A stretch of DNA of 64,000 nt, from the NCBI GenBank assembly GCA_001898935.1, contig MKVT01000025.1:79300-143299 (forward strand). The letters are read 5' to 3'. The DNA comes from Paludibacter sp. 47-17. GTDB taxonomy: Bacteria; Bacteroidota; Bacteroidia; Bacteroidales; Paludibacteraceae. Shown here in pieces: positions 1 to 64,000 of the stretch (position 1 is its first letter; each line of letters begins with the position of its first letter). Position numbers and translations under genes: made by a program. The notes beneath the pieces are model-generated. The model searched no databases and had not been told where the DNA came from. It saw only the letters and a program-made list of their open reading frames with translations.

Positions 1-1
1 T

Positions 2-303
2 TCAATGGATGAACCTACCGAGATGCGACAGATTAGTTCTTTGCTAGGAGATAGTTTTGATGGCGAAGATACCGATGCTGAGAGTTTTGTCAGAACAGTA
101 GTACCTACTCGCACGTTCCTTGAGAAGTTGTTTCTTTTGACAGAAGAATTCCCAGCAACTTTACGATACCAGAATCTGCTATAGAGGAATGGCAAGATGA
201 CTATGCCGATATGAGGCGTTTCTTCATTTATGGCGAATCTTTAGAGTTTGATGTGCTCTTGCAGAAAATGAGAGAGTTGCAAGAAAGAGTGAGAGTTATG
301 TGA
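2..303 (+). pseudogene. AbiEii/AbiGii-type nucleotidyltransferase toxin, broken C-terminal remnant
   Basis: Two reading frames together give the C-terminal part of an AbiEii-like nucleotidyltransferase toxin. Frame 2 (from base 2 to the stop at 182-184) reads the family motif PTRTFLEKLFLL. Frame 1 (about 155 to the stop at 301-303) reads FTIPESAIEEWQDDY followed by a MRRFFIYGE-like segment, which is the usual end of the family. The roughly 100 residues that normally separate these blocks are missing, so an internal deletion around 150-160 also shifted the frame. The upstream part lies outside the window. AbiEii normally pairs with an AbiEi antitoxin, which is not seen here. The assignment is from remembered family motifs. 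Confidence 0.7.
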
Positions 304-1038
304 ATTTAGTTTAAAGAATTAATTTTCACAAACAGGATTTACTACTGATACCTTTGTAAAACAGAGGTTTAGTTTACTGTGTATATATTAGACTAAGCTA
401 AACTTGTTGTTTTTAGGTATTGTGGTTCCTTTTTTTGTGCACTGCACTCCGGATGATGAAGTAAATAAGGCGATGTAATTTCGGAACATGGCGTCCATCG
501 GATGGCAAGGCTGTTTAGTACGGGGGGGGGTAGGTTAAAAAAAGTTAATTATTCGGTTGCTGTGTTTGAAACTGCTGTGATTTGTATTTTGATAATCAGA
601 TAGTTGTGTATGTGGTGAGCTTGCTGTGAGAGTAGTGTGAGGATTGTGTGGGAATTTTAAACAAGAAATATTGCTTATATTTGCACGTAAATAAAGCAGA
701 TTAAAAAATAGAACTTTAAAGGATGGCTCTTTGGTTGTGGTGATTGTTTTTGTAGTCTTACTCGGCTTTTTTTGTTAATGTAACAGGTTTGCGATTGTCA
801 ATGGTATTGAAGATAACACCAATAATTCAACATGAAGCGCTTGTAGACCGGATGAGTTATGTTATTTTCCGCCGACGAAGGCCGGTGATAGTGAAACAAT
901 TGATCAATTTCAGAATGAATGTGGGGTAACGACTACCGTTCGGTATACTTTTCATTCCGCTCCGAAATGGATATGTGAGCTTTTTACCCAAGAATAGTGC
1001 GGATTTATTGATTCACTTTTTGTTCAATATAATGAAAT
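304..1038. other. Gene-poor stretch of about 735 bp
   Basis: No open frame of convincing length or recognisable product is seen on either strand. A good Bacteroidota -7 box (TATATTTG) lies at 676-683 on the plus strand, but the frames after it stop within a few codons: the ATG at 723 runs six codons and the ATG at 851 about 24, the latter Arg-rich. A run of nine or more G lies near 522-530. The stretch follows a broken toxin gene and may be decayed accessory DNA. Confidence 0.5.
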
Positions 1039-1044
1039 ATGGAA

Positions 1045-1443
1045 ATGAAAAAATTATTGTTGTTTTTGCCGTTGGTTGTACTGTTTGCCTGTACCGAGCC
1101 TCAACCGCCGGGTATTACGTTGGAATGTAAATTCATCAATAAAAGCGGGGTGGAGCTGAGTGTGGTTCTATATCAGGGGATCAATGATACCGTTACTCTG
1201 GCTGATCGTGAAGAGTCGACAAGAAAAATTGAAGTTGAAGGAGGTTTTGATTCCCCGTTTTTTTATTGCGACTCCATTGGTGTAATCTTCAACCCGGGAA
1301 AAAAAGTGCTCTATAAATGGTCAAACGGCTCTGCAAGAAATCCGTTACGGGCCGAATCCTATGCGATAACCAAAATTAATGAGCATCACTTTTTATACCA
1401 GTACACATTTACTGAGCAGGATTATTTGAATATACCCAATTGA
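1045..1443 (+). CDS. Small hypothetical lipoprotein
   Basis: A protein of 132 residues from the ATG at 1045; an in-frame ATG at 1039 would add only Met-Glu. It opens MKKLLLFLPLVVLFACTEP, a lipoprotein signal peptide with lipobox LFAC, so it should be lipid-anchored in the cell envelope. The mature part has no domain I recognise. It ends about 130 bp before the mlaE-like gene, which has its own promoter, so it is probably a single-gene unit. Function unknown. Confidence 0.65.
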   Translation: MKKLLLFLPLVVLFACTEPQPPGITLECKFINKSGVELSVVLYQGINDTVTLADREESTRKIEVEGGFDSPFFYCDSIGVIFNPGKKVLYKWSNGSARNPLRAESYAITKINEHHFLYQYTFTEQDYLNIPN

Positions 1444-1547
1444 CAAACGTAAAAAAAACGGTCATTCATTTTGCAGTCAGGTCAATCGAAACCGGGTTAT
1501 TAGGCTGAAACCTGGCATCAGCATTTTCGCTCTCCCCGAAAAAAATG

Positions 1548-1555
1548 TATCTTTG
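1548..1555 (+). promoter_or_regulatory. -7 promoter element of the mlaE-mlaF pair
   Basis: TATCTTTG fits the Bacteroidota consensus TAnnTTTG and lies 18 bp before the ATG at 1574. The -33 element is weak. Confidence 0.65.
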
Positions 1556-1573
1556 CGTTTTTAAAAATTTTGT

Positions 1574-2314
1574 ATGAAGATTATTCATGAAACGGGGAAA
1601 TACGTGCTTCTGATGAAGCGGGTGCTGGTGGCGCCCGACCGTTGGCGGATGTTTTTCAGGCAGTTCCCTAAAGAACTGGAAAAGCTGGGTCTCAATTCCA
1701 TGCCCATCGTCATTATTATCTCGGTGTTTATCGGAGCTATTATGACGATTCAAACCAAGTTGAATACCGAAAATCCGATGTTGCCGACCTACAGTACCGG
1801 TCTGGTAACCCGCGATACCTTGTTGCTGGAGTTTTCGTCGACCATCCTTTGTCTTATTCTGGCCGGTAAAATAGGGTCGAATATCGCTTCCGAAATAGGC
1901 ACCATGCGCATTACCGAGCAAATCGATGCACTGGAAATTATGGGTGTCAACTCGGCTAATTACCTCATCCTGCCCAAGGTGGTTGCTTTCGTGGTGATGA
2001 TGCCTTTTCTGGTGATTTTCAGTATGGCTATCGGTCTGGTGGGCGGTTATGCCGTGGGGATGTTTTCCGATATCATCAGCACGGCCGATTACCTGTTGGG
2101 CATTCAGTATGCCTTTATTCCGTACTATGTGTTTTACTCGCTCATTAAATCCCTGTTTTTTGCCTTTATTATTGCTTCGGTGGCTTCGTACTACGGCTAT
2201 TATGCTTACGGCGGTGCGCTCGATGTGGGGAAGGCGAGTACCAACGCGGTGGTAAACAGCAGTATCCTCATCTTGTTTTTTAACATATTGATTACTAATA
2301 TTATGCTTAATTAA
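1574..2314 (+). CDS. mlaE: MlaE-family lipid ABC transporter permease
   Basis: A 246-residue inner-membrane permease with several hydrophobic segments. It carries the MlaE signature SEIGTMRITEQIDALE at about residues 106-121, which couples the permease to its ATPase. In Gram-negative bacteria this family moves phospholipids between the inner and outer membranes, with an MCE-type substrate-binding protein. The ATPase gene follows after 6 bp, so the two are one operon. No MCE gene is found here; it may lie elsewhere. Length is usual for the family. Confidence 0.92.
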   Translation: MKIIHETGKYVLLMKRVLVAPDRWRMFFRQFPKELEKLGLNSMPIVIIISVFIGAIMTIQTKLNTENPMLPTYSTGLVTRDTLLLEFSSTILCLILAGKIGSNIASEIGTMRITEQIDALEIMGVNSANYLILPKVVAFVVMMPFLVIFSMAIGLVGGYAVGMFSDIISTADYLLGIQYAFIPYYVFYSLIKSLFFAFIIASVASYYGYYAYGGALDVGKASTNAVVNSSILILFFNILITNIMLN

Positions 2315-2320
2315 AACAAG

Positions 2321-3079
2321 ATGATCACGGTAAAAAATGTAGATAAGATTTTTGGAGATAATCATGTGTTGAAGAATGTGTCGGCCACCTTTGAAGCTGG
2401 CCGTACGAATATGATTATCGGAGCGAGCGGTTCGGGAAAAACGGTGCTGATGAAAAGCATCATCGGGCTTCACCGCATCGAACACGGCCGTATCGAGTAC
2501 GACGGGCGCAACCTGCCCGATATGCGGATGAGCGAAATCCGCCGCCTGCGTCGCGAGGTGGGTATGCTGTTTCAGGGTTCGGCACTGTTCGATTCGCTGA
2601 GCGTACTCGAAAATGTGATGTATCCGCTCGAGATGTTTGCCGAAACAACGAAAGAGGAAATGAAGGAGCGCGCCGTTTCGTGCCTGCGGCGGGTGAATTT
2701 ACCCGAGCATTCGTATAAACTGGCCCCGTCGGAGATCAGTGGCGGGATGCAGAAACGCGTGGCCATTGCCCGTGCTATCGCCCTTCAGCCCAAGTATTTG
2801 TTTTGCGACGAGCCCAACTCGGGCCTCGATCCCAAGACTTCGCTCATCATCGACCAGTTGATCAACGAAATCACCCGTGAGTTTAATATGACCACGATTA
2901 TTAATTCGCACGATATGAACTCGGTGATGGAGATTGGCGAAAAAATTATTTTCATCAACAAAGGCGAAAAAGCCTGGGAGGGAACTAAAGAAGAAATTTT
3001 CCATGCAGATAATGAAGATCTGAACGATTTCGTGTTTGCATCGGAGTTGTATAAAAAAGTAAAAAAGGCGAATCAGTAG
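2321..3079 (+). CDS. mlaF: MlaF-family ABC transporter ATP-binding protein
   Basis: A 252-residue ATPase with Walker A GASGSGKT (34-41), Q-loop at Q85, signature SGGMQKR (140-146) and Walker B YLFCDEP (159-165). It begins 6 bp after the MlaE-type permease and should energise it at the cytoplasmic face of the inner membrane for lipid trafficking. The SGGMQKR form of the signature and the C-terminal GTKEEIF segment are usual for MlaF. It could serve another MCE-type system, but the pairing with MlaE makes this unlikely. Confidence 0.93.
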   Translation: MITVKNVDKIFGDNHVLKNVSATFEAGRTNMIIGASGSGKTVLMKSIIGLHRIEHGRIEYDGRNLPDMRMSEIRRLRREVGMLFQGSALFDSLSVLENVMYPLEMFAETTKEEMKERAVSCLRRVNLPEHSYKLAPSEISGGMQKRVAIARAIALQPKYLFCDEPNSGLDPKTSLIIDQLINEITREFNMTTIINSHDMNSVMEIGEKIIFINKGEKAWEGTKEEIFHADNEDLNDFVFASELYKKVKKANQ

Positions 3080-3130
3080 CGGGTGCATCGCGAATGCTGA
3101 AGGAGCTTCCAATTTTAAAGTTAATTGTAT

Positions 3131-3892
3131 ATGAAAATCATATCGTATAATGTAAACGGCATCCGGGCCGCTATGACAAAGGACCTCATCGGCTGGCTGA
3201 AGGAAGAAGATCCGGATGTGCTTTGCCTGCAGGAAACCAAGGCTCAGCCCGAACAGATTGATACTATGGCTTTTGCCGAGCTGGGCTATACTACTTTTCT
3301 GCATTCGGCCGAAAAGAAAGGGTATAGTGGCGTAGCCATCATCACCAAACTGACGCCCGACACTATCGTGGTAGGGATGGATAACCCGCGTTTCGATTCC
3401 GAAGGCCGCGTGATCCGTGCCGATTTCGGCGATGTTTCGGTAATTTCGGTGTATATTCCGTCGGGTTCGTCGGGCGACGAGCGCCAGGCGTTCAAGATGG
3501 AATTTCTCGAAGCTTTTCTGCCGTTTATCGACGAAGTACGTAAAACCCGTCCGAACCTGATCGTGTGTGGCGATTACAATATCTGTCATAAGCCCATCGA
3601 TATCAATCATCCCGAGCGGCAGGTGGGCGTTTCGGGATTCCTGCCCGAAGAACGCGAATGGCTCGACCGTTACGAAGCTACGGGAATGATCGACAGTTTC
3701 CGTGTGTTCGACCAAAGTGCCGAAAAATACAGCTGGTGGAGCTTTCGGGGAGGCGCCCGTTACCGTAATGCCGGCTGGCGTATCGATTACCATTGGGTGA
3801 GCGAACCGCTGCGCCACCGGCTCGTCGATGCCCGCATCCTGGCCGAAGCTGTGCATTCCGATCATTGTCCGGTGACTGTTGAGTTATCTTAA
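3131..3892 (+). CDS. xth: Exodeoxyribonuclease III (AP endonuclease)
   Basis: A 253-residue exonuclease III/AP endonuclease of base-excision repair. It cuts DNA at abasic sites and trims 3' ends. Catalytic motifs are visible: Glu35 in [15 protein letters not shown] at 147-152 and SDHCPV at 243-248. The chosen start is the ATG at 3131, giving [14 protein letters not shown]; a TTG two codons earlier is in frame but unlikely. It lies 51 bp after mlaF and may be cotranscribed, although nothing links the functions. Confidence 0.93.
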
Positions 3893-3940
3893 AAAACATA
3901 AATATTGCACGTTCACGTTCTATCACAGCGTTTTTGTGGT

Positions 3941-3948
3941 TACTTTTG
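3941..3948 (+). promoter_or_regulatory. -7 promoter element of the DUF6242 lipoprotein gene
   Basis: TACTTTTG fits TAnnTTTG and lies 19 bp before the ATG at 3968. This supports the later start over an upstream in-frame codon near 3905. Confidence 0.65.
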
Positions 3949-3967
3949 CATTTCAAAATCCAACTCA

Positions 3968-5371
3968 ATGAGCTTCAACTGGTTTAAATTTAGCATCCTG
4001 ATTGTCACTGTGGCGGTGATGAGTTCTTGTCTGTGGAACGACAACGAGACAGAATTGTCGTCGAATCCGTATTTTTATTCCTTGAAATTCGCGAAGAACG
4101 ACAGTATACCGAATATTGAAACTGCGGTGTTTACGCTTGAAGTTGATACGGCAATAAATGATCCGAGATTTAGTGATTCCATAATTGTGAATCTTGACTC
4201 GTTACCCTATCAGACCCGAATCGATAGCGTGTTTCCGACTTTCACATTTATGAGTACTTCCGGATCTTTTCTGATTATGCGTAATTCGGAGGGAACCGGA
4301 TTCGATACCATTGCCCTTACCGGAAAGGATACCGTTGATTTTACACGGGTCGTTGCCGTGCGGAATATCGCCGAGAATAAAATTGCCGAACGTACGTATC
4401 AAGTGAAAGTGAATGTACACCAGGTGGAACCCGAATTGTTTCACTGGAACAGGCTGAATTCGTCGGTTTATACGCATGCAGGGGCCGTACAGCGGACTGT
4501 GTTGTTCAACAATCGTTTCTTTTTTTATGCCAGTTCGGGGCTCAATAATTATTTGTACACTTCGAGCAATGGAAGCAGCTGGACGCCGGTCGCCCTGCAG
4601 GGATTCCCGGCTGATGTGGTTGATTTACGCTCGCTTACCGAATTCAACAATGCCTTGTATTACCTGCACGAAAATGGCGATTTGTATTGGTCGACCAATG
4701 CTAGTACCTGGACGAAAGTTGCGGTGGATGCCGGCGGTGCTACGATTGTAAACCTCCTGTTTGCACTCGAAGGTAAATTGTGGGCAACAGTGAAACACAG
4801 TTCGACCGGGCAATATTACTTTGCTACTTCGGCCACCGGGGCGGCTTGGACCACCGGAGCGGCTTTACCTGCCAATTTCCCGGTAGGCGATTATGCTGCC
4901 CTTTCGTTTGCCTCGCGCACCAAAAAGCCAAAAGCTATCGTGCTGGGCGGATACTCGTCCGGCGGCACCTTGTTGCGTAATGCCTGGAGTGTGGAGCGTA
5001 ATGTATACAACGAATACAAATGGGTCGATTTCAGTCTTGAAAACACGAGTCTGGTTTCGTTGGCGGGAGCATCGCTGGTGAATTACGACGATAAATTGTT
5101 GTTGTTCGGCGGTATGAATGCCAACGATGAAGTGATCGATCCGTTTTATATGGAGTCGATCGACGAAGGATTGAGTTGGAGAGCCGTCGATACTACTTAC
5201 AATGTGATTTACGACGAGGAATACGATGCTTCGTATGCAGCCCGCAGTTATCAGTCGGTGGTGTATGAGCCCGTTTCGAAATCGCTGTACCTGTTCGGAG
5301 GGCGTACCTCGCAGGTATATACCGATGTGTGGCGCGGTAAGTTAAATCGCTTGTCGTTTATCCGTCAATAA
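3968..5371 (+). CDS. DUF6242-like lipoprotein with kelch-like repeats
   Basis: A 467-residue protein from the ATG at 3968. The signal peptide ends in lipobox MSSC with Cys21 as lipidation site. Residues about 30-150 look like an Ig/cadherin-like N-terminal part. The rest has repeats with aromatic-rich strands (for example TSSNGSSWTPVAL, LLLFGGMN, LYLFGGRTS) as in kelch or BNR beta-propellers. I place it in the DUF6242 family of Bacteroidota lipoproteins from memory; the function is unknown. It is probably anchored in the outer membrane. The next gene begins 6 bp after its stop. Confidence 0.75.
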   Translation: MSFNWFKFSILIVTVAVMSSCLWNDNETELSSNPYFYSLKFAKNDSIPNIETAVFTLEVDTAINDPRFSDSIIVNLDSLPYQTRIDSVFPTFTFMSTSGSFLIMRNSEGTGFDTIALTGKDTVDFTRVVAVRNIAENKIAERTYQVKVNVHQVEPELFHWNRLNSSVYTHAGAVQRTVLFNNRFFFYASSGLNNYLYTSSNGSSWTPVALQGFPADVVDLRSLTEFNNALYYLHENGDLYWSTNASTWTKVAVDAGGATIVNLLFALEGKLWATVKHSSTGQYYFATSATGAAWTTGAALPANFPVGDYAALSFASRTKKPKAIVLGGYSSGGTLLRNAWSVERNVYNEYKWVDFSLENTSLVSLAGASLVNYDDKLLLFGGMNANDEVIDPFYMESIDEGLSWRAVDTTYNVIYDEEYDASYAARSYQSVVYEPVSKSLYLFGGRTSQVYTDVWRGKLNRLSFIRQ

Positions 5372-5377
5372 TGATCC

Positions 5378-5743
5378 ATGCATTACTCCCGTACATCCCA
5401 TCTTGCATTGTCGTTGCGTTTCCGTCGCTGGAGTCGTAAGGCATGGGCTGTGTTTGCCAGTGTAGGGCGTGAAGTCACTATCGGTACGCTTCGCGATGGC
5501 ATTGCCGAACAGTCGATGGCTAAGGCACATGTGCCGGCCGGAGCTTGTGCGCACGAAGCTATTCAGCAGCTACAGGAAGAACAAGATGAACTGGAAGAAG
5601 TGCAGTTGCGGGTGGTAGAAGTACTTCCTTTAACTCTTGCCGTACCTGCCGGTGCGGCTTCGGCATTTTTTTTCTCAACAATATTCAACGGTTGGTACGG
5701 TTTTGGTCGTATCGACCGTTTTTTTTATCCCAATCATGACTAA
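5378..5743 (+). CDS. Small Arg-rich protein upstream of a TonB receptor
   Basis: A 121-residue frame starting 6 bp after the preceding gene. The N-terminus is basic and aromatic, with a motif RFRRWSRKAWAVFASVG, followed by an acidic stretch (QEEQDELEEVQ) and a hydrophobic segment. I recall short proteins with a similar RFRRWSRK motif next to TonB receptor genes in other Bacteroidales, but I cannot verify this here. The last codons overlap a strong intrinsic terminator (5705-5726), so the C-terminal 10-15 residues may not be under protein-level selection. It may be a leader or regulatory peptide for the receptor at 5777. Confidence 0.5.
   Translation: MHYSRTSHLALSLRFRRWSRKAWAVFASVGREVTIGTLRDGIAEQSMAKAHVPAGACAHEAIQQLQEEQDELEEVQLRVVEVLPLTLAVPAGAASAFFFSTIFNGWYGFGRIDRFFYPNHD
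5705..5726 (+). terminator. Intrinsic terminator or attenuator before the TonB receptor
   Basis: GGTCG-TAT-CGACC forms a perfect 5-bp stem and is followed by G and eight T. An outer pairing AACGGT (5687-5692) with ACCGTT (5715-5720) is an alternative fold. It lies inside the end of the 121-codon frame and 50 bp before the receptor start. It could end the upstream transcript or attenuate transcription into the receptor gene. Confidence 0.6.
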
Positions 5744-5776
5744 CAACTAACAATTAATAATCAACAATTACGAATT

Positions 5777-7744
5777 ATGCGTATTAATTTCAAGAAAGCA
5801 GTAGCGCCCGTGATGGCCATCGCGATGAGTTGGTCGGCAGCGGCCGGCAACGAACCGGTATTGGGCAAGGATATGTACCGCCTGTCGGATACCACCGTTA
5901 TTCGCCTGGCCGGGGTAGAAGTGAATGCCGGACGAAACCGGGTATTTTCACGGGCCGGCAGGGTAGTGGAAGAAGTAAAAGCCGATGAACTCCGTAAGAT
6001 GCCGGTCGAAAGTACCGATGCCCTGTTGCGGTTGTTACCCGGTGTGGATATCCGTCAGCGCGGCACCGGCTCCACCCAGGCCGATATTTCCATCCGCGGC
6101 GGCTCCTTCGACCAGGTGCTGGTACTGGTCAACGGGATCAATGTGACCGACCCGCAAACCGGACATCATAACCTCAATCTGCCGGTCGACCTTAACGATC
6201 TGCAAAGCGTGGAAGTGCTCCAGGGAGCTGCCTCGCGCCGCTACGGGAGTCAGGCGTTCAGTGGTGCGCTCAATTTTATCACCGGGCCCGACGAAAAAAA
6301 CAACCTGAAGGTGGCGCTTACCACCGGAGCCTTCGACACCCGTTCGCAGCAGCTCAGCTTCAGTGCCGGGAAGAAAATACGTAACTATACTTCGTTAGGG
6401 CATTACAGCAGCGACGGGCACCGCATCAATACCGATTACGACATCAGCAATGTGTACAACCGTACGGTGTGGAAAACCAAACGATCGGGCACCTTCGACG
6501 CCCAGTTTTCACGTCAGTACAAATCCTTTGGAGCCAATGGTTTTTATGGGTTAGCTTACCCCAATCAATTTGAACACACCCGCACCCGCCTGTCGTCGCT
6601 CAACTGGGACAAGCAGTACGGACAACTTTACCTGCAGGGATCACTCTACCGGCGCAGGCATTACGACCGCTTCGAACTTTACCGCGATTTCCAGGGAGCC
6701 CCCGCAACTTACACGCAACACAATTACCACAAAACCACGGTCAACGGCGGAGAAATAAACGCCCGGCTCACCACCGCCATCGGGCAATTCACCGCCGGAC
6801 TCGATGTGCGCAACGACCACATTTACAGTACCAAACTGGGCCGGCCCGTGGAGGGGAAATTACCCAAAAATACCGACGAACGCCGGCGCGATATCCGGTA
6901 TGCCTACGAGGCCGAACGAGCCCTCACCAATGGTTATGCAGGCTACACCGGGTCGGTAGGCCCCGTGTTCGTATCGGCAGGATTATCGCTTTCGCACACC
7001 GGCGATTACGGGTTGAAGCACCATTACGGCGCCGATTTGAGTTACTTTTTCACCAACGAACTGTCGGCCTATGTTTCGGCCAATTCCTCGTCGCGCTTGC
7101 CCACTTTTACCGATTTGTACTATTCCGACCCTATTCGGAAATCGAACCCGGATCTGCGGCCCGAAACGGCACAGACCTACGAAGGAGGCGTAGCTTATGG
7201 CGAAAAAAACCTGGGAATAAAAGCCGGCTTTTTTACCCGCTTCGGGCAAAACATCATCGACTGGATCAAATATCCGACCGAAACTCTGTGGCAGAGCGAA
7301 AATCTTACCGCTATTACCACGCAGGGTATTTATATGAGTGCCGAATATCTTCCCGATGCAGGGCCTTTCACCCGCCTGTCGGTTTCGTATCAGTTAATGA
7401 ATGCCGATAAAAAAGCCGACGGCTTCGACTCGAAGTACGCCCTCGATTACCTGAAGCATCAGCTGACGGGGAGAGTGCAACACAGCATTGTTAAAAACAT
7501 AGGAGCCAGCTGGACCTTACTGATCAAGGACCGCGCCGGGGCCTATGCCGATTTTGCCACCGGAGCTCCAACCGAATACAAGCCCCATTGCCTCCTTTCG
7601 ACGCGCGTGTCGTGGAGCCTTAAGCGCATTCAGATTTACGCCGACGCCAATAACCTGCTGAATGATAGCTATGTCGATTTCGGCGGACTGCCCATGCCCG
7701 GATTCCATCTGTTGGCCGGGGTGAAGTGGCAGTTGCGCAGGTAA
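5777..7744 (+). CDS. TonB-dependent outer-membrane receptor, BtuB-like
   Basis: A 655-residue receptor with a signal peptide (about 1-23), a plug domain (about 45-155, with the TDALLRLLPGVDIRQRGTG, DISIRGGSFDQVLVLVNGI and LQSVEVLQGAASRRYGSQA blocks) and a C-terminal beta-barrel ending in an aromatic/basic strand. It lacks the N-terminal carboxypeptidase-like domain of SusC proteins. Its small size and plug resemble vitamin B12 or siderophore receptors such as BtuB; the ligand cannot be told from sequence. I saw no cobalamin riboswitch box upstream. It would be energised by a TonB complex. Confidence 0.85.
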   Translation: MRINFKKAVAPVMAIAMSWSAAAGNEPVLGKDMYRLSDTTVIRLAGVEVNAGRNRVFSRAGRVVEEVKADELRKMPVESTDALLRLLPGVDIRQRGTGSTQADISIRGGSFDQVLVLVNGINVTDPQTGHHNLNLPVDLNDLQSVEVLQGAASRRYGSQAFSGALNFITGPDEKNNLKVALTTGAFDTRSQQLSFSAGKKIRNYTSLGHYSSDGHRINTDYDISNVYNRTVWKTKRSGTFDAQFSRQYKSFGANGFYGLAYPNQFEHTRTRLSSLNWDKQYGQLYLQGSLYRRRHYDRFELYRDFQGAPATYTQHNYHKTTVNGGEINARLTTAIGQFTAGLDVRNDHIYSTKLGRPVEGKLPKNTDERRRDIRYAYEAERALTNGYAGYTGSVGPVFVSAGLSLSHTGDYGLKHHYGADLSYFFTNELSAYVSANSSSRLPTFTDLYYSDPIRKSNPDLRPETAQTYEGGVAYGEKNLGIKAGFFTRFGQNIIDWIKYPTETLWQSENLTAITTQGIYMSAEYLPDAGPFTRLSVSYQLMNADKKADGFDSKYALDYLKHQLTGRVQHSIVKNIGASWTLLIKDRAGAYADFATGAPTEYKPHCLLSTRVSWSLKRIQIYADANNLLNDSYVDFGGLPMPGFHLLAGVKWQLRR

Positions 7745-7803
7745 ACAGCGAGCAATGCCATAAGGACCCTTTCGGCGCTTTTGTAAGATTGAAATTTTTG
7801 CTG

Positions 7804-7811
7804 TACTTTTG
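7804..7811 (+). promoter_or_regulatory. -7 promoter element of the FadR-type regulator
   Basis: TACTTTTG with an upstream TTTG about 20 bp away fits the Bacteroidota -33/-7 promoter. The ATG at 7836 lies 24 bp downstream, which supports that start over the in-frame TTG at 7809. Confidence 0.65.
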
Positions 7812-7835
7812 GTCTGCCAATCAGAACAGATTCGA

Positions 7836-8561
7836 ATGAATGCACTTAAAACCCTGTCCCTTCCACGGGAAAAAACAGCTGCCGATGAAGTAATCCGGCG
7901 CATCAAACAGATGATCGCGTCGGGCGAATTAAAACCCGGAGACCGGTTGCCAGCCGAACGCAAGCTGGCCGCCGACTTCGGGTTTGGTCGTGCACAAGTA
8001 CGCGAAGCGCTGCATAAGCTGGAGTTTTACGGAATCATTAAAACCCTTCCCCAGAGCGGATCGGTAGTCAACCGGCTGGATATTACGGCGCTCGACGGAC
8101 TCATATCGGACGTGGTCGACCTGCAGGAATACGATTTTTATTCGCTTGTCGAAACCCGGGTGTTGCTCGAAGCCCAGGCTATCCGGCTGTGTGCCGAACG
8201 GCGTACCGACGATGATATGAAAAAGATTATTTTTGCCCTGGAACAGTTTCAGAAATACTGGGATACTCCCGAGCGGGTAACCTACGATTTTGCATTTCAC
8301 AGGGCCATCGCCGAGGCCTCGCACAACCCGGTTATCAAGGCCATGTTGCTCATCATTACACCCGATATTCTTACTATTTACAACCGTGAGCGGTTTTGTG
8401 CTCCCCGGAAAGAGCTCGTCGACGAGCACAGGCAAATGGTGGAATTAATCCGGAACGGACATTCGGTGGAGGCTGAAAAGCTTATGGTGCAGCATCTTAG
8501 TGATGTAGTGGAGTTCGCAAAACAGAAACTGACGGCCGGCTCGGCACCCCTGGAAAAATAA
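7836..8561 (+). CDS. FadR/GntR-family transcriptional regulator
   Basis: A 241-residue regulator from the ATG at 7836. Residues about 10-80 form the GntR winged helix (IRRIKQMIASGELKPGDRLP, LAADFGFGRAQVREALHKLE). Residues about 90-235 form an FCD ligand-binding domain, typically all-helical and binding a carboxylate or metal ligand. It lies between the BtuB-like receptor and cydA, all on the plus strand but with its own promoter. Its targets are unknown. The palindrome at the cydA promoter (8606-8632) is a possible site, but that is inference. Confidence 0.85.
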   Translation: MNALKTLSLPREKTAADEVIRRIKQMIASGELKPGDRLPAERKLAADFGFGRAQVREALHKLEFYGIIKTLPQSGSVVNRLDITALDGLISDVVDLQEYDFYSLVETRVLLEAQAIRLCAERRTDDDMKKIIFALEQFQKYWDTPERVTYDFAFHRAIAEASHNPVIKAMLLIITPDILTIYNRERFCAPRKELVDEHRQMVELIRNGHSVEAEKLMVQHLSDVVEFAKQKLTAGSAPLEK

Positions 8562-8598
8562 AATTACAGCTACGAAGCTTAGTTGTCAAAAAATTGCT

Positions 8599-8632
8599 TA
8601 TTTTTGTCGAATTGTAATTAATACAATTCGAC
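8599..8632 (+). promoter_or_regulatory. cydA promoter with overlapping 11-bp palindrome
   Basis: The -7 box TATTTTTG (8599-8606) is followed at once by a perfect inverted repeat: GTCGAATTGTA at 8606-8616 and TACAATTCGAC at 8622-8632, with a 5-bp centre. The repeat covers the expected transcription start near 8613, so it is placed as an operator. A T-rich run follows it, so a weak terminator-like role cannot be ruled out. The 5' leader to the ATG at 8724 would be about 110 nt. Confidence 0.55.
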
Positions 8633-8723
8633 TTTTTGTTTTATTGGCATATGTTCGGAACTACCGGCTGTGCATTCGAATAAAAAGAGTTTAATCATAA
8701 ATCAATTTAATAGTTAATATTGT

Positions 8724-10271
8724 ATGGAATTATTAGATGCGTCGTTAGTCAATTGGTCGAGAGGACAGTTTGCCCTTACCGCCATGTATCACTGGATTTT
8801 TGTGCCGCTCACCCTCGGGTTGGGAGTTATCATGGCCATCATGGAGAGCTTGTACTACAAGACCGGTAAGGAAGAGTGGAAACAGGCCACGAAGTTCTGG
8901 ATGGTTCTTTTTGGAATTAATTTCGCGATCGGGGTGGCTACCGGTATTATCATGGAGTTCCAGTTCGGTACCAACTGGTCGAACTACAGCTGGTTTGTAG
9001 GCGATATATTCGGAGCGCCGCTGGCCATTGAGGGTATGTTGGCCTTCTTTATGGAAGCTACTTTTATTTCGATCATGTTTTTCGGATGGAAGAAGGTAAG
9101 CAAAGGTTTTCACCTTACCGCCACCTGGCTTACGGTGATAGGAGCCACCTTGTCGGCTTTATGGATCCTGGTGGCCAATGCCTGGATGCAGTACCCTACG
9201 GGTATGGAATTTAATCCGGATACTACCCGCAACGAGATGGTCGATTTCTGGAGCATCTTACTTTCGCCGGTTGCAATCAATAAGTTCCTGCACACCGTAT
9301 TCTCGGGATGGGTAATGGGCGCTCTGTTTGTTGTGGGAATCAGCGCCTGGTACCTGTTGCGCAAGCGCGATACCGATTTTGCCCTGAAAAGTATTAAAGT
9401 GGGTGCGATTTTCGGTTTTATTTCGTCTATCCTGATCATCTGGTCGGGCGACGGTTCGGCCTATCATGTAGCTCAGAAACAGCCGATGAAACTGGCTGTA
9501 ATGGAGGGGCTGTACGAAGGAAAGGAAGGAGCCAATATAGTAGCCATGGGCTTACTCAATCCCGAAAAGCGGTACGATAACGACGAAGAAACATTTATCG
9601 TCAAAATGGATGTCCCGGTCCCGAAATTGCTTTCGTTGCTGGGCTACCGCGATGCCGATGCGTTTGTGCCGGGGATTAAAGATATTATCGATGGGTATAC
9701 ACTTTCCGACGGTAAGGTGGTTCCGTCGTTTGCCGAACGGCAGGCAAGCGGAACGCTCGCCATCAATGCCCTGCGCGATTATAAATCGGCCAAGGAAGAT
9801 GGAAACGATTCGCTCGCAGCGGTTAATCTGAAAGTGCTGCGCGATAACTACAGCAATTTCGGTTACGGATACCTCGAAAAACCCGAAGATCTGATTCCGA
9901 ATGTGCCCCTTGTATTTTATTCGTTCCACATCATGGTGGCGCTCGGGATGTTGTTCCTGGTGATTTTCACCCTGGCCTGGTTCTTTATCTGGAAGAAAAA
10001 TATCGAAAAACAAAAATGGTTCCTCTGGATTGCCCTGCTCACCATTCCATTGGGTTACCTGGCTACGCAGTTGGGGTGGGTAGTAGCCGAAGTAGGACGT
10101 CAGCCCTGGACCATTCAGGATATCCTACCCGTGCAGGCAGCTGTTTCGAGTGTTTCCACCGGATCGGTTCAGCTTACGTTCTTCCTGTTCGTGGCATTAT
10201 TTACCGCCCTGCTCATTGCCGAACTTCGCATCATGTGGAAGCAAATCAAAAAAGGCCCTGCAAATCACTAA
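8724..10271 (+). CDS. cydA: Cytochrome bd quinol oxidase subunit I
   Basis: A 515-residue membrane subunit with about nine hydrophobic helices. The N-terminal helix carries the haem-ligand histidine in ALTAMYHWIFVPLT. The GRQPWTIQDILP motif near residue 460 is the conserved block after the Q-loop. The subunit holds haems b558, b595 and d and oxidises quinol while reducing O2 to water with high affinity, so it supports respiration or O2 scavenging at very low oxygen. cydB follows after 26 bp in the same operon. Confidence 0.96.
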   Translation: MELLDASLVNWSRGQFALTAMYHWIFVPLTLGLGVIMAIMESLYYKTGKEEWKQATKFWMVLFGINFAIGVATGIIMEFQFGTNWSNYSWFVGDIFGAPLAIEGMLAFFMEATFISIMFFGWKKVSKGFHLTATWLTVIGATLSALWILVANAWMQYPTGMEFNPDTTRNEMVDFWSILLSPVAINKFLHTVFSGWVMGALFVVGISAWYLLRKRDTDFALKSIKVGAIFGFISSILIIWSGDGSAYHVAQKQPMKLAVMEGLYEGKEGANIVAMGLLNPEKRYDNDEETFIVKMDVPVPKLLSLLGYRDADAFVPGIKDIIDGYTLSDGKVVPSFAERQASGTLAINALRDYKSAKEDGNDSLAAVNLKVLRDNYSNFGYGYLEKPEDLIPNVPLVFYSFHIMVALGMLFLVIFTLAWFFIWKKNIEKQKWFLWIALLTIPLGYLATQLGWVVAEVGRQPWTIQDILPVQAAVSSVSTGSVQLTFFLFVALFTALLIAELRIMWKQIKKGPANH

Positions 10272-10297
10272 TCACTAACCATTAATCACGAAATATT

Positions 10298-11443
10298 ATG
10301 TTCACATACTCATTTTTTCAACACTACTGGTGGTTGATCATCTCTCTGCTGGGAGGTTTACTCGCGTTTTTGCTGTTTATCCAGGGAGGACAATCGATGT
10401 TATTCTCGCTGTCGAAAACCGAGGACGAGAAACGATTATTGGTTAATGTACTGGGTCGTAAATGGGAATTCACCTTTACCACCCTGGTAACGTTCGGCGG
10501 AGCATTCTTTGCATCCTTCCCCCTGTTTTATTCCACCAGTTTCGGAGGCGCCTACTGGGTGTGGATTATCATCTTGTTTGCCTTTATTATTCAGGCTGTT
10601 TCGTACGAGTTTCAGTCGAAACCGGGCAATATTTACGGCAAAACCACCTACCGGTCGATGTTGTTTATCAATGGTGTGCTGGGTTCGTTCCTGATCGGGG
10701 TTGCCGTTGCCACCTTTTTTACAGGGAGCGATTTTACAGTAGGCAAAGGAAATATCACCGACATTGCCTCGCCGGTAATCAGCCGCTGGGGTAGTGCATG
10801 GCACGGACTGGAAGCACTGTTATGTCCCCGCAACTGGTTCCTGGGACTGGCCGTATTCTTCCTGGCCCGCACCAACGCCACGCTTTACTTTATCAACCGC
10901 ATCAGCAACGAAGTCCTCGAAGCGCGTTCGTACAAATACCTGCTCTACAACGCGGTGCCTTTTGTCGTATTCTTCCTGGCTTTTGTGATCTCCATCTTCC
11001 TTTCCGAAGGATTTGCAGTAAACGCGTCGGGCGAAGTATACATGGAAAAATACAAGTATTTCACGAACCTCATCGACATGCCCTTGGTAGGCGTGTTGTT
11101 TCTCCTGGGGGTAGTTGTTGTGCTGGCCGGAATCATTGTGTCGCTCCTCGACAAAAAGTTTAAAAAAGGAATCTGGCTGACCGGTGTGGGTACCGTAGTT
11201 ACCGTTACCATGTTGTTGCTGGTTGCAGGATACAACAATACCGCTTTCTACCCTTCGTCGACCGATCTCCAAAGTTCGCTCACCATCTATAATGCCTCGT
11301 CGAGCGAGTTTACCCTGCGCGCCATGACCTATGCCTCGGCGCTGGTTCCGGTGGTGCTTACCTATATTTTCATCGCCTGGCGAGCCATGGAAAAGAAAAA
11401 AACCGATCTGCAGGATATCAACGACGACAGTCACGCCTATTAA
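10298..11443 (+). CDS. cydB: Cytochrome bd quinol oxidase subunit II
   Basis: A 381-residue integral membrane protein with eight or more hydrophobic helices. The N-terminus (YWWLIISLLGGLLAFLLFIQG) and the WHGLEALLCPRNW segment fit CydB. It pairs with CydA in the cytoplasmic membrane and stabilises the haem centres. The gene ends 32 bp before a very long hairpin that probably ends the cydAB transcript. No cydX-like small frame is obvious directly downstream. Confidence 0.95.
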   Translation: MFTYSFFQHYWWLIISLLGGLLAFLLFIQGGQSMLFSLSKTEDEKRLLVNVLGRKWEFTFTTLVTFGGAFFASFPLFYSTSFGGAYWVWIIILFAFIIQAVSYEFQSKPGNIYGKTTYRSMLFINGVLGSFLIGVAVATFFTGSDFTVGKGNITDIASPVISRWGSAWHGLEALLCPRNWFLGLAVFFLARTNATLYFINRISNEVLEARSYKYLLYNAVPFVVFFLAFVISIFLSEGFAVNASGEVYMEKYKYFTNLIDMPLVGVLFLLGVVVVLAGIIVSLLDKKFKKGIWLTGVGTVVTVTMLLLVAGYNNTAFYPSSTDLQSSLTIYNASSSEFTLRAMTYASALVPVVLTYIFIAWRAMEKKKTDLQDINDDSHAY

Positions 11444-11475
11444 AGCCGGAAATATTGTTCACGAGGATGGTCGAT

Positions 11476-11545
11476 CCGACAACAGAAGCGACTTCTCCGG
11501 CAGCATGTAAATGCCGGAGAAGTCGTTTCTGTTGTCGGGTCATGC
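11476..11545 (+). terminator. Long 27-bp hairpin terminator after cydB
   Basis: The arm at 11476-11502 pairs with 11512-11538 over 27 positions with a single G-T wobble (11488/11526) and a 9-nt loop. A T6 run follows at about 11550. The stem is much longer than a usual intrinsic terminator. Confidence 0.75.
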
Positions 11546-11619
11546 AACATTTTTTACCTGCCGTACATCTGTGGGATGTTTTACTTACAGTTTAATTTTA
11601 AGTTATTATGAATATACGT

Positions 11620-12378
11620 ATGAAAACCTTGAAACAAGTTTTGATGGTAACCCTGCTGGGAGGGGTGCTTACTGCGTGCAGCAGTTTTGAAGATGATGGT
11701 TATTCGCTCGACAAGTTCTGGGTCGATATTGCTACGGTCGCTAATCCGGATCAGAAAAATGTGTTTTTTCTGCAGCTCGACGATAGCACGCTGATGTGGA
11801 CGGCTGCCTCGGCCATTCACAATTATAAACCGAAAGATGGTCAGAGGGTAATTGCCAATTACACGCTTCTTGCCGATAAACGGCCAACAGGCATGTACGA
11901 TTACGACATACGGTTGAACGATGTGTATGAAGTGCTCACCAAGCCCATCTTCAATATTACACCGGCTACGCAGGACAGTATAGGTAACGACTCGGTCGAA
12001 ATTACCGACAGCTGGATCGGCAGTAAGTACCTCAACATCGAGTTCGCGTATTATGGATACGATAAAATGCACTACATCAACCTGGTGAGAGATCAGTCGA
12101 AAACCTATTCCGACGGTAAGGTGCACCTGGAATTCCGCCACAATTCGCGGGGCGATGCCGAAAGGTACCGCCGCTACGGGATCGTGTCGTTTGACATCAG
12201 TTCGCTCATCGATCCTGCACGCGAGTCGGTGCCTCTGGTAATTCATGTAAACAAACCCCATCAGGCTGCCGAACAACTGATCGAACTCACGTTCCGTTAC
12301 AAAAATCAGCAGGCCGCTGCTGCGCGATCGGTTACCGACGAAAAAATGCATAACTATCAATTGTCCGAATTCAATTAA
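11620..12378 (+). CDS. NigD-like lipoprotein
   Basis: About 252 residues from the ATG at 11620 (an in-frame ATG at 11608 adds four residues). Signal peptide MKTLKQVLMVTLLGGVLTAC with lipobox LTAC. The mature start FEDDGYSLDKFWVDIATV and a beta-rich body match the NigD-like family of Bacteroidota envelope lipoproteins, named from Bacteroides bacteriocin-associated genes. The molecular function is unknown. It lies between cydAB and the haem locus and is separated from the latter by its own promoter. Confidence 0.8.
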   Translation: MKTLKQVLMVTLLGGVLTACSSFEDDGYSLDKFWVDIATVANPDQKNVFFLQLDDSTLMWTAASAIHNYKPKDGQRVIANYTLLADKRPTGMYDYDIRLNDVYEVLTKPIFNITPATQDSIGNDSVEITDSWIGSKYLNIEFAYYGYDKMHYINLVRDQSKTYSDGKVHLEFRHNSRGDAERYRRYGIVSFDISSLIDPARESVPLVIHVNKPHQAAEQLIELTFRYKNQQAAAARSVTDEKMHNYQLSEFN

Positions 12379-12465
12379 GCGGATCGATGGGGTGAAATTC
12401 AGAAATCGCTGCCCTTGATGCCGAAAAAATACCGGAAATTGCGGTGAATTATAGAAAAATTTCCT

Positions 12466-12487
12466 TACTTTTGTAACATTTGTTACA
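12466..12487 (+). promoter_or_regulatory. Haem/porphyrin locus promoter with palindromic operator
   Basis: A -7 box TACTTTTG (12466-12473) overlaps a perfect 16-bp palindrome, TGTAACATTTGTTACA (12472-12487). The palindrome covers the expected start of transcription, so a bound repressor would block the promoter. The regulator is unknown; haem, iron or oxygen sensors are plausible given the downstream genes. Confidence 0.65.
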
Positions 12488-12495
12488 CTTGAGGC

Positions 12496-12537
12496 GAAAA
12501 TGCCTGTCAGTTGACAAAACCGACAGGCGTTTTCTAT
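12496..12537 (+). promoter_or_regulatory. 5' leader hairpin of the haem locus, possible attenuator
   Basis: The arm at 12496-12508 (GAAAATGCCTGTC) pairs with 12522-12534 (GACAGGCGTTTTC) over 13 positions with one T-G wobble and a 13-nt loop. The GC core GCCTGTC/GACAGGC is followed by GTTTTCT, so the structure could terminate transcription in the leader before the ATG at 12560. Confidence 0.5.
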
Positions 12538-12559
12538 ATCACAACATGCGATTGTTTGT

Positions 12560-14665
12560 ATGAAGAAATATTGTTTAATGCTGATGCTGGTGTCGTTCCT
12601 GCTGCACACAGCAACTGCGCTCCCTACGGGTGCGACCTCCAACTCCGCGCTCGATCCGATCGATAAAACGGTGCACGATGAAGTGAATTTACGCGAAGTG
12701 GAAATAAACGCATCCCGTACTCAGACACGATTAAAGGATATGCCCGCTTCGGTGACCGTGGTGGCTGCCAATGCGCTCGAAAAAAATGAAATAGCGACAC
12801 TCAACAATGTAAGCGCGTTGATTCCTAATCTTTTTATGCCCGACTACGGAACTAAACTTACTTCGCCCATTTATATCCGGGGGATAGGTTCGCGTATTAA
12901 TTCGCCTTCGGTGGGCATGTATGTCGATAATGTGCCTTATTTCGAAAAATCGTCGTTCGATTTCGATTTTTTTGATGTGCAGAAAATTGAGGTGTTACGC
13001 GGACCGCAGGGGACTTTGTTTGGCCGTAACAGTATGGGAGGGGTGATTACGGTCACTTCCCGCTCACCGTTCGATGTACAGGGTACGCATGTGCAACTGA
13101 GCGGAGGAACCTACGGGATGTATAAGATGAACGTAGGGCATTACAATACCCTCAGCGATAAAGTGGGATATAGTATTTCGGCAAATTACCTGAGCCAGGA
13201 TGGTTTTCACACCAATGTCACCCGGGGCGAACAAGCCGATTCGTTACGTTCGCTGGGGCTTCGTTTCAAACTCAATTTCAGGTTTTCCGACCAGTGGAAG
13301 CTCGATCTGACCAGCTCGTTCGAGAAAAGCGACCAGAGCGGCTACCCCTATGCTCCCTTCAATAAAACCGAAGGAACGATAGGCGATATTGAATACGACG
13401 AAAAAAGCGGATACGAACGATTTTTATTTTCCAATGCGGCACATTTGAAATACTCGGCACCTGGCTGGTCGATGACCAATACCCTTTCGTACCAGCTGCT
13501 CGACGACGATCAGCAAATCGACCAGGATTTTGGAAAGGCAACGGTATATTTTGCCGGACAGCTTCAGAAACAACACAATATTGCCAACGAACTCATTTTT
13601 CAATCGCAGGGAGAGCAACGTTACACCTGGCTCACGGGTTTGTTCCTGTTCGGGCAATCGGGTAAAAATACCGTGGCGGTCGACGACTACAACAATAAAC
13701 TCTGGTACCGGAAAGACTACCTGCCCCAGACGCAGGGAGCCGCTGTGTTTCATCAGTCGAGCTATCAATTGCTCCCTAAGCTTACCCTCACCGGCGGCAT
13801 CCGTTTCGATTACGAACGCACCAGCATGGGTTACCAGTACCAGGGAACCCGCGCCGGTTCGCATCTTGTGCCGGTCGACACGGTGTATCCGTCGTTGAGC
13901 GATCAGGTAATCCTACCTAAAATTGCACTTTCGTACGAGCTCACTCCCGATATTCATGCCTATGCTTCGTACTCGTCGGGATACAAACCCGGAGGATTCA
14001 ACAGTACGTTCGAATTGCCCGAGCACCTGATGTTCAAAAAAGAACAAAGTTACAACTACGAAGTAGGAGTAAAAACCGCTTTCCTTTCCTACTTGTTTGC
14101 CGATGTGTCGCTGTTTTATACCGACCTCGTCAATCAGCAAATATACCGCACCGTGCCCAGCGGCCGGGGTTCGTACCTCGATAATTCGGGCTTGTCGAAC
14201 AATAAAGGATTTGAAGTAATGCTCCAGAACAGTGCCTTTCATGGTTTCGAAGCTGCGGTTGCCTATGGATACACCCATTCCGAAATACTGGAATATGTAC
14301 AGAGCGCTACCCTGAATTACAACAATAAGTTTACTCCCTATATTCCCCGGCATACGCTTTCGGTACAAGCTACTCAGACTTTCCGGCTCGAAAATGCCCG
14401 TTGGCTCGATAGAATTCGGGTGAACGCAGTATATAACCAGACCGGCGAATTGTACTGGAACCTTTCCAATACCCTGAAAGAAGAAACCTACGGCCTGCTG
14501 AATGCAAAAGTGAGCTTTACAAAAGGCGATCTTCAACTCGATGTGTGGGGAAAAAATGTATTGAACACGCGCTACCGTGCCTTTATCTTCGAATCGGGTC
14601 CTTCGGCTTTTGCACAGGCCGGACGGCCGATGCAGCTGGGGGCTAATATCTCGTATAAATGGTAA
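12560..14665 (+). CDS. TonB-dependent receptor of the haem/porphyrin locus
   Basis: A 701-residue outer-membrane receptor with signal peptide (about 1-20), a TonB-box-like start (LREVEINASRTQTRL), a plug (about 60-180, IYIRGIGSRINSPSVGMYVD and FDVQKIEVLRGPQGTLFGRN) and a long beta-barrel ending SYKW. It overlaps the MFS gene by 7 bp and leads a run of late haem genes. By position I infer that it imports a porphyrin, haem or tetrapyrrole precursor; no HmuR-type FRAP/NPDL haem motif was spotted. A siderophore receptor is the alternative. Confidence 0.85.
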   Translation: MKKYCLMLMLVSFLLHTATALPTGATSNSALDPIDKTVHDEVNLREVEINASRTQTRLKDMPASVTVVAANALEKNEIATLNNVSALIPNLFMPDYGTKLTSPIYIRGIGSRINSPSVGMYVDNVPYFEKSSFDFDFFDVQKIEVLRGPQGTLFGRNSMGGVITVTSRSPFDVQGTHVQLSGGTYGMYKMNVGHYNTLSDKVGYSISANYLSQDGFHTNVTRGEQADSLRSLGLRFKLNFRFSDQWKLDLTSSFEKSDQSGYPYAPFNKTEGTIGDIEYDEKSGYERFLFSNAAHLKYSAPGWSMTNTLSYQLLDDDQQIDQDFGKATVYFAGQLQKQHNIANELIFQSQGEQRYTWLTGLFLFGQSGKNTVAVDDYNNKLWYRKDYLPQTQGAAVFHQSSYQLLPKLTLTGGIRFDYERTSMGYQYQGTRAGSHLVPVDTVYPSLSDQVILPKIALSYELTPDIHAYASYSSGYKPGGFNSTFELPEHLMFKKEQSYNYEVGVKTAFLSYLFADVSLFYTDLVNQQIYRTVPSGRGSYLDNSGLSNNKGFEVMLQNSAFHGFEAAVAYGYTHSEILEYVQSATLNYNNKFTPYIPRHTLSVQATQTFRLENARWLDRIRVNAVYNQTGELYWNLSNTLKEETYGLLNAKVSFTKGDLQLDVWGKNVLNTRYRAFIFESGPSAFAQAGRPMQLGANISYKW

Positions 14666-15873
14666 GCTCTAAGTGGAAATTTCCGACGCTGTTCAGTTTG
14701 TATATTGCACAGTCGATACCGATGAGTTTTTTCTCGACGGTGGTACCGGTTATTATGCGTCAGGAACAATATTCGCTCGAATCGATCGGACTGTTGCAAT
14801 TAATAAAGCTACCCTGGATATTCAAGTTTTTGTGGGCTCCGCTGGTGGATAACACGGCCACCGGCCGGCGCCAGGTGCGGCGATGGATCATCTTGTCGGA
14901 GTTGTTCTATGCGGTGGTGATCCTCACCATCAGCCTGTTCAGTCTCAAAACCGATTTCACCCTCATCATCGTCCTGATGCTGCTGGCGTTCATCGCTTCG
15001 GCCACACAGGACATTGCCACCGATATTTTTGCCATCCGGGTGCTGAGTGCCTCCGAAAAGGCCATCGGTAATGGTATTCAGTCGTCGGGCAGTTTTATCG
15101 GCAGTTTGTTTGGAACCGGAGTATTGTTGCTGGCTTATCATTACCTGGGTTGGCAATGGCTGTTGTGGATCCTGGCTTGTTTCGTAGTGTTTGCCATCGT
15201 TCCCTTGTTTGTATATAAACCCGATATCTCGTTGCCGGCCGCACAAAAAGTGCGGGTGAAGCCCTGGGATATCTTCCGGTTTTTTGCTGTTAAAAGCAAC
15301 CTGAAACGCCTTCCGTTGTTGATGTTGTACTATTCGGGGCTCATCGGTATTCTGGCCATGCTCAAACCGTATATGGTCGATCTGGGCTATTCGGTGAAAG
15401 ATATCGGTTTTATGTCGGGCATTGTAGGTACTTCCACGGCAGCACTCATGTCGTTCGGAGGCGGATTTATTATCCGGAAAATAGGACGTACCATAGCGCT
15501 GTATTCCTTCGCCCTTATCAATGTGCTCACGGGGCTCTATTTTTACGTGATGACGATGTCGGTACCCTCGGTTACCGCACTTTATATTGGAATTATCCTT
15601 TTATGGGCTTCTTATGGCCTGTCGTCGGTAATTATTTACACCACCTCCATGGATGCCGTGCGCGAGCACTCGGCAGGCACCGACTTTACCGTACAGATTG
15701 TGATTACACACCTGAGTTCGATGCTTATTGCCGTTTTCAGCGGTAAACTGGGCGATCTCATCGGATATCACCAGTTGTTCGGAGTGGAGGCACTGATGTC
15801 GGCACTTTCGATCTTGATTTTATTTTTTGCTTACCCCATTCGTTTCAACACATGGAAATCTCCCAGGAATTAA
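14659..15873 (+). CDS. MFS transporter of AmpG/FptX type
   Basis: A 404-residue inner-membrane transporter with about twelve hydrophobic segments. The N-terminal block SLYIAQSIPMSFFSTVVP and the KFLWAPLVDN motif resemble the AmpG (muropeptide) and RhtX/FptX (siderophore) branches of the major facilitator family. It begins inside the receptor gene and ends 22 bp inside hemN, so translation is probably coupled. Placed between a TonB receptor and haem synthesis genes, it is a candidate for carrying the same tetrapyrrole across the inner membrane. This substrate is inference. Confidence 0.8.
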   Translation: MVSSKWKFPTLFSLYIAQSIPMSFFSTVVPVIMRQEQYSLESIGLLQLIKLPWIFKFLWAPLVDNTATGRRQVRRWIILSELFYAVVILTISLFSLKTDFTLIIVLMLLAFIASATQDIATDIFAIRVLSASEKAIGNGIQSSGSFIGSLFGTGVLLLAYHYLGWQWLLWILACFVVFAIVPLFVYKPDISLPAAQKVRVKPWDIFRFFAVKSNLKRLPLLMLYYSGLIGILAMLKPYMVDLGYSVKDIGFMSGIVGTSTAALMSFGGGFIIRKIGRTIALYSFALINVLTGLYFYVMTMSVPSVTALYIGIILLWASYGLSSVIIYTTSMDAVREHSAGTDFTVQIVITHLSSMLIAVFSGKLGDLIGYHQLFGVEALMSALSILILFFAYPIRFNTWKSPRN

Positions 15874-17231
15874 TTCATAAATACAATATCGCGGTTCCCC
15901 GTTACACCAGTTATCCGCCTGCCAATCATTTTCAGGACAATTTTGAAGTCGCTGAAGCAGTAAGGCTTATCGGGGAATCGAACCAGGGTTCGCCCTCCAA
16001 CATCGCTGTCTATATCCACATTCCGTTTTGTACGAAAATTTGTTTTTACTGCGGATGCAATACCACCCTCATGAAACAGGAAGCAACGGTGGCAGCCTAT
16101 ATTGAATCGGTGAAACAGGAAATAAGGATGGTGGCCGCACGCCTCGACCGCAAGCGCAGGGTGTCGCAGATTCATTACGGGGGCGGTACGCCCAACAGCA
16201 TCGATGTGCGATATCTCGAAGAGCTCAATCAACTCATTTTCGACCTGTTCGAGTTTATTCCCCAGCCCGAGATCGCCATTGAATGTCATCCGGCCCACCT
16301 CAGCGAACTTTACCTGCAACGCCTGCTGAATGCGCGTTTCAACCGCTTCAGCATAGGAGTTCAGGATTTCAATACCGAAGTACTCGATACCGTCAACCGG
16401 GCGCAGGCGGCCATGCCGGTTGCCGATATCGTCCGGTTTCTGAAGGAAGCCAACCCGTCGATTTCGGTCAACCTCGACTTTATTTATGGTCTGCCGGGTC
16501 AGAATGTAGCCGGTTTTACCGAAACAATGACCAAAGCCATTGCTATTCGTCCCGACCGGTTGGTTACTTTTTCGTATGCCCACGTTCCCTGGCTGAAAAA
16601 GCACCAGCAGGTGCTTGAAAAGCGCGGATTACCTGGGTCCGAAGAAAAAATGGATCTGTTTATGGCTTCGCGCCGATTGCTTGTGGAGGCCGGATACGAA
16701 CCCATCGGGCTCGACCATTACGTGTTGCCGGGCGACGAATTGAATGTGGCCCTGCAAAACCACCAGCTTCACCGTAATTTTCAGGGCTATTGTACCCGCC
16801 GGACCACCGGCCAGGTATATGCCTTTGGCGTATCGTCGATCTCGCAACTCGAACGAGGCTATCTTCAGAATGTAAAAGATATTTCGGTGTACATGCAATC
16901 GGTGGCCAACGGACAGCTTCCGGTGGAGAAAGGATTGGCTCTTACCGCCGATCAATTGATTATCCGGGCGGTGATCGAACAGCTGATGTGTAATAAAAAA
17001 CTCGATATTCCATCATTTTGCGAATGTTATGGGATGGATAACGAAGCGTTTGTGACCATTACCGGCTTCGAGGAGTCCCGTCTCGACGAAATGATTGCCG
17101 ACGGACTGGTTCATTTCCGGGATGGAATATTAGAAATTACCGGCTCCGGTTCGTTTTTTATTCGTAATATTGCCTGCGTTTTCGATCCGGCTTATCTGGC
17201 ACAGACGAGGAAGTATTCGCAGTCGGTTTAA
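15852..17231 (+). CDS. hemN: Oxygen-independent coproporphyrinogen III oxidase (radical SAM)
   Basis: A 459-residue radical SAM enzyme. It carries the [4Fe-4S] motif CTKICFYC (Cys60, Cys64, Cys67) followed by Cys69, as in true HemN. The N-terminal PRYTSYPPANHF segment and the later YGLPGQ and FYCG blocks match HemN rather than the HemW chaperone. It decarboxylates coproporphyrinogen III to protoporphyrinogen IX without oxygen. The start overlaps the transporter by 22 bp. Together with the next two genes it completes the last three steps of protohaem synthesis. Confidence 0.93.
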   Translation: MEISQELIHKYNIAVPRYTSYPPANHFQDNFEVAEAVRLIGESNQGSPSNIAVYIHIPFCTKICFYCGCNTTLMKQEATVAAYIESVKQEIRMVAARLDRKRRVSQIHYGGGTPNSIDVRYLEELNQLIFDLFEFIPQPEIAIECHPAHLSELYLQRLLNARFNRFSIGVQDFNTEVLDTVNRAQAAMPVADIVRFLKEANPSISVNLDFIYGLPGQNVAGFTETMTKAIAIRPDRLVTFSYAHVPWLKKHQQVLEKRGLPGSEEKMDLFMASRRLLVEAGYEPIGLDHYVLPGDELNVALQNHQLHRNFQGYCTRRTTGQVYAFGVSSISQLERGYLQNVKDISVYMQSVANGQLPVEKGLALTADQLIIRAVIEQLMCNKKLDIPSFCECYGMDNEAFVTITGFEESRLDEMIADGLVHFRDGILEITGSGSFFIRNIACVFDPAYLAQTRKYSQSV

Positions 17232-17243
17232 TACCTGTTTTTT

Positions 17244-18665
17244 ATGAACAACGAAATGTACGATACCATCATTCTTGGTGCAGGGCTTACCGGCCTCACC
17301 ATTGCCCATTACCTGCGCAAGTCGGGTCGCCGGGTGCTGGTGCTCGAAAAAGGCGAGCGGCCGGGCGGAGTCATTCAGACCTGTTCCGAAAATGGATTTG
17401 TTTTCGAAGCCGGACCCAATACGGGAGTCATTTCGTCGGTTGAACTGGTACGGTTGATGGACGAATTGGGCTTGCAGTTCGAAGTGCCGCACCAATTTGC
17501 CAATGCCCGCTGGATCTGGAAAAAACGCCGCTGGGAACCGCTTCCTTCGGGACTGTTGTCGGCCATCCGGACTCCTTTATTCACGTTGACGGATAAATTC
17601 AGGATTCTGCTGGAGCCTTTCAGAGCGAAAGGTACCAACCCCGACGAAACCCTGGCCCAGCTGGTGGTTCGCCGTATGGGACGCAGTTTTCTTAATTATG
17701 CTGTCGATCCGTTTATTTCGGGCATTTACGCCGGCGATCCGGCACAATTGGTTACCCGTTATGCCATGCCGAAATTATATGCCCTGGAGCAGAATTACGG
17801 TAGTTTTATCAAAGGTTCCATCGCCAAAGCCCGTCGGCCCAAGCCGGCCGAAGAAAAAAGGGTGACCCGGCAGGTGTTTTCGGTCGAAGGGGGACTGTCG
17901 CGACTCACCGGCGCCCTGGTAGCTTCGGTGGGAGCGGAGAATATACGTTGCAATTGCGGTAAGGTGCAGGTGGAAGAAGTGGAAACGGGACGATACCGCA
18001 TTCATCTTTCTGAATCAGATTCCCGGCAAACAGCCCGGCCCGACGATTCGGCAGGTACTGCCGGTTACGCATTGCTGACCCGCACCCTTGTCACAACCTT
18101 TGGAGGCCCTTCACTGCTCGATACCTTGCCTTTTATAAAGGAGGTTGAAAAAGAAAATTTAGGTGCGTTGCGCTATGCAAAAGTGGTGCAGGTGGCTGCA
18201 GGCTACAGTAAGTGGGACGGAGTGCCTGTACGGGCATTCGGCGGACTGGTGCCCACCTGCGAACGAAAAGATATTCTGGGAATTTTGTTTCCTTCGGCCC
18301 TGTTTGCCCACCGGGCGCCCGGCGATGGTGCTTTGATGTCGGTGTTCATGGGCGGAATTAAGCGGCCCGATATTTTTGAGCTCAGCGATGAACAACTGAA
18401 GGCTGTAGCTGTTCAACATATCCGGGAGATGATGCAGGCCAGGCGCGATCCTGATTTGCTCAGGGTATACCGTTATCCTCAGGCCATACCGCAGTACGAT
18501 GCAACGAGCAGCCGGCGGTTGAAGACCATTACCGATCTTCAGTTCCGGTATCCGGGGCTGCTGCTGGCGGGAAATATACGCGATGGCATCGGTATGTCCG
18601 ACCGGGTGAAACAGGGTGCAGCCGTGGCACGGCAGATCGGCGAATACCTGGAGGTAACCGTTTGA
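17244..18665 (+). CDS. Protoporphyrinogen oxidase, HemY/PPOX family
   Basis: A 473-residue FAD enzyme with a dinucleotide motif GAGLTGLTIA at about residues 12-21 and the following VLEKGERPGGVIQT block. The C-terminal GNIRDGIGMSDRVKQG segment is the second FAD-contact region of the family. It oxidises protoporphyrinogen IX to protoporphyrin IX. It begins 12 bp after hemN and lies before hemH, giving the order of the pathway. Family members are called HemG or HemY in different genomes, so I leave the symbol empty. Confidence 0.9.
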   Translation: MNNEMYDTIILGAGLTGLTIAHYLRKSGRRVLVLEKGERPGGVIQTCSENGFVFEAGPNTGVISSVELVRLMDELGLQFEVPHQFANARWIWKKRRWEPLPSGLLSAIRTPLFTLTDKFRILLEPFRAKGTNPDETLAQLVVRRMGRSFLNYAVDPFISGIYAGDPAQLVTRYAMPKLYALEQNYGSFIKGSIAKARRPKPAEEKRVTRQVFSVEGGLSRLTGALVASVGAENIRCNCGKVQVEEVETGRYRIHLSESDSRQTARPDDSAGTAGYALLTRTLVTTFGGPSLLDTLPFIKEVEKENLGALRYAKVVQVAAGYSKWDGVPVRAFGGLVPTCERKDILGILFPSALFAHRAPGDGALMSVFMGGIKRPDIFELSDEQLKAVAVQHIREMMQARRDPDLLRVYRYPQAIPQYDATSSRRLKTITDLQFRYPGLLLAGNIRDGIGMSDRVKQGAAVARQIGEYLEVTV

Positions 18666-18724
18666 GCGGCCGTTCCGTATCTCCCCTCCCGATAAAACGG
18701 ATGTAATCAACCATTATTGAACGC

Positions 18725-19726
18725 ATGACCAAGGCTGTTGTAATCGTGAATTTAGGTACGCCCGACGCACCCCGTCCGGGTGCTGTGCGGCGTTATCTGA
18801 CGCAGTTTCTCAACGATCCTTACGTGATCGATATTCCTCAACCCTGGCGATTTCTGTTGGTGAATTGCATCATTATACCTTTCAGACTAAAAAAATCGAC
18901 CCGTTTATACCGGCGCTTGTGGACTACCGGCGGATCGCCCATTTTGCAGCATTTATACCGATTGCGCGGGAAGCTCGAACAGCATTTACCGTACCAACGG
19001 GTGTACGCGGCCATGCGGTATTGCAATCCGTCGCTCCACACTGTGCTCCGGCAACTCCACGACGATGGGGTAACCCATCTCACGGTACTCCCGTTATATC
19101 CGCAATTTGCCGAATCGACCACCGAAACTATTTTCGAGGTGGTACGCCGGAGCCGGCAAGATCTCACAGGGCTTCAGGAAGTAAGGTTTATAAGGCAGTT
19201 CTACAACCATCCGGCCTTTCTCGACTCCTTCGAGCAGCGTATCGCCGCGTATGATCCTTCGGCTTTCGATCATGTGATTTTCACCTATCACAGCCTGCCC
19301 GAAAGGCATCTCGATCGCATCCACCCGGGCACTTCGTGTAAGAGCTGCCCGTGCGAACATGCGATGCCCGACTTCGGCAGCGAGTGTTACAAAGCAACAG
19401 CTTACGAAACCGCCCGGGTGCTGGCTGTCCGCCTGGGCCTGCCGCCTGCCGGTTACAGCGTGGCTTTTCAATCGCGCTTTGCAAAAAAATGGGTAGGCCC
19501 GTTTACCGAGGATAGGATAAGGGAACTGGCCCGTTCGGGTGTGCGGCGCATATTGGTCGTGGCGCCGTCGTTTGTTGCCGATTGCCTGGAGACCATCGTA
19601 GAAATAGGCCTCGATTACCGCGATTTATTCAAAAAAGAAGGAGGAGAAGAGCTGGTGATGGTCGAAAGTTTGAATTCAGAAGACTTTTGGGCCGAAAATC
19701 TGGCAAAAAAGTTATTATCTTCGTAA
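18725..19726 (+). CDS. hemH: Ferrochelatase
   Basis: A 333-residue enzyme that inserts Fe2+ into protoporphyrin IX. Family blocks are visible: IVNLGTPDAPRPGAVRRYL at the N-terminus, the metal-site histidine in FTYHSLPERH, AFQSRFAKKWVGP, and PSFVADCLETIVEI near the end. A Cys-rich segment TSCKSCPCEHAMPD follows the catalytic block; whether it binds a cluster is unknown. It is 59 bp after the oxidase gene and closes the haem locus. Confidence 0.94.
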   Translation: MTKAVVIVNLGTPDAPRPGAVRRYLTQFLNDPYVIDIPQPWRFLLVNCIIIPFRLKKSTRLYRRLWTTGGSPILQHLYRLRGKLEQHLPYQRVYAAMRYCNPSLHTVLRQLHDDGVTHLTVLPLYPQFAESTTETIFEVVRRSRQDLTGLQEVRFIRQFYNHPAFLDSFEQRIAAYDPSAFDHVIFTYHSLPERHLDRIHPGTSCKSCPCEHAMPDFGSECYKATAYETARVLAVRLGLPPAGYSVAFQSRFAKKWVGPFTEDRIRELARSGVRRILVVAPSFVADCLETIVEIGLDYRDLFKKEGGEELVMVESLNSEDFWAENLAKKLLSS

Positions 19727-19791
19727 AAAAGCTTAATTTTACACCTTCGATACCACCGTACGACAATTAATAACTTCAAATACAGAACAAT

Positions 19792-20583
19792 ATGAAAAGA
19801 ACGCTATTCTTTTTACTCGCAGCCATTTTTCTTACGGCATGTTCGAGTGTGATGATTACCGGCCGGAAGCAACTGCTGTTGGTTTCCGACGCCGAATTAC
19901 TTACCATGAGTTTACAGAGTTACCAGCAATTTATCGATTCGGTTCCCCCCTCAAAGGACCTGAAAAGTAAAGCCTTGGTAAAATCGGTAGGTGTGAAGAT
20001 TGCTACTGCCGTTGAAGAGTACATGAAAGCCAACGGGCTGGAAGCCGAACTGGCCAATTTTCAGTGGGAGTTCAGTTTAGTGAAAGATACTACGGTAAAC
20101 GCTTTTTGCATGCCGGGTGGCAAGGTGGTTTTTTTCGACGGCATTTTGCCGGTAACCAAAACCGAAGCAGGCATTGCCGTGGTCATGGGGCATGAAATTG
20201 CCCATGCGGTGGCGAAGCACAGCAACGAGCGCCTGAGCCAGCAAATGCTGGTGCAATACGGTGCCGCGATTACCGATGTACTGGTATCGAACAAGTCGGA
20301 AGTCACCCGCATGGGAATCAATACCCTGTATGGCATCGGAGCACAGGTAGGAGTATTGTTGCCTTACTCGCGCAAGCAGGAATACGAAGCCGACCGCCTG
20401 GGGATGATTCTGATGGCTATGGCAGGTTACGATCCTGCCGAAGCCTTGTCGTTCTGGGAGCGCATGACCGCCAACGGCAGTGGTTCGGTAGCCGAGTTTA
20501 TGAGCACCCACCCGTCCGACCAGAAACGGATCGCGAATATCCAGAAAGTAATGCCCGAAGCACAGGGATTTCTGAAGAAATAA
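19792..20583 (+). CDS. M48-family zinc metalloprotease, lipoprotein
   Basis: A 263-residue protein with signal peptide and lipobox FLTAC (Cys near residue 17). The zinc site HEIAHAVAKH lies about residues 133-142, with the third ligand in the YEADRLGMILM block (E about 200). M48 lipoproteins of the LoiP/YcaL/BepA type act in the periplasm on misfolded envelope proteins. It is a single gene with a hairpin terminator shared with the convergent PepSY-like gene. Length is usual for short M48 members without TPR repeats. Confidence 0.88.
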   Translation: MKRTLFFLLAAIFLTACSSVMITGRKQLLLVSDAELLTMSLQSYQQFIDSVPPSKDLKSKALVKSVGVKIATAVEEYMKANGLEAELANFQWEFSLVKDTTVNAFCMPGGKVVFFDGILPVTKTEAGIAVVMGHEIAHAVAKHSNERLSQQMLVQYGAAITDVLVSNKSEVTRMGINTLYGIGAQVGVLLPYSRKQEYEADRLGMILMAMAGYDPAEALSFWERMTANGSGSVAEFMSTHPSDQKRIANIQKVMPEAQGFLKK

Positions 20584-20597
20584 ACCATTGCCACTCC

Positions 20598-20659
20598 TAC
20601 GGCACTCTTTTATGACTTCCAGGGTCGGCCCTGATATTGAATTGTAAAAGAGTGCCGTA
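20598..20659. terminator. Bidirectional terminator between convergent genes
   Basis: TACGGCACTCTTTTA (20598-20612) pairs perfectly with TAAAAGAGTGCCGTA (20645-20659). A second hairpin, CAGGG-TCGG-CCCTG (20620-20633), lies inside the loop. It sits between two converging genes and has A/T runs suited to both directions. Confidence 0.7.
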
Positions 20660-20683
20660 GTGGGTTTGAATAAGATCGGTATC

Positions 20684-21109
20684 CTAGCTGTCGATTCGTA
20701 ACAATTCTCCTTTTCGATTGAATTCCAGTTCCAGTCCGTTATCCAGTTTGAGTTGCTGATTCCGGCTATCCTTTTCCCAGGCAATGATGTAATTAGCGGG
20801 ATAATTGGCCGCAACAAATTCTGCTATTTCAGAAGGCAGCACACTGCCGGGCAATTGGCCGGTACTTTCAATACTGATCACCTTTTTGTTTTTGTTGAAT
20901 TCGACAACGATCCCGTCTTTTAATGTGATGTCGTAGATCAGTTTCAGTCCATCCACCCCTTTAACCACTTGTAACACCGGATTGGCCGGAAAATGATCGT
21001 TCAGGTAGCCGGCAATTTCGGCCGGAACTTTCTGTTCGGTCACAATGACTTCAGCTTCGCAACTCATCAGAAACAAGGACAGTAAAGCCGTAAAAAAATA
21101 TTTTCTCAT
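20684..21109 (-). CDS. PepSY-like (DUF2874) lipoprotein
   Basis: A 141-residue protein with signal peptide and lipobox LMSC. Two similar halves follow, each with the pattern PAEIAGYLNDHFP / PSEIAEFVAANYP, a YDITL or LELEF strand and a hydrophobic end, as in PepSY-like (DUF2874) periplasmic domains. The role is unknown; related proteins often respond to envelope two-component systems. A -7 box and an inverted repeat lie upstream. The gene is convergent with the M48 protease gene. Confidence 0.8.
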   Translation of the reverse strand: MRKYFFTALLSLFLMSCEAEVIVTEQKVPAEIAGYLNDHFPANPVLQVVKGVDGLKLIYDITLKDGIVVEFNKNKKVISIESTGQLPGSVLPSEIAEFVAANYPANYIIAWEKDSRNQQLKLDNGLELEFNRKGELLRIDS

Positions 21110-21157
21110 ATCATTTCATGTTTTTATTTTCTCCCTACTCTCTTCCGGATTTTCAGG

Positions 21158-21203
21158 TTTCTCCGATGGTGTAGCACAAAGGTAGAATCTGAAATCGGAG
21201 AAA
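21158..21203 (-). promoter_or_regulatory. Promoter of the PepSY-like gene inside an inverted repeat
   Basis: On the minus strand TACCTTTG (complement of 21177-21184) fits TAnnTTTG, about 67 bp before the start codon. It is flanked by TTTCTCCGAT (21158-21167) and ATCGGAGAAA (21194-21203), a 10-bp inverted repeat that may bind a regulator. Confidence 0.5.
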
Positions 21204-21360
21204 ATCTGGAGGCTATAAGAGGAATGGAGAAAAAGATTCGGTTGTGATTTCCAATCAAGTTGAATATAACGGATAAATACAATTGTTTTCAGGGAGTTGT
21301 TTCCATAACCACGTCGAAAACCCTTAATGGGTGCGACAGGAAAAAAGTAAAATGGTTGAT

Positions 21361-24300
21361 ATTTCAATTCCTTCTGGTTCAATTAAAAGTACAGCATTCA
21401 AAGAAGAAAGTATTTTAATCAGTTATTTCAATTCCTTCTGGTTCAATTAAAAGCAATGCAAAACTGGCAGCAGCAGCTCCGGACTTATATTTCAATTCCT
21501 TCTGGTTCAATTAAAAGACCATCCCGACAATCGAACGAATTGAAGTCAGGTATTTCAATTCCTTCTGGTTCAATTAAAAGATTACGATGTAATTGATAAA
21601 CAGTTCAAATCCTTGATTTCAATTCCTTCTGGTTCAATTAAAAGTTTCAGTTTAGTTTTGTCGAGTAGTGAGTAGGAGATTTCAATTCCTTCTGGTTCAA
21701 TTAAAAGTGCTGGCAGAACTGGTAGGGGGCGAAGTAATTAAATTTCAATTCCTTCTGGTTCAATTAAAAGGTAATTCATAGTTGCAACCTTCGAGATAGG
21801 AACGAATTTCAATTCCTTCTGGTTCAATTAAAAGAATTTTCGACATATCATCAAACTGTAGCGAAGAGATATTTCAATTCCTTCTGGTTCAATTAAAAGT
21901 TAATAAAAAGGGCTATGCCATACCAGTTTTGGGAAATTTCAATTCCTTCTGGTTCAATTAAAAGTCTTTTTCAGTCCAATTGTAATCCATTAAAGGTTAT
22001 TTCAATTCCTTCTGGTTCAATTAAAAGTGATATTTTATCAAGTATCCAGCCAAATTTAACTACATTTCAATTCCTTCTGGTTCAATTAAAAGACACCCGA
22101 CATCAGCTTTGATTCAGTGAAGGGCATATTTCAATTCCTTCTGGTTCAATTAAAAGAGCAATCAAAAAAGCAACAGAATAAACCAGCCGAAATTTCAATT
22201 CCTTCTGGTTCAATTAAAAGAAAGACATAAGGAATATTATGAGAATCTATAGATAATTTCAATTCCTTCTGGTTCAATTAAAAGCCTGTTCAGGAAACCA
22301 ACCAATCAGCAGAACAAAATTTCAATTCCTTCTGGTTCAATTAAAAGCGCACAAGGGAATGCTACCAACTCCGACAAGTTCAAATTTCAATTCCTTCTGG
22401 TTCAATTAAAAGTTTTGACACGGAACTCCTTCAAAAAGGTACTATTATTTCAATTCCTTCTGGTTCAATTAAAAGAGGGCAACAGTTTTATCGGGTAGGG
22501 GAGTATCGTACATTTCAATTCCTTCTGGTTCAATTAAAAGTCTGTACCGTATACAGGTGATGCTGTTCTAGTTCATTTCAATTCCTTCTGGTTCAATTAA
22601 AAGCAATGCAAAACTGGCAGCAGCAGCTCCGGACTTATATTTCAATTCCTTCTGGTTCAATTAAAAGATTTTCGGAGCCAAACTTCGCTGGAATGATATT
22701 ATATTTCAATTCCTTCTGGTTCAATTAAAAGAAACAAAACGGGTATCAATACGAAAACATTTAAGAAAATTTCAATTCCTTCTGGTTCAATTAAAAGGTT
22801 TTGATTTTTTTACTCCTGCCATAGCTTTAACTCCATTTCAATTCCTTCTGGTTCAATTAAAAGCGGATTAATTAAAACAACTTGACCAGTCATTCCAGCA
22901 TTTCAATTCCTTCTGGTTCAATTAAAAGAGAAACAAACGATACCAGGAAAAAGAAACATATCCATTTCAATTCCTTCTGGTTCAATTAAAAGTTTCTCAA
23001 GAAGTCTTTTAGACTGTTCTTCTGTTATTTCAATTCCTTCTGGTTCAATTAAAAGACTCTTTTATGTCGCTCGCGTAAGGCGGGATCCATATTTCAATTC
23101 CTTCTGGTTCAATTAAAAGTGACAGCCAAATTTGCAGGCGTGCGAAAAGACGGACATTTCAATTCCTTCTGGTTCAATTAAAAGTTATTATCGCCAGCGC
23201 CAGCTGCTCCTGTGTGAGATCGATTTCAATTCCTTCTGGTTCAATTAAAAGCAGTATCTTCGAGTTGAATATTTTTGTCATCTGTTATTTCAATTCCTTC
23301 TGGTTCAATTAAAAGGAATTTATAGAAAATGAAGACTTTTGTCGTTGGAAATTTCAATTCCTTCTGGTTCAATTAAAAGAGTCAGCCGGGTGTTCCCGAA
23401 GACCCACGCAAGGTCATTTCAATTCCTTCTGGTTCAATTAAAAGAACGCCAAACTCATCTCAGCAGCGCCGGAATTGCATTTCAATTCCTTCTGGTTCAA
23501 TTAAAAGTTAGAATGCAGCAAATCAGGCCGTTGCGCCCAGTTTATTTCAATTCCTTCTGGTTCAATTAAAAGTTTTTTCGCCCAACTGTCAAGGGATAAT
23601 AAACTTATTTCAATTCCTTCTGGTTCAATTAAAAGATTAATGCATTTGTAGGTGGGGCTGAATTTGCTCAGATTTCAATTCCTTCTGGTTCAATTAAAAG
23701 AAAACGCTTCCGGCAGACGAGGACGTCACCTGTTATTTCAATTCCTTCTGGTTCAATTAAAAGCGTTTAAAGCACCGTTTTACGGCCTAAATATACATAT
23801 TTCAATTCCTTCTGGTTCAATTAAAAGTTTATTCTGTCTCGGGTAATCATACGAGCGTTACCGATTTCAATTCCTTCTGGTTCAATTAAAAGAAGCGGGG
23901 TGATGTTATTTATTGCGAAGATAAAAGATTTCAATTCCTTCTGGTTCAATTAAAAGAGAATTTATAGAAAATGAAGACTTTTGTCGTTGGAAATTTCAAT
24001 TCCTTCTGGTTCAATTAAAAGCTGATTTATTAAAAGCTACAAGAGCTTTATTTTTATTTCAATTCCTTCTGGTTCAATTAAAAGTTTACTTTCAAGATGC
24101 TTAATAGTATCAATATCGGCATTTCAATTCCTTCTGGTTCAATTAAAAGAGCACATCATCAACAAACGACGGAAGTTGATTTGAATTTCAATTCCTTCTG
24201 GTTCAATTAAAAGGTTCAACGAAATTGAGTGGGTAGATGGCGTAATTACATTTCAATTCCTTCTGGTTCAATTAAAAGAAAGAGCCGAGCAAAGGCATCG

Positions 24301-26470
24301 CCCCTGCGCTAGACAATTTCAATTCCTTCTGGTTCAATTAAAAGATATTGAAAGAAGAAGGCAGGAAGAATTAAATACACATTTCAATTCCTTCTGGTTC
24401 AATTAAAAGCACCGAAAACCCGAACCACTGTTCAGGATAACGCTATTTCAATTCCTTCTGGTTCAATTAAAAGCTTTTTGATAAACTTAAACAGGCGGCT
24501 GACAAATTTATTTCAATTCCTTCTGGTTCAATTAAAAGACTGAATTCGACGGCGATATCTGCCGTGTAAATTAATTTCAATTCCTTCTGGTTCAATTAAA
24601 AGCAAAAGGCCGGGATGTACTAACATCCGCTGAATCGAATTTCAATTCCTTCTGGTTCAATTAAAAGACTTACCCAATTCCTGAAGGTTGCAGGGCAATT
24701 ACGAATTTCAATTCCTTCTGGTTCAATTAAAAGTTTCGGGTTGTACTTTATTTCTGTTGCGTAATTCCTTATTTCAATTCCTTCTGGTTCAATTAAAAGT
24801 CCTCCAATTGATACATGGGAAAAAGAATTCGAATATTTCAATTCCTTCTGGTTCAATTAAAAGACTTTGATGGAACAAAAGTAATCAGTTCCGTAATGCA
24901 TTTCAATTCCTTCTGGTTCAATTAAAAGTTTTGAACAAATAAACAATTTAAAATCAATGGAAAATTTCAATTCCTTCTGGTTCAATTAAAAGTTTTTCAA
25001 AATCAATATACTGCTTTTTTAAATCGTATTTCAATTCCTTCTGGTTCAATTAAAAGTTATTCAAAATCTTCAGAAAAATCAAACTGCGCTATTTCAATTC
25101 CTTCTGGTTCAATTAAAAGGCCGATTCAGCATCCGCGAAACATGTTTGAACCACATTTCAATTCCTTCTGGTTCAATTAAAAGATAATTTTCCATTTGAA
25201 TACATTTATATCCTTCGAAATTTCAATTCCTTCTGGTTCAATTAAAAGACACCCGATTTTCAATTTGATTACCGGTTTGCGTGATTTCAATTCCTTCTGG
25301 TTCAATTAAAAGCAAGTGTCAACGCTCCCCACCGAAGAGAGAGGGTTATTTCAATTCCTTCTGGTTCAATTAAAAGCGTTTGTAAATAAAGAGGTTGCGG
25401 AATCGAAATTAATTTCAATTCCTTCTGGTTCAATTAAAAGGTAACGGATACATATATTTCAAGTGCCCGGAAGGATATTTCAATTCCTTCTGGTTCAATT
25501 AAAAGTCCGTGCTGCCGTTGAACTGAAAGCTACCGAATTATATTTCAATTCCTTCTGGTTCAATTAAAAGGGAACGATCATCAGGTTTAATCTACTTGAT
25601 GTGTCATTTCAATTCCTTCTGGTTCAATTAAAAGTAATATATCACCGATTGCAAATTATGTATATTGTAATTTCAATTCCTTCTGGTTCAATTAAAAGAA
25701 CATGTGCTGTATTTATTTTATTTACTAATCGCATTTCAATTCCTTCTGGTTCAATTAAAAGAAGGGCTGTTTTGTAATTCCGTCTACTCCCTTTGCTATT
25801 TCAATTCCTTCTGGTTCAATTAAAAGTTATGGAAGATAAAATTTCTGACGATGGACAATCCTATTTCAATTCCTTCTGGTTCAATTAAAAGCCAACAGGA
25901 TTTAGATGAAGAGATGGAAGAAATATAATTTCAATTCCTTCTGGTTCAATTAAAAGTTGCCGGAAAGCGGAATGGTTACAATTTTGCTGTAATTTCAATT
26001 CCTTCTGGTTCAATTAAAAGGCAAGAATCACAAAAGAAATGGAACCGTTTATCAGATTTCAATTCCTTCTGGTTCAATTAAAAGTCAACAGTCCATTTCT
26101 CAGCATTCGTATTTCCTCTATTTCAATTCCTTCTGGTTCAATTAAAAGCTAATTGGGTGAAAGCTTGCGAAGCTGTAAAGTCATTTCAATTCCTTCTGGT
26201 TCAATTAAAAGATTCACCCTGGAACAAATCAGGGAGGCGGTTCGGTCATTTCAATTCCTTCTGGTTCAATTAAAAGGGTGTAGGCGGTAAAATTACGATT
26301 GGTACATTTTATATTTCAATTCCTTCTGGTTCAATTAAAAGCTATCAGGAAAGCGGAATGACACAAATGCTATTTAATTTCAATTCCTTCTGGTTCAATT
26401 AAAAGTACTTACTGGGAGCATAATATCGGCGCAGGCAATTCATTTCAATTCCTTCTGGTTCAATTAAAAG
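21361..26470 (-). CRISPR. Type I-B CRISPR array, 80 repeats and 79 spacers
   Basis: I count 80 copies of a 29-bp repeat, all identical as far as read, spaced by 34-36 bp spacers (unit about 64-65 bp). On the plus strand the repeat begins ATTTCAATTCC and ends CAATTAAAAG. On the minus strand it begins CTTTTAATTG and ends GGAATTGAAAT, which gives the usual type I-B 5' handle ATTGAAAN. The array is therefore read on the minus strand, as are the cas genes. The leader is on the right (26471-26681) with a promoter at 26560-26567, so newest spacers are at the high-coordinate end. The leftmost repeat (21361-21389) shows no decay. Repeated or related spacers are listed among the findings. Confidence 0.97.
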
Positions 26471-26681
26471 CCGTTCTTCGACATCTTGAAAAAGCCTGCA
26501 AATCAGAGTGCTAATTATTCTGTTTTCTTCTTTTTTGCAGGTGAAAAGTTGTCGATGTGCAAAAATATAAAAATCCCTGTACATCGACAACTTGATTTTG
26601 TTCTGATTATCAGTATGTCAAAGATCGTATGGTACACAAATACCTGGAAAAATTTGATTTGGTTCTTTCACCGACAACGGT
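26471..26681 (-). promoter_or_regulatory. CRISPR leader with array promoter and inverted repeat
   Basis: AT-rich 211-bp stretch between the first repeat and the cas2 stop. On the minus strand a -7 box TATTTTTG (complement of 26560-26567) is 20 bp from GTTG (complement of 26588-26591), fitting the Bacteroidota promoter. Transcription would start near 26553, about 80 nt before the first repeat. A 13-bp inverted repeat (26546-26558 and 26581-26593, core GTTGTCGATGT) brackets the -7 box and includes the -33 and start regions. A partial copy, CGACAAC, lies at 26672-26678. Confidence 0.7.
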
Positions 26682-26945
26682 TCATAAAAAATTATCGATG
26701 TTACTGCGCTCTTTACCAACAATTTGTTTGTCCAGCCATTTTTCGGTGCGACCGGAAAAAATTATCAGACTGTCTTCATCTTTTTCCATAAACTTTTCAG
26801 CATTTATCACTAATTCTTTCAGTTTTACTTCACTTATTTCTCCTTCAAATACGGAATTTTGAATCCAATTCAAGTATTTCCTGCACAGCCGTAACATTTT
26901 TCCTACGCGCTTTTCTCCACAATCGTATACCAATATCACGTACAT
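26682..26945 (-). CDS. cas2: CRISPR adaptation protein Cas2
   Basis: An 87-residue ferredoxin-fold protein opening MYVILVYDCGEKRVGKMLRL, with the Cas2 Asp near residue 8. It forms the core of the Cas1-Cas2 integrase that inserts new spacers at the leader end. It is one base after cas1 and is the last gene before the leader and array, all on the minus strand. Length is normal. Confidence 0.95.
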   Translation of the reverse strand: MYVILVYDCGEKRVGKMLRLCRKYLNWIQNSVFEGEISEVKLKELVINAEKFMEKDEDSLIIFSGRTEKWLDKQIVGKERSNIDNFL

Positions 26946-26946
26946 C

Positions 26947-27963
26947 TTACCACCACATTTTAAATGGTTTATACTCTTCCATATTAAGCAGGTGCTTGCT
27001 TAATTTGTAGCATTCCAACTTCATCAGATGCCTGTAACTTACTTTACGTTTCAGCGACCGGTGCTGGATAGTTTCGTTCAACCGCTCTTCAAACGATTGT
27101 ACAAATATCTTTTTTCCTTGCTGATTGAGCAAACATTTGTTTAGTTTTTTATCAAAATGTTTTTCCTGTATTTCTTTTTTGTTCAATACTTTGAATATCA
27201 CCCTGTCTACCAATATAGGTTTGAATATCTCGGAAATATCAAGTGCCAGCGAATATCTTCTTTCTCCGGGTGTATGCAGATAGCTGATGGTAGGATTTAG
27301 CTGGGTCTGATGAATTGCTCTCAGACATTGACTGTAACACATCATGTTACCAAAGGAAATCAGTGCGTTAACTTCGTTCCGGGGAGGTTGTTTTGTACGA
27401 TTGCCCATTTCGAAGTCGGTAATAATCAGGCCGAAACCTTCGTAGTATTTTTGCCGGATATTGCCTTCGATTCCCATCAGTTCATCAACCTGACGTGCAT
27501 TCCCGATAGATGAGGTGTAATTTTCAATTTGCATGATCAATTCTGCCAGCTCCTTGCCCCGCTTGTCGTAATACCTTAGATTCTTGATCATATTGTATGC
27601 TGCTCCTTCGATGAGCTTTTTGGCAATGATGATCCGCTTCTTTTTATCCTGATGAAAAGCCGTTTGGGCTAATAACATCCGACCTGATAGCAATCCATCT
27701 CTGGGCATAAAAGAACCGGTATAATTTTCATAATAATCGAAGAAGTGTACGGCAATTCCGTTTTGTCCCAGAAAATTGTAAATTGCGCTATTTGCCGTGA
27801 GCGACCCGAATGCATAGAATTCGGCGATGTCTTCGACAGGTAAATACCGATGTTGACCGTTGCGTTCACACCCATTTCCGTCGTCTTCAATAGGGGTGAA
27901 TTTCAGGGTGTTGTCCTTGCGTTGCAGGGTGCCGGGATTGAATAGATAATACGTTTTTTTCAT
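26947..27963 (-). CDS. cas1: CRISPR integrase Cas1 (type I-B)
   Basis: A 338-residue Cas1 with the expected metal ligands: Glu in MGIEGNIRQKYY, His in ISYLHTPGERRYS and Glu in LALDISEIFKP. It catalyses spacer integration with Cas2. The N-terminus KKTYYLFNPGTLQRKDNTL is of the Cas1b kind found with type I-B systems. It lies 18 bp after cas4 and 1 bp before cas2, so the three form an adaptation module. Its base composition is less AT-rich than the effector genes. Confidence 0.96.
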   Translation of the reverse strand: MKKTYYLFNPGTLQRKDNTLKFTPIEDDGNGCERNGQHRYLPVEDIAEFYAFGSLTANSAIYNFLGQNGIAVHFFDYYENYTGSFMPRDGLLSGRMLLAQTAFHQDKKKRIIIAKKLIEGAAYNMIKNLRYYDKRGKELAELIMQIENYTSSIGNARQVDELMGIEGNIRQKYYEGFGLIITDFEMGNRTKQPPRNEVNALISFGNMMCYSQCLRAIHQTQLNPTISYLHTPGERRYSLALDISEIFKPILVDRVIFKVLNKKEIQEKHFDKKLNKCLLNQQGKKIFVQSFEERLNETIQHRSLKRKVSYRHLMKLECYKLSKHLLNMEEYKPFKMWW

Positions 27964-27981
27964 GTGGACCGGATTTGTTGG

Positions 27982-28485
27982 TTAATCAACTTCATTGATA
28001 TAGCAAAATTCGTAATAGCTGCAATTAGTACAGAGTTTCTTATTAATTGCCGGTGGACAATTATCGGATGCAACAATCTTATTGATCGCCAATTCTGATT
28101 GTTCAATATAATTGATGTCGTTTTGAGCCAACGTAATCTGGGTTGTATGTCGTAGGGCCGGATACTCTAAAATACCCGTAACTCCTTCAATTCCTTGTTT
28201 GATAAGTACATAAATATAGTATTTCAGTTGCCATTCGTGTGCCAATTCTATTTTATCCGACTTTTTAATTTCATGTATAACTTTGTTTCGGGTATCGTAA
28301 AAATCAATCTTGATACCTTCAATTTCCAGTTCTTCATACCGTTCCGAACGCTGTGGATAGCTTGATTCATGAATCAGTTTGCCTTCGTACACCAGATCGG
28401 AAGTGTGTTCCATATTGATACCATTTGAAAATAGCCAGAGTTTCCGGTGGCAGATTTGGAAGTAGTTGAATTGTGTGCCGGTCAT
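27982..28485 (-). CDS. cas4: CRISPR-associated exonuclease Cas4
   Basis: A 167-residue RecB-like nuclease (DUF83). One iron-sulfur cysteine is near residue 12 (FQICHRK) and three are in the C-terminal CTNCSYYEFC. The nuclease core shows IDFYDTRNKVIHEIKKSDK, with Asp and Glu-x-Lys. Cas4 trims prespacers and helps choose the PAM and orientation. Position and spacing match an adaptation module cas4-cas1-cas2. A 185-bp gap separates it from cas3. Confidence 0.94.
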   Translation of the reverse strand: MTGTQFNYFQICHRKLWLFSNGINMEHTSDLVYEGKLIHESSYPQRSERYEELEIEGIKIDFYDTRNKVIHEIKKSDKIELAHEWQLKYYIYVLIKQGIEGVTGILEYPALRHTTQITLAQNDINYIEQSELAINKIVASDNCPPAINKKLCTNCSYYEFCYINEVD

Positions 28486-28670
28486 AATGTGTTTATTTAA
28501 TTTTGAATCTGTCAGGATGGATAGAATACGTAAAAATATCAGTCATTTCATGTGCGAATCCATACCCATCCGAGGCCCCATTCTAGGCACTCATAATAGT
28601 TTGGAAATACTAAATGCTCTTTAAGATATCTCATATTATTTTACATCACAAATAAGTGTTAAGACCAGTC
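28486..28670. other. Gap between cas3 and cas4
   Basis: 185 bp of AT-rich DNA without a gene and without a clear TAnnTTTG box on the minus strand. It marks the border between the effector module (cas8-cas7-cas5-cas3) and the adaptation module (cas4-cas1-cas2). Confidence 0.5.
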
Positions 28671-30977
28671 TTATAAAATTAAACTATCATTTTTTGTAAA
28701 ATCCTCTTCCTGTATTTGCAGGCCTAAATCGTTCGTATATTTTCGTTTGATTAAAAAATAGGATGTTTGTATGATTTTATCTTCATTTTTTGCTTCAAAT
28801 AGATGAACTTTTCTTTCTATTACTCCTGAATTTATAAAACAGGCAAAACGCTTTTTAGATATCTGAACTTTTAAAGATTCAGCTTTCACAAATTCATATT
28901 GATTGAGAAATGATTTAAATTCCATCTCATTAGCAGCGGGTAATACTTTAATCCCATCAAATTTGGAATAAAAATCTTCTTCTGACTTCTGAGAATATAC
29001 AAAAGGAGATAATTGATTTTTAATCATATCAGTTAGGACATCATATACAAAATCATATTCTTCTTTATCTTTCAGGTCCCAATCAGGATAAACAAAATCA
29101 ATGGCTCTTTGAAGGTCCTTCTCCAGAACTCTTTCACAGAACCAACTGAGGGCTTCCAAACTCCGGTCAATTATACCTTGATTAGTATAAATATAGGAAG
29201 AATCTACTTTATTCCGATTTTTAAATACGTTACATACACAAATACCTTTTTCTCTTTTTCTGTTTACACGTCCGAATCTTTGAATTAATGCATCAATAGG
29301 AGCAGGTTCAGTGTAAATCACATCATAATCAATATCCAAACTAACTTCGATAGCCTGAGTTCCGACAAGTAATTGAACATCATTTCCTTTCAAGTCTCTT
29401 TCTTTTTTATTCCTATCAGAAGCATTAAAACTACCATGAAGCAATACTTTGTTATTTGATGACAGCTCATTGTATACTATTTGCGATTGTTCTACAGTAT
29501 TACAAACAACCAATACTTTTTTCCCATTATTCAAATCTACCTGAATCAAATCTAAATTATGCGCTAATAATCCTTCATGTAGCACAATACGATGACGGGT
29601 AAATTTTTCATACAATTCGTTTTTTGCTGAAATTTCCGAATGAGCGCCAATAGCTTTTTCTAATTCTTGTTTCAAAAACCGGGGTAATGTCGCTGTCATT
29701 ATGAAAATTTTAACCCGAAAAAATTTCACAGCAAACTCAATCAACACTACGATTTGAGCAAAAATATCCGGCCGATAAGCATGTATTTCATCGAAAATAA
29801 AATAACCACCAACCCATTCAAACATTCCTTTCTCAAAGCCTTTCAGTCCGAAGATATTTTTGAGTAATTGAAATGGAGTAACGATTTTGATTGGCGTTAC
29901 AATTGTTCTGTAATTTTCTTTTATTTTGTGTGTTAAGTATTGTCTCTTTTCTTGTGAAAAGGTAGGATGTTCCTTTTCAACAAGACTCTCTAAATATTCC
30001 GTGAGTTTCCCATGAAGTAATCCCACTTTATTTTTGTTGCCAATGTCATTTCCAAGTCGTTCGTACATAGCATTGATGGAAGCTGTGAAAGGTAGGATAT
30101 AAAATACACGCCCCTGACCATTTAGTTGCATTTGTTTTTGTAGCCATAAAAAGGCAGCTTCTGTTTTGCCAGAACCTGTTGGAGCTGTAAGTATTACATT
30201 TCCTTCTTTTGTTGAAGCGTCTAGTTGGTGGGGATAAAAGTCATAACCTTTATTTTGTAGTGTTAGTCTTTTCGAAATGAGAAACTTAAAATCTTGACTT
30301 TCTAGTAATTCAATTTTTGAAATGAAGGCAGAAGACAAATGATCGCACTGTTTAAATCCTCCAGCCATTAAAAGTAAATCGAAATAGTTTGACTGTTCTA
30401 ACTTTACTGGATTTCTTATGTATTCCAATATAAACTTGCGAGGTAAATCTGAACTAATTTCGTTAAGTGTTATGCCAAACTCTTTCAGCAGATTCTTAAC
30501 GAAATCGGAATTTATATTTTGTTTAAACTCAGTTTCGAATGAAAGTTTTGACTCATTGTCAAACTCAAGCAGATAGCCATTACTGTTATCTTGCTTATAT
30601 AAATGTTCAATATGACTAAATAAAACATCATAGCTTTTATGGTGTCCGGCAACTACTTGTTTTATCATCTTTTTGTCGAGATCGGAATTTTCTAATCCGT
30701 CGATAAATGGAATTGAATATAATTCATGTCGTTGCCTTAACCATTTATGCTGTTTACTACGTAACATGCGTTGAAAGTCCGAATGTGCTTTTCCTAAGTC
30801 GTGGCAAACAATACACAGATAAAGCAAATCCCAAAAATGTTCAAGATCTGCTACTGGTAAGTTTGGAAAGCCTTTTTTTAGGTTTTCCAATACTTTTAAT
30901 CCATCTTCTATATGTCGTTTTAAAGTAACCTGAGGTTCTGATTTTGCCAGAACCTCAGATAAATTTATACTAATCAT
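28671..30977 (-). CDS. cas3: CRISPR helicase-nuclease Cas3
   Basis: A 768-residue protein from the ATG at 30977, chosen because it overlaps the cas5 end by only 8 bp; an upstream codon at 31043 would overlap far more. The HD nuclease domain is N-terminal (His near residue 22, HDLGKAHSDF at 59-68). The helicase follows with Walker A APTGSGKT (265-272), DEIH (396-399) and QRFGRVNRK near residue 565. Cas3 is recruited by Cascade and shreds the target strand. All key residues seem intact. The gene is strongly AT-rich. Confidence 0.95.
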   Translation of the reverse strand: MISINLSEVLAKSEPQVTLKRHIEDGLKVLENLKKGFPNLPVADLEHFWDLLYLCIVCHDLGKAHSDFQRMLRSKQHKWLRQRHELYSIPFIDGLENSDLDKKMIKQVVAGHHKSYDVLFSHIEHLYKQDNSNGYLLEFDNESKLSFETEFKQNINSDFVKNLLKEFGITLNEISSDLPRKFILEYIRNPVKLEQSNYFDLLLMAGGFKQCDHLSSAFISKIELLESQDFKFLISKRLTLQNKGYDFYPHQLDASTKEGNVILTAPTGSGKTEAAFLWLQKQMQLNGQGRVFYILPFTASINAMYERLGNDIGNKNKVGLLHGKLTEYLESLVEKEHPTFSQEKRQYLTHKIKENYRTIVTPIKIVTPFQLLKNIFGLKGFEKGMFEWVGGYFIFDEIHAYRPDIFAQIVVLIEFAVKFFRVKIFIMTATLPRFLKQELEKAIGAHSEISAKNELYEKFTRHRIVLHEGLLAHNLDLIQVDLNNGKKVLVVCNTVEQSQIVYNELSSNNKVLLHGSFNASDRNKKERDLKGNDVQLLVGTQAIEVSLDIDYDVIYTEPAPIDALIQRFGRVNRKREKGICVCNVFKNRNKVDSSYIYTNQGIIDRSLEALSWFCERVLEKDLQRAIDFVYPDWDLKDKEEYDFVYDVLTDMIKNQLSPFVYSQKSEEDFYSKFDGIKVLPAANEMEFKSFLNQYEFVKAESLKVQISKKRFACFINSGVIERKVHLFEAKNEDKIIQTSYFLIKRKYTNDLGLQIQEEDFTKNDSLIL

Positions 30978-31653
30978 AATATGAACTAAAATCAAGTTCG
31001 TGAAAATAGATATGAACCTCTTTCCCGTCCTTGGGATAATCAATGTATGCAGTAAGATTCGTTTGTCCGTCAGCAGAATTACAACTTACGACCGAGTAGG
31101 CTTCCGTTCCCAAATTATAACGGGGAATAGTAGCTGAAAAGTATTTTGGTAAAGGCTGAATAACTCCAGGAAGAAAATTCCCAATCAATGGAATTATCTG
31201 TCCTTTTATTTTTTCAGCATTATGTATTTCTTTCAAATCTACTTCCTCAATACTATTTACAGTTGCTAAATCATTGGAACGACCTAATAGTAAAGGATAA
31301 ACAGGCAAACGAAAGTAATCTACCAATTCATTATTCTGTAAATAGAGAATCAAATGATTATTAAACATAAATTCTCTGTGTATTACGTTCGATTTTGTCG
31401 TATTCTTTGGATAACCTCTATCATGTGCTTCTATTTGATAAATGGTTTCTAAGTCTGTTTGTTTGGCTTCAAATTCAAAGTAATAACCAATTTTTAATTT
31501 GTCATACTTTATATATTTTCCTGCTGCTGCATTAATTAGCCCCAAAACTGTACTAATAGGTGGCACTTCGAGTGTTGGTTGAAAGCCCGATATAATATTG
31601 GGATATTTAAAGCTCGAAGTCCACGCAGTTATGTCAATTTTGAAAACTTTCAT
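30970..31653 (-). CDS. cas5: Cascade subunit Cas5 (type I-B)
   Basis: A 227-residue RAMP protein. The N-terminal segment MKVFKIDITAWTSSFKYPN and the LEVPPISTVLGLINAAAGKY block fit Cas5t/Cas5b. It caps the 5' handle of the crRNA in Cascade. One base separates it from cas7 and it overlaps cas3 by 8 bp, so translation is probably coupled. AT-rich like its neighbours. Confidence 0.93.
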   Translation of the reverse strand: MKVFKIDITAWTSSFKYPNIISGFQPTLEVPPISTVLGLINAAAGKYIKYDKLKIGYYFEFEAKQTDLETIYQIEAHDRGYPKNTTKSNVIHREFMFNNHLILYLQNNELVDYFRLPVYPLLLGRSNDLATVNSIEEVDLKEIHNAEKIKGQIIPLIGNFLPGVIQPLPKYFSATIPRYNLGTEAYSVVSCNSADGQTNLTAYIDYPKDGKEVHIYFHELDFSSYYD

Positions 31654-31654
31654 A

Positions 31655-32719
31655 CTATAATTGGATTTTCAATTGTTCTGTATACTGGTCAATAGCTTCA
31701 TTTATAGAAAGAACTTTTACATTCGAAAACGTGGTTTCTAAAGCTTTTAAACTATTTGCTTTTTCATCTAAGAATCCGCTTCTGCGGCCTATAAAAACAG
31801 TTCCTTCAATATTATTGCGATAATCAGACAATATTTCTGTCAAGGCGTCAATATTTAAGTCTACTATATCGTTATCTTTTCCGCTTGCTGATGCAATGTG
31901 AGAGAATGGGTGATTTCCACTGTTTAAAGTTGCAAGAATTATAAATTTTGGAGTCACATCGCCCATATTATTTGTCTGCATGGCTCCACCTGATATGAAT
32001 TTTAAACTTTGAATTGTTTCTACTATTCTTTTTTGACGTACACTATTTTCTAATCGAACTAACTTGTAAGGATTTCCCTTTTCATCCTTCAAAAAGTTAT
32101 CATCTACTTCTCTCGCGCCATTTTCTAAAGCTTCTTTCTTTAATGCGTCAGTCAGATTCTTAAATCCCGTTTTATTATAAGTAGCAAATGTTCCAGCTTG
32201 TTCTAAATCAAGACTGAACATTCCTTTCATTATAGCACTATATTCTTGTTTTCCGTAAGGAACTGAATCACCATCCTGACGAGCCATGCTCGACCAATTT
32301 TCAACCGGACGAACCGATCCTACCGAAACCAGAACCGAGTTTTTCAATGGTGATATGCGAGTTACAGTAACATTTTCTTTTTTTACTTTTCCTTTATCAT
32401 CGGTTACTTCTTCTGTTGCAGCCTTCATATATCCGAAAATGTCATCATCGGCATATTTAATTGGGTTTGCTGCCGTAAATGCAATTTTTGAATCTCGTGT
32501 AATTGGTGACAACTCCCAATTAAAGGTTTTTTGTAGGGTATCACGCCACCAATAACGCCACGCTTGTCCCGATACATAAACATAGCTTTTACCTTCTTTA
32601 TAAATACGTTTTGTCCCTACTGCGTTATCAAAGTTGCTTTGTGTGTTTTTTCCTGCATTGTTCAATGCAACAACATCCACGTCAATAAGGATAAATCCTT
32701 GTGATTTTAAGTTACTCAT
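31655..32719 (-). CDS. cas7: Cascade backbone Cas7, Cst2/DevR family
   Basis: A 354-residue Cas7 of the Cst2/DevR family. The opening QGFILIDVDVVALNNAGK and the SGQAWRYWWRDTL segment are typical. Several copies form the backbone along the crRNA spacer; their thumbs flip out every sixth base of the guide. This property matters for the mismatch pattern of the guide RNA at 34521. It lies 23 bp after cas8. Confidence 0.93.
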   Translation of the reverse strand: MSNLKSQGFILIDVDVVALNNAGKNTQSNFDNAVGTKRIYKEGKSYVYVSGQAWRYWWRDTLQKTFNWELSPITRDSKIAFTAANPIKYADDDIFGYMKAATEEVTDDKGKVKKENVTVTRISPLKNSVLVSVGSVRPVENWSSMARQDGDSVPYGKQEYSAIMKGMFSLDLEQAGTFATYNKTGFKNLTDALKKEALENGAREVDDNFLKDEKGNPYKLVRLENSVRQKRIVETIQSLKFISGGAMQTNNMGDVTPKFIILATLNSGNHPFSHIASASGKDNDIVDLNIDALTEILSDYRNNIEGTVFIGRRSGFLDEKANSLKALETTFSNVKVLSINEAIDQYTEQLKIQL

Positions 32720-32742
32720 GTTATTTTGAATTTAAATTTAAA

Positions 32743-34353
32743 TTAATTTTCGTTTAAGTCAGTTTCTTCAGTTTCAATACTTGATAATTCAGCCTCGACA
32801 TGAATGTTTTTGGCATGTAGCTCTTGGTAAATCGCAAAAAGTAAAATGTCACGAATGTCTTTCCAGAAAACATCATCCGGGAAAAGATAATAAACCAACT
32901 CTTCCATAGTAATAATGGTTTCTTTTGCACCATCTTTATAGTTCTTTGCAACTACATTTTTCAAAAAGAAGCGTCGCAATTCATACGCACTTTTGTACCC
33001 ATCCAAAGCTTTAATACTTTTCTTTATAGCTTCTTCATCTGTATTGGTAAGGAAAAGAGCTAATTCTTTGATTTTGTTTAATGTTTCGTGTTTCATATTT
33101 TGAACGTTTATTAGATATTTTTCAATAATTGCAAAATTGAATTTATGAGTGACACCCCAATTGACAAATAATCTTAAAAGAGATTTGCCATTAAGTAGGT
33201 TTTCCAATATGATATTTCGCCACAGTTTATAATCGTCAAATGTAATCTGATGTGTTTCGTCTTTTTTTGTTATTTCATAGCTTGAAGTCATCGCATTATA
33301 TTTAGCACCTTTATGTTTAGAATTCTTGTAATGAGATAACAAAAAAGGTTGCCAATCAGCTTTCAATGTCGCAACTTGACAAGTTGAATAAAACCTGAAT
33401 ATTGATGAAGGAAGTTTATAAATAACTATTTCGGGACTTGCCCCGAAATTTGTAAAATGATATAAACCTAACGAAACACCTCTGTATTCGTCAGTCGCTT
33501 CTTTGATTTTATTGATAAGGAGATCATCTACAAACTGAAATAATGCGTTTGCAGGAATGCCATATTCTGATTTCAAAACACCTTCTGAAGAAGATGTTGC
33601 TAAATTTGCCAAGTTTGCTTCGCAATTCCTTTTGACGAAAAAATCATTTACTTCTGCTGAATTGCTTTGAATGATAGCAATTCGTCCTCCAATAAAGATT
33701 GAACCAAAAGGAATAAAAAACATCCGGATTATCATTTCTTTAGAAAGCATCATCCCGAACTGAAAATTATGATGGAAATTGACAAAAGTTCCTGAACCGG
33801 ACATTAATGAATTGTCTCGACCTGCTTTAAATAGTTTTGTCTTTCGTCCCGTTATCCGGCAATATCCTTCTTCGCAGGTTGTCGTTTCATTTATAAGAGA
33901 ATTGAAATACTTTATAGTTTCTTTAATTTTCACATCTCCTTTATAAGCCGGTTGTGTAATTGCAGAGTTAAGAAAGAAAGGGTTTATCTTTCCTTCCCAT
34001 TTATTGACATATATTTTTGCTATGTAGTCAATTAATTCCAAAATTTCCTTTTCCGGATGTTTTCCCATAAGATATTTAATCACATATCCGCCTACGTCAG
34101 CAAATGGATCTCCAGTTAGTCGTGTTAGCCAATCATAATCAATGGTTGTAATTTCTTTCATGTTGTTATTTTTATTAATTTCTTCAATAAATACACTTGC
34201 ATAAACACACCAGCCTTCGCAATAATCAAAATCCAAAATATCTTGATCTGAATATCCTTGATTTTTCAAATCATTCACTTTCCATTTTATATTGAAGATT
34301 GTATCTTCATCTGAAAATATATGTCCATCTTCAATTCTCATTAATGTCTCCAT
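32743..34353 (-). CDS. cas8: Cascade large subunit Cas8, Cst1 (CXXC-CXXC) family
   Basis: A 536-residue large subunit of the type I-B Tneap kind. The central block CEEGYCRITGRKTKLF followed by SLMSGSGTFVNFHHNFQFG and FFIPFGSIFIGGRIAIIQS aligns with the Cst1 zinc-finger region. In most Cst1 proteins this block has two CXXC pairs; here the first is CxxxxC and the second (expected near LCxxC) reads MLSKEMIIR without cysteine. Cas8 recognises the PAM in Cascade. The start at 34353 is about 20 bp after the expected transcription start. Confidence 0.88.
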   Translation of the reverse strand: METLMRIEDGHIFSDEDTIFNIKWKVNDLKNQGYSDQDILDFDYCEGWCVYASVFIEEINKNNNMKEITTIDYDWLTRLTGDPFADVGGYVIKYLMGKHPEKEILELIDYIAKIYVNKWEGKINPFFLNSAITQPAYKGDVKIKETIKYFNSLINETTTCEEGYCRITGRKTKLFKAGRDNSLMSGSGTFVNFHHNFQFGMMLSKEMIIRMFFIPFGSIFIGGRIAIIQSNSAEVNDFFVKRNCEANLANLATSSSEGVLKSEYGIPANALFQFVDDLLINKIKEATDEYRGVSLGLYHFTNFGASPEIVIYKLPSSIFRFYSTCQVATLKADWQPFLLSHYKNSKHKGAKYNAMTSSYEITKKDETHQITFDDYKLWRNIILENLLNGKSLLRLFVNWGVTHKFNFAIIEKYLINVQNMKHETLNKIKELALFLTNTDEEAIKKSIKALDGYKSAYELRRFFLKNVVAKNYKDGAKETIITMEELVYYLFPDDVFWKDIRDILLFAIYQELHAKNIHVEAELSSIETEETDLNEN

Positions 34354-34380
34354 TTGTGTCGATTAATAATATTATCAGCA

Positions 34381-34411
34381 CAAATATAGATATTTTATTT
34401 ATAAAAACAAT
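34381..34411 (-). promoter_or_regulatory. Promoter of the cas8-cas7-cas5-cas3 operon
   Basis: On the minus strand ATTG (complement of 34408-34411) is 19 bp from a perfect -7 box TATATTTG (complement of 34381-34388). Transcription would start near 34374, giving a leader of about 20 nt before the cas8 ATG at 34353. Confidence 0.75.
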
Positions 34412-34449
34412 CCTATGAATAAAAAACAATTAAAATTGAATATGTTTTT
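34412..34449 (+). promoter_or_regulatory. Putative Cascade target site between divergent promoters
   Basis: The sequence from 34415, ATGAATAAAAAACAATTAA, matches the first 19 nt of the spacer-like segment of the guide RNA (from 34521) at every position except 6 and 12. Positions 22-24 match again after mismatches at 20 and 21. It is preceded by CCT (34412-34414), a plausible type I-B PAM. The site lies between the -33 element of the cas8 promoter (34408-34411) and that of the guide promoter (34451-34454), so a bound Cascade would cover both. Confidence 0.65.
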
Positions 34450-34450
34450 T

Positions 34451-34481
34451 ATTGTGTTTTATAGAATTTGATTTATCTTTG
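34451..34481 (+). promoter_or_regulatory. Promoter of the crRNA-like RNA
   Basis: ATTG (34451-34454) is 19 bp from a perfect -7 box TATCTTTG (34474-34481). Transcription would start near 34488, a few bases before the degenerate repeat. The layout is the same as in the divergent cas8 promoter. Confidence 0.75.
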
Positions 34482-34490
34482 CATCATATA

Positions 34491-34520
34491 TGTAATCGAA
34501 CCAGTGATTGGAATTGAAAG
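34491..34520 (+). repeat. Degenerate CRISPR repeat in the guide RNA gene
   Basis: Reads TGTAATC, GAACCAG, TGATT, GGAATTGAAAG in order. The array repeat on its transcribed strand has TTTAATT, GAACCAG, AA, GGAATTGAAAT. So the blocks TAAT, GAACCAG and GGAATTGAAA are kept, the middle is three bases longer and the last base differs. It points opposite to the array. Confidence 0.75.
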
Positions 34521-34550
34521 ATGAAAAAAAATCAATTAATTTTGTGATTT

Positions 34551-34588
34551 GATCCCCTCTTCAGTTTTTTGGAGAGGGGATTTTTCTC
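34551..34588 (+). terminator. Intrinsic terminator of the guide RNA
   Basis: ATCCCCTCTTC (34552-34562) pairs with GGAGAGGGGAT (34571-34581) with one wobble and an 8-nt loop. T5 follows (34581-34585). The T run is on the plus-strand side, so it ends the plus-strand transcript. Confidence 0.85.
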
Positions 34589-34673
34589 AAAACCTGATTT
34601 TGATTTTTTAACAAAACCTCATATTCTCTTATATGTTAATTATGTTTCTTTCTTATTCTTAAAAAATCCTGTC

Positions 34674-35444
34674 TCATCCCTCCCCCACGCACCCAAACCC
34701 CATGCTTCCTTTCTCACCCAATCCGCTGTTCCACATCACTTTCAGCAACTCATCATCAGCTTTCAGCTTAAACCGAAATGTATAGCCCCGGATTTTAGTC
34801 TGGTAGGGCGTGCCGGTTTTGATGCTCACTAATTTCGAGATGGGTTTCGAAAGCAGTTTCAGTTCGAAAGTGTCGGAGCCTGTATAGTCGTGTCCGTGGT
34901 ATGCGGCGTATTTGTTTTTCAGGTTGCGGAGCATGGCTTCACGGGCGTAAGGACTGTCGGGCGATTCGTAAAAGATCTGGTTTGTTTCGGGTATGTGCCG
35001 GGCAATGCAAACGGGCGAAAGGGTGGTGAAGACCGTGTCGGTGGTAAAAACGGGTTCGGCCATCAGTTCGATACCGGTAACGCGGAATTGCACCTTCGAT
35101 TGGCGGTCGCCAAGGGTGAAAACCTGCTCGGAGAAGAGCCCGCGGATGAATTCTTCGGTCGATCGCCCGGGCAGGAAAGCAATTTGCCACTCCACAGTGG
35201 GCGATTCGATCATCAGCCGGTCACCGGCGATGTTGTACTTCGGAACATGGAGATGTGAGAACGTGAACAGGCGAAACTGCTTGTTATCGGCAATAAATCC
35301 GTTCTGGTGCAACCAGGTGGAATATTGGGCGTCCGAACGATGAATGGCAGCATAAACAAAGGACGATAGTTCGTACTGGTAATTAATGGGTAATGTGTTG
35401 CCGAAAATGGAGGTGTCTGGCACTAATTGTAACGAAAATCTCAT
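34674..35444 (-). CDS. cas6: CRISPR RNA endonuclease Cas6
   Basis: A 256-residue RAMP protein ending in the glycine-rich loop GLGEKGSMGFG (about 241-251), typical of Cas6. It cuts repeat RNA eight bases before the spacer, leaving the ATTGAAAN handle. Its base composition is close to the chromosome, unlike the AT-rich cas8-cas3 block. It is separated from cas8 by the 320-bp guide-RNA region. A weak promoter (TAATATTG, complement of 35479-35486) lies upstream. It should process both the array transcript and the degenerate repeat of the guide RNA. Confidence 0.92.
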   Translation of the reverse strand: MRFSLQLVPDTSIFGNTLPINYQYELSSFVYAAIHRSDAQYSTWLHQNGFIADNKQFRLFTFSHLHVPKYNIAGDRLMIESPTVEWQIAFLPGRSTEEFIRGLFSEQVFTLGDRQSKVQFRVTGIELMAEPVFTTDTVFTTLSPVCIARHIPETNQIFYESPDSPYAREAMLRNLKNKYAAYHGHDYTGSDTFELKLLSKPISKLVSIKTGTPYQTKIRGYTFRFKLKADDELLKVMWNSGLGEKGSMGFGCVGEG

Positions 35445-35686
35445 GGTAAACAGGTTTTATTAAATAATTTAAGAAAGGCAATATTAGTGTTTTTTAATTG
35501 TATGGCAATGCAATACAAAAAAAAGTTATCAACATGTTCGCTATGCATGCCGGCTCCTGAGGCGACTACGTTCGATTGATACCGGCCATGTTTGCAAAAC
35601 CGGTTGTGATAAGCCGACGGCCAGCTAGTTGCAGAGTACTTGCTGTAGAGCGCAGAATCCGTTTTGATGCGGCCGAACTTTACTGA

Positions 35687-36751
35687 TCAGGTCAACTGCT
35701 CCAAGATTCTTTTTTCTGCGCTTTCTACCCACTTCCTGAATTCAGGCGATGGCTGATAGTGGGGGATGTAATTTTGTAGTACGCTCAGGTCGAAACCTGT
35801 ATTCCCGATACCTGCACCAGCTCGTTCTGCGTCTATCATATTACAGTATTGTTCAATATGAGCAGGTACCATCATTACGGGTTTGCCCAGGTACATAGCC
35901 TCACATACCGATTCGAAACCGGCTGTTGAAGCGTACGCTTTGCATGTTGCCAATACTTCCAGAAAATGCCGGTCGTTTAGCTTCGAGAAACTTAAACTGG
36001 CATCGACGACCTCCGTGGTAGCGTCCTGACTGCGATCGCTGAAAAAGTGCAGTTGTTGTCCGGGATTATTGCGATGCCACTCCTGAATCTGATCTTCAAA
36101 AGCAGGATTTACAATGTAACCGGCAATAACATCCTCGTTCCGTGTTTCCAGTGCGAATACTTCTTCTCTGATCAGAGGGGGTATGATGGTTATCTTCCCT
36201 GAATTGTAACGGGGTGGCGAACCCAGCGATAGGGCCAGAATTTTGTCGGCCCGCCGGCAGGTTAAGCGGCTATAATACAAAAAGGCCGATATTTCGGGTT
36301 TACGTGGCTTGGGAAATCGAAAATGGGGGTGCAGGAAGAAGTACTGGTGCCCGATACAGATAAACATCGTTTTTGGTTTTTTAATCTCAAAAAGCAGGCT
36401 TATTATCAATTCGTAGAAATTGATTACTACATCGGGTTCGTATTCTTCAATCTTTTTATCCAGAAATTTGTAGCTATTCAGGAAACGGGGCGATTTTTTA
36501 AAAGCGGTAATAACAGATTTCAGTAACGATACCTTCACATTTTTTTCGACAGGAAGTAAATGAGGACTATCGAAGGTTTCCACTTTACATGCCGTTCTTT
36601 CGACGAAATAGGCAGGTATCCTTACGTCATTGTTTTTTCCTACCAGTATTCCCGTCACTTCATGTCCATTCTTTCGGAGTATATTGCTCAGTACTATGGC
36701 CTGTGTCAGATGACCGCGGCCTTCGCCCTGTACTACAAAAAGATACTTCAT
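35687..36751 (-). CDS. Glycosyltransferase, MurG-like fold
   Basis: About 354 residues from the ATG at 36751, which gives MKYLFVVQGEGRGHLTQA, a typical N-terminal nucleotide-sugar glycosyltransferase start with a Gly-rich loop and His. The second half contains a donor-binding region with the STAGFESVCEAMYLGKPVMMVP block (about 290-310). The ORF is open to 36823, but the extra residues look non-native. It lies 46 bp downstream of an LpxH-like phosphoesterase, also on the minus strand, and probably acts on a lipid or envelope sugar. Acceptor unknown. Confidence 0.82.
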   Translation of the reverse strand: MKYLFVVQGEGRGHLTQAIVLSNILRKNGHEVTGILVGKNNDVRIPAYFVERTACKVETFDSPHLLPVEKNVKVSLLKSVITAFKKSPRFLNSYKFLDKKIEEYEPDVVINFYELIISLLFEIKKPKTMFICIGHQYFFLHPHFRFPKPRKPEISAFLYYSRLTCRRADKILALSLGSPPRYNSGKITIIPPLIREEVFALETRNEDVIAGYIVNPAFEDQIQEWHRNNPGQQLHFFSDRSQDATTEVVDASLSFSKLNDRHFLEVLATCKAYASTAGFESVCEAMYLGKPVMMVPAHIEQYCNMIDAERAGAGIGNTGFDLSVLQNYIPHYQPSPEFRKWVESAEKRILEQLT

Positions 36752-36797
36752 TTCGCGTATGCTGTATTGTTTATTGATAGTTGAATATAAAGGTACG

Positions 36798-37559
36798 CTA
36801 AGCGAGGATTTGATTTTTGTCAAAATGGTAGATACTCCAGTTGCCTTCAGAGTCCTCTGTAAGAGCTGTTAAGGACTCGACCCAGTCTCCTGAATTCAGA
36901 TAATGAATTCCCTGAATCATTTCATTGGCGGATTGATGTATATGGCCACAGATCACTCCGTCCATTTTTTTTGATTTTGCGAGTCGTACCAGCTCGTTTT
37001 CGTAATCGGATATATACGAAACAGCCTGTTTTACCTGTTTCTTAATTTTTTGTGATAAAGAATAGTAAGGCAATCCTTTTTTGATACGTCGCTGGTTGAC
37101 GATTCTATTTAATCTTAAGAGGATACTGTATCCGATATCGCCGACTTTAGCCAGCCATCTTATACCTGTGGTAACAGTATCGAAAATATCGCCATGGGTA
37201 ACGTAATATTTTTTGTCGTTCGATCTGAGGATGTAGAAATTTAGAATCCGGATATTTAAAAATCGAAAAGGAGCGATGCTGTCCAGAAAGTCGTCGTGAT
37301 TGCCCCGGATATAGATGATTTCCGTGCCATCATTCTGCATCATTTTAAGAATCACTCGGAAGAAATCGGTATGATGTTTCTGCCAGCTGTTTTTCCCGTT
37401 TTTTTTCTGAAGATACCATCCGTCAATTATGTCGCCATTGAGAATTAGTTTGTTGCATCGGATTCCGGATAAAAATTGACAGAGTTCTCTGGATTTGGAA
37501 TGCCTGGTTCCCAGGTGTATGTCGGACAATACTACAGTGCGGTATGAGGTTCTGTTCAT
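36798..37559 (-). CDS. LpxH-like metallophosphoesterase (UDP-2,3-diacylglucosamine diphosphatase family)
   Basis: A 253-residue calcineurin-like phosphoesterase. Metal-site motifs in order: SDIHLGTRHS (about 12-21), NGDIIDGW (about 41-48), RGNHDDF (about 85), THGD (about 120) and CGHIHQS (about 203). In Bacteroidota this family includes LpxH-type enzymes of lipid A synthesis, but close relatives act on other substrates. Pairing with the glycosyltransferase suggests an envelope lipid role. Spacing allows cotranscription. Confidence 0.82.
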   Translation of the reverse strand: MNRTSYRTVVLSDIHLGTRHSKSRELCQFLSGIRCNKLILNGDIIDGWYLQKKNGKNSWQKHHTDFFRVILKMMQNDGTEIIYIRGNHDDFLDSIAPFRFLNIRILNFYILRSNDKKYYVTHGDIFDTVTTGIRWLAKVGDIGYSILLRLNRIVNQRRIKKGLPYYSLSQKIKKQVKQAVSYISDYENELVRLAKSKKMDGVICGHIHQSANEMIQGIHYLNSGDWVESLTALTEDSEGNWSIYHFDKNQILA

Positions 37560-37705
37560 TCTAGGGTCACAAAATTTTGGTAAAAGTAAATCGTTACTGT
37601 TACCTGCAGAATATATTTTTGTTACAATCAGGTGACTTTTTCAATCAGGCTTTTAAAAGCGAATGCACGATTAATTTCCGGCAACAATATTGCCTCACCG
37701 GTTCA

Positions 37706-37964
37706 CTAATTGTTTAATTTGCTTTTTAGTTGAGAGTTGATAAATTGGTTATCAAGCATATTGAAAAATGCTTTAGATGGAAAGAGTTCTGTCGTTTTAG
37801 TCTGATTTTGCTTTTCAGCCAAAAAAGGAAGCTGTTCCAATACAATTCCTCCCGCCACATTCTACTTTTGTCTGAAACAGTTGTTTCAGTTTATCTTCAC
37901 TGTCGAATGGAAGGTAGTAACGAACCGACGACAGAAGTGAACTTGTGTCGATTACCACTGTCAT
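37706..37964 (-). pseudogene. DUF4411 PIN-like protein, broken
   Basis: On the minus strand an ATG at 37964 overlaps the stop of the ImmA/IrrE gene (ATGA). It reads MTVVIDTSSLLSSVRYYLPF and LKQLFQTK, the DUF4411 N-terminus, then runs out of frame. A second frame reads GIVLEQLPFLAEKQN, QTKTTELFPSKAFFNMLDNQ and stops at 37706-37708; these match later DUF4411 blocks as I recall them. About 30-40 residues between the blocks are missing and the C-terminal half is gone. DUF4411 genes commonly pair with ImmA/IrrE-type proteases as a toxin-antitoxin-like unit, so this toxin partner seems dead. Confidence 0.7.
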
Positions 37965-39118
37965 TGAAGATATTTTGGAAGCTTATCGGGTTGGATATTC
38001 AGGGTTTTGCAAAAGTCATATTCGGTGATCACTCCTTCATAAAAAGCAGTTTGCAGTGTTGAGATAAGCAAAGGAGATTTTAAGGGCTGCGCTGCCCGTG
38101 CGTTACTTTTAATGCCGGCCAGCTTATTCAACTCTCGTTGTTTTCTTTGTTCTGCTTCCCGTACATGGAACTGTTCTTCAAAATCCTTTTTGATGTTCTG
38201 ATAGCTAATGTATGATATTTTTCCGTTCAATAGCAAGCGGGTATACAAGGCCAGACGACTTAGATGTGTCTTTTTCGAAACTCCGGCGATCACTTCCATG
38301 TGGTAATCGTTGGATGCACTGGCTACGCCGAGTTGATTAATGGAATCGGCATATTTTCCAGCCAGAAAATAAAAAGCAAAATCGTTGCACCAGTTTTCAA
38401 TTTTATTGTGGCTCCTGCCATACATGTCGGCAAAATCGATACTCTCAACTTCTTCTTCATTCAGCAGATAATGTCCCAGTTCGTGCGCCAGCGTAAAGAT
38501 TTCCCTGCGGAGCGCTGTTTGTTGCCGTTTTAGTACAATAACATTCGGTGTCAGAAAGAATCCGTCAATATTTGCCTTGTCTTTTTTGTTCCAGGTCTCA
38601 ACAAACTCCGACACCAGTATATTGGCCGAACCAAGTTGATCGATAAACGATTTAAGAAAGTCGCGTTTTTCGGTTTTAAAATCGGGGTAAAGCGCAGTTC
38701 TCACTATATCTGCCACATGCTGCGGATGCTGAGTGATACTGAAAACAGGAACCAGACGCGCTAATTTCACATCAGACAGCTTAGCTATAGCCGCGAAATT
38801 ATTTTTAAAGTCTTCAAAGTGGGTTACAATCTTTTTTGAACCCAGATTCAGTTCGGAATTAAACTTCTCTTTGCGAAAAAAGATACTCGATTCAGTGGTC
38901 TTCTGTGGAGTTCGGGGGTCTAAGTAAAAATTGATTCCTTTTTTAAAAACCACATCTATCTTCTTCAATAAGCTGACTTTTATCTCTTCCTGTTCTATGT
39001 CTTCACGCACATACGGCTTCTGCCGGCCTTCGTTCAGCAAAGCCAGCAACTCATCCACCGACATTTTGTACATGTCAAGCAAATAGTAAAGTCGTGATAT
39101 GTTGTATTCTACAATCAA
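37961..39118 (-). CDS. ImmA/IrrE-family metallopeptidase
   Basis: A 385-residue protein. The N-terminus MIVEYNISRLYYLLDMYKMS may be a divergent helix-turn-helix. The middle has the zinc-peptidase motif HELGHYLLNEEE (about 234-245) with a likely third ligand in the following IENWCNDFAFYFL helix. Such proteins often carry an XRE-like N-terminus and act as antitoxin or as regulators that cleave repressors. The downstream partner gene (DUF4411) is broken. Base use is chromosome-like. Confidence 0.85.
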   Translation of the reverse strand: MIVEYNISRLYYLLDMYKMSVDELLALLNEGRQKPYVREDIEQEEIKVSLLKKIDVVFKKGINFYLDPRTPQKTTESSIFFRKEKFNSELNLGSKKIVTHFEDFKNNFAAIAKLSDVKLARLVPVFSITQHPQHVADIVRTALYPDFKTEKRDFLKSFIDQLGSANILVSEFVETWNKKDKANIDGFFLTPNVIVLKRQQTALRREIFTLAHELGHYLLNEEEVESIDFADMYGRSHNKIENWCNDFAFYFLAGKYADSINQLGVASASNDYHMEVIAGVSKKTHLSRLALYTRLLLNGKISYISYQNIKKDFEEQFHVREAEQRKQRELNKLAGIKSNARAAQPLKSPLLISTLQTAFYEGVITEYDFCKTLNIQPDKLPKYLQ

Positions 39119-39205
39119 AAAAGTAGGGGAGACTTGGGTCCAAATATAGTTATTTCAAACTGATTATGTTGTGTCTTTAACTATCGAATTTCTGCCCTCG
39201 CAGCA

Positions 39206-39239
39206 AAAAAGGCTGCCCCTTTCCCGGAACAGCCTTTTT
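39206..39239 (-). terminator. Terminator downstream of glyS
   Basis: AAAAAGGCTG (39206-39215) pairs with CAGCCTTTTT (39230-39239). The A/T ends allow termination on either strand; it lies 20 bp after the glyS stop. Confidence 0.75.
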
Positions 39240-39259
39240 CAATCTCAACAGTATTGGTT

Positions 39260-40807
39260 TTACTCCACTATCTTTTTAAACAAGTTTTTCATATTCACCT
39301 GTTCGCCGATAATTCCGCTCAGGGCTGAAGCTGCCACGCGTTCCTGCTCCATTGTATCCCGATGCCGAACGGTAACTGTATTGTCCTCCAGGGTCTGGTG
39401 GTCTACCGTGATGCAGAAGGGGGTACCTACGGCATCCTGGCGGCGGTAACGCTTGCCGATGGAGTCTTTTTCGTCGTACACGCACTTGAAGTCGAACTTC
39501 AGATCGTTCATTATTTCGCGGGCTTTTTCGGCTAAGCCGTCCTTTTTTACCAGGGGCAGGATGGCGGCTTTTACCGGAGCCAGCACGGGTGGCAATTTCA
39601 GTACCACGCGGTTGTCGCCTCCTTCCAGTTGCTCTTCTTCGTACGAAGCGGCCATGATGGAAAGGAAGGTACGGTCGAGACCGATGGAGGTTTCAACCAC
39701 ATACGGAGTGTAGGATTGATTCAACTCGGGATCGAAGTACTTAATGTTTTTGCCCGAGAATTTCTCGTGACTGCCGAGGTCGAAATCGGTGCGCGAATGT
39801 ATTCCTTCTACTTCCTTGAAACCAAAAGGCATCTCGAACTCGATATCGGTGGCGGCATTGGCATAGTGGGCCAGCTTGTCGTGGTCGTGGAAACGGTATT
39901 TGTGATCGCCCAGTCCCAGCGCCTTGTGCCAGCGCAGGCGCCATGCTTTCCAGTATTCGAACCATTTCATCTCGTCGCCGGGGCGCACGAAGAACTGCAT
40001 CTCCATCTGTTCGAACTCACGCATGCGGAAAATGAACTGACGGGCCACGATTTCGTTACGGAAAGCCTTACCAATCTGAGCAATCCCGAACGGAATCTTC
40101 ATGCGGCCGGTTTTCTGTACGTTCAGGTAATTCACGAAAATACCCTGAGCCGTTTCGGGGCGGAGGTAAATCTTCATCGCACCATCGGCCGTAGAGCCCA
40201 TTTCGGTGGAGAACATGAGGTTGAACTGGCGCACGTCGGTCCAGTTACGGGTGCCGCTGATGGGGCACACCACTTCGTAATCCTCAATAATGGCTTTGAG
40301 CTCGGCCAGGTCGGAGTCGTTGAGCGCCTTCACGAAACGGCCGTGAATCTCGTCGCGTTTTGCCTGATTTTCGAGCACCCGTTCGTTGGTGCTGCGGAAA
40401 ACAGCCTCGTCGAAGCTTTCGCCGAAACGTTTGGCAGCCTTATCCACTTCTTTCTGGATTTTCTCGTCGTACTTGGCCAGCAGCTCTTCAATGAGCACAT
40501 CGGCACGGTAGCGCTTTTTGCTGTCCTTGTTGTCGATGAGCGGGTCGTTGAACGCATCCACATGGCCCGAGGCTTTCCAGGTGGTAGGGTGCATAAAGAT
40601 AGCGGCGTCGATCCCGACTACATTATCGTTCAGCAATACCATACTGTCCCACCAGTACTTTTTGATATTGTTTTTCAACTCAACTCCGTTCTGTCCGTAG
40701 TCGTACACAGCGCCAAGGCCATCGTAAATTTCACTCGAAGGAAATACGAAGCCGTATTCCTTACAATGCGCAATCAATTTCTTAAAAACATCTTCCTGTG
40801 AAGCCAT
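39260..40807 (-). CDS. glyS: Glycyl-tRNA synthetase
   Basis: A 515-residue class II synthetase of the alpha2 type from the ATG at 40807 (MASQEDVFKKLIAHCKEYGF). Class II motifs are visible: MYLRPETAQG-like IYLRPETAQGIFVNYLN (motif region 1-2), FRNEIVARQFIFRMREFEQME (motif 2) and GLDRTFLSIM (motif 3). The longer upstream frame to 41257 overlaps the divergent topoisomerase gene and is not real. A divergent promoter pair precedes it. It charges tRNA-Gly. Confidence 0.95.
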   Translation of the reverse strand: MASQEDVFKKLIAHCKEYGFVFPSSEIYDGLGAVYDYGQNGVELKNNIKKYWWDSMVLLNDNVVGIDAAIFMHPTTWKASGHVDAFNDPLIDNKDSKKRYRADVLIEELLAKYDEKIQKEVDKAAKRFGESFDEAVFRSTNERVLENQAKRDEIHGRFVKALNDSDLAELKAIIEDYEVVCPISGTRNWTDVRQFNLMFSTEMGSTADGAMKIYLRPETAQGIFVNYLNVQKTGRMKIPFGIAQIGKAFRNEIVARQFIFRMREFEQMEMQFFVRPGDEMKWFEYWKAWRLRWHKALGLGDHKYRFHDHDKLAHYANAATDIEFEMPFGFKEVEGIHSRTDFDLGSHEKFSGKNIKYFDPELNQSYTPYVVETSIGLDRTFLSIMAASYEEEQLEGGDNRVVLKLPPVLAPVKAAILPLVKKDGLAEKAREIMNDLKFDFKCVYDEKDSIGKRYRRQDAVGTPFCITVDHQTLEDNTVTVRHRDTMEQERVAASALSGIIGEQVNMKNLFKKIVE

Positions 40808-40833
40808 ACTAAACTGTTCAAAAATTAAAGCTG

Positions 40834-40871
40834 CAAAAGTACGGTTTTTTTTTGTTTTTTTGTTACTTTTG
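40834..40871. promoter_or_regulatory. Divergent promoter pair for glyS and the topoisomerase gene
   Basis: TACTTTTG occurs on both strands: as the complement of 40834-40841 for glyS and at 40864-40871 for the plus-strand gene. The two boxes and their flanks (GCTGCAAAAGTA / TACTTTTGCAGG) form an inverted pair around a T-rich centre. Confidence 0.7.
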
Positions 40872-40903
40872 CAGGTTGAAAAACCAAAATTGAGGGTAAT
40901 AGC

Positions 40904-43642
40904 ATGAGTACCGATGAAATTATTGAGGATGAAGTGAATATCCCGGAGGAAGAAGAGAAGGAGATTGCCGGGCATTCCAATTACAAAGTTCCGAAGATAG
41001 CCGATGAGCAAACCAAGTATCACCTCACGGGGATGTACCAGAACTGGTTTCTGGACTATGCTTCGTACGTGATTCTGGAGCGTGCCGTGCCCGAAATTTA
41101 CGATGGATTGAAGCCGGTGCAGCGTCGGATCCTCCATTCGATGAAGCGGCTCGACGACGGGCGTTACAACAAGGTGGCGAATATCGTGGGGCACACCATG
41201 CAGTTTCACCCCCACGGCGATGCCTCCATCGGCGATGCGCTGGTACAGCTGGGGCAAAAAGACATGCTTATCGATTGTCAGGGAAACTGGGGGAATATAC
41301 TTACGGGCGATGGTGCGGCGGCTCCCCGTTACATCGAGGCCCGGCTGTCGAAATTTGCATTGGAAACGGTGTTTAACCCCAAGACCACCGAGTGGAAGCT
41401 TTCGTACGACGGTAGGAACAAGGAGCCTATCGCGTTGCCGGTAAAGTTTCCTTTGTTGCTGGCGCAGGGGGTGGAAGGGATTGCAGTAGGATTGAATTCA
41501 AAAATCCTTCCCCATAATTTTAATGAATTAATCGATGCCTGTATCGCTCACCTGCGGGGAGAGGATTTCGTATTGTATCCCGACTTCCAGACCGGCGGCT
41601 CGATCGATGTAAGCCGGTATAACGATGGCGAACGGGGAGGGGCGGTAAAGATCCGGGCTAAAATAAGCAAGGTAGACAACAAAACCCTGGCGATTACCGA
41701 AATTCCGTATAGTTCCAATACTTCCAAGCTTATCGATTCGATTCTGAAGGCGGCCGAAAAAGGGAAGATCAAAATCCGGAAAGTGGACGATAATACCTCG
41801 GCCAATGTCGAGATTCTGGTGCACCTGCAGGCAGGGGTGTCGTCGGATAAAACCATCGATGCGTTGTATGCCTTTACCGATTGTGAGCTGAGCATTTCGC
41901 CCAACTGTTGCGTGATTCACAACAAGAAGCCCCGGTTTATGCGGGTGAGCGACATGCTCCGTATCAGCTGCGAACATACCAAGGACCTGCTCGAGCTCGA
42001 ATTGCAGATACAGCGGGCCGAATTGAGGGAGCAGTATTTCTACGTGTCGCTGGAGAAAATATTCATCGAGAACCGGATTTATAAAGATAAAAAATTCGAG
42101 GATAGTAGGTCGCAGGATGAGGTGGTAGCCTTTGTCGACAGCAGGTTGGAACCGTTTAAAAAGGATTTTATCCGCGAAGTTGTGCGCGAGGATATTCTGA
42201 AGCTGCTCGAAATAAAGATGATGCGTATTACCAGGTTCGACTCCGACAAAGCCAACGATACCCTCATTTCGCTTCAGAAACGCATCGAGGAAATTGATTT
42301 CAACCTGGCTCATCTGGTCGATTTCACCATCAACTGGTACCAGGGGCTGAAGGACCGGTACGGCAAGAGTTATCCGCGCCGCACCGAAATCCGTAATTTC
42401 GAAACCATTGTGGCCACCAAGGTGGTGGAGGCCAACGAAAAGCTATACGTGAACCGGGAAGAAGGATTTATCGGCACCGGACTGAGAAAAGACGAGTTCG
42501 TGTGCAATTGTTCCGACATCGACGATATTATCGTGTTTTTCCGCGATGGGAAATACAAGGTGGTGAAGGTAACCGACAAACTGTTTGTTGGAAAGAATAT
42601 TCTTCACCTGGATGTGTTCCGCAAAAACGACAAGCGCACCATTTACAATGTGGTGTACCGCGACGGCAAGCTGGGAGCTTATTACATCAAGCGGTTCGCG
42701 GTGAACGGCATCACCCGCGATAAGGAATACGATGTGACGCAGGGAACGGCCGGATCGAAAATCGTTTATTTTACGTCGAATCCGAATGCCGAGGCCGAGG
42801 TGATTCGTGTTACCCTGAAGCCCAAACCCCGCATCACCAAGCTGGTGTTCGAAAAGGACTTCAGCGATATTGCCATCAAGGGACGCCAGTCGATGGGGAA
42901 TATCCTCACCAAAAACGATATTCACAAGATCGCTCTGAAGCAAAAAGGAGGATCGACGCTCGGTGGCCGCCAGGTGTGGTTCGACCGCGATGTGTTGCGG
43001 CTCAATTACGATGGCCGCGGCACTTACCTGGGCGAGTTCCAGAGCGACGATCAGATTCTGGTCGTGTACGGCAATGGCGATTACTGCACTACCAATTTCG
43101 AACTGACCAATCATTACGAAAAAGACATCGTGGTATTCGAGCAGTTCGATTCGAATAAGGTATGGACGGTAGCGCTGTTCGATGCCGATCAGCAGTTTTA
43201 TTATCTGAAACGGTTCCAGTTGGAGGTTTCGCAGAAATTGCAGAATATTTTGGGTGAGAATGCCGACTCGAAGTTGATTGCCATTTCGGATAAGGATTAT
43301 CCGCGGTTTGAAATTCGTTTCGGAGGAAGCGATTCGTACCGCGAGCCATTGGAAGTAGATGCCGAGGAGTTTATAGGGGTGAAGAGTTTCAAGGCCAAGG
43401 GCAAGCGCCTGAGTACCTTCGATGTTGCAACGATTGTGGAGCTGGAGCCTTTGCGTTTTAATACCCCGGCGCCCGATGCTTCCGACGACGATGAAGAAGG
43501 TGAGGAAGGCGCCGGTGAGGAGCCGCGTGACGATAGCCCTGCCGGTGGCGGATCTCCATCGCCGCAGGCCGGGCCGGATGAAGAAGAAATCGATCAGCAA
43601 CGTCTGATCGACGAAATTACCGGACAAATGACTTTGTTTTAA
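40904..43642 (+). CDS. parC: Topoisomerase IV subunit A (GyrA/ParC family)
   Basis: A 912-residue type IIA topoisomerase breakage subunit. The active-site Tyr143 lies in APRYIEARL, and the quinolone-pocket block is at HTMQFHPHGDASIG (98-111). The C-terminal part has beta-pinwheel repeats without a clear GyrA box (QxxGGxG), so topoisomerase IV fits better than gyrase; KQKGGSTLGGRQ near 690 is the nearest resemblance. The end is acidic (DDDEEGEEGAGEEP). It separates daughter chromosomes together with a ParE subunit not in this window. Confidence 0.88.
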   Translation: MSTDEIIEDEVNIPEEEEKEIAGHSNYKVPKIADEQTKYHLTGMYQNWFLDYASYVILERAVPEIYDGLKPVQRRILHSMKRLDDGRYNKVANIVGHTMQFHPHGDASIGDALVQLGQKDMLIDCQGNWGNILTGDGAAAPRYIEARLSKFALETVFNPKTTEWKLSYDGRNKEPIALPVKFPLLLAQGVEGIAVGLNSKILPHNFNELIDACIAHLRGEDFVLYPDFQTGGSIDVSRYNDGERGGAVKIRAKISKVDNKTLAITEIPYSSNTSKLIDSILKAAEKGKIKIRKVDDNTSANVEILVHLQAGVSSDKTIDALYAFTDCELSISPNCCVIHNKKPRFMRVSDMLRISCEHTKDLLELELQIQRAELREQYFYVSLEKIFIENRIYKDKKFEDSRSQDEVVAFVDSRLEPFKKDFIREVVREDILKLLEIKMMRITRFDSDKANDTLISLQKRIEEIDFNLAHLVDFTINWYQGLKDRYGKSYPRRTEIRNFETIVATKVVEANEKLYVNREEGFIGTGLRKDEFVCNCSDIDDIIVFFRDGKYKVVKVTDKLFVGKNILHLDVFRKNDKRTIYNVVYRDGKLGAYYIKRFAVNGITRDKEYDVTQGTAGSKIVYFTSNPNAEAEVIRVTLKPKPRITKLVFEKDFSDIAIKGRQSMGNILTKNDIHKIALKQKGGSTLGGRQVWFDRDVLRLNYDGRGTYLGEFQSDDQILVVYGNGDYCTTNFELTNHYEKDIVVFEQFDSNKVWTVALFDADQQFYYLKRFQLEVSQKLQNILGENADSKLIAISDKDYPRFEIRFGGSDSYREPLEVDAEEFIGVKSFKAKGKRLSTFDVATIVELEPLRFNTPAPDASDDDEEGEEGAGEEPRDDSPAGGGSPSPQAGPDEEEIDQQRLIDEITGQMTLF

Positions 43643-43653
43643 GCACTAATAAA

Positions 43654-43677
43654 CCCGCCGGCTGATCAGCCGGCGGG
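43654..43677 (+). terminator. GC-rich perfect palindrome after the topoisomerase gene
   Basis: CCCGCCGGCT-GATC-AGCCGGCGGG, a 10-bp stem with a GATC centre, 11 bp after the stop codon. There is no strong T run, so it may act as an RNA-end stabiliser as well as a terminator. Confidence 0.6.
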
Positions 43678-43705
43678 CATCCGAAAAGTAAACCTGAAGA
43701 TAAAA

Positions 43706-43740
43706 CGGCCTCTCACAGGAAGTTATCTGGTGAGGGGCCG
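43706..43740 (-). terminator. Terminator of the minus-strand beta-barrel gene
   Basis: CGGCCTCTCAC (43706-43716) pairs with GTGAGGGGCCG (43730-43740) with one wobble. A run of A (43702-43705) lies on the left, giving T on the minus strand after the hairpin. Confidence 0.6.
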
Positions 43741-43767
43741 CTTATGTCTCGATCCGGGGCGTACTTT

Positions 43768-44460
43768 TTATAAAATCCGGACCGATAAACCCAGCTTAAC
43801 CACCGGATAGATACCACTCCAGCTAAACCCCTTCAGAACGGTATTGATGCGTTCAACCGACGGATTGTCGGAATTACCTTCGAGCAGTTTGGTGCCGGTC
43901 ATGTCGACCACATACGAACCCATGTGGAAGGCGCCCAGTTCCATATTGAAAGCCACCCGGCTGTCTCTCGCGATGGTTCTTCCAAACCCTATTCCCAGGT
44001 AAGGAGCCAGCCGGCGCTCGGGTAAGATCGTTACGTTGAGTTCGCCTATATCTTCGGGTTGGTATTCAATTTCGCCAATTTTCATCGATTCGTTGGGGGT
44101 GAGGTTGATCCCCAGGTCGAGATTGGTTTGCACGATACCGCCGGTAATGTAGAGCCGTTTCAGCAAATAGAAGTCGACATTGGCGCTGATGCCTCCCAGT
44201 TTCACATTGGGCGTGATGGCAAAATCCACATCTTCGATGGTGTAGATAAAAGGTTCGTTGAAGCTTTTCGAAAGCGATTCGTAGCCTACCCGTAGCGCCA
44301 CAGAGCGGTGAAGAGCTGCAATTACATTAACTCCGACGCCGTTGGTGGAAGCGCTCCCACCGATTGCTAATCCGAACTTTTTCGACGATAAATCCTGCGC
44401 GAGTACTCCGGTTGTGCTCATCAATAATGCAAGTACCGGTACTATAATAAGTTTATACAT
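43768..44460 (-). CDS. Outer-membrane beta-barrel-like hypothetical protein
   Basis: A 230-residue protein with a signal peptide ending near VLAQD. The rest consists of alternating strands rich in Gly and aromatic residues (VALRVGYESL, ANVDFYLLKRLYITGGIV, YLGIGFGRTIA) and ends VVKLGLSVRIL, typical of a small outer-membrane barrel. It lies 40 bp downstream of a large lipoprotein gene on the same strand and may be cotranscribed with it. Function unknown. Confidence 0.7.
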   Translation of the reverse strand: MYKLIIVPVLALLMSTTGVLAQDLSSKKFGLAIGGSASTNGVGVNVIAALHRSVALRVGYESLSKSFNEPFIYTIEDVDFAITPNVKLGGISANVDFYLLKRLYITGGIVQTNLDLGINLTPNESMKIGEIEYQPEDIGELNVTILPERRLAPYLGIGFGRTIARDSRVAFNMELGAFHMGSYVVDMTGTKLLEGNSDNPSVERINTVLKGFSWSGIYPVVKLGLSVRIL

Positions 44461-44500
44461 ATAAATTGGTTTTGTAGTAAGTTGACGCTGAAATTTGAAA

Positions 44501-46240
44501 TTAAAGAAGCTGGTTCAGCACATCCGAATCGACTTCGATTTTATAGGTCACATTGATGCTGCCGTCGAGCGCTTTCTCTGTTTCCAGCACTACCGGCTCG
44601 TTGGTTGAGCCGTTGCCCAGCGAAATGCCCGAGAAAGTGATACGGTACCGGGTTGTACTGATGCTCTCAATTTTCATGTTGCCCTTACCCTGGTTGCCTC
44701 CCAGCGAAACCAGCAGGTCGTAGTTGGTGTTCAGCAATACCCCCATTTTTCCTGTTCCATTCCGCAAGAGGGCCGATTCGTAACCGCTTCCCGATCCGTT
44801 CACCCGGTAAAGGATGCTGAGGTTGGGTTTCACCACGAGAGGTCCCGACGAGATTGAAAGGTAGAGGTTGATATTAATCTTGCTGGGCTGAGGAGCCGTG
44901 TTTTCGGTGAGTGTCACATTGTAGGAAGTAGTCGAACAGCCGGCTGCTACCGTGAGCGAGGTCTGGCTTAATGTGAAATTGCCCGTTGCCGATTCGTTGG
45001 CTGCCGATAAAACCAGGTTGTACGAATAACCGGGTAGCTGCACGACCGGATGCCGGAAACTCAGTTTTCCTTCGGAGTCCGCCGAGAGTTTGATAATATC
45101 GCTTTTCGTATACAAGGGATGAACCAGGGTGGCTGTAACCAGGTATGTAGCGGACGGAGTCAGATTGCTGCCTGTGAAATGGATAGCCGATTGGGCGGGG
45201 CAAAGTTTGGTAGCAAACGAATACATATGTTCGGAAAGATGGGTGACCTGTTCCTCGACAATCAACTTGCCATTCACCTTTTTCACTGTGGCTTTTTTCT
45301 CGAAAGTCCATTCGCCTGTACCTTCGTCGCGGCTCCACATATCGATCTGGTCGTTTTCCTTTACCGGTTGATTGGTTTCGGGATTAATAAAACCTTCGGG
45401 AAGTTCAGTTTTGATGCTCATCCCTCCGTTAGAAAAGGTTTTTACCGTTTTTCCACCGGCCGAAAGTTTGATATTGAACAGTCCCGCAGGGGTAAACTGA
45501 TACTGTTCGGCCGCATTTCCTTCCACTTTTGCAGCTGCAGTGTATCCGCCGGGGAAAGCCTGCTGCGCATCGGCCGAAGCAGGGTCGTAGTAAACAATGG
45601 TAGCAGCTACCGTGCCCGAAACCGCAGCTCCTGCGGCATCGCGCATTACCACGCCCGGTTCGATTGTCAGCACCTGCCCGCCGCCGTTCATCGATACCGA
45701 AGCGGTGGAGGTAGTAGCCCCCGAAGCATTGGAGCTGGCGAATGCAGCAGCGCTCGATACGGCAATACCGGCCGGGGCATCGTTGAGCTTAACCAGGTTG
45801 ACCGAAATAATACGCAACTCTTTTCGCTGGAACTGCACCCGTTGCGTAACCGGTAAATAACCCGGAGCCGAAATCTGCAGATCGAACTCCAGAGGAGTCG
45901 ACTTCATGGCCGTAGTATCGATTTTGGTAGGATCCAGAATAAAATTAAGCATGCCGAGCTTCGATTTGTAAACGCTCGATTTTATTCCCAGGTTGTTGTA
46001 GACTAATCCGGCATTCTTACCGGTAATCGATACCGAAACTTCAGCATCTTCGATGTAGTCTTTCGATTTCGCATTCTTCACTTCCAGTTGAAAACCAGTG
46101 TCGAAAACCGGTGTTCCAAGCACAAGACTGAGCGAGTCGGTCGCCAGTTCGGTCAGTTTATCAATGTCATCAGCAAATGTACATCGGCTGGTGAGCACTA
46201 CCAAACTAAGTGTAGCAAAAATGAGAGTTAATTTTTTCAT
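44501..46240 (-). CDS. Large surface lipoprotein, hypothetical
   Basis: A 579-residue protein whose signal peptide ends in SRC with Cys20 as a likely lipid anchor, though the lipobox LTSRC is unusual. It has Ig-like or carboxypeptidase-like beta segments (EDAEVSVSITGKNAGLVYN, LEFDLQISAPGYLPVTQRV) and an Ala/Ser/Thr-rich linker (about 165-190). A region resembling ZU5-like or LPXTG-free adhesin modules follows (TIEPGVVMRDAAGAAVSGTV). No enzyme motif is seen. It is probably an outer-membrane surface protein in an operon with the barrel gene. Confidence 0.65.
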   Translation of the reverse strand: MKKLTLIFATLSLVVLTSRCTFADDIDKLTELATDSLSLVLGTPVFDTGFQLEVKNAKSKDYIEDAEVSVSITGKNAGLVYNNLGIKSSVYKSKLGMLNFILDPTKIDTTAMKSTPLEFDLQISAPGYLPVTQRVQFQRKELRIISVNLVKLNDAPAGIAVSSAAAFASSNASGATTSTASVSMNGGGQVLTIEPGVVMRDAAGAAVSGTVAATIVYYDPASADAQQAFPGGYTAAAKVEGNAAEQYQFTPAGLFNIKLSAGGKTVKTFSNGGMSIKTELPEGFINPETNQPVKENDQIDMWSRDEGTGEWTFEKKATVKKVNGKLIVEEQVTHLSEHMYSFATKLCPAQSAIHFTGSNLTPSATYLVTATLVHPLYTKSDIIKLSADSEGKLSFRHPVVQLPGYSYNLVLSAANESATGNFTLSQTSLTVAAGCSTTSYNVTLTENTAPQPSKININLYLSISSGPLVVKPNLSILYRVNGSGSGYESALLRNGTGKMGVLLNTNYDLLVSLGGNQGKGNMKIESISTTRYRITFSGISLGNGSTNEPVVLETEKALDGSINVTYKIEVDSDVLNQLL

Positions 46241-46469
46241 ACGAACGAAACAATTTGATTAATGAAAGTTGTTGGAATGACTGGATCCTTTTTTGGGCTA
46301 AAAAAGATAAAATGTCAGTATTTGTTTGTAACATGAGTTAAACTGTAAATGTTCAATTCATTTGTTTAAAAAAATTGTTGAAATTTGTCAATTATGAACA
46401 TAGGCTTATATATCGGTCCGGTTGTTTTACAGAATAACGCAGATCGTGCTAAAAAAGTATGGCACAAAA
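46241..46469. other. Intergenic stretch without a visible gene
   Basis: AT-rich DNA upstream of the large lipoprotein gene. The only frame (46385-46594 plus) runs through the terminator and into the next gene on the other strand and is not convincing. Confidence 0.5.
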
Positions 46470-46503
46470 AAAGAGATTGCCGATATCAACAGGCAATCTC
46501 TTT
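46470..46503 (-). terminator. Terminator of the DUF4890 gene
   Basis: AAAGAGATTGCC (46470-46481) and GGCAATCTCTTT (46492-46503) form a 12-bp stem. On the minus strand it is followed by a long T run. Confidence 0.85.
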
Positions 46504-46526
46504 ACGGTATATAACGGAGTCGGCGG

Positions 46527-46916
46527 TTAGTTCTGATTCCCCTGACCGTTGCGGCGGTTACGGGCCCGTTCTTCCTGAAGTGCTTTCCATTTAGCCATTT
46601 TTTCGGGACCCACAATTTTTTCCATGTCGGCATCCCATTTTTTGCGAAGTTCCACAAACTGTTCGCGGCGATTGGCCTGATCGCCCTGCGCCTGTTCGCG
46701 GATTTTTGTCATTTCTTCCTGTTGTTTAACGAACATCTCTTTCAGCTGTTTCTGCTGATCGGCATTCAATTCAAGATCTTTAGCAACCTGTTCGGCGCGT
46801 TGTTCGGGATTCCATTGGGTACGTTGGCCGCGTTGCCCTTGCTGAGTTTGCTGTGCCGTAAGGTTGAGCGAAAAGGCTACCAGGGCCACCATCATTACAA
46901 AAAAATTACGTTTCAT
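46527..46916 (-). CDS. DUF4890-like periplasmic helical protein
   Basis: A 129-residue protein from the ATG at 46916 (an earlier ATG at 46928 adds four residues). After a signal peptide ending near LTAQQ, it is Gln/Arg/Glu-rich and helical (EQRAEQVAKDLELNADQQKQ, MFVKQQEEMTKIREQ), like the Spy/CpxP fold. DUF4890 proteins of Bacteroidota have this form. It may be a periplasmic chaperone or stress protein; the role is not established. Single gene with its own terminator. Confidence 0.78.
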   Translation of the reverse strand: MKRNFFVMMVALVAFSLNLTAQQTQQGQRGQRTQWNPEQRAEQVAKDLELNADQQKQLKEMFVKQQEEMTKIREQAQGDQANRREQFVELRKKWDADMEKIVGPEKMAKWKALQEERARNRRNGQGNQN

Positions 46917-47002
46917 ACTTTTAATCAATTAAATGGATATTGGAGTGGAAAATTCACAGCTACTCTGACTGTACAGCCCTCTGAAAGTTTAACGGCAGGG
47001 CG

Positions 47003-47043
47003 AAAAAAAACGAACCCGGGCTCGATTGCTCCAGCCGGGTTCG
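47003..47043 (-). terminator. Terminator of the ArsR-thioredoxin operon
   Basis: CGAACCCGG (47011-47019) pairs with CCGGGTTCG (47035-47043). Eight A at 47003-47010 give a U8 tail on the minus strand. Confidence 0.88.
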
Positions 47044-47070
47044 TGGGAAATATATAGAGTTACTGAAAAA

Positions 47071-47565
47071 TCAATTGGTTTTCTTCAACAGTACTTCTTC
47101 AATTGCTTTTTTGAACGTTTCCTTGGGCAGGGCTCCCATGGCCATCTGAGGTTGCTCGTTCATCGGTACGAAAAGAAGCGAAGGGATGCTGCGGATACCG
47201 AAGGCGGCTGCCAGTTCCTGTTCTTTTTCGGTGTCGACCTTGTAGATGTAAATTTGTCCGTCGTATTCCTTGGCCAGGTCTTCGAGGATAGGCGCAATGG
47301 TTTTGCAGGGTCCGCACCAGTCGGCGTAAAAATCGATGATACAAGGCTTGTCGCCCAGGTACTTCCATTCGGAAGGATTTGCCTCGTAATTGGCCACTTT
47401 GGTCAGGAACTCGGCTTTGGTCAATTTAATTGTTCCCATTTTTTTTGTTTCGTTAGTTGTAATATTGTCCGCATTTTTTTCGGTCGCTTTGTCTTTCGAC
47501 TGATTGCCGCAGGCTGTGAAGGCAATTAAAATCAGTGCTAATGAAGCTACTACGATTTTTCTCAT
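47071..47565 (-). CDS. Thioredoxin-fold lipoprotein
   Basis: A 164-residue protein from the ATG at 47565. Signal peptide MRKIVVASLALILIAFTAC gives a lipobox with Cys19. The thioredoxin domain follows with the active site WCGPC at 83-87 and the cis-Pro block IRSIPSLLFVP. It is a periplasm-facing dithiol-disulfide protein. The longer frame upstream lacks a signal peptide and overlaps the next gene. It is the last gene of the ArsR-regulated group. Confidence 0.88.
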   Translation of the reverse strand: MRKIVVASLALILIAFTACGNQSKDKATEKNADNITTNETKKMGTIKLTKAEFLTKVANYEANPSEWKYLGDKPCIIDFYADWCGPCKTIAPILEDLAKEYDGQIYIYKVDTEKEQELAAAFGIRSIPSLLFVPMNEQPQMAMGALPKETFKKAIEEVLLKKTN

Positions 47566-47599
47566 AAATATTGAAGTATTAATTGTTGATTCGTAATGA

Positions 47600-47860
47600 T
47601 CAGAGGGTGCATCCCCAGACGGAAGGATCGTCGTAGGCGACTTCTTCCCCTGTACTTGCCGGCAGTTCTTTCCAGCCCAGTTCGTCGAGTTTCCGGCCGA
47701 TTTCCTCCCGCGAAATTTCATCCGTGTGATTGATCACGATACGGCCGTCGATACGGTCCATTTCGGCACCAAACACTCCGCGCAGGGTGCCCAGTTGCTT
47801 GAGCACTTCGTTGTTGCAGGTCATACACTGCGATTTAGAAACCTGGAAAGTACTGTACAT
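47600..47860 (-). CDS. HMA-like small metal-binding protein
   Basis: An 86-residue protein with the CxxC motif of heavy-metal-associated domains, in SQCMTCNNEVLKQLGTL (about residues 10-26), and a ferredoxin-like pattern of strands and helices. It probably binds a soft metal or takes part in thiol exchange with the thioredoxin encoded next. The C-terminal Cys (WGCTL) is unusual. One base separates it from the membrane-protein gene upstream. Confidence 0.68.
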   Translation of the reverse strand: MYSTFQVSKSQCMTCNNEVLKQLGTLRGVFGAEMDRIDGRIVINHTDEISREEIGRKLDELGWKELPASTGEEVAYDDPSVWGCTL

Positions 47861-47861
47861 C

Positions 47862-48122
47862 TTATTTTTTTAATTCTAATTTTTTAAATTTCATTACTTG
47901 TTTCTGAGTTGGTTTTGCCGCCGGTGCGCAACTGCCGCCCGGACAACTCAGGTTGAGTAGCGCCTGCATTCCCAGAAAAGAACCGGTCACGGCATACAAT
48001 TGTTCTTTTGTGGAAAAAAAAGCGCCGAATAAAGCCATTGCCAGCAGTAGGCGCAACAACCGGGTGAAATTCCATCCGGCGATGTAGGTCTTGGCCCAGG
48101 CGGCGAATTTATTCTTTACCAT
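47862..48122 (-). CDS. Small membrane protein of the ArsR operon
   Basis: An 86-residue protein with one or two hydrophobic helices (FTRLLRLLLAMALFGAFF, YAVTGSFLGMQALLNL) and a Cys pair in SCPGGSCAP, resembling DUF2892/YgaP-like small membrane proteins. It overlaps the DUF6132 gene by 14 bp and ends 1 bp before the HMA-like gene. The cysteines fit a role in thiol or metal handling with its neighbours. Confidence 0.68.
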   Translation of the reverse strand: MVKNKFAAWAKTYIAGWNFTRLLRLLLAMALFGAFFSTKEQLYAVTGSFLGMQALLNLSCPGGSCAPAAKPTQKQVMKFKKLELKK

Positions 48123-48330
48123 CGTCGTTCTTTGCTTTCGGTTTGAATAAATCGAACAGCAGGTAGCCGATCAGACCGCCATAGAAGGTACTCACCCAGG
48201 GGTTGGAAGTGATAGGGCAGGTACCCGAGTTGCATCCGATGAAGTAGTAGTAAAGATACCCCCCGGCAAAACCCACGGCAAGGCCGGCGAGCTTGAGGTA
48301 ATGTTTTTTGAGGAAAGCCTGTACGTTCAT
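48109..48330 (-). CDS. DUF6132-family small membrane protein
   Basis: 73 residues from the ATG at 48330; the frame starts five codons earlier at 48345. Two membrane helices (LAGLAVGFAGGYLYYYFIG and VSTFYGGLIGYLLFDLF) flank a Cys-containing loop, GCNSGTCPITSNP. This matches DUF6132, often found near ArsR and rhodanese or thioredoxin genes. Its start overlaps or abuts the arsR stop at 48333. Confidence 0.75.
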   Translation of the reverse strand: MNVQAFLKKHYLKLAGLAVGFAGGYLYYYFIGCNSGTCPITSNPWVSTFYGGLIGYLLFDLFKPKAKNDDGKE

Positions 48331-48332
48331 AT

Positions 48333-48623
48333 TTATTCTTCGCAATTACAACTTTTTATACAATCCAGAATGCGGGTGATTTGTTTGTTCTTCAGCGAAT
48401 AAAAACAATTCTTACCCTCTCTTCTGCAGTTTAATATGCCTTTTGCCCGCATGTCGGTCAAATGATGCGACAGCAGCGACTGCTCGCATTTCAGCTTTTC
48501 GCCTATTTCCGAAACGTTCATTTCGTCGGTATCGGCCAACAGCGATATCACGCACAACCGGGTTCCGTGCGATATGGCTTTCAGTGTATAGGCGGCTTCT
48601 TCCATTTGTAATAATTCCTGCAT
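48333..48623 (-). CDS. ArsR-family repressor
   Basis: A 96-residue winged-helix regulator: SHGTRLCVISLLADTDEMNV, then VSEIGEKLKCEQSLLSHHLT as recognition helix region, then REGKNCFYSL. The usual ELCVCD motif is replaced by KLKCEQS, while extra cysteines occur at about 24 and 68 and in the tail CIKSCNCEE. It may sense a thiol-reactive or metal signal. It leads the operon, and a 9-bp inverted repeat overlaps its promoter, which suggests autoregulation. Confidence 0.85.
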   Translation of the reverse strand: MQELLQMEEAAYTLKAISHGTRLCVISLLADTDEMNVSEIGEKLKCEQSLLSHHLTDMRAKGILNCRREGKNCFYSLKNKQITRILDCIKSCNCEE

Positions 48624-48649
48624 GACAATCGTGTTTTTTAAATCACGTG

Positions 48650-48676
48650 CAAATATATGAACATATCTTCATATAT
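48650..48676 (-). promoter_or_regulatory. arsR promoter and operator
   Basis: The minus-strand -7 box TATATTTG (complement of 48650-48657) overlaps a perfect inverted repeat: ATATATGAA (48653-48661) and TTCATATAT (48668-48676) with a 6-bp centre. This is the size and place expected for an ArsR operator. Confidence 0.75.
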
Positions 48677-48791
48677 CCATAACATTTTCAGAAATATTAA
48701 TAAGCCGGCCTCAATATTTTACACTTTGCTGCGAAAAATGCTGTGAATGATGAATAAATATCAATTTAGAGTCAATTCGGCAGAAATGTTT

Positions 48792-48799
48792 TATCTTTG
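48792..48799 (+). promoter_or_regulatory. -7 promoter element of aroB
   Basis: TATCTTTG lies 22 bp before the ATG at 48822. An earlier in-frame start at 48747 would be upstream of this promoter, so the later start is preferred. Confidence 0.65.
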
Positions 48800-48821
48800 C
48801 ATTTTTGAAGAAAAAAGGAAG

Positions 48822-49877
48822 ATGACCATTGCCAATCCAACCATCATAACCAGCGATTTAGCTGCCGAACTTTCGCGTGCCACCGGCGCTCATCCGGGTC
48901 ACGATTGCTACGTGCTTACCGATACCACCACCGTCGGCGCCTGTTTGCCTTATTTATACGAATGCGGTCTTCCCGCCGAAAGCCGTATTATAACGGTTCG
49001 GGCGGGCGACGAGCATAAGAACATCGAGGCGGCGGTTCAGATCTGGGAGTTCCTGAGCAGCAGCGGCGCTACCCGCAAGTCGCTCTTTATCAATCTGGGA
49101 GGTGGGATGATTACCGACCTGGGCGGATTTGCGGCCTCGACATTCAAGCGGGGGATTCGTTACATTAATATACCAACCTCCCTGTTGGGCGCGGTTGATG
49201 CTGCTACGGGCGGCAAAACCGGAATCAACCTCAGGGGGTTGAAAAACGAAGTCGGGGTGTTTAATCCGGCCGAGTCGACGCTTATCGACGTTCATTTTTT
49301 CAAGAGTCTGGACGCAGAGAATCTCCGTTCGGGCTATGCCGAAATGGTGAAGCATGCGCTTATCGATACTCCGCAGGAGTGGAAAGAGGTGCTGGCGTTC
49401 GATCTGGAGGAAGTCGATTTTGTACGTCTCGGCAGGTTGGTGGAGCGGAGTGTGCGCATCAAGGAGCGGGTGGTGGAGCAGGATCCTACCGAAAAAAACA
49501 TCCGGAAGGCCTTGAACCTGGGGCATACCTTCGGGCATGCTTTTGAAACTTTTTCGCACCGGGTGCATCGTCCGGCTCTCCATGGTTATGCGGTGATGTG
49601 GGGGTTGTTGTGCGAGCTTTACCTGTCGCACGTTCAACTGGGTTTTCCGAAGGAGGAATTGCTGAGACTCCGGTATATGCTGACGGAAAACTACGGTAAG
49701 TTCGAATTTGCCTGCGGCGATTACGACGATTTGTACGAACTCATGACACACGACAAGAAAAACGATGCCGGTTTCGTGAATTTCACCCTGCTGGGCGGCA
49801 TCGGCGATATACGGATCAACTGTTCGGCCACCAAAGAGCAGATTTTTGAAACGCTTGATTTTTATTTATCGATATAA
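48822..49877 (+). CDS. aroB: 3-dehydroquinate synthase
   Basis: A 351-residue enzyme of the shikimate pathway that converts DAHP to 3-dehydroquinate with NAD+ and a metal. Family blocks: VRAGDEHKNIEAAVQIW, the NAD site LGGGMITDLGGFAAS, IPTSLLGAVDAATGGKTGIN, and metal histidines in NLGHTFGHAFE. Start chosen from the promoter position. It is followed 47 bp later by a CoA-binding protein gene. Confidence 0.95.
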   Translation: MTIANPTIITSDLAAELSRATGAHPGHDCYVLTDTTTVGACLPYLYECGLPAESRIITVRAGDEHKNIEAAVQIWEFLSSSGATRKSLFINLGGGMITDLGGFAASTFKRGIRYINIPTSLLGAVDAATGGKTGINLRGLKNEVGVFNPAESTLIDVHFFKSLDAENLRSGYAEMVKHALIDTPQEWKEVLAFDLEEVDFVRLGRLVERSVRIKERVVEQDPTEKNIRKALNLGHTFGHAFETFSHRVHRPALHGYAVMWGLLCELYLSHVQLGFPKEELLRLRYMLTENYGKFEFACGDYDDLYELMTHDKKNDAGFVNFTLLGGIGDIRINCSATKEQIFETLDFYLSI

Positions 49878-49924
49878 GTTAAAACGGGTTGCGGGTGTAC
49901 TGCGACCACAATGTGGAAGTTATT

Positions 49925-50284
49925 ATGAAGAAAACATTAGTGATAGGGGCGAGCAATAATCCCGAGCGATATTCGTACAAAGCTGCCGAAAAACTGCTGA
50001 ATTACGGTCACGAGATCGAGTTGCTGGGTTTACGTAGCGATGTGATATTCGGCCGCACTATCGACACCGAAAAGAAGGCCTACGAAGGACTGGATACGGT
50101 AACGCTGTACGTAGGACCGAAAAATCAGCCTGAGTACTACGATTATGTTGCTTCGCTGAATCCGAAGCGGGTGATTTTTAATCCGGGGACCGAAAATCCG
50201 GAATTCGAATTATTGCTTGCCAACAAGGGGATTGAAGTGGAAGTAGCTTGCACACTGGTGTTGTTGGGTACCGGACAATATTGA
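49925..50284 (+). CDS. CoA-binding domain protein
   Basis: 119 residues from the ATG at 49925 (MKKTLVIGASNNPERYSYKA). A single Rossmann-fold CoA-binding domain like those of succinyl-CoA synthetase alpha and YccU/YneT. It has ASNNPERYS as the nucleotide contact and ends LLGTGQY. The role is unknown. It is placed between aroB and dapB, probably in one operon. Length is normal for this short family. Confidence 0.85.
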   Translation: MKKTLVIGASNNPERYSYKAAEKLLNYGHEIELLGLRSDVIFGRTIDTEKKAYEGLDTVTLYVGPKNQPEYYDYVASLNPKRVIFNPGTENPEFELLLANKGIEVEVACTLVLLGTGQY

Positions 50285-50301
50285 TTTCAATACCTCGAAA
50301 T

Positions 50302-51021
50302 ATGAAGATTGCATTAATTGGATATGGTAAAATGGGCAGGATCATCGAACGTATTGCCCTGGAACGTGGCCATGAGATCGTATGCGTTATCGATATCGAC
50401 AATCGCGACGATTTTGCTTCCGAAGCTTATAAAAGTGCCGATGTGGCTATCGAGTTTTCGGTGCCGGCGGTTGCGGTGAGTAATATCCGCAGTTCGTTTG
50501 CTGCCGGGGTGCCGGTGGTATGCGGCACAACGGGCTGGACCGAAGCGTTGCCGGACTTGCAACGGGAGATTGAAGAAGGCGGTCACACCTTGTTCTGGAG
50601 TTCCAACTACAGTTTGGGAGTGAACATCTTTATGAAGGTGAATTCGTACCTGGCAAAGCTTATGAATCGCTTTCCGGAGTATAATGTCGAAATGACCGAA
50701 GTGCACCACACCCAAAAACTGGACGCTCCCAGCGGAACGGCCATCACCCTGGCCGAAGGCATTCTGAACGAACTCGACCGGAAGACCGCCTGGTCGAAAG
50801 AAACCGAGGCATCGGGCGCTCACCTGGCGATCAGGTCGATTCGTGAAGGTCAGGTGCCCGGTATACATACCATCCGTTACGAATCGGACGTGGATAGCAT
50901 CACCATGACCCACGACGCCAAGTCGCGCGAGGGCTTTGCCCTGGGTGCGGTGGTGGCAGCCGAATTTACAGCCGGTAAAAAGGGCTTGCTCGGTATGAAG
51001 GATCTTTTCAAATTTGATTGA
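50302..51021 (+). CDS. dapB: 4-hydroxy-tetrahydrodipicolinate reductase
   Basis: 239 residues from the ATG at 50302 (MKIALIGYGKMGRII). The NAD(P)-binding site is GYGKMG (8-13). CGTTGW and SSNYSLGVNIF form the substrate region, and the catalytic His-Lys block is HHTQKLDAPSGTA. It makes tetrahydrodipicolinate for lysine and diaminopimelate. The gene begins 17 bp after the CoA-binding gene. The protein is slightly shorter than the E. coli enzyme, as is usual in Bacteroidota. Confidence 0.95.
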   Translation: MKIALIGYGKMGRIIERIALERGHEIVCVIDIDNRDDFASEAYKSADVAIEFSVPAVAVSNIRSSFAAGVPVVCGTTGWTEALPDLQREIEEGGHTLFWSSNYSLGVNIFMKVNSYLAKLMNRFPEYNVEMTEVHHTQKLDAPSGTAITLAEGILNELDRKTAWSKETEASGAHLAIRSIREGQVPGIHTIRYESDVDSITMTHDAKSREGFALGAVVAAEFTAGKKGLLGMKDLFKFD

Positions 51022-51041
51022 ACCCCTAAATTAATAAGTAT

Positions 51042-52535
51042 ATGAAGAATCAGGAAAGCAGGTTTCCTAGGTCGTCGGCTTCCCTGCGCGACCGGTTGAA
51101 GCAACCGGTGAAACAGTGGATCAAGGCGGTGGTTTGGTGTGTGATATATATTCTGTTTATAACCTGGGTAGGAACTTTTTGGTGGTTATTGCTGTTGCCG
51201 TTGGTGTTCGATGCATTCATCACGCAGTATATCCCCTGGACCTGGTGGAAGAAATCGCAGAACAAGACGGTACTGACGGTAATGGGGTGGATCGACGCCA
51301 TTGTGTTTGCACTGGTAGCAGTGTATTTCATCAACTTATACCTGTTTCAGAATTACCAGATTCCTACTTCATCGCTCGAGAAAACCCTGCTGGTAGGCGA
51401 TTTTCTTTTTGTGAGCAAGGCCAGTTACGGTCCCCGCGTGCCCAACACGCCCTTGTCGTTCCCGCTGGTTCAGCACACGTTCCCGGTTCTCAATACCAAA
51501 TCGTATCTCGAGAAGCCGCAATGGGAGTATAAACGGTTGAAGGGTTTCGATACAATCGAACGGAACGATATAGTGGTGTTCAACTTCCCCACCGGCGACA
51601 CCGTGCCTGTGAAGAAGCAAAACCCCGATTACTATGTGAGCAGCTATTACGAGGGGTACGGCAGTTTGAAATACCAGAATCCCGATGTGGAACCCACTCC
51701 CGAAGCCTGTATGGCCCGCGGAAGGGAGATCGTGCGTTCGCGGCGTGATGTATATGGCGAAATAGTGTACCGGCCGGTGGACCGGCGCGAGAATTACGTG
51801 AAACGCTGTGTTGCGCTTCCCGGCGATTTTTTTGAAATGCGCGATAATGTTATTTATATCAACAACGAGCCCGAAGAAGCACATCCGGGTGTGCAGTTGA
51901 ATTATTATGTGCAGACCAACGGGAACTTTTTTTCGAACGAAATGCTCACCAAACTGGGGGTAAGTAAAGAAGATCGTTACCTGATGAAACCCGATGCCGA
52001 CAAACAATTGATTTCGTACCTCGGGCTCGATTCTTCGCAGCCGATCTATCATATGCCCCTTACCGGCGAGATGGTGAAGAAACTCAAGTCGAGCACCTTG
52101 GTAAAAACGATACTGGTGGAGCCTCCGGTGATGGGTGGGGATGTGTTTCCGCTGGGAGGCCGTCATGGCTGGGATCGCGACAATTACGGACCTATTTACA
52201 TTCCGAAGAAGGGCGGTACGCTGAAGTTGAATGCCTGGAATTTGCCGGTGTATGAGCGTATAATTCGGGTATACGAGAAAAACGATCTGGTGGTAAAGGA
52301 CGGCAAGTACTATATCAATGGGAAAGAAACCGAATACTATACCTTTAAAATGGATTATTACTGGATGATGGGCGACAACCGGCATATGTCGGCCGACTCG
52401 CGTTTCTGGGGTTTTGTACCCGAGGATCATGTGGTGGGTCGCCCGGTTGCCGTGTGGCTGTCGCTCGACAAGGATAAAGGATGGTTGGAAGGTAAGATCC
52501 GGTTTAATCGTTTCTTCAAGGATGCTCGTCGCTGA
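51042..52535 (+). CDS. lepB: Signal peptidase I, extended form
   Basis: A 497-residue membrane serine peptidase that removes signal peptides outside the inner membrane. N-terminal hydrophobic helices at about 28-55 and 78-100 are followed by the serine box QIPTSSLEKTLLVGD (Ser111 likely catalytic) and the lysine box YVKRCVALPGD (about residue 260). The C-terminal box is MMGDNRHMSADSRFWG. About 100-150 residues of insertion between the boxes make it longer than the E. coli enzyme, a form seen in Bacteroidota. It follows dapB closely and overlaps the WbqC-like gene. Confidence 0.93.
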   Translation: MKNQESRFPRSSASLRDRLKQPVKQWIKAVVWCVIYILFITWVGTFWWLLLLPLVFDAFITQYIPWTWWKKSQNKTVLTVMGWIDAIVFALVAVYFINLYLFQNYQIPTSSLEKTLLVGDFLFVSKASYGPRVPNTPLSFPLVQHTFPVLNTKSYLEKPQWEYKRLKGFDTIERNDIVVFNFPTGDTVPVKKQNPDYYVSSYYEGYGSLKYQNPDVEPTPEACMARGREIVRSRRDVYGEIVYRPVDRRENYVKRCVALPGDFFEMRDNVIYINNEPEEAHPGVQLNYYVQTNGNFFSNEMLTKLGVSKEDRYLMKPDADKQLISYLGLDSSQPIYHMPLTGEMVKKLKSSTLVKTILVEPPVMGGDVFPLGGRHGWDRDNYGPIYIPKKGGTLKLNAWNLPVYERIIRVYEKNDLVVKDGKYYINGKETEYYTFKMDYYWMMGDNRHMSADSRFWGFVPEDHVVGRPVAVWLSLDKDKGWLEGKIRFNRFFKDARR

Positions 52536-53175
52536 CCGTCCGGTATGTGTAAGTACGGCCTATCTTCCGCCGGTCGAATACCTGGTTTTGTGGATGCATG
52601 CGCCTGCGTTTTATATCGAGCAACACGAGTATTTCGAAAAGCAGAGTTACCGTAACCGGTGCCGTATAGCTGCCTCTGCCGGAACGATGGAGCTCACCAT
52701 CCCCGTGGAGCGTTGCTCCGGCAACCGCACGCCCATTGGCGAGGTGTTGCTGTCGGATCACGGCAACTGGGCGCAGCAGCATTGGAAAGCGATAGAGTCG
52801 GCCTACCAGTCGAGTCCTTTTTTCGAATACATGGCCGACGAGTTAAAAGCCATCTACGATCGGCCGGGGGCTAGCCTTTGGGATTTCAATTGGCGGCTGA
52901 TGGAATGGCTGGCATCGTGGCTCGAAATCGATAAACCGTTATTAAAAACGGAGGCTTTTCAGGCAGTGCCCGGCGATGCCCTCGTGTTGCGGCAGCTGCT
53001 GCATCCCAAGAGGCCCGCCTTGCTGACCGGTTTTCCTGTTTATTATCAGGTTTTTGCTTCCAAAACCGGTTTTGCCCCCAACCTCAGCACTCTCGATCTG
53101 CTGATGAATTGCGGAAAGGAGGCAATTTTATACCTGAATTCTTTTAAAAACCATAAGTTTTCAGTAATTTTGTGA
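52522..53175 (+). CDS. WbqC-family protein
   Basis: 217 residues from the ATG at 52522, overlapping the lepB end by 14 bp. Blocks STAYLPPVEYLVLW, IEQHEYFEKQSYRNRCRI and LTIPVER, and WKAIESAYQSSPFF, are typical of WbqC-like proteins. Members are linked with surface polysaccharide or protein modification loci and are thought to be transferases, but the reaction is not established. Probably cotranscribed with lepB. Confidence 0.87.
   Translation: MLVADRPVCVSTAYLPPVEYLVLWMHAPAFYIEQHEYFEKQSYRNRCRIAASAGTMELTIPVERCSGNRTPIGEVLLSDHGNWAQQHWKAIESAYQSSPFFEYMADELKAIYDRPGASLWDFNWRLMEWLASWLEIDKPLLKTEAFQAVPGDALVLRQLLHPKRPALLTGFPVYYQVFASKTGFAPNLSTLDLLMNCGKEAILYLNSFKNHKFSVIL
53165..53172 (+). promoter_or_regulatory. 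-7 promoter element of ilvE
   Basis: TAATTTTG inside the last codons of the WbqC-like gene, 36 bp before the ATG at 53208. It argues for that start over the in-frame GTG at 53172. Confidence 0.55.
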
Positions 53176-53207
53176 AAACTACGATAACGAACTTAAATAT
53201 ACGCGAT

Positions 53208-54227
53208 ATGGAACAAATCGATTGGGGAAACCTGGGTTTCGGCTATATGAAAACCGATTACAATGTGCGCTGTACATTCAGAGACGGAAAATGGGGCGAG
53301 CTGGAAGTGCATGATGAGGAATACCTGCAGCTGCACATGGCTGCTACTTGTCTGCACTACGGTCAGGAAGTGTTTGAGGGTTTAAAAGCTTTCAGAGGAA
53401 AGGATGGCAAGGTGCGTATTTTCAGGATGGACGAAAATGCGAAGCGCATGCAAAATTCCTGCGAAGGCATTCTGATGGAGAAATTTCCTCAGGAGTTGTT
53501 TGAAGCGGCTGTAGTGAAGGCGGTTAAGCTGAACGAGCGCTTTATTCCTCCTTATGGTTCGGGCGCTACCTTATACATTCGTCCGTTCCTGTTTGGGATC
53601 AGTCCGCAGCTGGGTGTACGCCCGGCTTCGGAGTATTTGTTTATCGTGTTCGTGGCTCCGGTAGGTCCGTATTTCAAAGGTGGTTTTGCCACCACTCCGT
53701 TTGTGATCATGCGCCAGTACGACCGTTCGGCTCCCCTGGGTACCGGAAAGTACAAGGTAGGAGGCAATTATGCGGCCAGTCTGGTGGCCGGCCAGCACGC
53801 GCATCGGCTCGGGTATTCCAATATTTTCTACCTCGATGCAAAAGAAAAGAAATACATTGATGAATGCGGGGCGGCCAATTTCTTCGGTATAAAAAACAAT
53901 ACCTATGTAACTCCCGAGTCGACGTCCATTTTGCCGTCGATTACCAACAAAAGCTTGATGGTGCTGGCCGAAGATATGGGATTGGCCGTGGAACGCCGCC
54001 ATGTTCCTGTTGAAGAGCTGGCTACATTCGAAGAGGCAGGTGCCTGCGGCACAGCTGCGGTAATCAGTCCTATCGAACGAATTGATGATTTCGACACCGG
54101 GGTTTCGTATGTGTTTGCCAAAGACGGCAAGCCCGGGCCGGTGTGTGATAAATTGTACCACAAACTCACGGCCATTCAATGTGGCGATGAGCCCGATACG
54201 CACGGTTGGGTGACGGTGCTGGAATAA
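53208..54227 (+). CDS. ilvE: Branched-chain amino acid aminotransferase
   Basis: 339 residues from the ATG at 53208. A PLP fold-type IV aminotransferase with LHYGQEVFEGLKAFRG, the GTGKYKVGGNYAAS block around the PLP lysine, and ECGAANFFGI. It interconverts valine, leucine and isoleucine with their 2-oxo acids. A 12-residue longer form from a GTG at 53172 is possible but would start at the promoter. A terminator follows 4 bp after the stop. Confidence 0.93.
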   Translation: MEQIDWGNLGFGYMKTDYNVRCTFRDGKWGELEVHDEEYLQLHMAATCLHYGQEVFEGLKAFRGKDGKVRIFRMDENAKRMQNSCEGILMEKFPQELFEAAVVKAVKLNERFIPPYGSGATLYIRPFLFGISPQLGVRPASEYLFIVFVAPVGPYFKGGFATTPFVIMRQYDRSAPLGTGKYKVGGNYAASLVAGQHAHRLGYSNIFYLDAKEKKYIDECGAANFFGIKNNTYVTPESTSILPSITNKSLMVLAEDMGLAVERRHVPVEELATFEEAGACGTAAVISPIERIDDFDTGVSYVFAKDGKPGPVCDKLYHKLTAIQCGDEPDTHGWVTVLE

Positions 54228-54230
54228 AAT

Positions 54231-54274
54231 ACAACGAGGGCCTGCCTGGTGATCCACCTGCAGGCCCTTGTTGT
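54231..54274. terminator. Terminator between convergent ilvE and aroA
   Basis: ACAACGAGGGCCTGC (54231-54245) pairs with GCAGGCCCTTGTTGT (54260-54274), a 15-bp stem with one wobble. It lies between convergent genes and can serve both. Confidence 0.75.
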
Positions 54275-54284
54275 TGATATCCAC

Positions 54285-55496
54285 CTAAAGGATTGTCATT
54301 CCGGCTGTTTTCAAATCGTTCCAGAAATCGGGATACGATTTACTCACCACTTCAGGATGCTCGATCGTCAGCGGCTGTACCAGCGCTGCCGGAGCAAAGG
54401 CCATAGCCATGCGATGATCGTCGTAGGTTTTGATAACCGGTGGTTGTTGCGATACGGTGGTTGCCCCTGTCCAGGCCAGCATTCCTTCGGCAGGCTCTTC
54501 GATAACGAAGCCGAGTTTCGCCAACTCGCTCATCAGGGCCGCAACCCGGTTGGTTTCTTTGATTTTTAAACTCTGCAGACCGCTGAATTCGAAGGGAATT
54601 CCTTTCATGCAGCAGGTTACGGCGAAAGTTTGAGCCAGGTCGGGTTCGTTGACGAAATTGTACCGAAACCGCCCGGTATATTCACCGGTAGGAGTGAGGC
54701 GCACCCCACCGGGAAGGAATTCGCTGCGCACCCCCAGCCGGCCGAATAATTCGGCCACCCGGGCATCGCCCTGATAGCTGTCCTGCTTTAAGCCCTCTAA
54801 AAACACTTCTCCCGTGCCGGCGATGGAAAGCAATTCGTACCAGTACGACGCTGCCGACCAGTCGGACTCCACTGTAAAAGGCGCCGGCGTATAGCGCTGC
54901 GGTTCGATGCTGATGGTGTGATTGTCGAAGCGGGTTTCTACCCCGAATCCGGCCATCATGCTACGGGTCATCTCGATATACGGAACCGAGATCACATCGC
55001 CTTCGAGGTTAATAACCAGGCCGTTCACCATATACGGTGCTATCATCATCAAGGCCGATATATACTGGCTGCTTACCCCTCCGTTGAGCGTAATTTCGCC
55101 ACCCATCAGGGCGCTGCCGTAAATCCTGAGCGGAGGAAAACCCTCGTTTTCCAGGTATTCAATCCTGGCTCCGAGGCTATTCAGCGCATCCACCAGCAGC
55201 CTGATCGGCCGTTGCTTCATGCGCTCACTGCCGGTAATGCACCATTCGCCTACCGTTTTAGCCAGAAAGGCGGTGAGAAAGCGCATCGAAGTGCCCGCCG
55301 CACCCACATCAAAACAGGTGTCGTTGGAATCGAGTGCGCCGATCATTACACGCGTGTCGTCGCAGTCCGACAAATTTTGGATCTCGTACGGGCTATAGGC
55401 CAGCGCGTTCAGAATCAGCGCGCGGTTGCTGATGCTCTTGGAAGCAGGCAGTTTGATCCGCGCGTCGATCGAAGGTCGGGGAAAATAAATATTCAT
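54285..55496 (-). CDS. aroA: 3-phosphoshikimate 1-carboxyvinyltransferase (EPSP synthase)
   Basis: A 403-residue enzyme of the shikimate pathway that joins PEP to shikimate 3-phosphate. N-terminal IKLPASKSISNRALILNALA carries the Lys-Ser substrate site. DVGAAGTSMRFLTAF and the KETNRVAALMSELAKLG and YDDHRMAMAFAP blocks follow. It is a little shorter than the E. coli protein (about 427), as in other Bacteroidota. The last base is shared with the alcohol dehydrogenase stop region, so the two genes are tightly linked. Confidence 0.94.
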   Translation of the reverse strand: MNIYFPRPSIDARIKLPASKSISNRALILNALAYSPYEIQNLSDCDDTRVMIGALDSNDTCFDVGAAGTSMRFLTAFLAKTVGEWCITGSERMKQRPIRLLVDALNSLGARIEYLENEGFPPLRIYGSALMGGEITLNGGVSSQYISALMMIAPYMVNGLVINLEGDVISVPYIEMTRSMMAGFGVETRFDNHTISIEPQRYTPAPFTVESDWSAASYWYELLSIAGTGEVFLEGLKQDSYQGDARVAELFGRLGVRSEFLPGGVRLTPTGEYTGRFRYNFVNEPDLAQTFAVTCCMKGIPFEFSGLQSLKIKETNRVAALMSELAKLGFVIEEPAEGMLAWTGATTVSQQPPVIKTYDDHRMAMAFAPAALVQPLTIEHPEVVSKSYPDFWNDLKTAGMTIL

Positions 55497-56665
55497 CAGA
55501 GGGCTAAACGGTAAATTTTTTCAATATCCTGAGCATTCAACTTTACAAAACTGCCCATGGTGCCGCTCCCGATTCCGGTTTGCTTTACCAGCAACGGAAT
55601 ATCTTCTTCCCGTGCCCCGATTTCGGAGAAGCGTACCGGCATGCCGATGGAGCGCAGGAAGTTTTCGTAACGAAGAATACCTTCCTCGGCTGTAAGTTCC
55701 GGATGCTGGAAATTCATCTCGCAACCCCATACCCGTACGGCAAACTGGGCAAAGCGCATCACATCGTGGTGCATCACATACTTCATCCAGGCCGGAAACA
55801 TCACCGCCAGTCCGGCCCCGTGAGCCACATCGTAGAGCGCCGAAAGTTCGTGCTCCAGACCATGGGTGCTCCAGTCCTGATCGCGGCCCACCCCGCACAC
55901 ATCGTTGTGAGCCACCATGCCGGCCCACATGATATTGGCCCGCGATGCGTAATCGCCGGCATCGGCCAGTGCCCGGGGTGTTTCTTTAATAACCGTCAGT
56001 AAAATACCTTCACAAAGGCGGTCGGTGATTTCCACCTCTTGCGTATTCGTGAAATACCGCTCCATCACATGCGCCATCATATCCACCGCCCCGCAGGCTG
56101 TCTGGTAATTGGGCAGGCTCATCGTAAGTTCCGGGTTCAGGATCGAAAACACCGGACGGATATGTTCCGACGTACAACCGCGTTTGAAATTACCCTCTTC
56201 GTGTGTGATCACCGAACTGCTCGACCCTTCGCTGCCTGCCGCGGCTATGGTGAGAATAGTGGCTACCGGCACTGCCTTTTTGCAAATCGCCTTGCCGCTG
56301 TAAAAATCCCAGAAATCGCCCTCGTACGGCACTCCCATCGCAATGGCTTTGGCCGAATCGATGGCGCTTCCACCCCCCACGGCCACTATGAAATCAATTT
56401 TTTCCTTCCGGCACAAGGCGATGCCATCGTATACCAGTCCGCTCCGCGGATTGGGTACCGCTCCGCCCAGTTCGGTAAAATAAATACCCTGTTTGCTTAA
56501 CGATGCCTTTACCCGGTCGAGCAAACCGCTCTTTACCACCGATCCGGTACCATAATGAAGCAAGACCCGGGTCCCGTTGAAACGGCTCACCATCGAACCG
56601 GTTTCGCTTTCTTTGCCTTTGCCGAACACAAAATAGGTCGGGCTATAAAAATGAAAATTCTTCAT
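55496..56665 (-). CDS. Iron-containing alcohol dehydrogenase, YqhD/BdhA-like
   Basis: A 389-residue type III (iron-dependent) alcohol dehydrogenase. N-terminal FHFYSPTYFVFGKGKE, the cofactor site IVAVGGGSAIDSAKAIA and the metal residues in CGAVDMMAHVMERYF and STHGLEHELSALYDVAHGAG are all seen. It resembles YqhD and BdhA, which reduce aldehydes with NADPH, but the substrate cannot be fixed. It begins 12 bp after hflX and ends next to aroA, so the three may form one transcript. Confidence 0.9.
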   Translation of the reverse strand: MKNFHFYSPTYFVFGKGKESETGSMVSRFNGTRVLLHYGTGSVVKSGLLDRVKASLSKQGIYFTELGGAVPNPRSGLVYDGIALCRKEKIDFIVAVGGGSAIDSAKAIAMGVPYEGDFWDFYSGKAICKKAVPVATILTIAAAGSEGSSSSVITHEEGNFKRGCTSEHIRPVFSILNPELTMSLPNYQTACGAVDMMAHVMERYFTNTQEVEITDRLCEGILLTVIKETPRALADAGDYASRANIMWAGMVAHNDVCGVGRDQDWSTHGLEHELSALYDVAHGAGLAVMFPAWMKYVMHHDVMRFAQFAVRVWGCEMNFQHPELTAEEGILRYENFLRSIGMPVRFSEIGAREEDIPLLVKQTGIGSGTMGSFVKLNAQDIEKIYRLAL

Positions 56666-56677
56666 TGCTCTTCTTTT

Positions 56678-57883
56678 TTAAAGGGTTTCTTCGTCGTAAC
56701 GCTGAAAGAGGAAATCGTTGTACGGGTAGCGTTCCACATGAATGGCTTTTACTTTCTGGTACATAAGCTCTTTCAGGTTTTCAATATTATGTTTCTGTTT
56801 GGCCGATATAAAAATACAGTTCTCGTGCATCTTCGAAATCCAGGTAGCCTTCAGTTCGTCGAGGCTGATGTTTTCGCGGGTAGCCGGCAGTAAATCGTCG
56901 TCGTCTTTCGGCGTGTAGGTAAACGCGTCGGTTTTATTGAACACCAGCACCGTAGGCTTTTCCTGCGGGTCGATTTCCTGCAGGGTTTGCTGTACGATCT
57001 GCAGCTGCTCTTCAAAATTCGGATGCGAGATATCCACTATATGCAACAGCAGGTCGGCCTCCCGCACTTCGTCGAGGGTCGACTTAAACGACTCGATGAG
57101 GTTGTGGGGCAATTTGCGGATAAAACCCACCGTGTCGGTGAGCAGGAAAGGAAGATTGTCGATAATTACTTTGCGTACCGTGGTGTCGAGCGTAGCAAAA
57201 AGCTTATTTTCGGCAAATACTTCCGACTTGCTCAGCAGGTTCATCAGGGTCGATTTTCCCACATTGGTATAGCCCACCAGGGCCACGCGCACCATTTTTC
57301 CCCGGTTTTTCCGCTGGGTTGCCATCTGCTTGTCGATATCCTTGAGATTTTGCTTAAGCAGGGCAATTTTAGTCAGAATAATACGGCGGTCGGTTTCGAT
57401 CTGCGTTTCACCCGGGCCACGCATTCCGATTCCCCCGCGCTGACGCTCGAGGTGGGTCCAGAGGCGGGTAAGCCGGGGCAGCATGTATTGCAGCTGGGCC
57501 AGCTCCACCTGGGTTTTTGCATTGGCCGTTTGAGCCCGTTTGGCGAATATGTCGAGAATAAGATTGGTACGGTCGAGTACCAGTACACCGAGTTCGCGCT
57601 CGATATTCCTCAGCTGTCCCGGACTCAGTTCGTCGTCGAAAATGACCAGCCCTATATCGTGTGCCGTGAGGTATTCCTTGATTTCCTTCAGTTTGCCCGG
57701 ACCTACGAAGGTTTTAGGATTCGGATAGTCGAGCTTCTGAACAAAGAATTTTACCGGTTTAGCTCCGGCAGTATCGGCCAGGAACGCCAGCTCGTCGAGG
57801 TACTCTTTAGCCCGTTCTTCGGGCTGCTGCGGGGTGATAAGCCCCACCAGTACGGCTGTTTCCTGGTATATTTCAGTTTGCAT
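56678..57883 (-). CDS. hflX: GTPase HflX
   Basis: A 401-residue ribosome-associated GTPase. The N-terminal HflX domain (about 1-190) ends with LTRLWTHLERQRGGIGMRGPGE. The G domain follows with G1 GYTNVGKST, G3 DTVGFIRKLP and G4 NKTD. HflX splits stalled or hibernating 70S ribosomes under stress. It lies first in a minus-strand group with the alcohol dehydrogenase and aroA. A terminator at 57940-57965 separates it from tonB upstream. Confidence 0.95.
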   Translation of the reverse strand: MQTEIYQETAVLVGLITPQQPEERAKEYLDELAFLADTAGAKPVKFFVQKLDYPNPKTFVGPGKLKEIKEYLTAHDIGLVIFDDELSPGQLRNIERELGVLVLDRTNLILDIFAKRAQTANAKTQVELAQLQYMLPRLTRLWTHLERQRGGIGMRGPGETQIETDRRIILTKIALLKQNLKDIDKQMATQRKNRGKMVRVALVGYTNVGKSTLMNLLSKSEVFAENKLFATLDTTVRKVIIDNLPFLLTDTVGFIRKLPHNLIESFKSTLDEVREADLLLHIVDISHPNFEEQLQIVQQTLQEIDPQEKPTVLVFNKTDAFTYTPKDDDDLLPATRENISLDELKATWISKMHENCIFISAKQKHNIENLKELMYQKVKAIHVERYPYNDFLFQRYDEETL

Positions 57884-57939
57884 AGGCGTAAAGTGTTTCG
57901 TGCGTTAAACCGGCACGAGGGGTTGTATTACGATAAAAA

Positions 57940-57965
57940 AACCGTTTGGATATTCCCAAACGGTT
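57940..57965 (-). terminator. Terminator of the TonB-like gene
   Basis: AACCGTTTGG (57940-57949) and CCAAACGGTT (57956-57965) form a 10-bp stem with a 6-nt loop. On the minus strand a T6 run follows. Confidence 0.88.
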
Positions 57966-58017
57966 GTAAAAGTTAGTGAATGAGTTCCGATTGACCGTTG
58001 GTACAATCCAGCTCTTC

Positions 58018-58701
58018 TTACTGGAGACGGAAGTTAACCGGCAAGGTGTACTTAACACGTACCGTTTTACCACGTTGTTTACCCGGCGTCCAGCGGGGCA
58101 TGTTTTTAATTACACGGATAGCTTCGGCATCGAGGCTCTTGTCCACACTACGCACCACTTCGATATCCACTATCGAACCGTCGCGGTTTACCACGAACTG
58201 ACAGATTACACGGCCCTGAATGCCGCTTTCCTGAGCGATAACCGGATATTTGATATTGTCGTTCAGGTATTTGAACAATGCCGGATCACCACCGGGGAAC
58301 GAAGGCATGGATTCAACCACCACGAATACAACTTCAGTATCTTCTTCAACGGCAGTACCCGAAGTCGATACGGGAGCCTGAATCACCACCACCTTGTCTT
58401 TCTCGTCTTCGGTATCGATTTCGATTTCGGCAGTTTCAACATCATCTTCCACTACGTTCAGGATTTCGATCACTTCCGGCACATCGGGTGGAGGAGGAGG
58501 GGGCAACACTTCGGCCGTCTGAATGATTTCGATTTCTTCTTCTTCAATCACTTCGGTTGTAGTGCTTTCATAAATGGTTACTTCATGTTGTGTCCACTCG
58601 AATCCAATATAAAGTAACGATAAAACCGCTACGAATCCCATCAGAAGATAGATGGATTTCTTGTCTTCCAGTGAAGCTTTTGGTGATTTTTTTACGTCCA
58701 T
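58018..58701 (-). CDS. tonB: TonB-family energy transducer
   Basis: A 227-residue protein with a short cytoplasmic start, one membrane helix (about 19-36, LLMGFVAVLSLLYIGFEW) and an acidic and proline-rich periplasmic stretch (VLPPPPPPDVPEVIEI). The C-terminal TonB domain has FPGGDPALFKYLNDNIKYP, GRVICQFVVNRDGSIVDIEV and PVNFRLQ at the end. It passes energy from ExbB/ExbD to outer-membrane receptors, such as the two in this window. Own promoter and terminator. Confidence 0.92.
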   Translation of the reverse strand: MDVKKSPKASLEDKKSIYLLMGFVAVLSLLYIGFEWTQHEVTIYESTTTEVIEEEEIEIIQTAEVLPPPPPPDVPEVIEILNVVEDDVETAEIEIDTEDEKDKVVVIQAPVSTSGTAVEEDTEVVFVVVESMPSFPGGDPALFKYLNDNIKYPVIAQESGIQGRVICQFVVNRDGSIVDIEVVRSVDKSLDAEAIRVIKNMPRWTPGKQRGKTVRVKYTLPVNFRLQ

Positions 58702-58735
58702 ATTGATGCAATTAATTTTATATTTTTCAGATTGG

Positions 58736-58743
58736 CAAATGTA
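58736..58743 (-). promoter_or_regulatory. -7 promoter element of the tonB gene
   Basis: TACATTTG on the minus strand (complement of 58736-58743), about 35 bp before the ATG at 58701. Confidence 0.65.
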
Positions 58744-58922
58744 CGATTTTTTTTCTAATAATATGACTTACAAACGTTTTTTTTTGAAATTATTGTTTCG
58801 AAAACCATAAAATGTTGATTTTCATATTTTTTTTGATTTTCAAATGTACTTTTTCTCTAAAATTACGTTTATATAGGCGTGTACTTTCCTGGTTGTCTGT
58901 GTTTCATTCGTCGGAAAAGCTG

Positions 58923-58930
58923 TATCTTTG
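58923..58930 (+). promoter_or_regulatory. -7 promoter element of the porQ-cmk-ispH-pfkA group
   Basis: TATCTTTG lies 63 bp before the ATG at 58994; together with the signal peptide it supports that start. The 180 bp between this and the tonB promoter are AT-rich with no gene. Confidence 0.65.
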
Positions 58931-58993
58931 AGCTTCGTTTGTCGTGAAAACAGTAACTTCCGGAACCAAAATAACGAAGAAATACTTATTTCA

Positions 58994-60034
58994 ATGTTCT
59001 ATAGATATAACATCATTTTAACTTTTTTGTTGTGTGGATTGCTGGGGATTTCGGCTCAGTCGGGCACTTCGGCATACAGGATGCTCGATTTGCCGGTGTC
59101 GTCGCGCATGGCTGCCCTGGGAGGTAAGAATGTGAGTAGTCCCGACGGAGATTTGAATTTTGCCTTTCTCAACCCGGCGCTGTTGAACGGAGCCTCGAAT
59201 TCGATGCTGAGCCTGAATATGGCCAATTACCTGGCCGATATTCAGTTCGGGACAGCCGCCTATGGTTTCAGCAAGGGCAGGCATCATTTTGCAGCGGGTG
59301 TTCAGTTTCTCGATTACGGTACCTTTAAGGAGGCCACGGAATCGAACGAGATTATTGGTGAGTTTACCGCCAAAGACATCGCCTTGAGTTTGATTTACAG
59401 TCAGGAACTGTCGGAAAGGATATCGGTAGGGGTGACCTTGAAGCCTGTTTTTTCGGCTTATGAGCGCTATACTTCCTTTGGTGCCGCTTTCGATATGGGA
59501 TTGCATTACCGGTCGGTATCGGGATTGTTTTCGGCGGGGATGGCCTTACGGAATCTGGGGGCGCAGCTGAAGGGTTACTACCTGGGTGCCGACGGGCAGC
59601 ATACCGAGCGGCTTCCGCTCGATTTACAGCTTGGTTTTACTCAAAAGCTGGCGCATGCTCCGTTCCGGCTGTCGCTCACGCTGCATCAGCTCAACCGGTG
59701 GAACCTGTATTATACCGACAATTCGAGCGGAAAAACCGATTACGATTACATCGAGATGGCCGGCAGTATTTCGGTGGCCGATATGGCCTTCAGGCATGCC
59801 ATAGTGGGAGTGGAGTTTTTGCCGGGTAAGAATTTCTACCTGGCGGCGTCGTACAATCATCGCCGCCATCAGGAGCTGGTGATGAACGGATTCAGGAGTA
59901 TGGCCGGATTTTCGTTCGGAGGCGGGGTGCGCATCAGTAAGTTTCAGGTCGGTTTCGGGGTAAGTCAGTTCCAGGTTGGGAACTCGTCGTACTTGTTTTC
60001 GGTTTCCACTTCGCTCAACGAATTTAAACTTTAA
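58994..60034 (+). CDS. porQ: Type IX secretion system protein PorQ
   Basis: 346 residues from the ATG at 58994 (MFYRYNIILTFLLCGLLGISAQ), with a signal peptide. A PorV/PorQ-like barrel follows, with the SSRMAALGGKNVSSPDGDLNFAF-type start and FLNPALL block. PorQ belongs to the attachment complex of the type IX secretion system at the outer membrane. Its presence fits the T9SS sorting domain at the right end of the window. The upstream in-frame start at 58928 lacks a proper signal sequence. cmk follows after 8 bp. Confidence 0.87.
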   Translation: MFYRYNIILTFLLCGLLGISAQSGTSAYRMLDLPVSSRMAALGGKNVSSPDGDLNFAFLNPALLNGASNSMLSLNMANYLADIQFGTAAYGFSKGRHHFAAGVQFLDYGTFKEATESNEIIGEFTAKDIALSLIYSQELSERISVGVTLKPVFSAYERYTSFGAAFDMGLHYRSVSGLFSAGMALRNLGAQLKGYYLGADGQHTERLPLDLQLGFTQKLAHAPFRLSLTLHQLNRWNLYYTDNSSGKTDYDYIEMAGSISVADMAFRHAIVGVEFLPGKNFYLAASYNHRRHQELVMNGFRSMAGFSFGGGVRISKFQVGFGVSQFQVGNSSYLFSVSTSLNEFKL

Positions 60035-60042
60035 GTGAACAT

Positions 60043-60729
60043 ATGAAGAAGATAATTGTTGCAATTGACGGGTTTTCTTCCTGCGGAAAGAGTACGATGG
60101 CCCGTAAATTAGCACGTGAGGTCGGGTATGTTTATGTCGATACCGGTGCTATGTATCGTGCTGTGGCTCTGTATTGTAAGCGCAACGGATGGCTTACTCC
60201 CGGAACGATGGACGTGGCTGCCATTGAAGCGAATATCGGAGCTGTGAGGCTCGAGTTCCGGCTGCGCGCCGATGGCAGTGCCGATATGTGGCTCAATGGC
60301 GAAAATGTGGAGCAGCATATCCGTACGATGGAGATGTCGGACGGGGCCAGCCGGGTGAGTACGCTGGGGGTGGTGCGCCGCGAGATGGTTCGTCAGCAGC
60401 AGCTCATGGGGCTCGGAAAGGGCATCGTGATGGATGGCCGGGATATCGGAACCGTCGTGTTTCCGGAGGCTGAACTGAAGGTATTCCTTACAGCGAGTGC
60501 CGAGGTGCGTGCCAAGCGCCGGATGGACGAGCTGCTGGCCAAGGGCGAGGCGGTTGAATACGATGATGTGCTGGCTAAAGTGAAGGAGCGCGACGAGCGC
60601 GATCAGAGCCGTGCCGAAAGTCCGCTCCGTAAGGCTGAGGATGCCCATGTGATCGATAACACCGATCTTACTCCCGAGGAGCAACAGGAAGTGTTGCGGG
60701 AATTGTTTACATCAACGGTTGGCGGCTGA
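60043..60729 (+). CDS. cmk: Cytidylate kinase
   Basis: A 228-residue P-loop kinase that phosphorylates CMP and dCMP. P-loop AIDGFSSCGKST (about 6-17), YVDTGAMYRAVALY and the VMDGRDIGTVVFP block are all typical. Length is normal. It lies 8 bp after porQ and 39 bp before ispH. Confidence 0.95.
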   Translation: MKKIIVAIDGFSSCGKSTMARKLAREVGYVYVDTGAMYRAVALYCKRNGWLTPGTMDVAAIEANIGAVRLEFRLRADGSADMWLNGENVEQHIRTMEMSDGASRVSTLGVVRREMVRQQQLMGLGKGIVMDGRDIGTVVFPEAELKVFLTASAEVRAKRRMDELLAKGEAVEYDDVLAKVKERDERDQSRAESPLRKAEDAHVIDNTDLTPEEQQEVLRELFTSTVGG

Positions 60730-60768
60730 TGGGGCTTCGGAGGCTGCCGGAATAAGGCTATAAAAAAG

Positions 60769-61632
60769 ATGAACATAGAAATTGATAAGAAATCGGGTTT
60801 TTGTTTTGGTGTCGTGAATGCGATCAAAAAAGCCGAAGAAGAGTTGGATAAGGGCGAGCTGCTGTATTGCCTGGGCGATATTGTACACAACGGTCAGGAA
60901 GTGAAACGGCTCGAAAGCAAAGGGTTGATTACGATCAATCATGAACAGTTTGCCCGGTTGTCTAATGTTAAAGTTTTATTAAGAGCGCATGGCGAACCGC
61001 CGTCGACCTATGAAATTGCCCGCCGGAATAATATAACCCTGGTGGATGCCTCGTGCCCGGTGGTGCTGAAATTGCAATCGCGCATTAAAACTGCTTACCA
61101 GGCGGTGGAAGACGACGATACGCAGATTGTGATTTACGGAGAGACGGGCCATGCCGAAGTGAACGGTCTGATGGGACAAACCGACGGAAAGGCTATTGTG
61201 ATCGAAGATGAAAATGATCTGTCGAAAATCGATTTGTCGAAGAACGTGCGTTTGTTTTCGCAGACCACCAAGTCGCTGGACGGATTCAACCGGCTGATTG
61301 CCAATATTGATTCCAATAGGAAGAATGATGCTAAATTAGAAGCTTCCGATACAATTTGCCGGCAGGTTTCGAATAGAATCCCGAATATTACTACCTTTGC
61401 ACAGCAGAACGATATTGTCGTTTTTGTCGGCGGGAAAAAGAGTTCGAACGGTAAGGTGCTGTATGAACACAGCAAAAGCATCAATCCTAACACCTATTTT
61501 GTTTCCGAACCTTCCGAAGTAGAGGCTCTCGACCTCGATTTGACAAAGACGATCGGTATTTGCGGAGCTACTTCTACGCCCCGTTGGTTGATGGAGCAGG
61601 TGGCCGAAGCAATTGCACAGAAAGGAATTTAA
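60769..61632 (+). CDS. ispH: 4-hydroxy-3-methylbut-2-enyl diphosphate reductase
   Basis: A 287-residue iron-sulfur enzyme, last step of the MEP isoprenoid pathway. The three cluster cysteines are in GFCFGV (Cys12), DASCPVV (about 93) and CRQVSNR (about 197). RAHGEPPS and GHAEVNGLMGQT hold substrate histidines. The family also has GICGATSTP near the end. It is followed by pfkA after 11 bp, so cmk, ispH and pfkA look cotranscribed. Confidence 0.95.
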   Translation: MNIEIDKKSGFCFGVVNAIKKAEEELDKGELLYCLGDIVHNGQEVKRLESKGLITINHEQFARLSNVKVLLRAHGEPPSTYEIARRNNITLVDASCPVVLKLQSRIKTAYQAVEDDDTQIVIYGETGHAEVNGLMGQTDGKAIVIEDENDLSKIDLSKNVRLFSQTTKSLDGFNRLIANIDSNRKNDAKLEASDTICRQVSNRIPNITTFAQQNDIVVFVGGKKSSNGKVLYEHSKSINPNTYFVSEPSEVEALDLDLTKTIGICGATSTPRWLMEQVAEAIAQKGI

Positions 61633-61643
61633 ACTAAATAAGT

Positions 61644-62627
61644 ATGGGTCATGGGATTAAATGCATCGGGATGCTTACTTCCGGTGGCGATGCCCCTGGT
61701 ATGAATGCGGCCATACGGTCGGTTACCAGAGCGGCTATTTTTAATAATATCAGGGTTAAAGCAATTTATCGTGGGTATAAGGGCTTGATAACCGGAGAGA
61801 TTAAAGAGTTTCAGACTCAAAATGTAAGCAATATCATACAACAGGGAGGCACTATTCTGAAATCGGCCCGTTGTGCCGAATTCCGCACTCCCGAAGGACG
61901 TCAGCTGGCTTACGAGAACCTGGTAAAAGAAGAAATAGATGCCCTGGTCGTGATTGGCGGCGACGGTACGTTTACGGGTGCACGTCTTTTTTCGCAGGAG
62001 TATGACGTACCGATCGTGGGCTTACCGGGTACCATCGACAACGATTTGTTCGGTACCGACAGTACGATCGGTTACGATACGGCCTTGAATACCATTATCG
62101 ATGCGGTGGATAAAATACGCGATACGGCCAGTTCGCACGAGCGTTTGTTTTTTATTGAGGTGATGGGTCGTGATGCGGGTTTCCTGGCGTTGAACAGCGC
62201 CCTGGCTTCGGGTGCCGAGGCTGCGATTATACCCGAACGTGAAACCAAGGTCGACCAACTGGAGGAGCTTATCAAAAATGGGTTCCGGAAATCGAAAAAC
62301 AGCAGCATCGTTATTGTTTCCGAAAGTGAAGTTACGGGAGGAGCCAATGGCCTGGCCGAGCGGATGCGCCGCGAACATCCCGAATACGATGTGCGGGTTT
62401 CCATTTTGGGACATATACAGCGAGGTGGGTCCCCTACGGCCTACGACCGTATCATTGCCAGCCGCATGGGTGTTGCGGCGATCGATGCACTGATGGATGG
62501 GCTCCGGAACATTATGATAGGGATCGTAAACAACGAAATCGTGCACGTTCCGTTGGCAAAAGCCATTAAGGACGATAAGCCGGTGAATGAGCAGTTGCTG
62601 GGGGTGGTGCAGATTTTGTCGATTTGA
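61644..62627 (+). CDS. pfkA: ATP-dependent 6-phosphofructokinase
   Basis: A 327-residue glycolytic enzyme of the bacterial PfkA type. Blocks: [27 protein letters not shown] (the Gly at the nucleotide site suggests ATP), [20 protein letters not shown] with the catalytic Asp, [15 protein letters not shown], and [14 protein letters not shown]. It phosphorylates fructose 6-phosphate. Two small hairpins follow directly after the stop. Confidence 0.95.
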
Positions 62628-62642
62628 GCCGACGGAGTGTGC

Positions 62643-62689
62643 GGAATCGCGATGCGATTCCTGATTGTACGGATTTGAGTTGCAAATCC
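62643..62689. repeat. Tandem hairpins after pfkA, REP-like
   Basis: GGAATCGC-GAT-GCGATTCC (62643-62661) and GGATTTG-AGTTG-CAAATCC (62671-62689) are two perfect small hairpins, both followed by TGAT. Neither has a T run. They resemble the paired palindromes dispersed in Bacteroidota genomes, possibly REP-type elements. Confidence 0.45.
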
Positions 62690-62717
62690 TGATGCTGCGG
62701 GCTTCGTGTTATCGATC

Positions 62718-63509
62718 CTACTCCAGATGATGGATGGCCTGGAGCGATTTTTCCCAGAGCTCTGCCGCTTTCGAGGTGTTGTTTTTGCGGCCCGGCCGAC
62801 GTTTGTAGTAATATTCGCCCGATTTCCAATCGTTGGTGGCGATCAGCCATACAAGCGTGTCGGCACCTTGTTCGGGCGAAATCATGAATAACTTACCGAA
62901 TACCGATTCGTAGACCCAGCGGATGATCCCTTTTCCTTCGCGTGCAAAGGCGGTGCGCACCACGCCCGGATGAAACGAGGCTGCACGGACCCCCTTGAAG
63001 CGTTTGCCGATTTCCTGTGCATGTAGAATATTCATCAGCTTGGCCGTGCCATAGGCTTTCATTGGTTCATAGCCACGCACCGATTCCAGATCGTCCATCT
63101 TCGCATTCCCGACTCTGTTGGCCATACTGGACGTATTGATTACCACTCCTTTCGATTCTTCGAGGCGTTCGCGAAGCAGGTTGGTCAGGAAAAATCCGGC
63201 CAGGTGGTTCACCTGAAATGTCTGCTCATGCCCGTCGGGGGTTACATACCTTTCTTTGATGATACCTCCCACATTGTTGACCAATACATCGATGCGCGGA
63301 TAGCTAGCGGTAAGCGTTGCAGCAAACGCTTTTACCTCTTCCAGCCGGGTGTAGTCGACAATATAATAATCGGCTCCGATCGCTTCGGCCATGGTGCGCG
63401 TGGCATTCGAACGACCCGTGATAATCAGTTTATGCCCCAGGGCACTGAGTGCTTTGGCTGCGGCGGCTCCGATACCTGAACTTCCTCCTGTGATAACGAT
63501 GTATTTCAT
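62718..63509 (-). CDS. Short-chain dehydrogenase/reductase
   Basis: A 263-residue SDR enzyme. The cofactor site TGGSSGIGAAAAKAL (about 7-21), NNVGG (about 89), catalytic Ser in NTSSMAN and YGTAK (about 155-159) are present. It resembles the retinol dehydrogenase/WWOX-like branch with a C-terminal GEYYYKRRPGRKN tail. Substrate unknown. It stands alone on the minus strand, convergent with pfkA. Confidence 0.88.
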   Translation of the reverse strand: MKYIVITGGSSGIGAAAAKALSALGHKLIITGRSNATRTMAEAIGADYYIVDYTRLEEVKAFAATLTASYPRIDVLVNNVGGIIKERYVTPDGHEQTFQVNHLAGFFLTNLLRERLEESKGVVINTSSMANRVGNAKMDDLESVRGYEPMKAYGTAKLMNILHAQEIGKRFKGVRAASFHPGVVRTAFAREGKGIIRWVYESVFGKLFMISPEQGADTLVWLIATNDWKSGEYYYKRRPGRKNNTSKAAELWEKSLQAIHHLE

Positions 63510-63722
63510 TCAATTCTTTTTTTGGGGGTTATAAGGGTCCGCGCACTCCCGGGCTTGATTCGGCTTTGGTCGGCATTGTGCGGGATTCAACTAACATTTA
63601 ACGTTTCAGGTGCTTTATTGTTGCGGTTCAACCTGTATTTTTATTCAGAAAAGAAGTTAAAAGAGTACCGGATTTGTGAGGATGCGATCCTGTCCGGGTA
63701 GTTTCAAGATGTACATATTAGG
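63510..63722. other. Intergenic stretch
   Basis: No convincing frame on either strand. A weak hairpin (CCGGA near 63668 with TCCGG near 63692) is present; nothing else recognised. Confidence 0.5.
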
Positions 63723-63759
63723 CAACAGGCCCGATGAACCGCGTTCATCGGGCCTGTTG
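63723..63759 (-). terminator. Terminator of the T9SS cargo gene
   Basis: CAACAGGCCCGATGAAC (63723-63739) and GTTCATCGGGCCTGTTG (63743-63759) form a perfect 17-bp stem with a CGC loop, 18 bp after the stop codon of the minus-strand gene. Confidence 0.75.
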
Positions 63760-63777
63760 TGTATATAGCGCCTGTTA

Positions 63778-64000
63778 TTATCGTACGATAGTTTTCAGCG
63801 TTTGTTCCCCATTCACAGAGCTTACTTTTACGATGTACGCTCCGGCTTCGAGTCCGCTGGCGATTTCCACCTGGTTGGTGCCGGTGGTAAGATCGGCTTT
63901 CTTCGAAGCGATTTGCATCCCCTGTAGGTTGTAGAGGCCGAAGGTTACTTCGGCTGCACGTTCGAGGTTGAAGCGCACGGCAATTTTACCTTCGGAAACG
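63778..64000 (-). CDS. T9SS type A sorting domain protein, C-terminal part
   Basis: Partial gene; its start lies beyond the right edge. The last 74 residues read KIAVRFNLERAAEVTFGLYN, then NLQG, then GTNQVEIASGLEAGAYIVKV and end LKTIVR. This is the type IX secretion C-terminal sorting domain (type A), which directs the protein through the outer membrane and is cleaved on arrival. The function of the cargo cannot be seen. An internal GTG at 63978 is not the true start. Confidence 0.85.
   Translation of the reverse strand, partial: VSEGKIAVRFNLERAAEVTFGLYNLQGMQIASKKADLTTGTNQVEIASGLEAGAYIVKVSSVNGEQTLKTIVR

Follow-up and report, generated by a model that had tools for sequence, protein, structure and literature searches.

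The element at 34491-34585 is very probably a CreR, a crRNA-like RNA by which type I-B Cascade likely represses the cas operon that encodes it, and probably the RNA's own gene as well. From the presence of this element, and from guides and targets that differ jointly in five relatives, we predict that the complex curbs its own production. The original prediction was of a Cascade feedback loop on the cas promoter, and this stands as the best supported reading, since the guide matches its own promoter in all six loci that carry the element. Throughout, the window is the whole stretch of DNA that was analysed, 64,000 nucleotides of Paludibacter sp. 47-17.

The cas locus and the crRNA-like element

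The window holds a type I-B operon on the minus strand, in the order cas8b, cas7, cas5, cas3, cas4, cas1, cas2, followed by the array; cas6 lies on the opposite side of the intergenic stretch, with its guide RNA, from cas8b. The features are these.

21361-26470, minus strand: CRISPR array, 80 repeats and 79 spacers of 34-38 nt
26682-26945, minus strand: cas2
26947-27963, minus strand: cas1b
27982-28485, minus strand: cas4
28671-31043, minus strand: cas3
30970-31653, minus strand: cas5b
31655-32719, minus strand: cas7 (Cst2/DevR, type I-B)
32743-34353, minus strand: cas8b (PADLOC Cas8b, 3.6e-22)
34381-34388, minus strand: TATATTTG, putative -7 element of the cas8 promoter
34408-34410, minus strand: TTG, putative -33 element of the cas8 promoter
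34412-34414, plus strand: CCT, PAM-like triplet 5' of the target
34415-34433, plus strand: target site (protospacer-like), 19 nt, mismatched at 6 and 12
34452-34454, plus strand: TTG, putative -33 element of the guide-RNA promoter
34474-34481, plus strand: TATCTTTG, putative -7 element of the guide-RNA promoter
34491-34520, plus strand: psi-repeat, a single altered CRISPR repeat
34521-34551, plus strand: guide (spacer-like)
34551-34585, plus strand: 14-bp hairpin, then a T run
34674-35444, minus strand: cas6

The name cas8b rests on PADLOC; the product matched no NCBIfam or Pfam family. By eye, one spacer of the array is present twice, at about 23314 and 23964. A DUF805b RNA motif (Rfam RF02914; 21132-21166, minus strand) lies directly past the array end, and the spr1629 family repressor/antitoxin model matched, below its cut-off, a protein near the cas locus (37961-39118, minus strand).

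An altered repeat with a spacer, outside the 80-repeat array and adjoining the cas genes, is a trait of CreR, and it is found here. Compared with the window's own array repeat, CTTTTAATTGAACCAGAAGGAATTGAAAT, the psi-repeat has a 3-nt insertion and several changes, so that cutting by Cas6 is not assured. Its 3' end is the 8-nt handle ATTGAAAG (34513-34520). In the predicted fold the guide is unpaired as far as the hairpin (fold z -5.06 for 34545-34592), which is likely an intrinsic terminator; a simple terminator scan of 34300-34700 listed none.

Where would this RNA begin? The conserved ATCG of the psi-repeat comes 13 nt after TATCTTTG, and a TTG stands 19 nt before TATCTTTG. The predicted RNA start therefore falls almost at the psi-repeat. 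On both sides the window's motifs have 19-nt spacers between TTG and the -7 element, and we take them to fit the promoter consensus of the Bacteroidota type. The target site is located between the two divergent TTG elements; its placement directly between two -33 elements, as first proposed, is thus borne out by the motif positions of these putative promoters.

The guide and its match beside cas8

Does the guide recognize anything close by? Direct comparison of 34521-34539 with 34415-34433 gave 17 identical positions of 19, the differing positions being 6 and 12 only, exactly as had been claimed. Pairing fails at positions 20 and 21, again as claimed, and 22-24 match once more; CCT does precede the site. 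Type I Cascade leaves every sixth base unpaired.

Could such a match arise by chance in AT-rich DNA? The region 34354-34496 is 17% GC, and we made 5000 dinucleotide shuffles of it, scanning both strands. A 17/19 match was reached in one of the 5000, on either strand, and a seed run of 19 (multiples of six ignored) in none, the longest shuffled run being 13. For positions 1-17 less 6 and 12, none of 2000 shuffles equalled the window match, with or without a CC-starting PAM. Chance, which the original prediction had named as a possible refutation, is itself refuted by these shuffles.

Elsewhere in the 64-kb window the best other guide matches are 16/19, at two places. In the organism's own 4.18-Mb genome, a 19-mer search allowing at most two mismatches returned four places: the guide, the site and two others. 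One of these others is numerically closer to the guide, at 18/19, and the match count alone is therefore not unique. Both mismatch at seed position 10, and they are preceded by AAG and TAA, not CC; among the close genome matches, a PAM with an unbroken seed is unique to the site at 34415. Given the 18/19 place, the case rests on PAM, seed and place and not on the count alone. We conclude that the guide-site match is real and not a product of chance.

Guides and targets in relatives

Cas8b searches covered 300 family, 393 order, 395 class, 395 phylum and 48 genus genomes, these samples overlapping, together with one scan of a GTDB collection. Strong Cas8b relatives (E at or below about 1e-129) numbered 18 genomes, and six of these have the element directly upstream of cas8: the window, L010/L078, L003/L079, L011, L005/L080 and L012/L081. 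L010 is a Paludibacter MAG, a genus-mate of the window genome, on the same contig as G144. The six share one layout of psi-repeat, guide and site, with the site on the same strand and 83-108 nt upstream. ATCGnACC...GGAATTGAAA is retained in the psi-repeats, which seem to vary less between species than the array repeats do (L079, L078).

The element was not found in the stretches examined of the other 12 strong relatives, some of them cut by contig ends (the upstream stretch is only 566-1015 nt in L045, L006 and L049), and it is therefore not a general part of these cas loci. Searches of class and phylum gave no further strong relative. Among the weaker Cas8 matches outside the 18 (G629, G461, G558, G114, G718, G1128, G1286, G1301, G1186, G1111 and G1073), those with a detectable cas8 had no psi-repeat. 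The genus search found cas8 in three of 48 genomes, one of which (G105) is without the element. A psi-repeat pattern search of the whole order matched 53 of 393 genomes, mostly ordinary arrays among the matches listed; 30 loci from it served only as controls and for isolated repeats. In this control, 11 isolated repeat-like hits away from this cas8 had no seed run of at least 11 in their stretches, which at 1.5-3 kb are shorter than some test loci. A separate observation concerns L071 (G639, Bacteroidales), where a two-repeat, one-spacer unit stands between cas3 and cas4, around 14744 (reverse complement); no convincing target was found for it.

How do guide and site behave across the six loci? 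Behind CCA or CCT, every guide finds a match in the promoter of its own cas8. At positions 13-17 the L011 guide has AGTTG, and so does its site, where the others have CAATT or CAATC; the L010 site has AAATT, a mismatch at 13. The guides of L005 (AGATTnGGTAT) and L012 (AGTTAATTAGATT) are unlike the rest, and each fits its own site. Covariation, which had been proposed as a check, is thus seen both as a joint difference at 13-17 and as unrelated, fitting pairs; loss of pairing in relatives that keep the RNA, which would have told against the prediction, is not seen in any of the six.

Pairs were scored over positions 1-19 without 6, 12 and 18 (16 positions), and the own pairs of the six loci scored 16, 15, 15, 16, 13 and 15 of 16. 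The own site was the best of six for four guides and tied best for two, L010 and L003, where the tie is with the window's site. In permutation and shuffle tests, which ignore shared ancestry (the sequences of L005 and L012 are independent of those of the other four loci), the true pairing ranks first of 720 permutations and, for the four alike guides at positions 13-17, 19 and 20, first of 24. In single-locus tests no more than 6 of 2000 shuffles came up to the match of any locus, and none did once a CC-starting PAM was demanded.

Over positions 1-18, mismatches fill 12 of 18 cells at 6, 12 and 18 as against 4 of 90 elsewhere, the loci not being independent, and the mismatch at 6 is common to four loci by descent. 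Seed pairing at 1-5 and 7-11, a trait of CreR, is found in the window and in four of the five relatives. The exception is L012/L081, which has a mismatch at 7, its positions 6, 12 and 18 being paired. In the CreA mutation series positions 6 and 12 are free and the other ten of the first twelve matter, according to the accessible part of that report (PMC8501985); on this series the mismatch at 7 in L012/L081 would be expected to do harm.

The PAM was deduced from the six loci and the literature, not from the system's own spacers. The PAM-like triplets are CCT, CCA, CCA, CCT, CCA and CCA. In the portions of the sources available, known I-B PAMs include CCA, CCN and CCT (PMC8482600), the I-B system of C. 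difficile uses YCN and takes new spacers from CCN (PMC8406132), and the I-B protospacers of Bacteroides fragilis have G at downstream positions 2-3 (PMC9367070), which we read as CCN on the other strand. Toward a PAM from the window's spacers, eight spacer pieces were compared with viral contigs, with no hits for any of them. Against phages the window array gave weak hits only (six records), and the L079 array a weak hit (two records, the same phage twice); nothing was hit by the arrays of L078 and L080. A comparison of the intergenic DNA with plasmids yielded weak AT-rich hits only.

The promoter motifs recur as well. TAnnTTTG motifs flank the site on both sides in all six loci, where mononucleotide shuffling leads one to expect about 0.04 and 0.03 per locus. 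With a spacing of 17-22 nt, a TTG is found on the cas8 side in four of six loci (absent from L079 and L011) and on the RNA side in four (absent from L079 and L081). The PAM and the cas8-side TTG overlap in L080 and L081. From this geometry of TTG, PAM and site, Cascade bound there would cover the start of both promoters.

Might the element be nothing but a functionless remnant of a mini-array, its likeness to the promoter due to common descent or to AT-rich chance? It has a single repeat, the array repeat has diverged, and ATGAAAAAA-like strings are common in a region of such low GC content. The shuffle tests, the joint differences at 13-17 in L011, the unrelated yet fitting guides of L005 and L012 and the PAM kept in six of six loci argue against this, and we regard a remnant as extremely improbable.

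A proposed self-limiting loop, its alternatives and known systems

How might the CreR act? Transcription would start from the -33/-7 motifs just upstream of the psi-repeat, Cas6 would cut the short transcript 8 nt before the guide, and the cut RNA would be loaded into Cascade. The complex would then bind 34412-34451 via about 19 nt, covering the space between the divergent -33 elements, and would in this way block cas8 and probably the RNA's own promoter; that Cascade blocks both divergent promoters we infer from position only. Because pairing ends after about 19 nt, Cas3 would not be expected to attack the chromosome. Spacers no longer than 24 bp let Haloarcula hispanica Cascade repress without interference, by the accessible text of the report (PMC10989794). 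Repression would ease, and more Cas protein be made, when array crRNAs fill Cascade or when an anti-CRISPR disables it; relief of CreR by crRNA competition or anti-CRISPRs is reported, in what could be seen of the source (PMC12737573).

Genomes in which CRISPR activity is a readout of free Cascade would be recognizable by the element, which could also help predict anti-CRISPR action in this group. The sequences are evidence that, in Bacteroidales, both the guide of a cas-regulating RNA and its target change, with their match maintained. The natural compensatory pairs (window, L011, L005) suit a direct test of type I-B Cascade self-regulation.

Could the guide repress a small toxic RNA (CreT), instead of or besides the cas genes, as in a CreTA-like addiction module? 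The parts are those of Haloarcula hispanica creA, psi-repeat, guide and terminator between cas6 and cas8 (PMC8501985, in the portion available), and by eye the region has short ATG-to-stop frames, one of them starting at the guide in the four alike loci. However, the stretch from site to psi-repeat is about 60 nt in the window and carries the RNA's own promoter motifs, the cas8 side of the site is the cas8 promoter with no separate creT-like gene seen, and in L005 and L012 the guide-site match persists without the short frame in the guide. Inspection of 34354-34496 and of the five relatives met no creT toxin RNA gene, mini-ORFs being possible. We hold an addiction module of this type to be very unlikely.

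What role might be played by the small ORF at the head of the operon? The first ~65 codons of the window's cas8b (34159-34353, minus strand) correspond to a separate small ORF in relatives, here fused in frame. In L010/L078 and L011 an ORF of 62-71 aa lies between cas8 and the promoter predicted to be repressed, and matches the fused cas8 ORF of the window over its N-terminal part at 54% and 52%. Three of the six loci, these two and (in fused form) the window, have a conserved small ORF first in the operon. Its dN/dS of about 0.24-0.31 (three pairwise comparisons, dS above 1) indicates that it is coding. ORFs of 70-71 aa in L012/L081 and 48 aa in L003/L079 stand in the same place, their relation being a candidate one. 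The small ORFs matched no Pfam family above cut-off and no known toxin family, and thus no KilA-N domain as reported for CreP; a word-limited protein search for homologues returned only one, itself.

On a CrePA-like or merged reading, this small protein, first in the repressed operon, would act when Cascade fails, in addition to the release of cas. The conserved ORF with its dN/dS, and the candidate ORFs at the same place, speak for it. Against it, L005/L080 has no ORF there, the window's ORF is fused in frame to cas8, and the protein toxin typical of CrePA, usually KilA-N, is not seen among these small ORFs by Pfam at cut-off, the sole homologue being the query. We judge this reading quite improbable. 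Slightly less so, though still unlikely, is the specific merged module in which one Cascade-guided RNA in a divergent promoter acts as repressor of itself, of the entire cas operon and of a fast-evolving small protein encoded at the operon's head. Were it true, an anti-CRISPR or the loss of Cascade would release more Cas protein plus a previously unknown small effector.

How does the CreR proposed here, with the cas promoter as its target, compare with known systems, as far as the accessible parts of the papers describe them? Autorepression of Cas9 by a natural guide (Workman et al., cited in PMC13131331) is alike in that an effector represses its own genes via a special guide; it differs in being type II, with Cas9 and a tracrRNA-derived guide, where here the effector would be type I-B Cascade. 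CrePA (PMC12737573) shares, in some loci, the Cascade-guided repression of a promoter that leads to a small protein, but here no KilA-N toxin was found and the same promoter drives the cas genes. With CreA of CreTA (Haloarcula hispanica, H. hubeiense; PMC8501985, PMC9458426) the element has in common the psi-repeat, the PAM and pairing at 1-5 and 7-11; the one-repeat form of CreA is ended by a terminator, as the window's element likely is, and the two-repeat form resembles L012/L081. In contrast to CreA, the target here is the cas8 promoter rather than the creT promoter, and pairing is longer, to 15-21.

The closest likeness is to CreR itself (Liu et al. 2023, Cell Host Microbe), described in types I-B, I-E and V-A with partial complementarity to the promoter (PMC13131331, PMC12948488, PMC12737573). 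Since CreRs are reported in I-B, I-E and V-A (PMC13131331), the principle of self-control is already known. Our literature search met no CreR of the Bacteroidota, which does not show such cases to be unreported. Common to both are a crRNA-like RNA outside the array and a partial match to the cas promoter. CreR needs no toxin; the present loci showed no known toxin family, with a conserved small ORF at the head of the operon in three of them. The differences are that the present element belongs to Bacteroidales, that its site lies between divergent -33/-7 promoters so that the RNA would repress itself too, and that PAM and TTG overlap at the cas8 promoter in two of its loci.
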